Positions 1 to 44,929 of a DNA stretch of 44,929 nucleotides are shown piece by piece; positions within the stretch are counted from its first letter, which is position 1, and the number at the start of each line of letters is the position of its first letter. The stretch is from Gammaproteobacteria bacterium (GTDB lineage: Bacteria > Pseudomonadota > Gammaproteobacteria > Eutrophobiales > Eutrophobiaceae). The stretch covers positions 1 to 44,929 of the forward strand of contig JACORW010000087.1 in NCBI GenBank assembly GCA_016179185.1. The letters are read 5' to 3'. The notes under the pieces are model-generated. The model was given only the letters and a program-made list of their open reading frames with translations. It was not told where the DNA came from and made no database searches. The translations under genes were made by a program, and so were the position numbers.

Positions 1-163
1 AATCTACACAATTTGCAACATTCTCTCAGAGAAAATGACCAAGTTGCAACGCAGGTGACGAAAAATCAACAGTTTTTGCTTCCGAATGGGATATCTGGCT
101 ACGGCAAGGAAAATCATGGCGATACAGCGTAATTGGTAGACTGCCTTTCATGATGCGGAGCGC

Positions 164-332
164 CCACAAGTTGCGGCAAAAGTCCGTCCACGGACTTTTG
201 CCTATGGCTTCGGCCAAGGCACAGCTTCGGCCTCGCTCCGTTTATCAAGCACTTGCGTGCTTGATAAACGATGCGTCCCTTACATGGGGCGCCAGATGCT
301 GAGGCAAAACGGCATCTTGCGTGAGCACGTTA
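164..332 (+). repeat. Hairpin-string repeat, copy 1
   Basis: This stretch aligns closely, over about 165 bases, with the reverse complement of 41601-41769. It contains a hairpin at 177-200 (CAAAAGTCCGT / ACGGACTTTTG), a second at 241-268 (TTTATCAAGCAC, loop ttgc, GTGCTTGATAAA), and the shared blocks ATGCGTCCC and GGGGCGCC near 271-292. Its right part runs into the reading frame of the cyclase gene. Bases 1-163 upstream hold nothing recognisable. The outer ends are diverged, so the boundaries are accurate to about 5-10 bases. Confidence 0.8.
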
Positions 333-1561
333 GGCCGCACGCCCTGCAGATGGGGCTTATCACGGTCATTTTTCTGCTGTTCCTGGCCACCGTCGCGGGG
401 TTCGTGCAGTTCACCGGCGGCGGCATCCAGTTCCGCGCCGTGCTGACCGACCCGCGCACCCATGCCTTGGTCCTGCCGGCGGTCATGCACACGGCCCAGT
501 TCCATGGATTGCTGATTGCCGGACTCACGCTGTGCGTGGTGCTGCCGCTGCTGTCTCCGATCCGGGCATCGCTGGCGACCCTGTTGGCGTCCGCCGTGCC
601 GCTCTACCTCGGCATTGCCGACACGCGGGGATCCCTGCTGCTCCCCATGGAGTTCAGCCTGCTCGCGCTGGGGGTGATCTTCGCCGTCAATGTTCTGATC
701 GCCTATTTCCGGGAGACCCACTCCCGGCAACAGGTGCTGAGCCTGTTCGGCCAGTTCGTTCCGCCGCAGCTTGTGGAACAGATCGCCCGCGACCCGAAAC
801 GGTTTTCCATGGAAGGGGAAGCGAAGCGGGTCACGATATTCTTTTGCGATCTGCAGGACTTTTCCGGCGTCGCCGAACAACTGAACCCCAGGCAATTGAC
901 GCTGCTGTTGAATGAATATTTTGATGCCATGACTGAAGTGCTGCACCGGCACGGCGCCACCATAGACAAGTATATCGGCGACTGCATCATGGCCTTCTGG
1001 GGCGCGCCGGTGCCGCAGGAGGATCACGCGCAACGGGCGGTGCTGGCGTCGTTCGAGATGCAGAAAACCATCGCGTGGCTGCGCGAAGGGTATCTGCGCC
1101 GCGGCTGGCCGGCGCCACTCATGGGCATCGGCATCAACACCGGAGTGGTCAGCGTCGGCAACATGGGGTCGCGTTACCGCATCGCCTACACGGTCATCGG
1201 CGATGCCGTGAACCTGGCGGCGCGGCTGGAGGCGCTGACCCGCACCTACCATGTGCCGACCCTGGTCAGCGAGGCCACCCGTGCCGACTGCAAGGACGTG
1301 GTGTTTCGAACGCTGGACATCGTGCAGGTGCGCGGCAAGCACAACCGCACATTGATTTTCGAGCCGGTGTGCCGGACGGAGGACCTGACCGAGGCGCGGC
1401 AGCAGCAGTTGCGGGAACACGAAGCGGCAGTGGAACTGTTCCTGGCCGGCGATATGTCCCGCGCGCGGGAGCGATTTCGCCAACTGCACGAGGCGACACC
1501 CGACGATCCTGTTTATCCAGTGCTGCTGCGGAAAACTGATGAAGCGGAGAAGGCCGGCTGA
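257..1561 (+). CDS. Class III adenylate cyclase, membrane-bound, lacking an N-terminal sensor domain
   Basis: Predicted to make cAMP from ATP. There are about four membrane helices (roughly residues 33-52, 83-103, 105-121 and 128-150), then a class III cyclase domain (about 185-370) and a short TPR-like tail. Visible catalytic features are metal-binding Asp198 (FFCDLQDFS) and Asp242 (KYIGDCIMAF), Lys238, which suits adenine, and the GDAVNLAAR block with Asn319 and Arg323. Relatives with this helix-cyclase layout usually carry a large CHASE2 sensor, which is absent, so the 434-residue frame is short. The frame opens with GTG inside a repeat, and its first 25 codons are repeat sequence. ATGs at 284, 296 and 350 are alternatives, and none has a good ribosome-binding site. 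The stop codon lies inside a REP-like element. The enzyme class is secure; an intact 5' end is not. Confidence 0.8.
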   Translation: MLDKRCVPYMGRQMLRQNGILREHVRPHALQMGLITVIFLLFLATVAGFVQFTGGGIQFRAVLTDPRTHALVLPAVMHTAQFHGLLIAGLTLCVVLPLLSPIRASLATLLASAVPLYLGIADTRGSLLLPMEFSLLALGVIFAVNVLIAYFRETHSRQQVLSLFGQFVPPQLVEQIARDPKRFSMEGEAKRVTIFFCDLQDFSGVAEQLNPRQLTLLLNEYFDAMTEVLHRHGATIDKYIGDCIMAFWGAPVPQEDHAQRAVLASFEMQKTIAWLREGYLRRGWPAPLMGIGINTGVVSVGNMGSRYRIAYTVIGDAVNLAARLEALTRTYHVPTLVSEATRADCKDVVFRTLDIVQVRGKHNRTLIFEPVCRTEDLTEARQQQLREHEAAVELFLAGDMSRARERFRQLHEATPDDPVYPVLLRKTDEAEKAG

Positions 1562-1614
1562 AAGCCGGCCCCACAAAAGATTCACTGCACCTGTGGGGCC
1601 GGGTTTACCCGGCC
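1552..1614. repeat. REP-like double hairpin, copy 1
   Basis: Two small hairpins, GCCGGC-tgaaa-GCCGGC and GCCGGG-ttta-CCCGGC, are joined through complementary CCCCACA and TGTGGGG segments, so the whole unit can fold as a forked structure. It supplies the last codons and the TGA (1559-1561) of the cyclase gene. The same design occurs at 2452-2508 and 31773-31828. It could double as a transcription terminator, although no clean T-run follows. Confidence 0.85.
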
Positions 1615-1621
1615 TTTATTG

Positions 1622-1722
1622 CGATGAAAAGCAAAAGGTTAAAGGTGTGAAGTAAGGGTTTACTCTCATATAATACCTTTGAGCATCAACGCCTGCCTGT
1701 TTGCCACTTTGCACTTTCACTC
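1622..1722. repeat. Inverted A/T-rich phased repeat (ACTTTTCAC type), copy 1
   Basis: The left arm is built of AAAAG/AAAGTG-like units (about 1623-1655). The right arm is built of ACTTTGCACTTTCACTC units (about 1703-1722), which are roughly complementary. The spacer has its own sequence. The right arm overlaps the stop codon of the minus-strand gene that ends at 1717. This is the most degenerate of three such elements; clearer copies lie at 22361-22468 and 30062-30163. Confidence 0.55.
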
Positions 1723-2433
1723 TCCCAGGCGTTGCAGGAGAAACTCCCTCTCCGCGGGATCTGAAATCTGACCGCTCTCCAGTAACCCTCCCAGCAATAC
1801 CTTCGCGCTCTCGGTCTCGCCCATGGCCTCCAGCACGAACATTTCCATCTGCCGCGCCCAGCCCGGGACCTGATCGGCTTGTGTGTACTCCCGCAGTTCG
1901 CGGGCCAGCCGCAATGCCAGCGGCAGATCGTTCAGGCGGTGGCGGGCGATGAAAACAGCATGGGCAAGCCACGGCCAGCGCGTATCCGGGGCGAGCAGAA
2001 ACTGCCGTTCCACGAACGCGATCATGATGCGGCGCCGATCCGGGTCGGGGACGTCCGCGTAAATGCGCGCCGCGGACAAAAGCGGATAGCGGCTGCGCGG
2101 GTCGAGCGCCAGTATCCGATCCAGCCATGACACCACGCGCCGGTAATCCAGGTTGCGAAACGGGACGCTGATCCCGGGCTGATTATCGAATGCCTGCAAC
2201 CACAGCATCAGCGCTCGCGCGAATGCCGGCTCCTCGCCGAAGGACATTCCGCGCAATGCCAGTGTCGCCGGCGGCGCGGGCAGCGCACTGGCCCGGGCAA
2301 CCGGCGGCGGCAGGCGCAGGTGCCAGCCGATCTGGGCCGCCAGGGCCAGCGCGAATACCAGCATGACCGGCACGGGCACGGCGCTCACCGGCCGCTCCAC
2401 CCCATGACGAGATAATGCCAGTCCCATAGGCAA
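1717..2433 (-). CDS. TPR-like single-pass membrane protein of unknown function
   Basis: A 238-residue protein with one N-terminal membrane helix (about residues 18-38) followed by a mostly helical soluble part. Segments such as WLDRILALDPRSRYPLLSAA, and later LALRLARELREYTQ and FVLEAMGETESAKVLLGGLL, look like degenerate tetratricopeptide repeats, suggesting a periplasmic protein-binding role. It lies 79 bases downstream of an ABC-2 permease on the same strand, with a REP-like element between, so the two could share a transcript. I recognise no catalytic motif. The start could also be the second methionine, two codons downstream. Function is unknown; the gene itself looks real from its coherent composition and frame. 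Confidence 0.7.
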   Translation of the reverse strand: MPMGLALSRHGVERPVSAVPVPVMLVFALALAAQIGWHLRLPPPVARASALPAPPATLALRGMSFGEEPAFARALMLWLQAFDNQPGISVPFRNLDYRRVVSWLDRILALDPRSRYPLLSAARIYADVPDPDRRRIMIAFVERQFLLAPDTRWPWLAHAVFIARHRLNDLPLALRLARELREYTQADQVPGWARQMEMFVLEAMGETESAKVLLGGLLESGQISDPAEREFLLQRLGE

Positions 2434-2451
2434 CCCTGCTTTTCACTGTTT

Positions 2452-2508
2452 TGTGGGGCCGGCTTTATGCCGGCCCACATTATCGGCCGGGGTAAACCCG
2501 GCCCCACA
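2452..2508. repeat. REP-like double hairpin, copy 2
   Basis: The outer arms TGTGGGGCC and GGCCCCACA enclose two hairpins, GCCGGC-tttat-GCCGGC and a GGCCGGGG-taaa-CCCGGCC variant. It fills the gap between two minus-strand genes, ending five bases from the permease stop codon. Relative to copies 1 and 3 the two hairpins sit in the opposite internal order with respect to the CCCCACA arms. Confidence 0.85.
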
Positions 2509-2512
2509 ACCA

Positions 2513-3280
2513 TTAAAGCTCCTTGCGATAAAGGTCGAACATCGCCGCGGCCGCGAGCAGCGCGCCGTAGATGACGGTCTGCGCCCCGATGGCGGGCAGC
2601 GCGCTCCAGTCGGCGCCGTAGATCAACCACTCGCTGCGCGCGAAACGGTGCAGTTCCGGCACGACAAAGGCAATCCCCTCGACCAGGGTGTTCATGAATT
2701 CCTGGGAGAATGAATGCGTTTCCAGGATCGGGCTCATGCTCACCAGCAGGATGGTCTCCATGGAACGGGACAACAGGTAAAACGCCAGTACCAGCACACA
2801 GGCCACGGTCACGTTGCCGAACGTGAACAGGCACAGCAGGCTCAGCGCGATGAGCATCAGCAATTCGCCGGCCAGAGACAGGTACCAGAGCAGCACGGCG
2901 CCGGGCGTACTGTAGAGCAGCAGCAGCAATGCGCCGGCGGCGGAGATGATCAGCGCGAGCCCGAGGAACCCCGCGCATTTGCCCAGAAAGTAACTGGCGC
3001 GGGGGATCGGCAGCGACAGGATCAATTCGAAGCCCTTGTCGTTGAACTCCCGCACCGTGCTGGTCACGACAAACAGGCATACGGTACACACGGTAAATAA
3101 CCGGATGCCGGCGCCGATCAGCGCGGCCTGGATCTGGCGCTGCTCGGTGACCGCCAGTTCGCCCACGAATTCCGTCAACCCGAGCAGACACACCATGCCC
3201 GCCAGCGTGAATCCGAACAGCCGGTTGCGCACGGCCTCGCGCAGCGTATAGACGGCGATGGGCGCGATCAGATTGGGCAT
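2513..3280 (-). CDS. ABC-2 type transporter permease
   Basis: A 255-residue inner-membrane protein with about six hydrophobic helices, an N-terminal amphipathic stretch (YTLREAVRNRLFGF), and the cytoplasmic segment FNDKGFELILSLPIPRASYF after the second helix, a layout typical of ABC-2 permeases whose substrates are often lipids, polysaccharides or peptides. Such permeases work with a separate ATP-binding subunit, and no such gene is visible in this window; the neighbouring upstream gene is divergent. The 79-base gap to the downstream TPR-like gene suggests co-transcription. The start is the ATG at 3280, with only a weak GAAGAG-like ribosome-binding site. The substrate cannot be inferred. Confidence 0.8.
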   Translation of the reverse strand: MPNLIAPIAVYTLREAVRNRLFGFTLAGMVCLLGLTEFVGELAVTEQRQIQAALIGAGIRLFTVCTVCLFVVTSTVREFNDKGFELILSLPIPRASYFLGKCAGFLGLALIISAAGALLLLLYSTPGAVLLWYLSLAGELLMLIALSLLCLFTFGNVTVACVLVLAFYLLSRSMETILLVSMSPILETHSFSQEFMNTLVEGIAFVVPELHRFARSEWLIYGADWSALPAIGAQTVIYGALLAAAAMFDLYRKEL

Positions 3281-3315
3281 ACGTATCGACTCTTCAGAAC
3301 TTCCGTCACAGGCTC

Positions 3316-3405
3316 ACAGCTACAAGCAACAAGCTACCAGCAACAAGTAAAACAAATCAGGGATCATGCTTTCCTTGTAGCTTATGGCTTGTAGGTTGTG
3401 GCTTC
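3316..3405. repeat. Phased inverted repeat (CTTGTAGC type), copy 1
   Basis: The left arm reads as a run of CTACAAG/CAACAAG units (3316-3350). The right arm is a run of the complementary CTTGTAG, CTTATGG and TTGTGGC units (about 3373-3405), separated by a unique spacer of about 20 bases. It lies in the divergent gap between the permease and the histidine kinase. Further copies are at 5173-5345 and 23057-23207. Confidence 0.8.
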
Positions 3406-3479
3406 TTTCCAAGCTGGTTCATTCCCTTCGGTCAACGCCGGGTATTGTAGTATAAGCCTTTCGCATCGCCGGACCCGTC

Positions 3480-5162
3480 ATGCCCGTTCCCCGGTTTCTC
3501 GTCGAACGGCGCGAGGTAATCATCCTCGCGCTGATGCTGGAATCGCTCCACATTGCGTTGTGGGGACCGTTTCCCGCCCCGTCATTGATGCGCGCGGGAT
3601 TCATGATGATCCACCTGGGACTGTTCCTGCTCTGGCAGCCGTTCTGGCGCGGGAACCTGAAACTGGCGTGGTACAACGGATTGCTGTTCATCGGGCTGGC
3701 AATTTTGTTCGTGTTTTTACGGAACTGGTGGCTGCGCGCCGGGTGGGTCATCGTGTTAATCGGCGTCTTCGGCGGCAGCATCGGGACCAGCATCCGCGAA
3801 CGCCGCACCAACCTGCTGGTTTTGGCATTCCTCACGTTTCAACTTGCCATCCCCTGCGCCACAACTCTTTTCAGCGTGTCAATTTCGGACCCGACCCACC
3901 AGGCGTTTGCGATTATCGTGGGGGCCATACCGCTGGTGTTGCTGGCGTTTCCCGTTTCGGGCGCGAGATCCGCGCGCCTCGGCGTGGACCCGGTATATGC
4001 CATCGCGGCGTCCACGCTGGTGACGCTGCTTGTTGTCGGGAGCCTGTTGATCATGTACCGCGGCAGGCTGGACTACCTGACGGCATTGATCTGGACGCTT
4101 ACGGCGATCGGTGGCGCGATGCTCATCATTAGCTGGCTGCTGACACCGCACATGGGATTCAGCGGTCTGGCGCAGCTCTGGCAGCGGGTAATCATCAATG
4201 TCGGCACACCGTTCGAGGGTTGGTTGAGCAACCTTGCCACTGTCTTCACCCGCGCCCAGTCGCCCGGAGATTTTCTGCAGCAGGCGATGAAGGACCTGTC
4301 CACGCTGGACTGGATCGCCGGAGTCCAGTGGGAAGGGCCGGAAGGGACGGGCAGTACCGGCCATACCGCATCGCACAATTCCTTTTTCGCGCTCGATCCG
4401 CTGGCGGTGCGCGTGCATACGCATCTGTGGCTGGGCGGCGCGCTGCACGCCCACTGCCGGCTGCTGGTGCAGGTGATCAACCACTTCTACAGCGCAAAAT
4501 ACCAGGAACGGGAACTTACCCGCCAGGCGCACCTGAGCGCCATTTACCAGACCGGCGCGCGGGTGACCCACGATATCAAGAACCTGTTGCAGTCCCTGCA
4601 GGCGCTGACCAGCGTCATTGCCAGCGACCGATCGGAGGCCGGCACCGTGTCCCGGCAACTGTTGCGGCGCCAGTTGCCGCACCTGACCCAGCGCCTGCAA
4701 CTGGCGCTGGACAAATTGCAGGCGCCCGCCGGCAAACATGGCGACAACGTCTTTATCAAGGACTGGTGGCATGATTTCCAATTGCGCAATCCGGACCCCC
4801 AGACCGCATATCACACGGACATCATCGGGGATCCGCTGATCCCCGTGGAACTGTTCGACAGCGTGGCCGAGAACCTGCTGGAGAATATCCGCGCCAAGCG
4901 GCACGTGGAACCCGACATCCGCACGGAGGCCAGGGTGGTCAGTGACGGGACACGGACCTATATCGAGATGTGCGATTCCGGTTCGGCGATCGCGCCGGAA
5001 AAGGCAGGGCTGCTGCTGAACGCCCCGGTAAGTTCAGAAAACGGCCTCGGCATAGGGCTGTACCAGGCGGCGTTGCAGGCGCAGCGCGCGGGCTACGCGC
5101 TGACACTTGAGTCCAACGAAGAAGGGCGGGTGTGTTTCCGCCTCACGGGAAACGCGAAGTGA
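3480..5162 (+). CDS. Membrane sensor histidine kinase
   Basis: 560 residues. The first 225 or so form six to seven membrane helices. A soluble segment (about 230-350) might be a degenerate GAF-like domain, and a C-terminal kinase core follows. The phospho-acceptor box is ARVTHDIKNLLQSL (His near residue 364). The ATPase part shows an N-box-like ENLLENIRAKR, a G1-like MCDSGSAI and a G2 motif NGLGIGLYQA. The layout resembles kinases that pair with sigma-54 response regulators in exopolysaccharide or pilus control. No response regulator is adjacent; the nearest is at 19974-21410, at the head of the pilus-like operon whose tail faces this gene. It is flanked on both sides by CTTGTAGC-type repeats. 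Pairing with that regulator is inference. Confidence 0.85.
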   Translation: MPVPRFLVERREVIILALMLESLHIALWGPFPAPSLMRAGFMMIHLGLFLLWQPFWRGNLKLAWYNGLLFIGLAILFVFLRNWWLRAGWVIVLIGVFGGSIGTSIRERRTNLLVLAFLTFQLAIPCATTLFSVSISDPTHQAFAIIVGAIPLVLLAFPVSGARSARLGVDPVYAIAASTLVTLLVVGSLLIMYRGRLDYLTALIWTLTAIGGAMLIISWLLTPHMGFSGLAQLWQRVIINVGTPFEGWLSNLATVFTRAQSPGDFLQQAMKDLSTLDWIAGVQWEGPEGTGSTGHTASHNSFFALDPLAVRVHTHLWLGGALHAHCRLLVQVINHFYSAKYQERELTRQAHLSAIYQTGARVTHDIKNLLQSLQALTSVIASDRSEAGTVSRQLLRRQLPHLTQRLQLALDKLQAPAGKHGDNVFIKDWWHDFQLRNPDPQTAYHTDIIGDPLIPVELFDSVAENLLENIRAKRHVEPDIRTEARVVSDGTRTYIEMCDSGSAIAPEKAGLLLNAPVSSENGLGIGLYQAALQAQRAGYALTLESNEEGRVCFRLTGNAK

Positions 5163-5172
5163 TTTGTGAAAT

Positions 5173-5345
5173 CAGCAACAAGCGACAAGCTACAAGCTAC
5201 AAGTGGAAGATGCCTGAGTATGAAAGAGCATTGCTGGGCCGACCAGGACCGATCCTGGAACTGGCCGGGTGAATCAGTCCCTGAAGATGTACCTGGCCTC
5301 ACGAGGATCTTTTACTTGTGGCTTGTCGCTTGTAGCCTGTAGCTG
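5173..5345. repeat. Phased inverted repeat (CTTGTAGC type), copy 2
   Basis: The left arm (5173-5203) is made of CAACAAG/CGACAAG/CTACAAG units. The right arm (5314-5345) is made of CTTGTGG/CTTGTCG/CTTGTAG units. The spacer of about 110 bases has its own sequence and no convincing gene. It sits between the convergent ends of the kinase and prepilin genes. Confidence 0.8.
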
Positions 5346-5373
5346 CCTTCAAGGCAGCTGCCTTCAAGGCAGC
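5342..5373. terminator. Doubled palindrome at the end of the prepilin gene
   Basis: The 17-base palindrome GCTGCCTTCAAGGCAGC occurs twice, overlapping by two bases. The second copy includes the TGA of the prepilin gene (5364-5366). Each unit can form a 7-bp hairpin, or the pair can form a longer one, at the convergent end of two transcription units. It may act as a bidirectional terminator, but there is no T-tract, so this is tentative. Confidence 0.45.
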
Positions 5374-6098
5374 GTACCGGCGGTGACCATCCGGCTGATT
5401 AACAACGGCCGCGTGAGCCAGACCGTGATGTCATCGAAACTCGGTGTCGCGGTCCCGCCCTGATACATAAATGGAGCAATGGCCTCGGTAGTGCCATTCT
5501 CCCCGTCCGCGGTCACATCGGCGCCGGTAGAATAGATGATGGCGATTGCAGGTTGAGACGACGACGTCAGGGAACTTCCGTTTGCGTCTTCGACTGACAG
5601 AATGTCCGTGAACCCAGTCGAGAGGTTGATCTGCACGCTTCCGTCACAGACGTTTTCCGGGCAGGCAAACTCCCTTTCTACTACGTAGCGCCAGTAACCG
5701 TTCATCGGATCGGTGCTGCTGGTCCGCGCCACGCCCCAACTGTCGTATTGATCGACGCCCAGCGTTTTCCATGGAAGATACCCCTCGGCGGGGGCGACAT
5801 TACAAGTGAGGTCCTCGACGCCATAGGCCTTGCCATTGCCATAATCATCATCGTCAGGATCCAGTTCCGTCGTGGGGCAGGGCAATTTTCCATTGATCAG
5901 CGCGTACCCGATCAACGCCTGACGGATCTCTTCCAGCTTTGCCTGCGTGTCATTGCGTTGGCGCGCTTCAAGTTGCGCCGACAACGGAACCAGCAGCCCG
6001 CCCACAACCAGCGAAATGATGAACAGCACCATCGCCAGCTCGACCAGCGAGAAGCCGGCGGATCGCGACGTACCGGCGCTTGCGACCGCCGTGGACAT
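5364..6098 (-). CDS. Type IV prepilin-like protein (FSLVE class)
   Basis: 244 residues with a classical prepilin N-terminus: a short leader ending at Gly15, then FSLVELAMVLFIISLVVGG with Glu at mature position 5, as needed for prepilin peptidase cleavage and assembly. The globular part opens with ALIGYALINGKLPCP, an acidic loop (DPDDDDYGNG) and YLPWKTLG, and contains spaced cysteines. The same LPCP-containing arrangement occurs in the giant pseudopilin upstream, so the two are probably partner subunits. Its ATG overlaps the stop of that gene (TAATG), so translation is likely coupled. It is the last gene of the operon. It is larger than typical major pilins and may be a minor or initiating subunit; whether it forms a filament alone is unknown. 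Confidence 0.85.
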   Translation of the reverse strand: MSTAVASAGTSRSAGFSLVELAMVLFIISLVVGGLLVPLSAQLEARQRNDTQAKLEEIRQALIGYALINGKLPCPTTELDPDDDDYGNGKAYGVEDLTCNVAPAEGYLPWKTLGVDQYDSWGVARTSSTDPMNGYWRYVVEREFACPENVCDGSVQINLSTGFTDILSVEDANGSSLTSSSQPAIAIIYSTGADVTADGENGTTEAIAPFMYQGGTATPSFDDITVWLTRPLLISRMVTAGTLP

Positions 6099-9000
6099 TA
6101 CGGAATAACCGCGCTTAACTGGTCGTTGAACGTGGTGTCCGCATCCGCCCGCTCGAACAATTCTTCCGGGCTGCCGGCTTCCTCGTCAGCATTCTCGCCT
6201 TCGAAGTAGCTTTCGAACGTCCCCGCGCCCCGATTCTGCGTATCCAGTTCCCCGCCCGCCACCACGACCACCGCCTTTCGGTCATTGTGAGTGGTGCCGG
6301 CCGGCACGGGCACTTCCACGTTGATGCAGTCGGTTCCTGCGATGCAGTCGCTATTGATGTTCGCCGACACCGAGTCCGGCGTCAGCGCGTTGCTGTAGGA
6401 GACAAATACATACTCATGCCAGCGGTTGCGCAGGAACCAGCGTGGCAGGTTTCCGTCTTCCGTGTCCTCGACCTCGTTGTCATCCTCGTCCACATCCAGC
6501 AGCAGGCTGATGCCGGAAGCCACGAGGCTGCCCTGGGCGGCTCCGGCGGCCGGGATGGTCACGCTGGCGGTGCCCAACTGGTTGCCGCCGGAATCGAAAT
6601 CCGTAAATTGGATTACCGGATTGACATTGTCGGCCACATCCAGCGCGTCGGCATACTGGGTTGCGCAGTCGGCACCGAACCCCTGGCACACGCTGCGTTC
6701 CACAACACCGGCCGAGGCGTTGTTAATTGCGCTGTCACCGGCCATGCGCATCCGGAACTCCCACTGCCGCTCCTCGACGAAATCATATTGAATGCTGAAT
6801 AACTGCCCGACGGCGATACTGGTCGTAGTGCCGCCTTGCAGGTCCGTGTAGGAAACGCAATCCGCAGAGGGTGCGCCGGTAATCAGGCCCACGGGATTAC
6901 CGAAGCCAGCCGTGTTATATCGTATCGTGTCGCCGGCGCCAATGAACGACCAAAAGTTTGCGCCGGTGCTACAGGCCAGATTGGGCACGGTGGAACCGTC
7001 GGCGGTATAGCTGCCGGTCAGCGGTGTCCGTTTTGATGCAACCAGCATTTGAACCCGGTTCCCTGCGGCAACGGCAAACGGAGTTCCGCCAACCACCTCG
7101 ACCGCACGGACCAGATTCTGGGTGAGCGATGATGCGAGATGGACGATTCCCTCATCCACGGCAGGCTGATCCAGGTTTCTGATCTTGGCGCCCGGCCTGA
7201 CACCGGAATAACTGAAGCGCGTACCGGTGTCGGTAATCTGGTACATCGTGCCGGACTGGGTCACCGATTCCGCTGTCGCGGTAAGAAACCCGGAATCCAC
7301 GAACTTGCCGCTGCAGTGCGCAATGTTGTTGCCGGACCAGATGCAGGCAATGTCGCTGTCCGCCGTGACCGCGTCGGGGTAGGTGGCATCGGCCCCGGTC
7401 GAATCGGAGTACAGCGTGGACTGCTGAATCCAGTTGGTGATCGCGGTGGTGTAGGCGGTGGCGGCGCCCGCCGCGGAAACGGACACCGTATTGCCATTGG
7501 CAGAGGTCAGCGACCATTTCACGGTGAAATCCGTGACGAAAGGTTTCCCCATCTCGTGCACGGGCAGCAGGCCATAGCGCGTGTTCGACGCGGGCAACTG
7601 GCGAATAAGCGCGTAGCTGTCATTTGCCGCGAAGACATTATCGCTACCGCCGTACAGGGAGCTTACCGTAAGGGTCTGGTCATCGGGGGTGCCTATCGTT
7701 GCCACAATGCCCTGGGAGCCGTCGGTCAGATTGCGCACCACATCGCCCGCGACCACTCCCAGCGCGGGAAAATCCGCGCCCGCATCCACGAGCGTCGTGG
7801 TGCCGCTGCCCGCGGAGGCCACACCAATGGCGCTGCGCACGCGATAACTGTCGCCGGCGGTGAACACGACACCGGAATCCCCGTCCAGTTCCACTTCATT
7901 GCCATCAACGGAGATGACCGTGCCGCTGGTGCCGGTGGTGATGTTGTCCACGATGTCTCCGGCCACGACGCCGAAACTTTCCAGGTCCGAGTCGGCATCG
8001 AGCGTCGTGCCGCCGCTGCCCGCGCCGGCGACGCCGTCAAACGCGCCCAGATCCAGCGCCACGGCCTCGATGTAATAAATGTCGTTTTTGGAAAACATGT
8101 TCGCGGCACCGCCTTCCAGGCCTCCCACTGTCACCGTGGCTGCGGTCACGGACGAAACAGTGCCGAAGGAACCGTCGCTGACGTTCCAGACGCGGTCGCC
8201 TGCGGCAACACCGGCGGAGAGGAAATCGGCATTGGCGTCGGTCAGCGTGAGACTGCTCGCCGTGGAACTGGTGTGCCGCCCGGAGAGCCCGTAGCCGCCG
8301 AGACTGGCGCCGTGGCGTCCGCCGCGCCTTGGGTCCACATACGGTTCCAGCCATGGGTACGCCCCCCCGCCCACGTCATCGCGCCAGCTCTCCAGCGTCG
8401 CGCGCACTTCATTGGCAACCCGGGCCTCCACGGCGGCCATGAGTTCCGCGCGCGTGATGGTGAGAATCCGGTCGTTGAAGCACTGGATCTCGAGCTCGTC
8501 GTCATCAAGGCTGCCGTCCGTGCATTGCGGCGGGGAATCCGCTACGGTGCTGGCAGTCACATATTCGCCGTCGCCATTGGTGGCGTTGCCGTCTTCGAGG
8601 TACTCGTCCACCACCTGATACCAGGCGTTTGTGGGTGGGTTCGTTTGCGTGATCTCTTCAACTGCCGTACCACGCCCATCCTGCCCGTCAATGGGCGCGC
8701 CGGGTGCGATGACGATGGCGACAATTTCCTCGTCCGATCCGTCCACTCTCAGTGACGCGAAGGTCTCGCTGTTCATTACGTGAGCGCTCGACTGATTGTT
8801 CTTGTACTCCTGCGCAACTGCATACCACAGCCGCTCACCGGATGAATCAACCAGGTCATCCAGACCAAGATCCCGCGTGGGCAGCCTTCCGATGGTCGTA
8901 CCGGTTGCTTCGGCGCAGTTGGATTGTCCAACCTGACCATCGTCCTGGAGGTTGTCCGCGTCGTCCGGCCCGGCATCCTGATCCGGGCAAGGCAGGTAGC

Positions 9001-9271
9001 CGGGTCCGCGAATGAGATCGCCGCTGTAGATCTCGGGATAATTCACCGCGTACTGAATCAGCGCCTCCTTGGCCTGTTTCAGCGCCTTCTGCGTCTGAAC
9101 GTCCCGGGTCTGCTCTTCTGCCAGTTGATTCAGCTTTCCCAGCAGGGCGTACGACGAACCGACCAGGACGACGAGCAGCAGCGCCAGCAATATGACACCA
9201 CGCTGCCGGCGGCCGCCGCGCAACCCGCGCGGCGGGCGATGAGTTCGCGCTGACGCAGGCGCAACTGCCAT
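6098..9271 (-). CDS. Giant pseudopilin with five internal repeat modules
   Basis: About 1,057 residues. The N-terminus GGRRQRGVILLALLLVV resembles GspK/PilX-type pseudopilins: a basic leader, likely cleavage after Gly25, a helix at about 26-44, and no Glu at mature position 5. Next comes an ALIQYAVNYPE...YLPCPDQD region shared with the following prepilin gene, and then about 700 residues of extracellular-looking, Thr/Gly/Asp-rich sequence. Five modules of 65-75 residues recur at about 332-402, 416-480, 486-555, 671-745 and 760-830. Each has an ADF-like start, GVxAGDxVxN and a late GDSY/NDSY-like turn. The start at 9271 was chosen because it follows the previous stop as TGACATG, with GAGGA upstream; an ATG at 9286 is possible. 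It probably caps or decorates a filament; adhesin function is inference. Confidence 0.8.
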   Translation of the reverse strand: MAVAPASARTHRPPRGLRGGRRQRGVILLALLLVVLVGSSYALLGKLNQLAEEQTRDVQTQKALKQAKEALIQYAVNYPEIYSGDLIRGPGYLPCPDQDAGPDDADNLQDDGQVGQSNCAEATGTTIGRLPTRDLGLDDLVDSSGERLWYAVAQEYKNNQSSAHVMNSETFASLRVDGSDEEIVAIVIAPGAPIDGQDGRGTAVEEITQTNPPTNAWYQVVDEYLEDGNATNGDGEYVTASTVADSPPQCTDGSLDDDELEIQCFNDRILTITRAELMAAVEARVANEVRATLESWRDDVGGGAYPWLEPYVDPRRGGRHGASLGGYGLSGRHTSSTASSLTLTDANADFLSAGVAAGDRVWNVSDGSFGTVSSVTAATVTVGGLEGGAANMFSKNDIYYIEAVALDLGAFDGVAGAGSGGTTLDADSDLESFGVVAGDIVDNITTGTSGTVISVDGNEVELDGDSGVVFTAGDSYRVRSAIGVASAGSGTTTLVDAGADFPALGVVAGDVVRNLTDGSQGIVATIGTPDDQTLTVSSLYGGSDNVFAANDSYALIRQLPASNTRYGLLPVHEMGKPFVTDFTVKWSLTSANGNTVSVSAAGAATAYTTAITNWIQQSTLYSDSTGADATYPDAVTADSDIACIWSGNNIAHCSGKFVDSGFLTATAESVTQSGTMYQITDTGTRFSYSGVRPGAKIRNLDQPAVDEGIVHLASSLTQNLVRAVEVVGGTPFAVAAGNRVQMLVASKRTPLTGSYTADGSTVPNLACSTGANFWSFIGAGDTIRYNTAGFGNPVGLITGAPSADCVSYTDLQGGTTTSIAVGQLFSIQYDFVEERQWEFRMRMAGDSAINNASAGVVERSVCQGFGADCATQYADALDVADNVNPVIQFTDFDSGGNQLGTASVTIPAAGAAQGSLVASGISLLLDVDEDDNEVEDTEDGNLPRWFLRNRWHEYVFVSYSNALTPDSVSANINSDCIAGTDCINVEVPVPAGTTHNDRKAVVVVAGGELDTQNRGAGTFESYFEGENADEEAGSPEELFERADADTTFNDQLSAVIP
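6780..8275 (-). repeat. Five protein-level repeat modules inside the giant pseudopilin
   Basis: On the minus strand the modules lie at about 8275-8064, 8022-7830, 7812-7605, 7257-7035 and 6990-6780. The first three are nearly tandem and clearly related (for example GVAAGDRVWN, GVVAGDIVDN and GVVAGDVVRN). The last two are diverged (GVRPGAKIRN and FIGAGDTIRY) and are separated from the others by about 115 residues. The similarity is at protein level; the DNA repeats are not near-identical, so this is old duplication. Confidence 0.75.
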
Positions 9272-9272
9272 G

Positions 9273-9776
9273 TCACTCGTCCTCATCCTCTTCGCTGCCC
9301 GCGGGCGCGGCTGCGGCGACCGGCCCGGTTTCCTCACCCAGATCGCGAATGCGCGCGCTGGCGGGATCATAGGTCTGCCCCACCTTCATCGGCACCGGCG
9401 CCTCCCGATCCGGCAGCCGCACCGCTGCGCGATTCCCGCTGATGCCCGACGTTTCCACCTGCCGATGGGCGGCACCGGCATCGCCCTGGTAAGTGTTGCT
9501 GTCATTGACCCAGGCCGTGCTGCGGCCGGCAGCGCGATCCACGACGCCGCGCAGCGTGAGCGGATTACCGGAGACCGGCGGGGCATCCTGCTTCGCGGGC
9601 GCGGCCGGAGTCGCGGCCGGCCGGGGCACAACCTCTTCCCTGACCTGGTCCAGTTGCGCGCGTTCTCCGGATGTCGTGAACAATCGCCCCAGATCATCGG
9701 CCGCGGACGCCCCTGGCCCCAATGCAGCCAACACAACGATCAACAAGCCCTGGAATCCGGTTTCCGGCGCCGTCAT
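9273..9776 (-). CDS. MshK-like periplasmic pilus biogenesis protein
   Basis: About 167 residues: a signal peptide with likely cleavage after ASA (residue 25), then LGRLFTTSGERAQLDQVREE, a Pro/Ala linker, the block TLRGVVDRAAGRSTAWVND, and an acidic tail. This RLF...QR..LD and RG.V.R..G..T.W.N pattern belongs to the small periplasmic protein found after the PilO/MshJ-like gene in MSHA-type clusters. It may link the inner-membrane complex to the secretin. The frame is open further upstream, but the ATG at 9776 overlaps the previous stop (ATGA) and gives a clean signal peptide, so it is preferred. One base separates its stop from the next start. Confidence 0.7.
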   Translation of the reverse strand: MTAPETGFQGLLIVVLAALGPGASAADDLGRLFTTSGERAQLDQVREEVVPRPAATPAAPAKQDAPPVSGNPLTLRGVVDRAAGRSTAWVNDSNTYQGDAGAAHRQVETSGISGNRAAVRLPDREAPVPMKVGQTYDPASARIRDLGEETGPVAAAAPAGSEEDEDE

Positions 9777-10402
9777 GTCTCCACCTTTATCTCCCTGCCA
9801 TCGGCCAGCTTGATGGTAAACCAGTTCATATCGCACTGGATGCCGATGTTTGCCTTGTCCCCGCTGACCGTATCCAGCACCTGTCCAAGCCTGTTCATGC
9901 GGCACGCATGCACGGAGTAATGCCCCGCCGCGCGCGTATCCAGCAATTGCAGCAGGCGCAGCAGGTCGCCCTCGTGCAACGCCTGGATGTTCAGCGTCAT
10001 TTCACTGCCATAGAGCTGATAGTTTCCGAGTGACACCGGGAATGAGGGCGCGTACGCCCCCTGGGAACTTATTTCGTAATTGAGCGACGGAATGCGCAGT
10101 CGCTCGCCGGCATCGCGCAGCGTTTCGATCCAGTTCAACCGCTCCTCGCGCCCGATGACTCCGCCGCGATAGAGTTCCAGGAACCGGGGGAAGAATTTCT
10201 TGATCTGTTTTTCCTCCTCGTCCACCGCCAGGTATTTGCCGCTGATCCCCTGAAACAGCGAATTGTTGCGCGTGAATTCCAGTTGCTTGCTTTTCACCAG
10301 CGCATGGCCGCCGCCGGCCAGCAGGCCGCTCGCGACGGCACACAGCACAAAAGAAATCAACGCGCCGCGCAGCACCTGCCAGTCAATGTCCTCACGCCTC
10401 AT
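9773..10402 (-). CDS. PilO/MshJ-like inner-membrane assembly protein
   Basis: 209 residues: a short cytoplasmic start, one membrane helix (about 14-34), a coiled region (VDEEEKQIKKFFPRFLELYR) and a C-terminal ferredoxin-like fold typical of PilO/GspM/MshJ proteins. It would form part of the inner-membrane alignment complex with the preceding GspL/PilM-PilN-like protein. Its start overlaps that gene by 11 bases and its stop overlaps the next start by four, indicating coupled translation. Assignment rests on size, topology and position rather than on a catalytic motif. Confidence 0.75.
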   Translation of the reverse strand: MRREDIDWQVLRGALISFVLCAVASGLLAGGGHALVKSKQLEFTRNNSLFQGISGKYLAVDEEEKQIKKFFPRFLELYRGGVIGREERLNWIETLRDAGERLRIPSLNYEISSQGAYAPSFPVSLGNYQLYGSEMTLNIQALHEGDLLRLLQLLDTRAAGHYSVHACRMNRLGQVLDTVSGDKANIGIQCDMNWFTIKLADGREIKVET

Positions 10403-12017
10403 GGCCTACTCCCAACACGATCCTCAGCGAGAACACCGCCTCCGCCTTCGTTGCCGAACTGCTGCCCTGCAGATTGGCGCTGGAACTGATGTCCAGCGGC
10501 AATGACAGCACCTGCACTTCGCGCACGTCCGGGGAGGCGCGCAGCGACTCGGCCAGAGCGTCAATGGCGCCGATGGCCTTGCGAAAATCGCCGTCAAAGG
10601 GCGCCAGGCGGCCATTGATCTGCGCAATCTGGTAGAAGCGGTAGCTCGGCTGCGGCGCGCCTGGCTCCGCTCCCGGTTGCGGCCGCGACTCCGGTCCGGC
10701 CGGGGCATCGCCACCACCCCTGCGGCCCTCCAGTTGCGCATTCGGATTCGTGCTTGCGATCCAGTCCAGGGAATCCAGTTGCACCTGCGGATGCCGCAAC
10801 AACTGTCCGCCCAGCAGGCGAAGCATCTCGCGCGGCGAGGTCTTGTATTGCCGCAGCGTATCCGCGAGTTCCACGGCGAGCTGGATTTCGCCGGATTCTA
10901 CCGGGGTATTCGGTAGCCGCTCGCGCGCCATGTCGTAGCGGGCCGAATAGAACTGCGCCTTCCTGACGGCCGCATCGCTGCGCTGCTTCAAATCCATGGC
11001 GTCCATGAAGTCCACTCCGCCCCACGCCAGTCCGCCGATCAACAGCGCGGCGCCGGCGGCGAGCAGGCCGTGCCGGACCGATCGCATCGCGGCGTAGCGC
11101 CGGTGCGTCCGCGTAGCGTAGACATTCGCGGGCCGCTCGCGCAGCATTTGATGTACCAGCAATTGATCGGCAAACGGCGCGGCGACGCGCCGTGCGGAAC
11201 CCGACTTCGCAAGCAGCTCATTCAGGTCCATGACGTGGTGCCGCATCAGGCTCGAATCCTTGCGGGCCCCGCGCAGCTCTTCCAGCAGCTCCGCGGTCAG
11301 CATGTAATAAACGTCAATGGGGTCGTCGGGCGATACCAGCCGCAGACTGTTCAGGTAGCGCCGGATCTTCTCCATCTCTTCGTGGATGAGCGGGCCGTAA
11401 GGCGCGGTGCCGTAGCGGGGCAACTGCACCAGGCGGCTGATGCGGAACTGGCCCTTTTGGATGAACGTCTGGCGCAGGCCGCTGATGCTGTGCAGGCTGA
11501 TCAGCAGCACGTTATCCCGCGTCTCCGGCAGCAGACCGAGCAACGCGGAGCTGAACAGCGGGACGCTGACGATCCCGGCCACGGGAACCTGGTGCTCATC
11601 CAGCAGCCGCAGCCAGGGGTCGAGCAGCGCCGGATTGGTGATGGCACTGATCAATATCCGGTCGTCGCGCCGGCCCTCTTCCTCCCGGCCCTGCATCGTG
11701 TAGTTGAAATACGGAGTATCGCGGAACAGCCGCGCCTTCCTGCGCGCAACGATGGCCTCCCGGTCGCCGCCGAAAACGTGCGGAATCGTCTCCGCGCGAA
11801 ACTCTTCCTCGAATACGTCCGCCAGCACATGCATCGGATGATTCGGAGTCTCGACCAGGTACCGGCCAAAGTGCTCGCGTCCCTGGGTGTTGGCGTCAAA
11901 CAGAAACGCACTGCCGAGATCCCCCTTGCGCCAGTGATAGACCGCGGCCTTCTGGGCACCCAGAAACAGCGCGCGCCGGGCGCCGAAATCAAATCTTGAT
12001 CTTGGTGATAAGGTCAT
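10392..12017 (-). CDS. GspL / PilM-PilN-like assembly protein (MshI position)
   Basis: 541 residues. The first 300 or so form a cytoplasmic domain in the position of the actin-like PilM/GspL-N fold. A membrane helix follows at about 313-335 (LLAAGAALLIGGLAWGG), then a periplasmic PilN-like region with a coiled segment and a Pro/Gly-rich insert. Proteins of this layout recruit the motor ATPase to the membrane and bind the PilO-like partner. The ATG lies 29 bases inside the end of the MshG-like gene. A single polypeptide here replaces the separate PilM and PilN of classical type IVa pili, as in MSHA and type II systems. Confidence 0.75.
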   Translation of the reverse strand: MTLSPRSRFDFGARRALFLGAQKAAVYHWRKGDLGSAFLFDANTQGREHFGRYLVETPNHPMHVLADVFEEEFRAETIPHVFGGDREAIVARRKARLFRDTPYFNYTMQGREEEGRRDDRILISAITNPALLDPWLRLLDEHQVPVAGIVSVPLFSSALLGLLPETRDNVLLISLHSISGLRQTFIQKGQFRISRLVQLPRYGTAPYGPLIHEEMEKIRRYLNSLRLVSPDDPIDVYYMLTAELLEELRGARKDSSLMRHHVMDLNELLAKSGSARRVAAPFADQLLVHQMLRERPANVYATRTHRRYAAMRSVRHGLLAAGAALLIGGLAWGGVDFMDAMDLKQRSDAAVRKAQFYSARYDMARERLPNTPVESGEIQLAVELADTLRQYKTSPREMLRLLGGQLLRHPQVQLDSLDWIASTNPNAQLEGRRGGGDAPAGPESRPQPGAEPGAPQPSYRFYQIAQINGRLAPFDGDFRKAIGAIDALAESLRASPDVREVQVLSLPLDISSSANLQGSSSATKAEAVFSLRIVLGVGHEA

Positions 12018-13194
12018 AGATGGGTCCCAGCACGGACATCATCACCCAGCCGATGATCACGCCGAGGATCACGGTCATCGTGGGTTCGATCATGGACTGC
12101 AGCCGCTCGATGGCTTCCTTCACGTCGCGGGTGTAGAAATACGCGACGTTTTCCAAAGACGTTTCCAGCGCACCGGTGCTCTCTCCGACGCGGATCATCC
12201 GCAGGATCAGCGGCGGGAACAGCCCGGTGGACGCAAAGCTGTCGCTCAGGTTCTTGCCGTCGGCGATCTGCTGGCCCACGGCGCGCACGGCATTTTCAAT
12301 GACCTTGTTGCCGGCGATGTCCTCGCTGGTGCGGATGCAGTCAATGATGGTGATGCCGGAGGCGTACATCATCGCGAAGAATCCCGCCAGCCGGGCCAGG
12401 ATGATTTTCTGCAGGATGTTGCCGAACACCGGCAGCCTGAGTTTCATTCGATCCACGGCCAGCCGGATGCCGGGATTGACGCGCGCGCCTATCATCACCA
12501 GCGCGACAATGACTGCCGGCCCCAGGATCACCGCGTACCAGTAATGCACGAAAATGCCGGATACGAAGATCAGCGCCTTGGTATGCCCGGGCAGTTCCTG
12601 TCCCATGGTTTTCACGAACGAAACGAGCTGCGGAACCAGATAGATCATCAGGAAAAACAGCACGCCGATGACCACGGTGCCGACGAACGCCGGGTACATG
12701 ATCAGTTTCTTGGCCTGGGCGGCCTGCTCATCCTGCCATTTCAAGCTCTCCCCGAGCCGCCGGAATACTTCACCGATGTTTCCGGACTGCTCGCCGGCCC
12801 TGATCAGGCTGCAAAGGACATTTTCGAACACGCCGGGGAAATCCTGCATTGCCTGGGACAGTGTCTTGCCGCCGGAAATGGACTCGGTCATCGCCGACAT
12901 TACTTCGCGCAGGCGCGGATTCTCCGTGCTGTCCCGCAAATCCTGCAGACTGTCCAGGATCGGCACACCGGCGCGCGAGGTCTGCTCCATGTGAAAACAG
13001 AACAGGATCAGATCGCGACGCTTTATGCCGCGGCCGGAGGCGGTTTTCCCCCTGGTCCGTATCTCGGTGCAGTTGACCAGATCGAGGCCGAGTTTGCGCA
13101 GGCGCATCTCCAGGTCGGCGACGTTTACGGCATCCGACTGCCCGACCTGGACGCGGCCGAATTGATCGATCGCCTTGTACTGGTAGAAATCCAT
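11989..13194 (-). CDS. mshG: Inner-membrane platform protein (GspF/PilC/MshG family)
   Basis: 401 residues, the usual family length. The N-terminal YQYKAIDQFGRVQVG is typical. Two GspF domains (about 65-190 and 270-390) carry related motifs, LSQAMQDFPGVFENVLCSLI and LSDSFASTGLFPPLILRMI, each followed by an Arg/Gly/Glu segment (RAGEQSGNIGEVF and RVGESTGALETSL). Three membrane helices are evident. This polytopic protein couples the ATPase motor to pilin insertion in the membrane. It follows the ATPase gene by six bases, the standard E-F gene pair. Confidence 0.95.
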   Translation of the reverse strand: MDFYQYKAIDQFGRVQVGQSDAVNVADLEMRLRKLGLDLVNCTEIRTRGKTASGRGIKRRDLILFCFHMEQTSRAGVPILDSLQDLRDSTENPRLREVMSAMTESISGGKTLSQAMQDFPGVFENVLCSLIRAGEQSGNIGEVFRRLGESLKWQDEQAAQAKKLIMYPAFVGTVVIGVLFFLMIYLVPQLVSFVKTMGQELPGHTKALIFVSGIFVHYWYAVILGPAVIVALVMIGARVNPGIRLAVDRMKLRLPVFGNILQKIILARLAGFFAMMYASGITIIDCIRTSEDIAGNKVIENAVRAVGQQIADGKNLSDSFASTGLFPPLILRMIRVGESTGALETSLENVAYFYTRDVKEAIERLQSMIEPTMTVILGVIIGWVMMSVLGPIYDLITKIKI

Positions 13195-13200
13195 GGCGCG

Positions 13201-14916
13201 CTATTTCTGCTTCAGGCGTTGCGTGAGATCCACGACCCGCGAGATTTCCTCGAGACTGGTGGAGCCGTCCAGCACGCGCTGCGCGCCGGCATCGGCCAGG
13301 GTGCGAAAGCCCTTGGACAGCGCCATGCGCAGGAATTCCCGCGGCGTGCCGCGGCGCGCCAGCAACTCGTCAAGATCCGGATCGAACTTGAGCACTTCCA
13401 TCACGGCTACCCGCCCCCTGTATCCCTGCTTGTCGCACTTGACGCATCCCCTGGGCCGGTAGATGGTCTGCTGCCGATCGGTGACCTTGAGCCCGAGCAG
13501 CGAACGTTCCAGGTCGGAAACCTCATGCGCCTCCTTGCAATGGCTGCACAGCTTGCGCACCAGGCGCTGCGCGATGATGCCGATGATGTTACCGGCCAGG
13601 ATATCCGGGGCCACGCCGATATCGAGCAGGCGCGGGATGGCGCCGAGGGCGGAATTCGTATGCAGCGTCGAGAACACCTGATGGCCGGTCATCGCGGCGC
13701 GCAATGCCATGCTGGCCGTGTCCTCATCGCGGACCTCGCCGACCAGGATGATGTCCGGGTCCTGCCGCATCATGGAGCGGATGCCGCTGGCAAAGTCCAG
13801 GCGCGAGGTTTCGCTGACGGAGGTCTGCCGGATCATCGGCGTCGGATACTCAACCGGGTCCTCCAGGGTCATGATGTTGACCGACTCGGTGTTGAGATAG
13901 TTCAGGATCGAATACAGCGTCGTGGTCTTGCCGCTGCCGGTGGGCCCGGTTACCAGAATGATGCCCTCGGGACGCGCCACCATCAGTTTTACCTGTGTCT
14001 GCTCATCGGGCCGCAGGCCGAGCTCTTCCAGCGTCACGATGCCCTTCTGCCGGTCGAGCACGCGCAGCACGATATTCTCGCCGTGCACGGTCGGCAGCGT
14101 GGACACGCGAAAATCCACACGGCGGCCGGACAGCGACAATGAAATGCGCCCGTCCTGCGGCGCGCGCGTCTCGGCGATGTCCAGCCCGGCCATGACCTTC
14201 AGGCGCACGGCGATCGCGGCCCAATAGTTCTTGTGCAGGCTGCGGATCTGGCGCAGCACGCCGTCAATGCGATAGCGAAAGCGCAGAAATCCTTCTTCCG
14301 GCTCGAAATGGATGTCGGAGGCACTGCTTTTCACCGCGTCCGACAGCAGCGCGTTCACCAGCCGCACCACCGGCTGGCTGTATTCATCGGAATCGGCGTC
14401 CAGGCTCTGGTAATCGATCTCGCCGGTCTCTATCTCCTTCAGGATGCCGTCCACGGACAACTCGAAACCGTAGAACTGATCGATGGCCTTCTGGATCTCG
14501 GCCTCGCCGGCCAGCAGCGGCATGACATCGAGATTGCCGCCCAGCTGGGCATTGAGCTGATCCAGCACCACGACGTTGAAGGTGTCCGCCATCGCCACGG
14601 TCAGCGTGTTTTCCGCGGCGTTTAGCATCAGCGGCAAAATCTTCAGCCGGCGCGCCATATCCTTCGGCACCATGCGTATCGCCTCGCTGTCCGCCACGGT
14701 GCGGGCCAGATCCACGCTCTCCTGGCCGATCACCCCGCCGATGACGTCGCGGATGATGGCCTCGGTGGCGAATCCCAGTCGCACCAGGATCTTGCCCAGA
14801 TGCTCCTTGGTACGGCGTTGCTCGGTGAGCGCGATGTCGATCTGGTCCGGGGTCGTAACGCCGCGATGGACCAGGATCTCGCCCAGCCGCTGGTGTTTCT
14901 TGTGCGGGCCGGTCAT
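13201..14916 (-). CDS. mshE: Assembly ATPase (GspE/PilB/MshE family)
   Basis: 571 residues. The N-terminal 150 or so match the MshEN/GspE-N type domain (LGEILVHRGVTTPDQIDIAL and a second similar repeat), which in MshE relatives binds cyclic di-GMP; binding here is not shown. The motor part has Walker A GPTGSGKTT (about residues 323-331), an acidic Asp box (TLEDPVEYP), Walker B DIILVGEVRDEDTA, a His box (STLHTNSA) and a four-cysteine zinc site (CSHC ... CVKC). It powers pilin extrusion in the cytoplasm. It starts two bases after the TPR gene and just ahead of the platform gene. Confidence 0.95.
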   Translation of the reverse strand: MTGPHKKHQRLGEILVHRGVTTPDQIDIALTEQRRTKEHLGKILVRLGFATEAIIRDVIGGVIGQESVDLARTVADSEAIRMVPKDMARRLKILPLMLNAAENTLTVAMADTFNVVVLDQLNAQLGGNLDVMPLLAGEAEIQKAIDQFYGFELSVDGILKEIETGEIDYQSLDADSDEYSQPVVRLVNALLSDAVKSSASDIHFEPEEGFLRFRYRIDGVLRQIRSLHKNYWAAIAVRLKVMAGLDIAETRAPQDGRISLSLSGRRVDFRVSTLPTVHGENIVLRVLDRQKGIVTLEELGLRPDEQTQVKLMVARPEGIILVTGPTGSGKTTTLYSILNYLNTESVNIMTLEDPVEYPTPMIRQTSVSETSRLDFASGIRSMMRQDPDIILVGEVRDEDTASMALRAAMTGHQVFSTLHTNSALGAIPRLLDIGVAPDILAGNIIGIIAQRLVRKLCSHCKEAHEVSDLERSLLGLKVTDRQQTIYRPRGCVKCDKQGYRGRVAVMEVLKFDPDLDELLARRGTPREFLRMALSKGFRTLADAGAQRVLDGSTSLEEISRVVDLTQRLKQK

Positions 14917-14918
14917 GT

Positions 14919-16604
14919 TCAGGGCGTTGCGGCTCCGGACAGGGACTGGATGCGCGCCAGGACGGCGGCAGGATCGAAGCCGGCGGGGCGCTGCTCCCCA
15001 AGCCTGAGGGCGGTGTTGTAATAGTCGAGCGCGGCCTGCCGTTGGCCGATTCGATCCAGACTGACGGCGAGGTTCAGCGCATAATCCGGGTTCGAGGAAT
15101 CGGTCCGGTGCGCCTCGAAAAAGGCCTGCTGCGCCTCGGGCCAGCGCTGCTGGGCGGCATAAATGCCGCCCAGCGTGAAGTACAGGAACGGTTGTTCGGG
15201 ATTTTCCTGGATCAATGTGTTGACGGCGCTCTCGGCGCCACCTATGTCGGCGCTCTTGTTCAGCCCCACGAGCACGGCCAGCGCAGTCTTGTTGGCCGGA
15301 TCGAGCCGCAGGACGCGGCCGTGGAACTGCACTGCCGTGCCCGTTTCCCCCTGGCGCAGCGCGATGGCGCCGATGCCGAGCAAGGCGTCGAGATTGTCGG
15401 GCGACTCATTCAATACCGCGAAATATACGGCCCGGGCACCGGTCAGATCGCCCGCCTGGTACAGTTCGTAGGCCTCCCGGACCATGCGTTCCTCGTCCCT
15501 TGGCCCGGCAGTGCGGCTGATACGTACCAATGATGGCGCGGAAGCAGCCATGGCGGTGGCTGCGATCGGCGCAGGCGGGGTGGGGGCAGCGACCGGTTCG
15601 GCCGGGACCGGTCCGGGCGCGGGTTCCGGTCCGGCGGCCGGTGTCGTCGCTTCCACCGCCGCTTTCGGCCCGGGTGACGCGCCGGCGATTTCCGGAGAAT
15701 CAGCCGTCGCAATCGGGATCTGGGCTGTCCGTTCGACCGTCGCCGCCGTGCCCGGAGGGGTCGGTGGCGCGACGCCTTCCACCGGCACGGCGCCGGGCAA
15801 CTCCATGGTGCCGCCGGCCGGGAAAGCCGATTCGCCGCGCGGCGCGGGCACGCTCTCTATGCCCCGGGCGACGAGGGGCGAGGGTACATTACGCGCCACC
15901 GGAGTCACGGTGAAGTAGACCCAGACCCCGGCCGCAGCCAGCATCAACAACGTAAGACCGCTGAGCACCCATTTGATACCGGAACCCGGGTCTTCCCTGG
16001 ATCGCCCGGCAACGAACACGGTCTCCGCGGCAACGGGTGTGGGCTGATCCCGGGTGCCGATGTCCCTGGCCATCTGCAGCGCCGAAACGCCGGGCAGCGT
16101 CTGATCGTATCCGCCGGCCTCGCCGGATCCGGCCAGGTCACCCCGAACCGTCTCTTCAAACATGCCGGGGATCGCGCGCGGCACAGCATCCGCCTGGACT
16201 CCCTGGAAAGTCTTGTCGCCGTCAAAGCCTTCCTCCGCAATCAATTCGCCCGCCAGACCCGACGGGGACGGCGCCGCCGGAATCACTTCGGGCTGGCTCG
16301 TGTTCAGCTCCATCGAATACAACCGCTCGCCCGTGACGTTCAATGTCGGCAGGTCACCGGCGAGGGCGGATTCGACCGCCGGCGTCCCGGAGTCCGCTGC
16401 TTCGGACGGTGTGGCAAATTCGCCGGATACCGGCGTGAGACTGAGTTCCCGCGGGCCGGACGGCGGAGACTTCGGCCCAGGTGTCGCTGGACGCTGGTCC
16501 GTGGAGTCGGCATCCGCCGTCGGCGGCGCGGATTCCTCCAGCTTGCGCGCGGCATCGCGCTTTTCCTGTTCCGCCTTCTTCAGGGCGTCCATCAACAGGC
16601 TCAC
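14919..16604 (-). CDS. Membrane-anchored TPR protein of the pilus operon (MshN position)
   Basis: 561 residues. It opens with MSLLMDALKKAEQEKR, a conserved cytoplasmic helix of secretion-associated TPR proteins, followed by about 190 residues of disordered Pro/Ser/Glu-rich sequence, one membrane helix (about 210-232), a Pro/Ala-rich periplasmic linker and at least four TPR units (about 370-540, for example AYELYQAGDLTGARAVYFAV and ALNLAVSLDRIGQRQAALDY). It occupies the MshN slot between secretin and ATPase genes and probably bridges the inner membrane to the secretin. It is separated from the secretin gene by six bases. The family is clear; the exact partner is inferred. Confidence 0.8.
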   Translation of the reverse strand: MSLLMDALKKAEQEKRDAARKLEESAPPTADADSTDQRPATPGPKSPPSGPRELSLTPVSGEFATPSEAADSGTPAVESALAGDLPTLNVTGERLYSMELNTSQPEVIPAAPSPSGLAGELIAEEGFDGDKTFQGVQADAVPRAIPGMFEETVRGDLAGSGEAGGYDQTLPGVSALQMARDIGTRDQPTPVAAETVFVAGRSREDPGSGIKWVLSGLTLLMLAAAGVWVYFTVTPVARNVPSPLVARGIESVPAPRGESAFPAGGTMELPGAVPVEGVAPPTPPGTAATVERTAQIPIATADSPEIAGASPGPKAAVEATTPAAGPEPAPGPVPAEPVAAPTPPAPIAATAMAASAPSLVRISRTAGPRDEERMVREAYELYQAGDLTGARAVYFAVLNESPDNLDALLGIGAIALRQGETGTAVQFHGRVLRLDPANKTALAVLVGLNKSADIGGAESAVNTLIQENPEQPFLYFTLGGIYAAQQRWPEAQQAFFEAHRTDSSNPDYALNLAVSLDRIGQRQAALDYYNTALRLGEQRPAGFDPAAVLARIQSLSGAATP

Positions 16605-16610
16605 GACTGA

Positions 16611-18275
16611 TTACCTCGTCACGGGGGGTGAAACGACGCCTCGTTGTTCCTGCAAGAATTTCTGGTAGGGCTTCAGGTCGGCTTCCAGGCTTGGATTACG
16701 CACCACCAGCGGCCGCAGAAAGATGACCAGCTCGGTCTTGCGCGACTGGCGCGTGCGACTCTTGAACAGTTCGCCCAGCCCCTGGATCCTTGAGACTCCC
16801 GGTGTGCCCGCGTCATCCGCCTGGTCGTTGTTCTCCATCAACCCGCCCAGCACCGCGATCTGGCCGCTGTTCAGGCGCAGCACCGATTCCATTTCGCGCG
16901 CACGCAGTTCCGGCACGCCGGGATTCGGGATCTGCACCGGGGGCGAGCCGCCCTGCTGCAACTGCGCCTGCAGAATGGCGACGCCCGGATCCGGCACGAA
17001 GCGCAACACCCTGGAAATCGCAGGCCGGATGTTCAGAATGATCGAATCGTTGGAATTGATCTGCGGGGTCACGCTCATTGTGACGCCCACAGAAACGGTT
17101 TTTGCCTGCGAGTCCACGGATGTGACGGTGTTTGTCTGGGACTGCGATACGTCGGAATCCAGCTCGTAGTAGACGATATCGTCGGCCACCTTGAGCGTAG
17201 CGGTCTGATTGTTGAGTGTCATGATCTGGGGCGTGGACAGGATCCTGACGTCCCCGAATTCCTCCAGCAGGCGCACCTGTGCATCTATGACATTGCTGCT
17301 CTGCTTCGCCGGATCCTCCGTGTAGTCCAGCACCAGGCTGGAAAACTCCCCCAGGATACCGACACCGGGCAACAACGCCGACGCCAGATTGAAGGTCGCA
17401 TCGCCTACGTCCACCAGTACGCTCCAGTCGATCCCGGCCTGGAACTTGGTGCTCAACGTCACCTCGGCAATAGTTGCCTGGATCATGACCTGACGCTGCG
17501 CGCTCTCCACGGCGCTGTCCACAAGCTGCTGAATCTGTGTGTGCTGCGCCGCGGTCGCGCGAACGGTAATCAGCCCGGTTTCCGGATACGCAACCAGCGA
17601 TGAACTGTTCCCGGCGCCGCCGGGTTCGCCGCCACCGGCGGCATCACTGATAAGCGCCTGCACGGAGCTGACCAGGGTGTCCCAGAATCTGTTTTTTGAC
17701 TCGACCGATATGTTTGTCGCGCCGGTGCTGGAACCCGCGCCGCCGCCCGCTCCGCCTCCGCCGCCCGTATCCCCACCACCCACGGCAGTCTGCAGTTTGA
17801 TCTGCGCGTCCATCTCCCGGGTCATGCCGAGGAAATTCACCCGGTAGGTACGGAAGAACGGCTCGTCCGGCATGATGAACAGGTTGTCGTTCTGCATTTC
17901 GTAACGGATGCCGACCTGGCGTGCGATGCGATCCAGCAATTGCGTCAAGGTCTGATCCACTGCATTCAGCGTGACCACGCCGTCAATGCGCGGGTCCACA
18001 TCCACATTGACCTTGGCGTCGCGGGCCAGCGCGAACAGGATCTCCTTAACCGGAACCTCGTTCACGACGACCGTGTACTTCTCCTGTGGTTCAGCGACGG
18101 CAGGCTCGGGCAGTTCCGGCGCCGCCTGTTCCACCAGTGGCGGGATACCTTCCTGACCTGCCGCCTCGGCGCCTTCCTGCTTGATGTGACCTGACGAGGT
18201 CTCATAAGGCTCCGGCACCAACTCTGCGCAGCCGAAAATCAACATGGCCATTCCCAGTGTCAGAGCAATGCGCAT
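16611..18275 (-). CDS. mshL: Outer-membrane secretin (MshL/PilQ/GspD family)
   Basis: 554 residues. The N-terminus is lipoprotein-like, with Cys16 in a LIFGC box. An STN-like domain follows (VNEVPVKEILFALARDAKVN, about 70-130), then a Gly-rich linker near 165-185, an N-domain, and the C-terminal secretin barrel with VRILSTPQIMTLNNQTATLK, SVTPQINSNDSIILNIRP and the late RIQGLGELFKSR. Length and order fit the MSHA-type secretin MshL. It would form the outer-membrane gate for the filament or exported subunit. An 86-base gap with an AT-rich, promoter-like stretch separates it from the ATPase gene upstream. Confidence 0.92.
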   Translation of the reverse strand: MRIALTLGMAMLIFGCAELVPEPYETSSGHIKQEGAEAAGQEGIPPLVEQAAPELPEPAVAEPQEKYTVVVNEVPVKEILFALARDAKVNVDVDPRIDGVVTLNAVDQTLTQLLDRIARQVGIRYEMQNDNLFIMPDEPFFRTYRVNFLGMTREMDAQIKLQTAVGGGDTGGGGGAGGGAGSSTGATNISVESKNRFWDTLVSSVQALISDAAGGGEPGGAGNSSSLVAYPETGLITVRATAAQHTQIQQLVDSAVESAQRQVMIQATIAEVTLSTKFQAGIDWSVLVDVGDATFNLASALLPGVGILGEFSSLVLDYTEDPAKQSSNVIDAQVRLLEEFGDVRILSTPQIMTLNNQTATLKVADDIVYYELDSDVSQSQTNTVTSVDSQAKTVSVGVTMSVTPQINSNDSIILNIRPAISRVLRFVPDPGVAILQAQLQQGGSPPVQIPNPGVPELRAREMESVLRLNSGQIAVLGGLMENNDQADDAGTPGVSRIQGLGELFKSRTRQSRKTELVIFLRPLVVRNPSLEADLKPYQKFLQEQRGVVSPPVTR

Positions 18276-18332
18276 GGCAATAACGTCCTATGGATTGAGG
18301 GCTTCCGGCCTTCCCGCGGGTCCGGAAAGAAA

Positions 18333-18338
18333 ATTATA
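18333..18338 (-). promoter_or_regulatory. Possible internal promoter upstream of the secretin gene
   Basis: Read on the minus strand, the 86-base gap contains TATAAT (18338-18333) in a locally AT-rich setting, about 60 bases ahead of the secretin ATG. No good -35 box is found at 16-18 bases. This is the only sizeable gap inside the operon, so an internal start is plausible but weakly supported. Confidence 0.25.
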
Positions 18339-18361
18339 TACCTAATACAAGTCATTCAGAG

Positions 18362-19969
18362 TTATAGACTTTCCGGATCTGATAGCGGCCGGTAAATTAT
18401 TCCCCAGCAATGCTCACAGGGGGGATCCGCCGCGCCGGCCGGTGTCGCCGGCACCTCTTCGGGCGGTCTCCGGCTGATATCCTGCCGCAACTGGGCCGAT
18501 TCCGCGGTGTTCAACGGTGAATTGCCTTCATCCCGCCACAGCATTACCGGCGCTTGATCCGGCCCGTTCTCCGGCACCTCTGCCTGCGGTGAAATACTGG
18601 CAGCGGGCACATCCGCCGCCGTTTCACGCAACTGATATTCCAGCCGCAGACCCGGGTGCGTAAGCGTGGATCCGGCCGGTTCGGCAGAATCGGCCAACGC
18701 TTCCGGCGCCGACATGGCATCAGTCTGGCTGACCTGCTGGAGCTGCCGCTCGGCGACCGCAGGCATGGGTTCCGCAGCCTCCGAAACCGGTCCGCGACCG
18801 GTGATCGGCGCCGCTTCCTCCGCTGCCGGGTTGAGCGAGGCTTCCGGGGTCGCCGCCGCACCGGACTGCTTGACCGGTTGCTGCTGCTCCTCCGGCGCAG
18901 CCATGGATCCGGCGCGTCCCGTCTCAGGGGCCTGGCCGGTGTCGGGCGCGTGTATTTCCGGCACCGCGTCATTCCGGTCGGGCGCGGCGGGGGTCGCGGC
19001 CGGCGGGGTTCCGGGCGCCACGTCCACTCCGACGTTGCCGGCAGAGTCCGGCACCGGTACCGGCGCCGGATTGGTGCCGTTCCACCAGAGGAATACCGCC
19101 ACGACGGCAACCGCGGCGCTACCGGTTGCAACCATCGGCCACCATCTGCGCCCGCTCGCAGCCGGGAATTCGCTGTCCTTGACGGCCCGGGCCACATGCG
19201 CCTTGCTCACCTGAATGTTGCTGTCCGCATAGGCGGCCAGCAGGGATTTGTCCGCAAGGATGTTGATGCGGCGCACCAGGCCCCGTGAATGGTGGGCGAT
19301 TACCTGCACCGCGCCGATGCTGAACAGTTCCGCGGCCCGGCAGCCACAGGCGCGCAGTCTGGAATTCAGGTAATCACGGATGTCGCTGGGCTGGAACGGC
19401 GGCAACTGGAAGCTGTAGGTGATGCGTTCCTTCAACTGCCGGATCTCCGGCTGGGACAGTTTTTCATCCAGTTCCGGCTGCCCGAACAACACGATCTGCA
19501 ATAACTTGTTCTGGCGGGTTTCCAGATTGCTGAGCAGCCTGATCTCCTCCAGCGTCTCGATGGGCATGCCCTGGGCCTCTTCCACGAACACGACCACCTG
19601 CCGGTTTTCGGCATGTCGCTGCAACAGGAACTCCTGCAGGGCATGCATGACTTCGATTCGCGGCGTGCCGGCGGAGAACGGCAGCTTCAATTCAAACGCG
19701 ATGGCATGCAGGATGTTCTCCGGCGCCAGACTCGGATTGGCGAGGTACACGATCTCGACACGATCCGGCAATTCCTGTTCCAGCATGCGGCACAACATGG
19801 TTTTGCCGCTGCCCACTTCGCCCACGACCTTGACGATGCCTTCGCCGTTGCCGACGGCGTAGATCAATGCCTCGAGGATCGCCCCGCGATTCGCCCCCGG
19901 GTAGAACAGCGCCGTGTCGGGCGTAATGCGAAACGGCAACTGCTTCAGTCCGAAGTAATCGAGATACAT
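18362..19969 (-). CDS. mshM: ExeA/MshM-like AAA ATPase with membrane anchor
   Basis: 535 residues. The first 270 form an ExeA/GspA-type AAA ATPase: the opening YLDYFGLKQLPFRITPD is characteristic, Walker A is GEVGSGKT, Walker B is VVVFVEEAQ, and a sensor-like NLETRQNKLLQIVLFGQPEL follows. A membrane helix lies at about 277-296, followed by about 230 residues of Pro/Ala/Glu-rich periplasmic sequence. There is no recognisable peptidoglycan-binding domain, unlike ExeA. Members help assemble secretins through the cell wall. It begins four bases after the response-regulator gene, so the regulator belongs to the same transcript. Confidence 0.88.
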   Translation of the reverse strand: MYLDYFGLKQLPFRITPDTALFYPGANRGAILEALIYAVGNGEGIVKVVGEVGSGKTMLCRMLEQELPDRVEIVYLANPSLAPENILHAIAFELKLPFSAGTPRIEVMHALQEFLLQRHAENRQVVVFVEEAQGMPIETLEEIRLLSNLETRQNKLLQIVLFGQPELDEKLSQPEIRQLKERITYSFQLPPFQPSDIRDYLNSRLRACGCRAAELFSIGAVQVIAHHSRGLVRRINILADKSLLAAYADSNIQVSKAHVARAVKDSEFPAASGRRWWPMVATGSAAVAVVAVFLWWNGTNPAPVPVPDSAGNVGVDVAPGTPPAATPAAPDRNDAVPEIHAPDTGQAPETGRAGSMAAPEEQQQPVKQSGAAATPEASLNPAAEEAAPITGRGPVSEAAEPMPAVAERQLQQVSQTDAMSAPEALADSAEPAGSTLTHPGLRLEYQLRETAADVPAASISPQAEVPENGPDQAPVMLWRDEGNSPLNTAESAQLRQDISRRPPEEVPATPAGAADPPCEHCWGIIYRPLSDPESL

Positions 19970-19973
19970 GGGC

Positions 19974-21410
<1,437 letters not shown>

Positions 21411-21483
21411 CGAATATACCCGCGGGAAACCGGAACAAGCGACGATACGCCCAGCAATTGGCCGCCACAAGGCCGGCGGAACC

Positions 21484-22326
21484 TCAGCGCCGGGGTAATT
21501 TCAGGCTGTTCCAGATCTTCCGGGCGGCCTCGTACCGGTTCATCGTGTATATGTGCAGGCCCGGCGCGCCTCCGGCCAGCAGGCGTTCGCATAACGACGT
21601 AGTCACGTCCACGCCGAAAGCGCGGATGGATTCTCTGTCGTCGCCAAACTCCTGCAGGCGCTTCAATATCCAGCGCGGGATCTCGGCCCCGCACGCGTCC
21701 GAGAACCGGACCAGCTGCGTACTGTTGGTGATGGGCATCACCCCCGGCACGATCGGAATGTGAATCCCCAGGCGGGCGCTGCTGTCCAGGAAGCGGAAAT
21801 ACGCGTCCGGATTGTAGAAATATTGAGTCAGCGCGCTGTCGGCCCCGGCATCAACCTTGCGCTTGAAGTTCGCGAGATCGGCGGAAGCGCTCTGCGCCTG
21901 CGGATGAAACTCCGGGTAGCACGCCACCTCAACGTGAAACCAGTCGCCGGTCTCGCGTCGAATCAACTGCACCAGCTCGCTGGCGTGCTGCAGTTCGCCG
22001 CGCCCAAGACTTCCTGAAGGCAGGTCGCCGCGCAGCGCGACCGTGTGGCGCACGCGGTTGGTGCGATAGGTCTCCAGCACCGCCTTGAGATCCCCGACGC
22101 CCGAACCAATGCAGGAAATGTGCGGGACGCCTTCGATTCCGGTCTCGCGCCGGATCTCCAGCGCCGTTTCCAGCGTCTTGTCGCGCGTGCTGCCGCCGGC
22201 GCCGTAGGTCACGGAAAAAAAATCCGGTTTCAGGGTTGCCAATTCCCGCCAGGTGCGGCGCAGCAGATCCCCGGCCTCAGGCGTGCGCGGCGGGAAAAAC
22301 TCAAAGCTGTAAGTGTTCACTGGCAT
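21484..22326 (-). CDS. metF: 5,10-methylenetetrahydrofolate reductase
   Basis: 280 residues, close to the family norm. It reduces methylenetetrahydrofolate to methyltetrahydrofolate for methionine synthesis, using FAD. The catalytic Glu is in the N-terminal SFEFFPPRTPE motif, and the folate-site Asp is in ALRGDLPSG. VTYGAGGSTRDKT and ALTQYFYNPDAYFRF are also family hallmarks. The start at 22326 has AGGAG about eight bases upstream; a longer frame to 22374 is unlikely. It points the same way as the pilus operon and ends 73 bases before the response regulator. Any shared transcript would be incidental to function. Confidence 0.96.
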   Translation of the reverse strand: MPVNTYSFEFFPPRTPEAGDLLRRTWRELATLKPDFFSVTYGAGGSTRDKTLETALEIRRETGIEGVPHISCIGSGVGDLKAVLETYRTNRVRHTVALRGDLPSGSLGRGELQHASELVQLIRRETGDWFHVEVACYPEFHPQAQSASADLANFKRKVDAGADSALTQYFYNPDAYFRFLDSSARLGIHIPIVPGVMPITNSTQLVRFSDACGAEIPRWILKRLQEFGDDRESIRAFGVDVTTSLCERLLAGGAPGLHIYTMNRYEAARKIWNSLKLPRR

Positions 22327-22360
22327 TGACGTTGGCTCCTGGAACTGTGGCGGAACCGGC

Positions 22361-22468
22361 AGTAAAAAGTACAAAGTGAAAAGTGTAAAGTAGGGCGCAT
22401 TTCACTCGATGAGCCATGCGGAACATGCTTTTCCTTCCAACTTTGCACTTTTGACTTTTCACTCGTAG
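22361..22468. repeat. Inverted A/T-rich phased repeat (ACTTTTCAC type), copy 2
   Basis: The left arm (22361-22393) is AGTAAAAAGTACAAAGTG and similar units. The right arm (about 22429-22468) is CTTTGCACTTTTGACTTTTC-like, the approximate complement. A unique spacer separates them. The element lies in the divergent gap between metF and the thioredoxin-like gene; nothing else is seen in this 174-base gap. Confidence 0.8.
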
Positions 22469-22500
22469 TCTGTGGCTGCTGCGACGCATGGATAATCGGC

Positions 22501-23055
22501 ATGGCCCTGACCACCGCTCCGCCACCCGCCCTCGACCTGCCGGCACCGGACTTCACGCTTCCCGGTACGGACGGGCGCCCGTGGTCGTTGCAACAGGGAC
22601 GCGGCGCACGCGGCACACTGGTCATGTTCATCTGCAATCATTGCCCGTATGTACAGGCCATCCAGGAGTACCTGGTCCGCGATACTTCGGATCTGCTGAC
22701 GCTGGGGGTCCACAGCATGGCAATCATGCCGAACGACACGCGCGCGTATCCGGAGGACGATCTGGATCACATGCGCGCCGTGGCGGCGCGCTGGCGCTAT
22801 CCGTTCCCATATCTGATTGATGAGACACAGGCGGTGGCGCGCGCCTATGGGGCGGTCTGCACACCGGACTTCTTCGGGTATGACGCGGACCTGAAACTCA
22901 AGTATCGCGGCCGGCTCAATGCCGTTTCGCCGAGCCGGCCCGCCGCCGCAGGCATGCAGCGGGAACTGTTCGACGCCATGCGGCTGATCGCGGAAACGGG
23001 ACAGGCGCCGCAGCAGCAGACGCCGAGCATGGGATGCTCGATCAAGTGGCGGTGA
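22501..23055 (+). CDS. Thioredoxin-like / AhpC-TSA family protein
   Basis: 184 residues. The fold pattern is that of the peroxiredoxin/TlpA superfamily: APDFTLPGTDGRPWSLQQ, then a strand ending in the redox motif ICNHCPYV (Cys-Asn-His-Cys), and the cis-proline region VCTPDFFGYD. There is no signal peptide, so it is probably cytoplasmic. The CNHC motif defines a widespread subfamily often annotated only as thioredoxin family protein; its substrate is not known to me. It is bounded by two phased repeats and appears monocistronic. Confidence 0.88.
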   Translation: MALTTAPPPALDLPAPDFTLPGTDGRPWSLQQGRGARGTLVMFICNHCPYVQAIQEYLVRDTSDLLTLGVHSMAIMPNDTRAYPEDDLDHMRAVAARWRYPFPYLIDETQAVARAYGAVCTPDFFGYDADLKLKYRGRLNAVSPSRPAAAGMQRELFDAMRLIAETGQAPQQQTPSMGCSIKWR

Positions 23056-23056
23056 T

Positions 23057-23207
23057 GCAGCTACAAGCAACAAGCTACAAGCAACAAGTTAAACAAAGCT
23101 GTCGTTTCGACAACCCAGGGGCGTGTAGCTGCTTTTCGCTTTTCCTTGTGGCTTGTCGCTAGTAGCTTGTAGCTGCTTTTCACTTGTAGCTTGTCGCTTG
23201 TAGCTGC
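23057..23207. repeat. Phased inverted repeat (CTTGTAGC type), copy 3
   Basis: This is the clearest copy. The left arm GCAGCTACAAGCAACAAGC continues in CTACAAG/CAACAAG units to about 23091. Two right-hand blocks (about 23140-23180 and 23181-23207) repeat CTTGTGG, CTTGTCG and CTTGTAG and end in GTAGCTGC, the exact complement of the left end. It lies just downstream of the thioredoxin-like gene and ahead of the transketolase gene. Confidence 0.85.
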
Positions 23208-23248
23208 AAAATACGCGCCCTTTTCTCCCTCCAGGATTGTTGAATTTC

Positions 23249-25243
23249 ATGCTGTCCCGACGTGAACTCGCCAATGCCGTGCGCGCCCTGTCCATGGACG
23301 CGGTGCAGCAGGCCAATTCCGGTCATCCGGGCGCGCCGATGGGGATGGCCGATCTTGCCGAGGTGCTGTGGAATGATTTTCTGCGCCACAACCCGGCGGA
23401 TCCGCGCTGGCCGGATCGGGATCGCTTTGTGCTCTCCAACGGGCACGGTTCCATGCTGCTCTATTCGCTGCTGCACCTTTCCGGTTACGACCTGCCGATG
23501 GACGAGTTGCGCCGCTTCCGCCAGTTGCATTCGCGCACCCCGGGTCACCCGGAGTTCGGCCACACGCCCGGCGTCGAGTCGACGACCGGGCCGTTGGGGC
23601 AGGGATTTGCGAATGCCGTCGGCATGGCCATAGCCGAGCGCGTATTGGCCGCCGAGTTCAACCGGCCTGGGCACGAGATCGTGAATCATCACACCTATGT
23701 GGCCGTCGGCGACGGCTGCCTGATGGAAGGCATCTCGCACGAGGCGGCATCCCTGGCGGGGACGCTGGGCCTCGGCAAGCTGATTGCCATTTTCGACAGC
23801 AACCGCGTCTCGATTGACGGCAGTGTGGACGGCTGGTTCACGGAGGACGTGGTTGCGCGCTTCAAGGCCTACGGCTGGCGCGTCATCGCCGGTGTGGATG
23901 GTCACGATTCCGGGCAGGTCAAAAAGGCGCTGCGCAAGGCGCGCCGGAGCAATGGGCAACCGGCGATCATCATGTGCCGGACAGTCATCGGCTGGGGGGC
24001 GCCGAACAAGCAGGGCAATGCCGAGTGCCACGGCGCGCCGTTGGGTGCGGACGAAGTCGCTAAGGCGCGCGAGCATCTGCGCTGGCCGCACCCGCCGTTC
24101 CATATTCCGTCGGAGTACTACCAGGCCTGGGATGCCCGCCGGCGGGGCGCCCGCGCCGAGGCCAGATGGCGCCGGGGGTTCAAGGCATATGCCGCGGCAT
24201 TCCCGGAACTTGCCGCCGAGTTTGAGCGCCGCATGGCGGGGAGGCTGCCGGACAATTGGGAGGCAGCGTGTCGCGCGTTTGTGGCCGCCACGGCGGCAAA
24301 GGGCGAGACCATTGCCACGCGCAAGGCCTCCCAGAACGCGTTGAACGCCTATGGCCCGCTGCTGCCGGAACTCATCGGCGGCTCCGCCGACCTGACCGGA
24401 TCGAACCTGACCCTGTGGTCCGGTTCCAGGCCCCTGTCGGCCGGGGAACCGGGCAACTATATATATTATGGTGTGCGCGAATTCGGCATGGCGGCAATCA
24501 ACAGCGGCATTGCGCTGCACGGCGGGCTGCTCCCGTACGGCGGCACGTTTCTGATTTTTTCGGACTATGCCCGCAACGCGCTGCGCATGGCCGCGCTGAT
24601 GGGTCAGCGCAGCATCTTCGTGCTGACCCACGACTCCATCGGCCTCGGCGAGGACGGGCCCACGCATCAGGCGGTGGAGCAGGCGGCGACATTGCGATTG
24701 ATCCCGAACATGTCCGTGTGGCGCCCCTGTGATACGGTCGAAACGGCCGTGGCCTGGAAGGCGGGCATCGAGCGGCATTCGGGCCCGACCTGCCTGCTGC
24801 TCTCGCGCCAGAACGCCAGGCCCATGGCGCGTTCGCCCGGGCAGATCGACGCCATCGGCCGGGGCGGGTACGTGCTCGTGGACGGCGGCCCGGCACCGGA
24901 TGCAGTCATCATTGCCACCGGATCCGAAGTGGCGCTGGCCGTGGATGCCACTGCCGAGTTGTTGCGCCTCGGGCGCCGCGTGCAAGTGGTGTCCATGCCG
25001 TGCACCGACACATTCGACGCGCAGCCGGCGGCCTACCGGGATCAGGTACTGCCGCCTTCGTGCCGCAGGCGCGTGGCCGTGGAGGCGGGCATGCCGGATT
25101 ACTGGTACAAGTATGTCGGCCTCGACGGCCGTATTCTCGGCGTGCCGACCTTCGGCGCATCCGCGCCCGGGCCGGATATGTTCCGGCATTTCGGCCTGAC
25201 GGCGGGCGGCGTCGTCGAGTGCGTGAATTCGCTGTTTCATTGA
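23249..25243 (+). CDS. tkt: Transketolase
   Basis: 664 residues, the usual length. It moves two-carbon units between sugar phosphates, using thiamine diphosphate, in the pentose phosphate and Calvin pathways. The cofactor site shows [19 protein letters not shown] and IAIFDSN, and the pyrimidine-domain motif [17 protein letters not shown] is conserved. The ATG at 23249 is preferred over an in-frame TTG at 23237; CAGGA lies about 13 bases upstream. It opens a five-gene plus-strand operon with gap 12 bases downstream. The upstream gap is filled with repeats, so the promoter must lie in or near them. Confidence 0.97.
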
Positions 25244-25255
25244 TAGGAGTCGGAC

Positions 25256-26269
25256 ATGGCAATCAAGGTGGGCATCAACGGTTATGGCCGCATCGGCCGG
25301 AATATTCTGCGCGCCGCATACGAATGCGATCGCACCGGCGATGTCCGTATCGTCGCCCTGAACGATCTCGGCGATGCAAATACCAATGCGCACCTGACCC
25401 GCTATGACAGTGCCCACGGCCGTTTCCCCGGCGAAGTGTCCGTGGATGGCGATTCGATGGTCGTAAATGGCGATCGCATTCGCGTGCTCGCGGAACGCGA
25501 CCCCGCCAGGCTGCCGTGGGGCGCGCTGGGCGTGGACGTCGTGCTCGAATGCACCGGCCTGTTTACTTCGAAGGACAAGGCCCGCGTGCACCTGAAGGGC
25601 GGCGCGAAAAAGGTCATCATCTCGGCGCCGGGCGGCAAAGACGTTGATGCGACCATCGTTTACGGTGTCAACCAGCAAACGCTGCGCGCCTCCCACACCG
25701 TCATTTCCAACGCCTCCTGCACGACCAACTGCCTGGCGCCCCTCGTCAAGGTGCTGCACGATGGCATCGGCATCCTCAGCGGCATCATGACCACGGTGCA
25801 TTCCTACACCAATGACCAGGTGCTGACCGACGTGTATCACTCGGATCTCCGGCGCGCCCGGTCGGCGACCATGTCCATGATCCCGACCAAGACCGGCGCG
25901 GCCGCGGCCGTGGGTCTGGTGTTGCCGGAGCTGGACGGCAGACTGGACGGCTACGCGGTGCGCGTGCCGACCATCAATGTCTCAATGGTGGACCTGACGG
26001 TCCAGACCGCCCGCGACACCACGCACGAGGAGATCAGCAAATTGATGCGCGCCGCCGCCGACGGAAGTCTGCGCGGCATTCTCGCCTACAACGACGCGCC
26101 GCTGGTCTCCATTGACTTCAACCATGATCCCGCGTCATCCACCTACGACGCCTCGCTGACTCGCGTCATCCAGGGCCGGCTGGCGAAGGTGATTGCCTGG
26201 TACGACAACGAGTGGGGCTTCTCGAACCGCATGCTGGACACAACGCTCGCGCTGATGGCGGCGAAATAA
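25256..26269 (+). CDS. gap: Glyceraldehyde-3-phosphate dehydrogenase, type I
   Basis: 337 residues. It interconverts glyceraldehyde 3-phosphate and 1,3-bisphosphoglycerate. The nucleotide-binding start [17 protein letters not shown], active-site [12 protein letters not shown] (Cys155), the downstream His in [10 protein letters not shown] and the C-terminal [14 protein letters not shown] are all present. A ribosome-binding site, ATAGGAGTCGGAC, precedes the ATG. It lies 12 bases after tkt, consistent with one transcript. Confidence 0.98.
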
Positions 26270-26325
26270 CGTGCTGAAGAACGACGCCGGTATCGTTTTT
26301 CCATTCGCGCTGTGAAAATGGTGCC

Positions 26326-27540
26326 GTGAACCGACTCCCGTTTCTCACCCTGAACGACGTCAGCGTGCGCAGCAAGCGCGTGCTGGTGCGCGCCGATTTC
26401 AACGTGCCGCTTGACGGCGGGCGCGTCGCCGACGACACGAGGATCCGTGCCGGCCTGCCCGTCGTCCGCGAACTGCTTGCGGCCGGCGCCTCCGTGATGC
26501 TGATGTCGCATCTTGGGCGGCCGAAGGAAGGCGTGTTCGACGAGAAATACAGCCTGAAGCCCGTGGCCGAACACCTTGGAAAACTCCTGAACCGGAACGT
26601 GCCGCTGGTGCGCGACTGGCTCGGCAGGCGTCTTGGCGTGGAGCCGGGGACCGTGGTGCTGCTGGAGAACGTCCGGTTCGAGCTCGGCGAGCTGGCGGAC
26701 GACGACGATCTGGCCCGGCGCATGTCGCGGCTGTGCGATGTCTACGTCAACGACGCCTTCGCCACCGCCCATCGCGCCCAGGCCTCCACCCACGGCGTCG
26801 CCAAGTATGCGCCGTTGGCATGCGCGGGACCGCTGCTGGCGGCGGAAGTGACGGCGTTATCGAAGGCGCTGGCTGATCCTGCCCGGCCCATGCTCGCCGT
26901 TGTGGGTGGCGCCAAGGTTTCCACAAAGCTCACGATTCTCGAACGGCTGCTGGAGAAGGTGGATTCGCTGATCGTCGGCGGCGGCATCGCCAATACCTTC
27001 CTCGGCGCCGTCGGCCTGCCGGTGGGAAAGTCCCTGCTGGAGCCGGATCTGGTGCCGGCGGCGCGGCGCATGCTGGAGCAGGCGGAACGTTGCGGCCGCC
27101 GCATTCTGCTTCCCGACGACGTGGTCTGCGCGACGGAGTTTTCCGAAATGGCGCCGGCGGTATTGAAACGATCCGCTGACGTCGGCGCCGGCGACATGAT
27201 CATGGACGTGGGCCCGGAAAGCGCGCAGCGCTTCGCCGCGGCCGCGGCCGCGGCCGCCACCATCGTCTGGAACGGCCCGCTGGGCGTTTTCGAGTGGCAG
27301 CAGTTCGGGCACGGCACGCGCGTGCTGGCTGAGGCCATTGCCGCAAGCCCTGCGTTCTCCCTCGCCGGCGGCGGCGACACGCTCGCGGCGATCGCCCGAT
27401 TCGGCATTGGCGCCAGGATCTCCTATATCTCCACCGGCGGCGGTGCGTTTCTGGAATTTCTTGAGGGCCGGAAATTGCCGGCGATTGCGATCCTGGAAGA
27501 GGCGGCGCGCGCTGTGGCCGCCGCCGAGCGCGAGTATTGA
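26326..27540 (+). CDS. pgk: Phosphoglycerate kinase
   Basis: 404 residues. It transfers phosphate between 1,3-bisphosphoglycerate and ADP. Diagnostic segments are [44 protein letters not shown] and the C-terminal ATP-site [12 protein letters not shown]. The start is a GTG at 26326: the ATG at 26318 is out of frame and meets a stop. The ribosome-binding site is weak, so translation may depend partly on readthrough from gap, 56 bases upstream. Confidence 0.96.
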
Positions 27541-27551
27541 GCGGTACCCGG

Positions 27552-28991
27552 ATGCGTCGCACGAAGATAATAGCCACACTGGGACCGTCCACCGACCAGC
27601 CGGGCATGCTGGAGCGGCTGGTGAACTGCGGCGTGGATCTGTTCCGCATCAACTATTCCCATCAGTCCCATGCCGATCACGAACGTCGCTTCCAGGCCGC
27701 TCGCAGTCTCAAGGGGATGGGCGCCGAAATCGGCATCATCGCCGACCTGCAGGGGCCCAAGATCCGCCTGGAACGATTTCTGACGGACAAGGTGTATCTC
27801 GAGGACAATTCCAGTTTCACCCTCGATACGAGCCTCGACAAGAACGCCGGCGATCGGAGTCACGTGGGGGTCACGTACAAGAACCTGACCCGCGAGGTGA
27901 GCGCCGGAGATCGGCTGCTTGTGGATGACGGCCGCATCGTGCTGGAAGTGAAGGATATCGAAGGCAATGAAGTGCATTGCCGGGTGGTAATGGGCGGCGA
28001 GCTGTCCGGCAAGAAGGGCATCAATCTCCAGGGCGGGGGTCTGGCCGCCGGGGCATTGACGCGGAAGGATCAGAACGACCTCGCCCATGCCGTGGCCCAC
28101 GGCGCGGATTATCTCGCGGTGTCCTTCGTTCGCAGCGTGGATGACATTCGCGAGGCGCGGCGGCTGCTGAGCGCCGCCGGCAGCAGCGCCGGGATAATCG
28201 CCAAGCTGGAACGTGCCGAGGCGCTGAAGAACGCCGAAGCCATAGTCGAGGCCTCCGACGCCATCATGATTGCCCGCGGCGACCTTGGCGTGGAGATTGG
28301 GGACGCGGCGTTGCCGCCGGTGCAGAAGCGCCTGATCAAGATGGCGCGCGACATGGACCGGGCCGTGATTACCGCCACGCAGATGATGGAGTCCATGATT
28401 GACCATCAGATCCCGTTGCGCGCCGAGATATTCGACGTCGCCAACGCGGTGTTCGACGGCACCGACGCCCTAATGCTGTCCGGGGAAACCAGCGTCGGGA
28501 AGTACCCGGACAAGGTCGTGCAAACCATGGCGCGCGTCTGCGAGGAGACCGAAAAGCAGCGCGTAACGCGTGTGTCCGATCACCGCATAAACCAGCGCTT
28601 CGAGCGCATAGACGAGGCTATCGCCATGTCGGCCATGTACGCCGCGAATCACGTCGGCGCCAAGGCGATCGCGGCCCTGACCGAGACCGGCTCGACGACA
28701 TTATGGATGTCACGCATCAGTTCCGGCATCCCGGTGTTTGCCTTCACGCGCCACATGGATACCATGCGCCGCGTGCATCTGTACCGCGGCGTTTATCCAA
28801 TCCACTTCGACATCACGCACACCGATCCGCTGCAGGCCAACGCGCAAATCGTTGACGAGCTGATGCGACGCAAAATAGTCCATCCGAACGACTACGTCAT
28901 CATCACCAAGGGCGACTTGAGCGGGCATCGCGGCGGGACCAACAACATGAAGATCGTTCAGGCCGGACAGGATACCGGATCGACCGCCTGA
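27552..28991 (+). CDS. pyk: Pyruvate kinase
   Basis: 479 residues. It converts phosphoenolpyruvate and ADP to pyruvate and ATP. The opening RRTKIIATLGPS, IADLQGPKIRLE, the metal-site run MIARGDLGVEIG and the TATQMMESMI signature are all present, with the C-terminal regulatory domain intact. The usual NFSHG element reads NYSHQSH. The ATG at 27552 lies 11 bases after the pgk stop; an in-frame TTG overlapping that stop is less likely. Its place in an otherwise reversible (Calvin/gluconeogenic) operon implies co-regulation of carbon outflow. Confidence 0.96.
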   Translation: MRRTKIIATLGPSTDQPGMLERLVNCGVDLFRINYSHQSHADHERRFQAARSLKGMGAEIGIIADLQGPKIRLERFLTDKVYLEDNSSFTLDTSLDKNAGDRSHVGVTYKNLTREVSAGDRLLVDDGRIVLEVKDIEGNEVHCRVVMGGELSGKKGINLQGGGLAAGALTRKDQNDLAHAVAHGADYLAVSFVRSVDDIREARRLLSAAGSSAGIIAKLERAEALKNAEAIVEASDAIMIARGDLGVEIGDAALPPVQKRLIKMARDMDRAVITATQMMESMIDHQIPLRAEIFDVANAVFDGTDALMLSGETSVGKYPDKVVQTMARVCEETEKQRVTRVSDHRINQRFERIDEAIAMSAMYAANHVGAKAIAALTETGSTTLWMSRISSGIPVFAFTRHMDTMRRVHLYRGVYPIHFDITHTDPLQANAQIVDELMRRKIVHPNDYVIITKGDLSGHRGGTNNMKIVQAGQDTGSTA

Positions 28992-29026
28992 CCGGCTGCG
29001 GATCCGGACGAGATGAGGAGCAGATC

Positions 29027-30058
29027 ATGACCGATTACACGGGGCAGCTTGAGAAGACCGCGCGCGCCATGGTGGCGCACGGCAAGGGCATTCTCGCCAT
29101 AGATGAAAGCCAGGGGACAATCAAAAAACGCTTTGACGGCATCGGCGTCGAATCCACCGAACCGAACCGGCGCGCCTACCGTGACCTGCTCATCACCGCG
29201 CCCGGCGGTGCCGAGTTCATCAGCGGCATGATCCTGTTCGACGAGACCCTGCGCCAGTCCACGGCTGCCGGCGTGCCGTTCCCGAAGGCGTTGAAGGACC
29301 AGGGCATAATGCCCGGCATCAAGGTGGACAAGGGCACGAAAGAGCTCCCCGCCCATCCCGGCGAACTGGTCACCGAGGGGCTGGACGGATTGCGCGAGCG
29401 ATTGATCGAGTACCGCAACATGGGCGCGGTGTTCGCCAAGTGGCGCGCCGTGATCACCATCGGCCCCGGTATACCCAGCGACGCGTGCATCGAGGCCAAT
29501 GCCCATGTGCTGGCCCGCTACGCCGGGCTGTGCCAGGAACAAGGTCTGGTGCCCATAGTGGAGCCGGAAACGTTGATGGACGGCGACAACACGGCGGAGA
29601 CCTGCTTCGCGATCACAGAACGCACGCTGCATGCGCTGTTCGGGCAACTGGTGCGCCAGCGTGTCACGCTTGAGCACACCATCCTCAAGGTGAACATGGC
29701 CGTCGGCGGCAAGAAGTGCCCGCAGCAGGCCAGTGTGCAGCAGGTCGCCGACCTCACCGTGCGCTGCCTGCTGCGTGCGGTGCCCGCGGCCGTACCGGGC
29801 ATTGTCTTCCTGTCCGGCGGCCAGAGCGCGCTGCTTGCCACGATGCACCTCAACGCGATGAACGTCACCTACCCGAAGCTGCCGTGGCCGCTGAGCTTCT
29901 CCTATGGCCGCGCGCTGCAGGAACCGTGCCTCAAGGCCTGGGCCGGGAAACCGCAGAATGTCCCCGCCGCGCAGAAGGCGCTGCGGCACCGGGAGCGTTG
30001 CAACAGCCTGGCGTGCCTCGGACAGTACACCGAGGCGGTCGAGAAACAGGCGGCGTGA
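29027..30058 (+). CDS. fba: Fructose-bisphosphate aldolase, class I
   Basis: 343 residues of the metal-independent, Schiff-base class better known from animals and plants. By comparison with the rabbit enzyme, the active-site residues are visible: Asp25 (LAIDES), Lys99 (GIKVDKG), Lys138 (FAKWR), Glu179 (IVEPE) and the Schiff-base Lys221 in TILKVNMAVGGKKC, where the usual LKPNM is LKVNM. It cleaves or forms fructose 1,6-bisphosphate and, in autotrophs, sedoheptulose bisphosphate. GAGGAG precedes the ATG. It closes the tkt-gap-pgk-pyk-fba operon. Confidence 0.96.
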   Translation: MTDYTGQLEKTARAMVAHGKGILAIDESQGTIKKRFDGIGVESTEPNRRAYRDLLITAPGGAEFISGMILFDETLRQSTAAGVPFPKALKDQGIMPGIKVDKGTKELPAHPGELVTEGLDGLRERLIEYRNMGAVFAKWRAVITIGPGIPSDACIEANAHVLARYAGLCQEQGLVPIVEPETLMDGDNTAETCFAITERTLHALFGQLVRQRVTLEHTILKVNMAVGGKKCPQQASVQQVADLTVRCLLRAVPAAVPGIVFLSGGQSALLATMHLNAMNVTYPKLPWPLSFSYGRALQEPCLKAWAGKPQNVPAAQKALRHRERCNSLACLGQYTEAVEKQAA

Positions 30059-30061
30059 TCG

Positions 30062-30163
30062 CAAGTAGTGGAAAGTTGAAAGAAAAATCTGCGTCAAGGC
30101 GCTCGTTGCTGACCGGGGCGCTATTCATTCCCAGTTTCTACTTTTCACTTTCCACTTTTTACT
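30062..30163. repeat. Inverted A/T-rich phased repeat (ACTTTTCAC type), copy 3
   Basis: The left arm AAGTAGTGGAAAGTTGAAAG (about 30062-30083) and the right arm TTTCTACTTTTCACTTTCCA with its continuation (about 30135-30163) are complementary at unit level. They fill the convergent gap between fba and the rhomboid gene, and the right arm reaches the rhomboid stop codon. Nothing else is seen in the gap. Confidence 0.8.
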
Positions 30164-30854
30164 ATGTCCGCGGGGGATTGAACAGCCGCACGCCGCGCCG
30201 GAGAAACACTTGGATCAGCGCCAGCCCGGCGATGAATCCGCCGATGTGGGCGAACCAGGCCACGCCGGGACCGTCGCCGGCGGAGAGGGAACTCAGGATC
30301 TGCACCAGGAACCAGATACCGAGCACGGCCGCTGCCGGCAGCCGCATCGTGTGCAGGATGAATCCCAGCGGGATCGCCACGAGTACCCTGGCGCGCGGAT
30401 AAAGCAGCAGATAGGCGCCGAGCACGCCGGAAATGGCGCCGCTGGCGCCGATCATCGGGATCTCCGAACCGGGGTTCTGCAACACCTGGCCGAACACCGC
30501 CGCTGTCCCGCACAGGACGTAGAAGATCACAAAACGGACATGGCCCATGGCATCCTCGACGTTGTTGCCGAAGATCCACAGGTACAGCATGTTGCCGGCC
30601 AGGTGCATGAACCCGCCGTGCAGGAACATTGATGTCAACGGGGTCAGGGCTGCGGGTATCAGCACGAGTTCCGGCGGCAGCTCGGCGCGCTGCAGCAGCA
30701 CCGCCGGAATGACCCCCAGTGCGAATACCGCCACTTCGTTGCCACGGCTGCCCAGGCTCATCTGCCAGCCGAACACCAGCACGCAGGCGCCGATGAACGC
30801 CAGCGTGACGACCGGCGTGATTTCCGTGGGATTGTCGTCGTGCAGCGGAATCAT
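30162..30854 (-). CDS. Rhomboid family intramembrane serine protease
   Basis: 230 residues with about six membrane helices. The catalytic pair is intact: Ser138 in IGASGAISG and His203 in [11 protein letters not shown]. The [13 protein letters not shown] segment supplies the conserved His and Asn of the oxyanion region. It cleaves substrates within the membrane; the targets are unknown. The ATG at 30854 overlaps the purC stop (ATGA), so the two are translationally coupled; longer upstream readings merely run antiparallel through purC. The functional link to purine synthesis is not obvious and may be only positional. Confidence 0.92.
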
Positions 30855-31741
30855 CGGATCAGCCGCTCCAGGGCCTCCCGATATTTTGCGGCCGTGCTGG
30901 CGATCACCTCGGGCGGCAACCGCGGGCCCGGCGCCAGCTTGTTCCAGTCCAGCGTTTCCAGGTAATCGCGCACGTACTGCTTGTCGAAACTGGGCGGGCT
31001 GACGCCCGCGTGGTAGCTCGCCGCCGGCCAGAAGCGCGAGGAGTCCGGTGTCAACGCCTCGTCGATCAGGAACAGACGCCCGTTGCCGTCCGTGCCGAAT
31101 TCGAACTTGGTATCGGCAATGATGATACCCCGGCCGCGCGCGTAAGCAGCGGCGGCGCCGTAGAGCCTCAGCGTCACATCGCGGACCTGCGCCGCGCGGA
31201 CGGGGCCAAGCAACCGCTGCACGTCCTCGAAGGTGATGTTTTCGTCGTGGATCCCCTGCGCCGCTTTGGTGGACGGCGTGAATATCGGCTCCGGAAGCTG
31301 CGCGGCCTGCAACAGCCCTGGCGGCAGTGGGATGCCGCACACCGAGCCGGTTCGCTGGTAGTCCTTCCAGCCCGAGCCGATGAGATAGCCGCGCACCACG
31401 GCTTCCACCGGCAGCGCGTGCAGTCTGCGCACGATGATGCTGCGCCCTTCCAGCGGTGCGCGCTCGTCTGGATCCGGGATCACCTGCGCCAGACTCTCCC
31501 CGCTCAGATGATTCGGCACGATGTCCTGCATGCGCGCAAACCAGAAATTCGACAGCGCGGTCAATACCGCACCCTTCCCGGGAATCGGGTCGGGCAGGAC
31601 GACATCGAATGCGGACAGCCGATCGGTGGTGACGATGAGCATGCGGTCATCGCCCACCGCATAGATGTCGCGAACCTTGCCCCGGTGCAGCAGCGGCAGG
31701 CTGGGTAATTCGGACTGGTACATCGGTTTGAGATTTTTCAT
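30851..31741 (-). CDS. purC: SAICAR synthetase
   Basis: 296 residues. It joins aspartate to CAIR in purine biosynthesis. Family motifs are [57 protein letters not shown] and IADTKFEFG. The length fits the longer, eukaryote-like branch also found in many proteobacteria. The ATG at 31741 was chosen because the alignment-like start ([13 protein letters not shown]) follows soon after, and upstream codons fall in a REP-like element and glnS. An ATG six codons further in is possible. Confidence 0.96.
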
Positions 31742-31772
31742 CGGGTTCGTCCAGCGCTCTGTTCCGCCGTTT

Positions 31773-31828
31773 GGCCGGCTGAAAGCCGGCCCCACAGGAA
31801 TTCCATGTGGGGCCGGGTTTACCCGGCC
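31773..31828. repeat. REP-like double hairpin, copy 3
   Basis: GGCCGGCTGAAAGCCGGCCCC at its left, and CATGTGGGGCCGGG followed by TTTACCCGGCC at its right, match copy 1 almost base for base, while the linker between them differs. It lies between the glnS stop (31837) and the purC start (31741), within a minus-strand gene series. Confidence 0.88.
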
Positions 31829-31836
31829 GTTCAGTG

Positions 31837-33522
31837 TCAGCGCCCGCCCGTCTTCGCCCAGGAATCCTTGAGCGTCGCCGTGCGGTTGAACACCGGCGCA
31901 CCCGGCCGGCTGTCGGCCGCGTCCGCACAGAAATAACCCAATCGTTCGAACTGGTAGCGCGACCCCGCGGCAGCCGCGCGCAGCGCGGGTTCCAGTTTGC
32001 ACCCGGTGAACACCTTCGCCGACTCCGGATTCAGGTGTCCGAGCCAGTCACCGCCGGCGGCATCCGGGTCCGGCACGCGGAAAAGCCGATCATAGAGCCG
32101 TACCTCTGCGTCCAGGGCGGCGGGGGCCGCCACCCAGTGCAACGTGCCTTTCACCTTGCGCCCGTCGGGTGCATCGCCGCCGCGCGTGGCCGGGTCATAG
32201 GCGCAGCGCAGTTCCGTGATCGCGCCGCTGGCGGGGTCCTTCACGACACCGATGCACTTGATGAAATACGCGTAGCGCAACCGCACCTCCCGTCCCGGAA
32301 CAAGTCGGTGAAATCCTTTCGGCGGATCTTCCATGAAATCCTCGCGCTCGATGAAGATCTCGCGCGCAAACGGCACCGCGCGCGAACCCAGTTCCGGTCG
32401 CTGCGGGTGATTGGCTGCCGGGAGCTGCTCCAGCTGGCCCGCCGGATAGTTCTCGATGACGACCTTCACCGGATCGAGCACCGCCATGACCCGCGGTGCC
32501 ACATGACCCAGGTGTTCGCGCACGCTGTTCTCCAGCACCGCGAAATCAATGCACGTGTCGTTCTTGGTCACACCGATGCGTTCGCAGAAGTCCCGGATCG
32601 CTTCCGGCGTGTAGCCGCGGCGCCGGATCCCCGCCAGCGTCGGCATGCGCGGATCATCCCAGCCCGTAACGTGTCCGCCCTCCACCAGCGCGATCAGGCG
32701 CCGCTTGCTGAGCACCGTGTAATCCAGGTTCAGGCGCGCGAACTCGTACTGGCGCGGCCGCGACGGCGTCGTCAGGTTGTCGAGGAACCAGTCGTACAGC
32801 GGCCGGTGATCCTCGAACTCCAGCGTGCAGATGGAATGGGTGATGTGCTCGATGGCGTCCGACAGTCCGTGGGTAAAATCGTACATGGGGTAGATACACC
32901 ATTTGTCACCGGTGCGATGGTGCGTGGCGCGGCGGATGCGGTAGATCACCGGGTCGCGCAGGTTGACATTGGGCGCGGCCATGTCGATCCGTGCGCGCAG
33001 CACGTGCGCACCGTCGGGAAATTCACCGGCGCGCATCCGGGCAAACAGATCCAGGTTTTCCTCCACCGAACGGTTGCGGTGCGGGCTTTCCTTTCCGGGT
33101 TCGGTGAGCGAGCCACGCAGTGTCCGGATTTCCTCCGCGTTCAGGCTGTCCACATAGGCCTTGCCCCGCCGGATCAACTCGACCGCGTAGTCATGCAGAC
33201 GTTCGAAGTAATCCGAGGCGAAGAACAGGCGCTCCTGCCAGTCGAATCCGAGCCAGCGCACGTCATTCTGGATTGACTCGACATACTCCACGTCCTCGGT
33301 CTCCGGGTTGGTATCGTCGAAACGCAGGTTGCACAGGCCGCCGAAGTCCGCGGCCAGCCCGAAATTCAGGCAGATGGATTTCGCGTGCCCGATGTGAAGA
33401 TAGCCGTTGGGCTCGGGCGGAAAACGCGTATGCACGCGGCCGCCGTGCGTGCCGGCGCGCAGGTCATCCTCGATGATGCGGCGGATGAAATTGGGCGCCG
33501 CGGTCTGTTCCGGAGCCGTCAT
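31837..33522 (-). CDS. glnS: Glutaminyl-tRNA synthetase
   Basis: 561 residues. It charges tRNA-Gln. The class I signatures are [15 protein letters not shown] (HIGH) and VLSKRR (KMSKS-like), with the RFDDTNPE and [20 protein letters not shown] segments typical of GlnRS rather than GluRS, and a full anticodon-binding beta-barrel region. The ATG at 33522 is used instead of an upstream GTG. It follows the ubiI stop by ten bases, so it may be transcribed with the ubi/pepP series. Confidence 0.97.
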
Positions 33523-33532
33523 GGCACGCACA

Positions 33533-34762
33533 TTACCGCAAACCCGCCGACACCAGTGGCACTCGGGCCACCCGCGGCAGATCGCCGGAAAGCCCCATGG
33601 CGAGGCTCATCAGCACCCGTTTCACCGGGCTGAGCGCATCGCAGAGATCCAGCCCGGCATTGCGCAGGTGCCGGACGGCGGACGCGGGCGATCCAAATAA
33701 TCTTTGCAGGCCGTCCAATGCCCCGATCATCAGTGCATTTTCGCCCCGGCGCCGGCGCTCGTAGGCGCGCAATACCCGCAGTGCGCCCACGTCCCGTCCT
33801 GCATGCTTCGCCGCGACCAGCAATTCCGCGAGGCTGGCGGCGTCCAGCAGACCGAGGTTCGCGCCCTGCCCCGCAAGGGGGTGCACGCAGTGGGCGGCGT
33901 CGCCGACCAGTACGACACCTGCGCGGCAGTAACGTTCGGCCTGCGCGCGTTGCAGCGGAAAAACCGCGCGCGGCCCGCATGCGGTGATCTCCCCCATCAC
34001 GCCACCCACGGCCGCAGCGAGTTCGGCGCGAAACGCCGTTTCATCCTGCAGTTGCAGCCGCCGCGCCTGTTCCGGCGTCGTGGACCAGATCATTGCGCAG
34101 GCATGCGGATCCGCGAGCGGCAGGAACGCCAGCGGTCCCGTCGCCAGAAAACGCTGGCGCGCGACGCAGTCGTGGGCCCGCGCGGCGCGGACCGTACATG
34201 CCAGCGCGTGCTGATCGTAGGATCGCGCGCAATACGCGATCCCCGCCAGCTCTCGCACCGTTGATCGGGCGCCGTCGGCCCCCACCAGCATTCGGGCGCG
34301 CAATTGCATGCCCCCCGCGCCGTGGATCACGATCTGCCGCGCGCCGTGCTCCAGCCGCTCGACATCCGCCAGGGGGATTGGGGTGATACCGAATCCCGCC
34401 AGGGCGGTGCGCAATGCCGATACCAGCTCACCCTGGTTGACGATGTGACCCAGCGTCGAAACATTCAGGTCGGCACTGTCAAAGCGGATCCTGCCCGCCC
34501 CGCCGGCGTCCCACACCTCCATGCGCCGGAATTTTCCGATGCCGGACGGGTCCAGGCATGCCCAGGCGCCACATTGATCCAGTATCGCCCGCGCGGCCGG
34601 CGTAAGCGCCAGCGCACGCGGATCGAATTGGCTGCGGGCCCCGGTATCCGGCCCGACGACCATGCAACCGACACCGGCGCGCGATAACAGGCATGCCAGC
34701 GTCAGGCCAATCGGGCCCATGCCGACGATGCACACTTCCGCGTCGTTTCTGTCCACGGCCAT
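33533..34762 (-). CDS. ubiI: Ubiquinone biosynthesis FAD monooxygenase (UbiI/VisC type)
   Basis: 409 residues. It is a group A flavin hydroxylase for a ring-hydroxylation step of ubiquinone synthesis. The FAD motifs are [37 protein letters not shown] and [18 protein letters not shown]. The order pepP-ubiH-ubiI copies the well-known gammaproteobacterial arrangement, which supports UbiI over UbiF. The ATG at 34762 follows the ubiH stop as TGACATG, implying coupling. Which ring position it hydroxylates cannot be told from sequence alone. Confidence 0.9.
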
Positions 34763-34763
34763 G

Positions 34764-36062
34764 TCAGACCACGCTGCGCACACAGTCGGGCTGGGGGGGG
34801 CGCAGTCCCGCTCCCAGCAGTATTAAATCGCGCTTTACAGTCGGTAGCAGCTCGGCCATCAACATCCCGGTCCGGCGCAGGCAGGCGATCAGCGGATGGG
34901 TACTGGCAAAACCGCGCGCCAGTCCATGAGTCAGCCAGGCGACGCGTTCGCGATCCCGTTGCCGCTGCGCCAGAAAGGCCTGCAGCGTCCCCGCAGCGCC
35001 CGGATCATCGGCAGCCGCCAACAGCTCCGCCAGCGCTGCCGCGTCGCGCAAGACCAGGTTGAATCCCTGCGCCCCGTTCGGATGAATGGTCAGCGCCGCG
35101 TTGCCGAGCAACAGCGCGCGCCCGCTTACCTGCCGATCCGGCACGACCCTCCGCAACGGGTACGCGCGCCGTGCGCCGCAGCGCATGAAGCCGCCCAGGC
35201 GCATGCCGAATTTCGTCCCGAGTCGATCGCAGTATTCAGTTTCCCCGAGGCTCAGCCAACCGGCAGCATCCCCGGCGGACACGCAGTTCACGGCCACCAT
35301 GCCCGGGCCTTCCAGCGGCAACAGCGCCAACGGACCGGACTTGGTGAAGCGTTCGAAGGCCGTGCCATGATGGGGTCCGCGGCAGGTGACGTTGGCAACA
35401 ATTGCAGTCTGGCTGTAGTCGTGGCTTGCGGCATGGATGCCCAATGCTGCGCGCAGGCCGGATTCCGCGCCGTCGGCAACCACGAGCAGCCGGCACCGCA
35501 GCATCCCCGCGGCACGGCAGTGCACATGCACAGCCGCGGGGTCCATTTCCACGCCGGTCACGGAGTCCGGGCACAATGGCACGATCCAGCGCGCGGCGCG
35601 CACGCAATCTCGCAATATCGCGCCAAGTGCGCGCGCGACAACCACGTGGCCCAGCGCCTCCACACCCAGTTGCCCCGCATCCAGCCGCACACAGCCAAAA
35701 CGGAATTGCTCGGAAACATGGACGCGGCGGATCGGGAACGCCGCGCGGCCCACCTGATCCCAGACGCCGATGTGACGCAGCACGCGCTCACTGGCCAGGG
35801 ACAGCGCAATCCCGCGATCGTCGTAACCGGGCCGGGCCTGCGGGGCCGGGTTTGCCCCGGCGAGTTTTTCATCGGCAGGCATGCGGCGGCCAGCGGGCCT
35901 GGAATGCTCACCGGGGTCGACGGCTTCGATGAGCGCGACCCGGTGCCCGGTGCCCCGCAGCGCCAGCGCCAGGGATGCGCCTGCCATCCCGCCGCCGGCG
36001 ATGGCGATATCAAAATCAACCGGGGACCGGCCCCGACTGCGTTTATCGATCCGGCGGGTCAT
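34764..36062 (-). CDS. ubiH: Ubiquinone biosynthesis FAD monooxygenase (UbiH type)
   Basis: 432 residues from the ATG at 36062. The FAD motifs are IAGGGMAGASLALALRG, LLVVADGAESGLRAALG and LLLGNAALTIHPNGAQGFNL. YDDRGIALS is the family substrate-loop start. Between the first Rossmann unit and YDDR there is an unusual insert (about residues 54-78), of which GANPAPQA is encoded by a half REP-like element at 35840-35861. No clear ribosome-binding site is seen at 36062; the frame extends upstream into pepP and other starts are possible. It lies between pepP and ubiI as in other gammaproteobacteria. Confidence 0.9.
   Translation of the reverse strand: MTRRIDKRSRGRSPVDFDIAIAGGGMAGASLALALRGTGHRVALIEAVDPGEHSRPAGRRMPADEKLAGANPAPQARPGYDDRGIALSLASERVLRHIGVWDQVGRAAFPIRRVHVSEQFRFGCVRLDAGQLGVEALGHVVVARALGAILRDCVRAARWIVPLCPDSVTGVEMDPAAVHVHCRAAGMLRCRLLVVADGAESGLRAALGIHAASHDYSQTAIVANVTCRGPHHGTAFERFTKSGPLALLPLEGPGMVAVNCVSAGDAAGWLSLGETEYCDRLGTKFGMRLGGFMRCGARRAYPLRRVVPDRQVSGRALLLGNAALTIHPNGAQGFNLVLRDAAALAELLAAADDPGAAGTLQAFLAQRQRDRERVAWLTHGLARGFASTHPLIACLRRTGMLMAELLPTVKRDLILLGAGLRPPQPDCVRSVV
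35840..35861 (-). repeat. Half REP-like element read in frame inside ubiH
   Basis: On the plus strand the segment has GGGGCCGGGTTT followed by GCCCCGGC, matching the second hairpin of the intergenic REP-like units (GGGGCCGGGTTT then ACCCGGCC). Read on the minus strand in the ubiH frame it gives GANPAPQA, close to the GVNPAPQ peptide encoded when copy 2 is read in the matching frame. Confidence 0.65.
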
Positions 36063-36099
36063 GCGCAGAATTGGGGCGACAATCGGGATCCGCCCCCGG

Positions 36100-37407
36100 T
36101 TAATTCCCGGCCATGATTGACTCGATGTCGTCAATGGCCTTGGGTGCATCGCGGGTGATCACGTCGCGCCCGTCCGCGGTTACCAGCACGTCGTCCTCGA
36201 TGCGAATACCGATGTTCCACCACTTTTTCGCAAGTCCGCGGCGCGGCTGCAAATACAGGCCCGGCTCCACGGTCAGCACCATGCCCGGACCCAGCACGCG
36301 CCATTCGCCGTCCAGTTTGTAATCGCCCACGTCGTGCACGTCCATGCCGAGCCAGTGACCGGTGCGGTGCATGTAATACTGGAGATAGGCCTGCTCCTTG
36401 ATCAGGCTGCGCACCCGGCCTTTCAGTATCCCGAGCTCAACCAGTCCCTCGGTCAGCACGCGTATGGCCGCGTCGTGCGGATCATTCCAGTGGTTGCCGG
36501 GACGCACCGCGGCTATCGCCGCCGCCTGGGCGGACAGGACCAGCTCGTAGATCCGGCGTTGCGCCTCGGAATAGGCGCCGTTGACCGGAAACGTGCGCGT
36601 GATGTCGCTGGCGTAGCCGTCGTATTCGGCGCCGGCATCGATCAGCACGAGATCACCGCTGCGCAACTCCGCGGAATTTTCCGTGTAATGCAGGATACAA
36701 CCGTTGGCGCCGCCGCCGACGATGGCCGGATAGGCGGGCGAGCGGGCGCCGTTGCGCAGATACTCATGCAGCAGCTCCGCCTCGAGTTGGTATTCCATCA
36801 TGCCCGGCCGGCAGTTTTCCATCGCGCGCCGGTGCGCCGCCGCGGAGATGCGTGCCGCCTGGCGCATGGCACGGACCTCCTCGCGACTCTTGTACAGGCG
36901 CATCTCGTGCAGCAGGTGCGTCAGCGCAATGAACTCATCCGGTGCGCCGACGCCGGCGCGGCCCTTGCGCCGCACCTCGTTCACCCAGCCCAGCACGCGC
37001 TGGTCAAACGCCGTGTCGTTTCCCATTGTGTAGAAGATGCGCTCCTTCTCTTCCAGCAGCCCGGGCAGGATTTCGTCCAGATCGGAGATGGGAAACGCGT
37101 CATCCGCCCGGTAACGATCGCAGGCGCCTTCCACGCCGGCGCGCAGCCCGTCCCAGATCTCCTGTTTTGGATCGCGTTCGCGGCAGAACAGCACGAATTC
37201 GCCGCGTGCGCGCCCGGGGATGATGATGGCGACCGCCTCCGGCTCGGGGAATCCGGTCAGGTAGAGAAAATCGCTGTCACCGCGGTACGGAAACACGGTG
37301 TCGCGGCTGCGCACGCGCACCCCCGACGTCGGAATGATGGCGATGCTGTCGTCGCCCATCAGGTCCATCAGGCGCTTGCGGCGCTTTGGGAATTCCTTCG
37401 CGTCCAT
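36100..37407 (-). CDS. pepP: Xaa-Pro aminopeptidase
   Basis: About 435 residues, the normal length. This cytoplasmic dinuclear metallopeptidase removes the N-terminal residue ahead of proline. The pita-bread fold and metal ligands are visible: LIDAGAEYDGYASDITRTFP (two Asp), HRTGHWLGMDVHDVG (His), LTVEPGLY (Glu) and GIRIEDDVLV (Glu). Two starts are possible. The ATG at 37407 overlaps the previous stop (TGATG) and has GGAGG ten bases upstream, whereas the ATG at 37416 is too close to that GGAGG. Confidence 0.96.
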   Translation of the reverse strand: MDAKEFPKRRKRLMDLMGDDSIAIIPTSGVRVRSRDTVFPYRGDSDFLYLTGFPEPEAVAIIIPGRARGEFVLFCRERDPKQEIWDGLRAGVEGACDRYRADDAFPISDLDEILPGLLEEKERIFYTMGNDTAFDQRVLGWVNEVRRKGRAGVGAPDEFIALTHLLHEMRLYKSREEVRAMRQAARISAAAHRRAMENCRPGMMEYQLEAELLHEYLRNGARSPAYPAIVGGGANGCILHYTENSAELRSGDLVLIDAGAEYDGYASDITRTFPVNGAYSEAQRRIYELVLSAQAAAIAAVRPGNHWNDPHDAAIRVLTEGLVELGILKGRVRSLIKEQAYLQYYMHRTGHWLGMDVHDVGDYKLDGEWRVLGPGMVLTVEPGLYLQPRRGLAKKWWNIGIRIEDDVLVTADGRDVITRDAPKAIDDIESIMAGN

Positions 37408-37955
37408 CAATGCCATACCTCCGAACCATCGCGGCCGGCAGGCCCGCGCAGTTCCTCCAGGGTCAGAAGAAAACCGGTGCGCACGTGTTCAGCCACCTGC
37501 GCCAGTGCCAGTTCATCGTCCGCGTCCGGCTGCTCCACGCCGGCGCGCGCAATCATCTCGAGATCGTGCAGCCATTCCTGTACCCCGTCCGGAAGCACGC
37601 GCAACGGCAATTCCTCCACCAGCCCGAAACCGCACAGAAATCCGCGGCACCAGCCCGCAATCGCTTCGACCCGCTCCTCCATCCGCACATCGTCCTCCGG
37701 CAACAGCAGCGCAAAGCTGAAGTCCCCGGACCACATCTGTTCCCGGATTTCCTCAAACAACAGCCGCACGTCCTCGTAGCAGTCTTCCACCGGCAAATCC
37801 TCGGCGGCGCGCGGGTCCAGGAACTCCCGCCACAGCTCATCGCCCGGATCACCCGGCCCGCATAGCTGACCGCAGAGAAATCCCTGACATTCCGCGGCCG
37901 AAACCTCGCAACCTGCCGCACGCAGCGCCTCGCCGAGTTGCCGATAATCGATCAT
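37407..37955 (-). CDS. UPF0149 (YgfB/YecA) family protein
   Basis: 182 residues, mostly helical, with family-typical elements: LGEALRAAGCEVSAAECQGF, a second GWCRGFLCGFGL segment, and ELALAQVAEHVR near the end. YgfB-like proteins are small cytoplasmic proteins of poorly defined role, encoded just upstream of pepP in many gammaproteobacteria, as here. The ATG at 37955 has GGAGAG about nine bases upstream; the frame continues a further 13 codons without a better start. It heads the minus-strand pepP-ubiH-ubiI-glnS series and diverges from the zapA unit. Confidence 0.9.
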   Translation of the reverse strand: MIDYRQLGEALRAAGCEVSAAECQGFLCGQLCGPGDPGDELWREFLDPRAAEDLPVEDCYEDVRLLFEEIREQMWSGDFSFALLLPEDDVRMEERVEAIAGWCRGFLCGFGLVEELPLRVLPDGVQEWLHDLEMIARAGVEQPDADDELALAQVAEHVRTGFLLTLEELRGPAGRDGSEVWH

Positions 37956-38011
37956 CCGCGCCCGCTCTCCACCGGAAACCCGAATTTGCCGCACCCATTT
38001 TGCCGGGAGGA

Positions 38012-38044
38012 GACGGACTGATGCAAAAGTCCGTCCCGGGGCGC
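38012..38044. repeat. Fragment of the hairpin-string repeat
   Basis: CTGATGCAAAAGTCC (38018-38032) matches the end of copy 2 at 41601-41769. The following CCCGGGGCGC resembles its inner GGGGCGCC block, as if the middle had been deleted. A 7-bp hairpin GACGGAC / GTCCGTC spans it. The rest of the 325-base divergent gap 37956-38280 holds the promoter noted below and nothing else recognised. Confidence 0.5.
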
Positions 38045-38195
38045 AACAGGAACCTGCACAACGGGGCCCGGCATCTCCCTGTCAACCGACTCCGGAAGAA
38101 CGCCTTCTTCGACAGCCGGTCGCGCGCAGCACGCCCGCGCCGCCCGTCACTCGCAGACCCTCGTCAATGCGATCATCGGCCCCTGATGCGACCTG

Positions 38196-38224
38196 TTGAC
38201 CGTGATCAGGACGCGCACTATATT
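38196..38224 (+). promoter_or_regulatory. Sigma-70 type promoter for the coiled-coil/zapA unit
   Basis: TTGACC (38196-38201) and TATATT (38219-38224) are separated by exactly 17 bases. This is the best sigma-70-like match I noticed in the window. It lies about 57 bases ahead of the first start codon of the unit and in the right orientation. Confidence 0.65.
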
Positions 38225-38280
38225 GTCCCAGAATTCGCGGCGTGACACGTAAATAGGAATCGTCCGCGGCGGAATGCATC

Positions 38281-38505
38281 ATGCCGGAATCGAAACGGGA
38301 AGCACTGGACCTCGGAGCACTCGAATCACGGGTGGACGACCTGATTCGTACCGTCGATCAGCTGAAGACTGAAAACTCGGCGCTGCGCAGCCAGCAGGAC
38401 AATCTGATCGGCGAGCGTGCCACGTTGATTGAAAAGACAGAGCAGGCGCGAACCAGAATCGAGTCCATGATCACGCGCCTGCGTGCCATGGAGACCCGGT
38501 CGTGA
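38281..38505 (+). CDS. Short coiled-coil protein (TIGR02449/ZapB-like)
   Basis: 74 residues, almost entirely a heptad-patterned coiled coil (LESRVDDLIRTVDQLKTENS and onward). It is the small protein encoded ahead of zapA in many gammaproteobacteria and resembles the Z-ring factor ZapB in length and composition. Its TGA overlaps the GTG start of zapA (GTGA), so translation is coupled. A division role is inferred from the neighbour and coiled-coil form only. Confidence 0.85.
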   Translation: MPESKREALDLGALESRVDDLIRTVDQLKTENSALRSQQDNLIGERATLIEKTEQARTRIESMITRLRAMETRS

Positions 38506-38816
38506 ACGCCGAGCTGCGCCCGGTTACGATCACGATCCTCGACAAGGAATATCTCATTAGCTGCCGCGAGGACGAGCGCGAGCAATTGCATGAGGCGGCC
38601 GCATTTCTCAATGACAAGATGGGGGAGCTCAAATCCGGCGGCAAGGTGGTCGGGATCGAGCGCATCGCCGTAATGGCGGCGCTGAACATTGCCAGTGAGC
38701 TGCTGTCGCGGCGAGCCCAGAACGAGGAAATGAGTCATTCCGTGGATTCGGTGCTGCGGCGCCTCAGCAGCAAGATTGATGCGGCGCTGCGGAATGGAAA
38801 CCGCACCGAGATGTAA
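38502..38816 (+). CDS. zapA: Cell division protein ZapA
   Basis: 104 residues. The N-terminal domain RPVTITILDKEYLISCREDE and the following helix LHEAAAFLNDKMGELK are the ZapA signature, and a long C-terminal coiled coil follows. ZapA tetramers bundle FtsZ filaments at mid-cell. It starts with GTG inside the previous stop. As in Escherichia coli, a 6S RNA gene lies downstream on the same strand, here behind an inverted-repeat element. Confidence 0.95.
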   Translation: MNAELRPVTITILDKEYLISCREDEREQLHEAAAFLNDKMGELKSGGKVVGIERIAVMAALNIASELLSRRAQNEEMSHSVDSVLRRLSSKIDAALRNGNRTEM

Positions 38817-38823
38817 CAAGCAT

Positions 38824-38969
38824 AACAGGCTGATTCAAGGCGTTGTGAACAGGCCCGGCTGCGCGAAGCCGCGCAGCGGGCCCCGAGAAATGCCAGGCAA
38901 GGCAGGCGAGGGGCGGGCGAGCACGCGACAAGGCAGGCGGGTCGCGCAGCAGTCTTGAATCAACCTGTT
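38824..38969. repeat. 146-bp element with terminal inverted repeats between zapA and 6S RNA
   Basis: AACAGGCTGATTCAAG (38824-38839) and CTTGAATCAACCTGTT (38954-38969) are complementary at 15 of 16 positions. Inside is a strong GC hairpin, GGCCC-g-GCTGCGCG / CGCGCAGC-GGGCC (38852-38882), and then a GGCA/GGCG-rich tract. The ends resemble TAACAGGCTGATGCAAAA of the element at 41601, but the cores are unrelated. It may be a miniature mobile element, or the hairpin may terminate zapA. Confidence 0.7.
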
Positions 38970-38971
38970 TG

Positions 38972-39158
38972 GGTATCTTCTGCGGTGTGCGTGAACAGGC
39001 CGGCGTTTCTTGAGCCGATATTGATGCACCGCGGGAACTGAACCGCGATGCCGTTGTGCATGCCCGCCTCAAGCGGGAAGCCTGAAGCATCGCCCGCTGT
39101 TCCCACTTGAACCAATGGTTCAAGACAAAGGCCTGTAACGGCACCGCGGTTGATACCC
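38972..39158 (+). ncRNA. ssrS: 6S RNA
   Basis: About 187 bases. The conserved landmarks of gammaproteobacterial 6S RNA are present: TTGAGCCGATATT (39010-39022) and, near the 3' side, CTTGAACCAATGGTTCAAG (39107-39125). The ends pair to close the molecule: GGTATC with GATACC and GCGGTG with CACCGC. It lies downstream of zapA, as in Escherichia coli. 6S RNA mimics an open promoter and holds RNA polymerase in stationary phase. The exact ends are set by the pairing and are good to a few bases. The fau gene that often follows is missing; ilvA, convergent, is there instead. Confidence 0.92.
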
Positions 39159-39222
39159 GCCTTTTCCGCTTGCGGGCAAATCCTGCCCCGGACTTCTTCA
39201 GTTGCCGCCAGGGAAATCTTGA

Positions 39223-40749
39223 TCATTGCAGGAACATGCGATAGGCGGCGTTGGCGGTCTCTTCGCTGAATTCCATGCCGAGCGTTTCCAGGAACGCGTG
39301 AAAGCCGGCGCGTTCCGCCGGCGGCACCTGAATGCCCATCAACACCCTGCCATAGGCTGCGCCGTGATTGCGATAATGAAACAGGCTGATATTCCAGCGA
39401 TCGCCCATGCGCGAGAGAAATTGCAACAGCGCCCCTGATCGTTCCGGAAACTCGAACCGGTACAACACTTCGTGCGCTGCATGCGGTGCATGACCGCCGA
39501 CCATGTAGCGCACGTGCATTTTGGCCAGCTCATTGCCGCTCATGTCCACTACCTCGTAGCCCCGTTCGACCAGTGATTGCAGCAGCGCCGTTTTTTCCGC
39601 CGGCCCGTGACGCAGCTGCACGCCGGCGAACACGCGCGCGGTGGCCGTATCCGCGTAGCGGTAATTGAATTCCGTGATCTGGCGCGCGCCCAGATCGTGA
39701 CATAACGCGCGAAAACTCCCCGGGCGCTCGGGAATCGTGATGCACAGCAGCGCCTCGCGCTGTTCGCCGAGCGCCGCCAGTTCGGCGATATGCCGGAGGC
39801 GGTCGAAATTCACGTTCGCGCCGCTGAATATCGCGACCAGTTCCGCATCGCGCACATTGCGCCTGGTGACAAACTGTTTCAATCCGGCCACGGCCAGCGC
39901 GCCTGCCGGTTCGGGAATGGCGCGCGTGTCCTCGAACATGTCCTTCACTGCGGCGCAGATCTCGTCGTTGCTGACCAGCAGGATCTCGTCCACCAGGGCG
40001 CGGCTGATGCGAAAAGTCTCCGCGCCGACGAGCCGCACGGCGGCCCCGTCGGCGAAAATGCCGATGTGGGGCAACTCCACCGGCCGGCCGGCGGCAAAGG
40101 CCGCGTGCATGGACGGCGCTTCATCGGGTTCGACGCCGATGATGCGGACCCCGGGCAGCACGCGTTTGAGGTGCACGGCGATACCCGCGATGAGGCCGCC
40201 GCCGCCCACGGGAACAATGACGTACTGCAACGGCACCTTGCACTGCTGCGCGATCTCCACCGCTATCGTCGCCTGCCCGGCAATGACCAGCGGATGATCG
40301 TACGGGGGAATCAACGTTTGCCCGGTCGCCGCGGCGATGCCCTCCGCGTGCGCCCTGGCCTCGTCATAGGTATTGCCGTGCAGCACCACGTCCGCCTCCA
40401 GTCGCCGCACGGCGCTGATCTTGATCTCCGGCGTGGTCTTCGGCATGACGATTAATGCGGCGACACCGAGCCGCCTGGCCCCCAATGCCACGCCCTGGGC
40501 ATGGTTTCCGGCGGAGGCGGCGACGATGCCGCGGGCCCGTTGCGTCGCATCCAGCGACGCCAGCATGTTGTAGGCGCCGCGCAGCTTGTACGAGAACACC
40601 GGCTGCTGGTCTTCCCGCTTCAGCCAGACGCGGTTGCCCAGATTCCGTGAAAGCTGCGGCGCCAGGTCGAGCGCGGTGATGCGCGCCACGTCATACACGC
40701 GCCCCACGGCCGCTTCGATCAGCGATTGGTATTCCGGAAACACACGCAT
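39223..40749 (-). CDS. ilvA: Threonine ammonia-lyase, biosynthetic
   Basis: 508 residues, the long biosynthetic form. The PLP enzyme domain carries Lys55 in VFSYKLRGAYN, AASAGNHAQGVALGAR and the glycine loop VPVGGGGLIAG. The C-terminal third contains two ACT-like regulatory modules (for example LLCITIPERPGSFRALCHDL and YRFEFPERSGALLQFLSRMG), which normally give isoleucine inhibition. It catalyses the first step of isoleucine synthesis. It diverges from rpiA with a 43-base gap and converges on the 6S RNA gene. Confidence 0.97.
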   Translation of the reverse strand: MRVFPEYQSLIEAAVGRVYDVARITALDLAPQLSRNLGNRVWLKREDQQPVFSYKLRGAYNMLASLDATQRARGIVAASAGNHAQGVALGARRLGVAALIVMPKTTPEIKISAVRRLEADVVLHGNTYDEARAHAEGIAAATGQTLIPPYDHPLVIAGQATIAVEIAQQCKVPLQYVIVPVGGGGLIAGIAVHLKRVLPGVRIIGVEPDEAPSMHAAFAAGRPVELPHIGIFADGAAVRLVGAETFRISRALVDEILLVSNDEICAAVKDMFEDTRAIPEPAGALAVAGLKQFVTRRNVRDAELVAIFSGANVNFDRLRHIAELAALGEQREALLCITIPERPGSFRALCHDLGARQITEFNYRYADTATARVFAGVQLRHGPAEKTALLQSLVERGYEVVDMSGNELAKMHVRYMVGGHAPHAAHEVLYRFEFPERSGALLQFLSRMGDRWNISLFHYRNHGAAYGRVLMGIQVPPAERAGFHAFLETLGMEFSEETANAAYRMFLQ

Positions 40750-40792
40750 AAGATAGCATCATCGCGGCAGCAGCCGGATGAAGGAATGATCC

Positions 40793-41449
40793 ATGAGTCA
40801 GGATGCGAAGAAGAAACGCGCCGCCGAGGCGGCACTGGCATACGTCGGCGACGACATGGTTGTTGGCGTAGGCACCGGCAGCACGGTGAATTTTTTCATC
40901 GATGCGCTCGCGGATCTGCGGGGACGGATAGAAGGCGCAGTCGCCAGTTCGGTGGCAACGGAAAAACGGCTGAAGGAGCGCAACATCCCGGTCTTGCCGT
41001 TGAACAGCGTTGCGGAGTTGCCGCTATACGTTGACGGCGCCGATGAGGCGACGCGGCATCGCCAGCTCATAAAGGGGGGGGGCGGGGCGTTGACGCGCGA
41101 GAAGATCGTCGCCGCAGTCGGACGGCGTTTTATCTGCGTCATTGACGAGTCAAAGCTCGTTGACGTGCTCGGGCGGTTTCCATTGCCGGTGGAGGTGATC
41201 CCGATGGCCCAGAGCCATGTCGGCCGGCAGCTGGCGAAGCTCGGGGGACTGCCCCAGCTGCGCCAGGGTTTCACCACGGATAACGGCAACATCATTCTGG
41301 ACGTGCACAATCTTTCGATCGTTGATCCGCTGCGGCTGGAGGAACAGATTGATCATGTCGCCGGCGTGGTATGCAACGGATTGTTCGCGCACCGCGGGGC
41401 GGACGTGCTGCTGGTGGCGACCGGCGACACTGTGACTTCCATCACATGA
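40793..41449 (+). CDS. rpiA: Ribose-5-phosphate isomerase A
   Basis: 218 residues, standard length. It interconverts ribose 5-phosphate and ribulose 5-phosphate. The motifs [24 protein letters not shown] and [13 protein letters not shown] are intact. The divergent ilvA-rpiA pair is also seen in pseudomonads. Two hairpins lie downstream at 41511-41582. Confidence 0.97.
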
Positions 41450-41510
41450 TTCGACGGGTCAATTCATTGCCACGCGGCCCCGGTGTCAGGCATAATTTCC
41501 CGGCAGATGG

Positions 41511-41582
41511 CTGAAAGAGTCCGGGAAGGACTTTTTCAGGAATCTTTTCCAGATTGCTGAAAAACCCGTTTTCAGCAATCTG
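41511..41582 (+). terminator. Tandem hairpins downstream of rpiA
   Basis: The first is CTGAAAgaGTCC / GGACttTTTCAG (41511-41539). The second is a perfect 14-bp stem, CAGATTGCTGAAAA with a five-base loop and TTTTCAGCAATCTG (41550-41582). Each is preceded by a CAGAT-GCTGAAA-like start, so they may be duplicates. They lie 60-130 bases after the rpiA stop. T-runs are short, so intrinsic termination is plausible but not certain. Confidence 0.5.
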
Positions 41583-41600
41583 TTACAGCGGAAGAATTCT

Positions 41601-41769
41601 TAACAGGCTGATGCAAAACTCCGTTTTGCATCAGCCTGAGGCGCCCCAGGGATGGGACGCATTGTTTATCGAGCGCGCAAGTGCTTGATAAACGGAGCGA
41701 GGCCGAAGTTTTGCTTTGGCCGAAGCGTGAGGCAAAAGTCCATGGATGGACTTTTGCATCAATCTGTTA
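41601..41769 (-). repeat. Hairpin-string repeat, copy 2, with terminal inverted repeats
   Basis: TAACAGGCTGATGCAAAA (41601-41618) and TTTTGCATCAATCTGTTA (41752-41769) are complementary at 16 of 18 positions. Internal hairpins follow in series: AGGCTGATGCAAAA / TTTTGCATCAGCCT (41605-41638), an imperfect TTTATC...GATAAA stem (41675-41702), GGCCGAA / TTTGGCC near 41701-41721, and CAAAAGTCCAT / ATGGACTTTTG (about 41733-41756). In reverse orientation it matches 164-332. It ends 18 bases before the small membrane-protein gene. I see nothing else in the gap 41450-41787 apart from this and the hairpins above. Confidence 0.85.
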
Positions 41770-41787
41770 AATAACAGGAGCGGCTTC

Positions 41788-41949
41788 ATGACGGACTGGA
41801 TTTTCTGGATTGTCTATGTGGGATCCATTCTGGTTCTGATCCTGCATTTCACCGGATTTCTGATCCGGCGCAACATGGAATGGGCGGTTCTGGTTGCGGC
41901 GGTGGCGCTGTTCGGCGTCAATCTGCTCGATTTCCTGAACATCATCTGA
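41788..41949 (+). CDS. 53-residue membrane protein of unknown function
   Basis: The sequence opens MTDWIFWIVYVGSILVLILH, with a first membrane helix, a short charged turn (IRRNMEW) and a second helix, ending in DFLNII. A hairpin topology with both ends on one side is likely. The ATG has AGGAG seven bases upstream, stronger evidence than length alone. It sits immediately after the hairpin-string repeat and 12 bases ahead of dtd, so it may share a transcript with dtd. I do not recognise the family. Confidence 0.7.
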   Translation: MTDWIFWIVYVGSILVLILHFTGFLIRRNMEWAVLVAAVALFGVNLLDFLNII

Positions 41950-41961
41950 TTCCCCGGCACC

Positions 41962-42399
41962 ATGATCGGCCTGCTGCAGCGCGTGTTGCGGGCACAGGTC
42001 GACGTTGACGGCCGCAGCATCGCCGCCATTGACCGCGGGCTGCTGGTAATGGTCGGCGTGCTGCCCGGAGACACGTCGCGAAGCGCGGATCGCCTGCTGG
42101 AGCGCCTGCTCGGTTACCGCGTATTTCCGGACGGCGAGGGGCGCATGAACCGGAGCCTGACGGATATCGGCGGCGGCCTGTTGCTGGTGCCGCAATTCAC
42201 GCTCGCAGCCGACACCGGCAGGGGTTCACGGCCGAGCTTCAGCAGCGCGGCGCCGCCGGAACTGGGCGCGGCACTGTTCGCGCATCTCGCGCAAGCGGCG
42301 CAGGCGCGGCACAGCCCGGTGGCCTGCGGCAGATTCGGCGCCGCCATGCAGGTCAGCCTGACCAATGACGGCCCGGTGACGTTCTGGCTGGAAAGCTGA
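41962..42399 (+). CDS. dtd: D-aminoacyl-tRNA deacylase
   Basis: 145 residues, the standard length. It hydrolyses D-aminoacyl-tRNA, protecting translation. The N-terminal MIGLLQRVLRAQVDVDG, the active-site strand LLLVPQFTLAAD (the usual SQFTL here reads PQFTL) and the C-terminal VSLTNDGPVTFWLES are diagnostic. It converges on hemF, with a palindrome between. Confidence 0.95.
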   Translation: MIGLLQRVLRAQVDVDGRSIAAIDRGLLVMVGVLPGDTSRSADRLLERLLGYRVFPDGEGRMNRSLTDIGGGLLLVPQFTLAADTGRGSRPSFSSAAPPELGAALFAHLAQAAQARHSPVACGRFGAAMQVSLTNDGPVTFWLES

Positions 42400-42416
42400 A
42401 CGCGTACAGCGGTGCG

Positions 42417-42432
42417 ATGCGGGGCCCCGCAT
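42417..42432. other. Perfect palindrome between convergent dtd and hemF
   Basis: ATGCGGGGCCCCGCAT is its own reverse complement over 16 bases. As RNA it would need to open a few central pairs to make a loop. It sits in a 35-base convergent gap and may serve both transcripts as an end signal, but there is no T-run. Confidence 0.4.
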
Positions 42433-42434
42433 TG

Positions 42435-43406
<972 letters not shown>

Positions 43407-43441
43407 TTAGACTGCGCGCCCCGTCAATCATCAACCCGACC

Positions 43442-44038
43442 ATGAGCAGGAAACGCACGGCATCCATACGGCGCGAAACGCGGGAGACCCGTGTCGCCCT
43501 GGAGCTCGACCTCGACGGTTCCGGCCAGGGCGAATTCCGCATCGGCATTCCATTCCTGGAGCACATGCTGGATCAGGTGGCGCGGCATGGCATGCTGGAT
43601 CTGAAGATCATCGCCGAGGGCGATCTGGACGTGGACGCGCACCACACGGTCGAGGACGTCGGCATCTGCCTGGGCCAGGGCGTGCGCGACGCGTTGGGCG
43701 ACAAGACCGGCATCCGGCGCTTCGGCCACGCCTATATACCTCTGGACGAAGCGTTGTCGCGGGTTGTGGTGGACTGCTCCGGGCGCCCGGGGCTGGAGTA
43801 CCACGTCGAATATCCGCGCGCGCGCATCGGCGAATTCGACGTGGACCTGGTACGCGAGTTCTTCCAGGCACTGGCAAACCATGCCGGGCTGACGGTGCAC
43901 GCGGACAACCTGCGCGGCCGCAACGCGCACCATATTGCCGAGACGCTGTTCAAGGGTTTTGGGCGCGCGTTACGCATGGCGCTGGAGCCGGATTCAAGGC
44001 TGGCGGGCGCGACGCCTTCCACCAAAGGGTCGCTCTGA
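43442..44038 (+). CDS. hisB: Imidazoleglycerol-phosphate dehydratase
   Basis: 198 residues, the monofunctional form (no phosphatase domain). It dehydrates imidazoleglycerol phosphate in histidine synthesis. The two metal-binding His-rich blocks are [10 protein letters not shown] and [17 protein letters not shown], and [19 protein letters not shown] is also diagnostic. hisH follows 15 bases later, forming the start of a his operon. Confidence 0.97.
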
Positions 44039-44053
44039 CACGCTGAATCCGCC

Positions 44054-44677
44054 ATGAAGCGGGTCGTCTTGCTCGACTACGGCAGCAGCAATCTGCGTTC
44101 CGTCGCCAAGGCATTGCAGGCGGCGGCCCCGGCGGATACCTCGGTGCACATCTCCGCCGGTGCCGGAGAATTGCGCAGCGCCGATCGGATCGTGTTTCCC
44201 GGCCAGGGCGCCATCGGCCAGTGCATGCAAAGGTTGCGGGATCTTGACGTGATCGCGGCGCTGAAAGACTGCCTGCGCAACAAGCCTTTCCTGGGCATCT
44301 GCCTCGGTCTGCAGTCCCTGCTGACCACCAGCGAGGAAAACGGCGGCACACACTGTCTGGATGTCATTCCCGGTGACGTGCGGCGATTTGTGCCGGGCCC
44401 GCAACTGAAGGTTCCGCACATGGGCTGGAACCAGGTGATCCAGCGCCGCCCGCATCCATTGTGGGAGCGCATTCCCTCCGGTGAACGATTCTATTTCGTG
44501 CACAGCTACTACGTCGTGCCGCGCGAGCAGGCGCTGGTTTCCGGCAGCAGCGATTACGGCGTGGAGTTTGCCGCCGCGCTCGCTCGTGACAATCTGTTCG
44601 CGGTGCAGTTTCATCCGGAAAAGAGTCAGCGCGCCGGACTGTCCCTGTTGAACAACTTCATGCGCTGGCGTCCCTAA
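44054..44677 (+). CDS. hisH: Imidazole glycerol phosphate synthase, glutaminase subunit
   Basis: 207 residues. This class I glutamine amidotransferase supplies ammonia to HisF. The nucleophile Cys83 is in LGICLGLQSLL, and the His/Glu pair is in VQFHPEKSQ. DYGSSNLRSV at the start and HMGWNQV further on are HisH-specific. Usually hisA and hisF follow; here a 250-base hairpin array runs to the end of the window. Confidence 0.97.
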   Translation: MKRVVLLDYGSSNLRSVAKALQAAAPADTSVHISAGAGELRSADRIVFPGQGAIGQCMQRLRDLDVIAALKDCLRNKPFLGICLGLQSLLTTSEENGGTHCLDVIPGDVRRFVPGPQLKVPHMGWNQVIQRRPHPLWERIPSGERFYFVHSYYVVPREQALVSGSSDYGVEFAAALARDNLFAVQFHPEKSQRAGLSLLNNFMRWRP

Positions 44678-44705
44678 GGAACCTCTGAAAAACTTCAGAG
44701 GTTCC
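44678..44705 (+). terminator. Strong hairpin immediately after hisH
   Basis: GGAACCTCTGAA (44678-44689) and TTCAGAGGTTCC (44694-44705) form a perfect 12-bp stem with a four-base loop, starting directly after the TAA. No T-run follows, so it could be a Rho-independent-like stop, an RNA-stability hairpin or the end of a repeat. Confidence 0.55.
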
Positions 44706-44715
44706 GCAGTGCAGG

Positions 44716-44912
44716 GCAGATGGCGTGCTCCTGCGCCATCTGCATTTCCGCCAGCGGAAAACCGTTCCATACATTTTCCGCACTTCCGCCATCCCTGGCG
44801 GTCGTCCATGGCGGTCAGACGCGCACACTGCGACCGCCATGGATGGCGGGAATGCAGAAACTGCCGGGAGCAAGTTTCTGCCATTTTCAATGACTGCAAG
44901 TCATTGAAAATG
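44716..44912. repeat. Hairpin array at the end of the window
   Basis: Three more inverted repeats follow: GCAGATGGCG / CGCCATCTGC (44716-44743), CCATGGCGGTC / GACCGCCATGG (44806-44842), and a perfect 14-bp CATTTTCAATGACT / AGTCATTGAAAATG (44882-44912). Short frames across the region carry no recognisable protein. This looks like a structured intergenic repeat similar in style to those at 164 and 41601, although the sequences differ. The last bases to 44929 hold nothing I recognise. Confidence 0.65.
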
Positions 44913-44929
44913 TGAGGCAAGCGAAAACC

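Follow-up and report, generated by a model that had tools for sequence, protein, structure and literature searches.

Modular pilins, including ones with multicopy motifs, are already known; they are the proposed reason why simple filaments can perform many jobs, and many of their extra domains are undefined in databases (PMC8179133). They act as tip adhesins or receptors, and a single motif can be repeated in them, with up to 12 copies in a pilin from Falkowbacteria (PMC8179133). Insertion of a domain into the pilin fold is also known, from ComZ and GspK. In ComZ, the solenoid separates the last strand from the penultimate one (PMC6561018), and a tip placement has been argued for GspK and modular pilins (PMC4471445, PMC8179133). 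Here we analyzed a 44,929-nucleotide stretch of DNA from an uncultured gammaproteobacterium (the window), in which a giant minor pilin carries five copies of a small module. The features of the locus are listed below in window coordinates, all on the minus strand.

6098..9370 (-): giant minor pilin, 1090 aa; open reading frame, homologue of an operon gene kept in 20 of 20 relatives
9044..9199 (-): cleavage-point Gly and long N-terminal pilin helix, aa 58-109; from the sequence and the AlphaFold2 helix 58-109
8321..9043 (-): first part of the pilin head (base domain), aa 110-350; from the N-terminal alignment with the 244-aa pilin of the operon
8063..8275 (-): module 1, site A, aa 366-436; module profile, AlphaFold2 strands 361-435
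7829..8035 (-): module 2, site A, aa 446-514; module profile, AlphaFold2 strands
7598..7825 (-): module 3, site A, aa 516-591; module profile, folded alone at pLDDT 95.9
7268..7597 (-): segment of the base that separates the two arrays, aa 592-701; aligned with module-less orthologues, which share it (TR.G.L..., C.W......C)
7037..7267 (-): module 4, site B, aa 702-778; other-genera profile 15.4 bits, strands 702-776
6782..7006 (-): module 5, site B, aa 789-863; other-genera profile 15.4 bits, strands 798-864
6101..6781 (-): C-terminal base segment, aa 864-1090; kept in orthologues with and without modules
5364..6098 (-): second prepilin, 244 aa, GFSLVELAMV with Glu5 present; PF07963 at 8.3e-5, next gene in 20 of 20 relatives
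9273-9905, 9773-10402 and 10392-12017 (-): MshK-, MshJ- and MshI-like genes; from gene order and conservation, named by position only
11989..16604 (-): GspF/MshG-like protein (PF00482), GspE/PilB ATPase with MshE N-domain (PF00437 and PF05157), and TPR protein (TPR match)
16611..19969 (-): MshL-like secretin (TIGR02519, 221.5 bits) and MshM-like AAA ATPase (PF13401)

The giant pilin begins as a prepilin does, with a leader that ends in Gly and is followed by a hydrophobic N-terminal helix (RQRG^VILLALLLVVLVGSSYALL; residues 58-109 in the AlphaFold2 model). At this N-terminus, RQRG^VILLALLLVV, mature position 5 is not Glu, and Glu5 is likewise absent from every carrier homologue that has a recognized N-terminus. 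A PF07963 search of the giant pilin gave no match; its residues 55-171 aligned with the adjoining 244-aa PF07963 pilin at 31% identity (E 1.5e-7). The predicted start overlaps the mshK-like gene by 98 bases (window 9269-9370), and an ATG at 9271 (aa 34) directly follows the stop of that gene. Because the upstream gene ends at 9273, this ATG is probably the true start, which results in a basic prepilin leader of 25 aa. We also considered whether the base domain arose as a duplication of an N-terminal and a C-terminal half; this was rejected, as the halves have no significant match.

The giant pilin is encoded together with filament assembly machinery, namely a secretin, an ATPase, a GspF-like protein and the second prepilin, which is a candidate filament subunit. 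The order MshL-TPR-MshE-MshG-I-J-K-GIANT-pilin, with the giant followed by the second prepilin, was found in 20 of 20 relatives, whether they have modules or not and to the extent that their contigs cover it, and also in three more families of the class. The secretin scored 221.5 bits with TIGR02519 (MshL), below the curated cutoff of 250.2 and thus a resemblance only, and the MshE-type N-domain of the assembly ATPase matched PF05157 (58.7 bits, cutoff 23.1) and NF053729 (55.8 bits, cutoff 38). Pfam searches with the MshK-, MshJ- and MshI-like proteins gave no match. The operon ends in two prepilins only, and does not contain the mshB-A-C-D-O-P-Q pilin set of MSHA. It is flanked by a membrane histidine kinase-like protein (3480-5162, plus strand) and a sigma-54 response regulator (19974-21470, minus strand), and its MshM-like ATPase also scores with an XrtA/PEP-CTERM-associated ATPase model; given these flanking regulators and the ATPase, a PrsK/PrsR-like control of the pilus is possible. 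Elsewhere in the genome, which is 86% complete, contig 38 carries a separate T2SS-like cluster with four prepilins, a PilB/GspE-type ATPase and a secretin, and contig 47 a FimT/PilV/PilW-like minor pilin cluster; in total, four PilB/GspE-type ATPases and four secretin matches were detected.

In the original prediction, the protein was called a pseudopilin. The MSHA-like operon and the separate T2SS-like cluster on contig 38 make minor pilin of an MSHA-like system the better term, and we corrected the name to this. The alternative is a secretion pseudopilus in which the giant protein would be a GspK-like cap whose arrays recognize a protein exported through the secretin. The missing Glu5 in combination with an inserted extra domain is as in GspK (PMC8179133, PMC4471445), the machinery is GspE/GspF-like, and no PilT-family protein scored above cutoff in the source genome, although the last point is a weak one because only 86% of the genome is present. 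We nevertheless consider a pseudopilus improbable, since a gene set of T2SS makeup exists separately on contig 38, the secretin is nearest MshL and the ATPase has the MshE N-domain, and the giant pilin gave no T2SSK match in Pfam or NCBIfam.

We next turn to the modules of this minor pilin. An iterated module profile over homologues identified exactly five copies of ∼70 residues, and self-alignment of aa 331-800 gave a best score of 211, compared to 39-68 in 12 shuffles. In an independent test with a module profile made from other genera only, and with 2000 shuffles of the giant pilin as the null, modules 1 to 5 scored 78.3, 37.7, 80.3, 15.4 and 15.4 bits, respectively, and the best shuffled domain 5.6 bits. 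The predicted five-copy module at 6780-8275 was therefore recovered above chance, spanning 6782-8275, and so was its arrangement as three copies in near tandem and two that are diverged and offset. Copies 1-3 are obvious, but copies 4 and 5 need homologues to be recognized: against a profile of copies 1-3 alone they scored 4.1 and -1.4 bits, which lies inside the shuffle range, so that their membership rests on intermediate homologues. In two of these (G002 and G035), site B copies match the profile of the first three positions (6.9e-8 and 1.5e-14). Identity ranges from 25/68 to 35/68 within copies 1-3 and is ∼15-20 of 70-74 residues in most pairs involving copies 4-5. The GVxAGDxVxN core is exact in copies 1 (GVAAGDRVWN), 2 (GVVAGDIVDN) and 3 (GVVAGDVVRN) and degenerate in copies 4 (GVRPGAKIRN) and 5 (GAGDTIRY); the late turn reads NDIY, GDSY, NDSY, GNRV and GQLF in copies 1 to 5. 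Searches of Pfam, NCBIfam, PHROGs and PDB sequences with the whole protein or the module returned no significant family that covers the module, in agreement with the initial statement that the domain could not be named.

AlphaFold2 predicted module 3, from 24 aligned modules, as a five-stranded beta unit with a pLDDT of 95.9. The full-length model was of moderate confidence (pLDDT 75.5, pTM 0.71; N-terminal helix at 58-109), and the strand order of the module recurs in it at all five positions. The beta-rich repeating fold that had been predicted is thus seen both in the single module and in the full model, and the outcome named beforehand as refuting it, one continuous fold with no repeating unit, was not obtained. 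Foldseek found no solved structure similar to the module at E ≤ 0.001. The nearest solved folds were the N-terminal barrels of V1/F1-ATPase subunits, with TM-scores of roughly 0.4-0.63 and low identity, followed by pyruvate kinase and phage tailspike domains; several predicted viral proteins matched with a probability of 1.00 and TM-scores of 0.72-0.77 (best E 1.2e-3). From these structural neighbors, the module would be a small beta-barrel. A Foldseek search of the PDB with the full model yielded long matches only, which were meaningless and were set aside.

The conserved residues of the module are D13, F18, G26-D27, N31, TDGS and G-D-x-Y, and these look like turn and core positions; neither an aromatic patch nor a metal site of the sort expected in a lectin is conserved among them. 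The modules are strongly acidic, with a mean net charge of -6.5 over 103 copies and a positive charge in only 6, which disfavors DNA as a ligand. A DNA uptake tip, in which the modules would bind nucleic acid as proposed for ComZ, is for this reason very improbable, even though ComZ, too, is a pilin into which a domain has been inserted in the same way.

Comparison with orthologues at the same place in the operon showed how the modules are placed in the carrier. Site A holds 249 residues in the giant pilin and only 10-13 in module-less orthologues, site B holds 165 compared to 10-18, and a further site C holds 81 residues in some genomes compared to 10-12. Since module-less orthologues have just 10-18 residues at the array positions, the modules are insertions, at three sites, as the original prediction of an insertion into a pilin had it. 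Homologues also differ in copy number, as had been anticipated, with 0, 4, 5, 6 and up to about 7 modules per orthologue; site A mostly has three (four in G003), site B has 0-5 matches and site C 0 or 1. In several genomes the modules are nested, with one complete module between the halves of another (e.g., G008, with matches to model positions 3-38, 1-71 and 40-71). At site B of four loci (L016, L014, L009 and L015), a module is split near the TDGS loop by a complete second module that is its own homologue. Because both halves of a nested module are counted, site B numbers are too high by one in such cases.

Within the family, modules were found in 27 of 53 genomes and 14 of 18 genera. The class sample of 369 genomes contained the carrier family in 71 and modules in nine, eight of them in this pilin and one in a prophage structural protein; among the 398 genomes of the phylum sample, only the source genome had modules. 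A contig scan with the whole giant pilin as query gave no match, and the A2 copy is conserved too little for a pattern scan. In a tree of the modules, A1, A2 and A3 each grouped by position across genomes (18/19, 19/19 and 17/18, respectively), and the nearest neighbor of a module was in its own protein in 0 of 101 cases and always in another genome. This indicates that the A1-A2-A3 triplet is old and vertically inherited, and recent tandem expansion was rejected on the same count. In a tree of MshE, MshG and MshI, the module-less G018 was sister, with a support of 1.0, to G028, a member of the same genus with about six modules; G018 therefore lost all arrays while retaining the operon. Such complete losses in some lineages imply that the arrays are dispensable for pilus assembly.

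These data bear on the main rival to a displayed binding surface, main because the residues conserved in the module seem to be turn and core positions: the modules could be inert spacers that bind nothing and that lengthen or bulk the tip pilin, block subunit addition above it, or distance a partner from the surface. The conserved positions are structural, the operon stays constant across differences in copy number and site, and no known binding domain matches the module, all of which a spacer would accommodate. A pure spacer, however, does not need a fold family kept with position-specific orthology across the family, and module-less orthologues persist in the same operon without any spacer. 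We regard inert spacers as possible, though unlikely.

The module is not confined to this pilin. A scan of IMG/VR returned 21 module loci. The carriers there are a contractile tail sheath protein (PF04984, PF17482), with the module in its interior, a baseplate hub protein, with the module between its PF09931 and PF09356 domains, and a tail fiber-like protein, and the module is often in tandem; tblastn against GenBank phages did not find it. In a prophage (L169, G655:C2:186000-200000), a structural protein with one module is encoded between head maturation protease and tape measure genes. Matches in named genomes were to gammaproteobacterial (or proteobacterial) metagenome-assembled genomes, and in addition to a Gottesmanbacteria protein and a Chloroflexi prepilin. 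The Gottesmanbacteria protein (1025 aa, L064:3409-6483) has one module and no family match, and may be a virion structural protein. The Chloroflexi prepilin, P0005 of JACPQM010000084.1 (L063:5200-7080; PF07963 at 1.1e-8), has one module inserted directly before its final stretch LTYERIF, i.e., before the last strand, and adjoins P0006, a 54% identical pilin without the module, so that the two form a natural insertion pair. This pilin acquired the module independently. The presence of the module in a pilin head and in virus tail proteins suggests one reusable surface part common to pili and phages. A stronger version, which we put forward only tentatively and hold to be doubtful, holds that the module is surface-exposed and promiscuous: it would travel between the virion proteins of phages and the tips of bacterial pili, would have been grafted independently onto pilins of at least two phyla, and would serve pili and phages alike as one interchangeable attachment part with the same binding task.

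Taken together, the architecture of a pilin carrier with inserted repeated modules is well supported. We favor, with moderate confidence, the reading of a modular minor type IV pilin that belongs to an MSHA-like pilus and whose acidic beta-barrels would be displayed at the tip, where they would act as a stalk or provide a binding surface. The carrier would consist of the hydrophobic helix and the head, with barrel arrays inserted at two points of the head, three at site A and two at site B. Because it lacks Glu5 and has several hundred extra residues, the giant pilin would sit at or near the filament tip and cap the filament. The barrels may then project outward as a stalk and a multivalent surface for binding a cell, mineral, polysaccharide or matrix, as in known modular pilins. 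The proposed stalk or adhesive function rests on the architecture and on the precedent of modular pilins that have been studied (PMC8179133, PMC6561018). Since the arrays are naturally present or absent within one genus, their function is directly testable, and the neighboring Chloroflexi pilins offer a natural pair with and without the module.

Several described systems resemble this one in part. The nearest solved folds of the module, the F1/V1-ATPase N-terminal barrel and the pyruvate kinase B domain, likely have only a common small-barrel topology with it. Ig-like and other insert domains of phage virions are also small beta domains inserted, often in tandem, into sheath, hub and fiber proteins, as is the module there; however, the module has no significant Ig-like Pfam match (best Big_2, 0.058, in one of 24 modules), its nearest folds are small barrels, and the carrier here is a pilin. 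CofB and TcpB are large minor pilins, located at the tip and with extra beta-rich parts (PMC8179133), but they form type IVb trimers whose C-terminal domains are a beta-repeat and a beta-sandwich. Tip (pseudo)pilins of the GspK/PilX type share the absence of Glu5, a large inserted domain and a probable role as filament cap; their inserted domain is alpha, whereas that of the giant pilin is all beta, Pfam gave neither a T2SSK nor a PilX match for the giant pilin, and the operon is MSHA-like, with the T2SS-like cluster apart on contig 38. Thermus thermophilus ComZ also has a beta-rich domain within the pilin fold (PMC6561018) and, like the Chloroflexi relative, carries its insert before the last strand, but this is one large beta-solenoid and a proposed DNA binder, in contrast to the separate acidic barrels in tandem described here.

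PilB and PilC of Streptococcus sanguinis (PMC8179133) likewise consist of a pilin carrier and an added non-pilin module that the filament displays. In those proteins, a known domain (vWA or lectin) follows the pilin module, whereas the giant pilin has an unnamed barrel in multiple copies at several internal sites. As for other modular pilins, the extra module is not specific to pili, being found also in the tail sheath, the baseplate hub and a prophage structural protein. One of the extra domains of modular pilins now gets a definition, a predicted fold and a family-wide history, in which the A1-A2-A3 triplet is old, sites B and C have changed, copies have become nested and whole arrays have been lost. 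As far as the searched libraries show, three things are new relative to these systems: the unnamed module itself, its insertion at more than one site and in places nested, and its occurrence both in pilins of two phyla and in phage tail proteins. The last of these links pilus tips and phage tails via a common insert domain.
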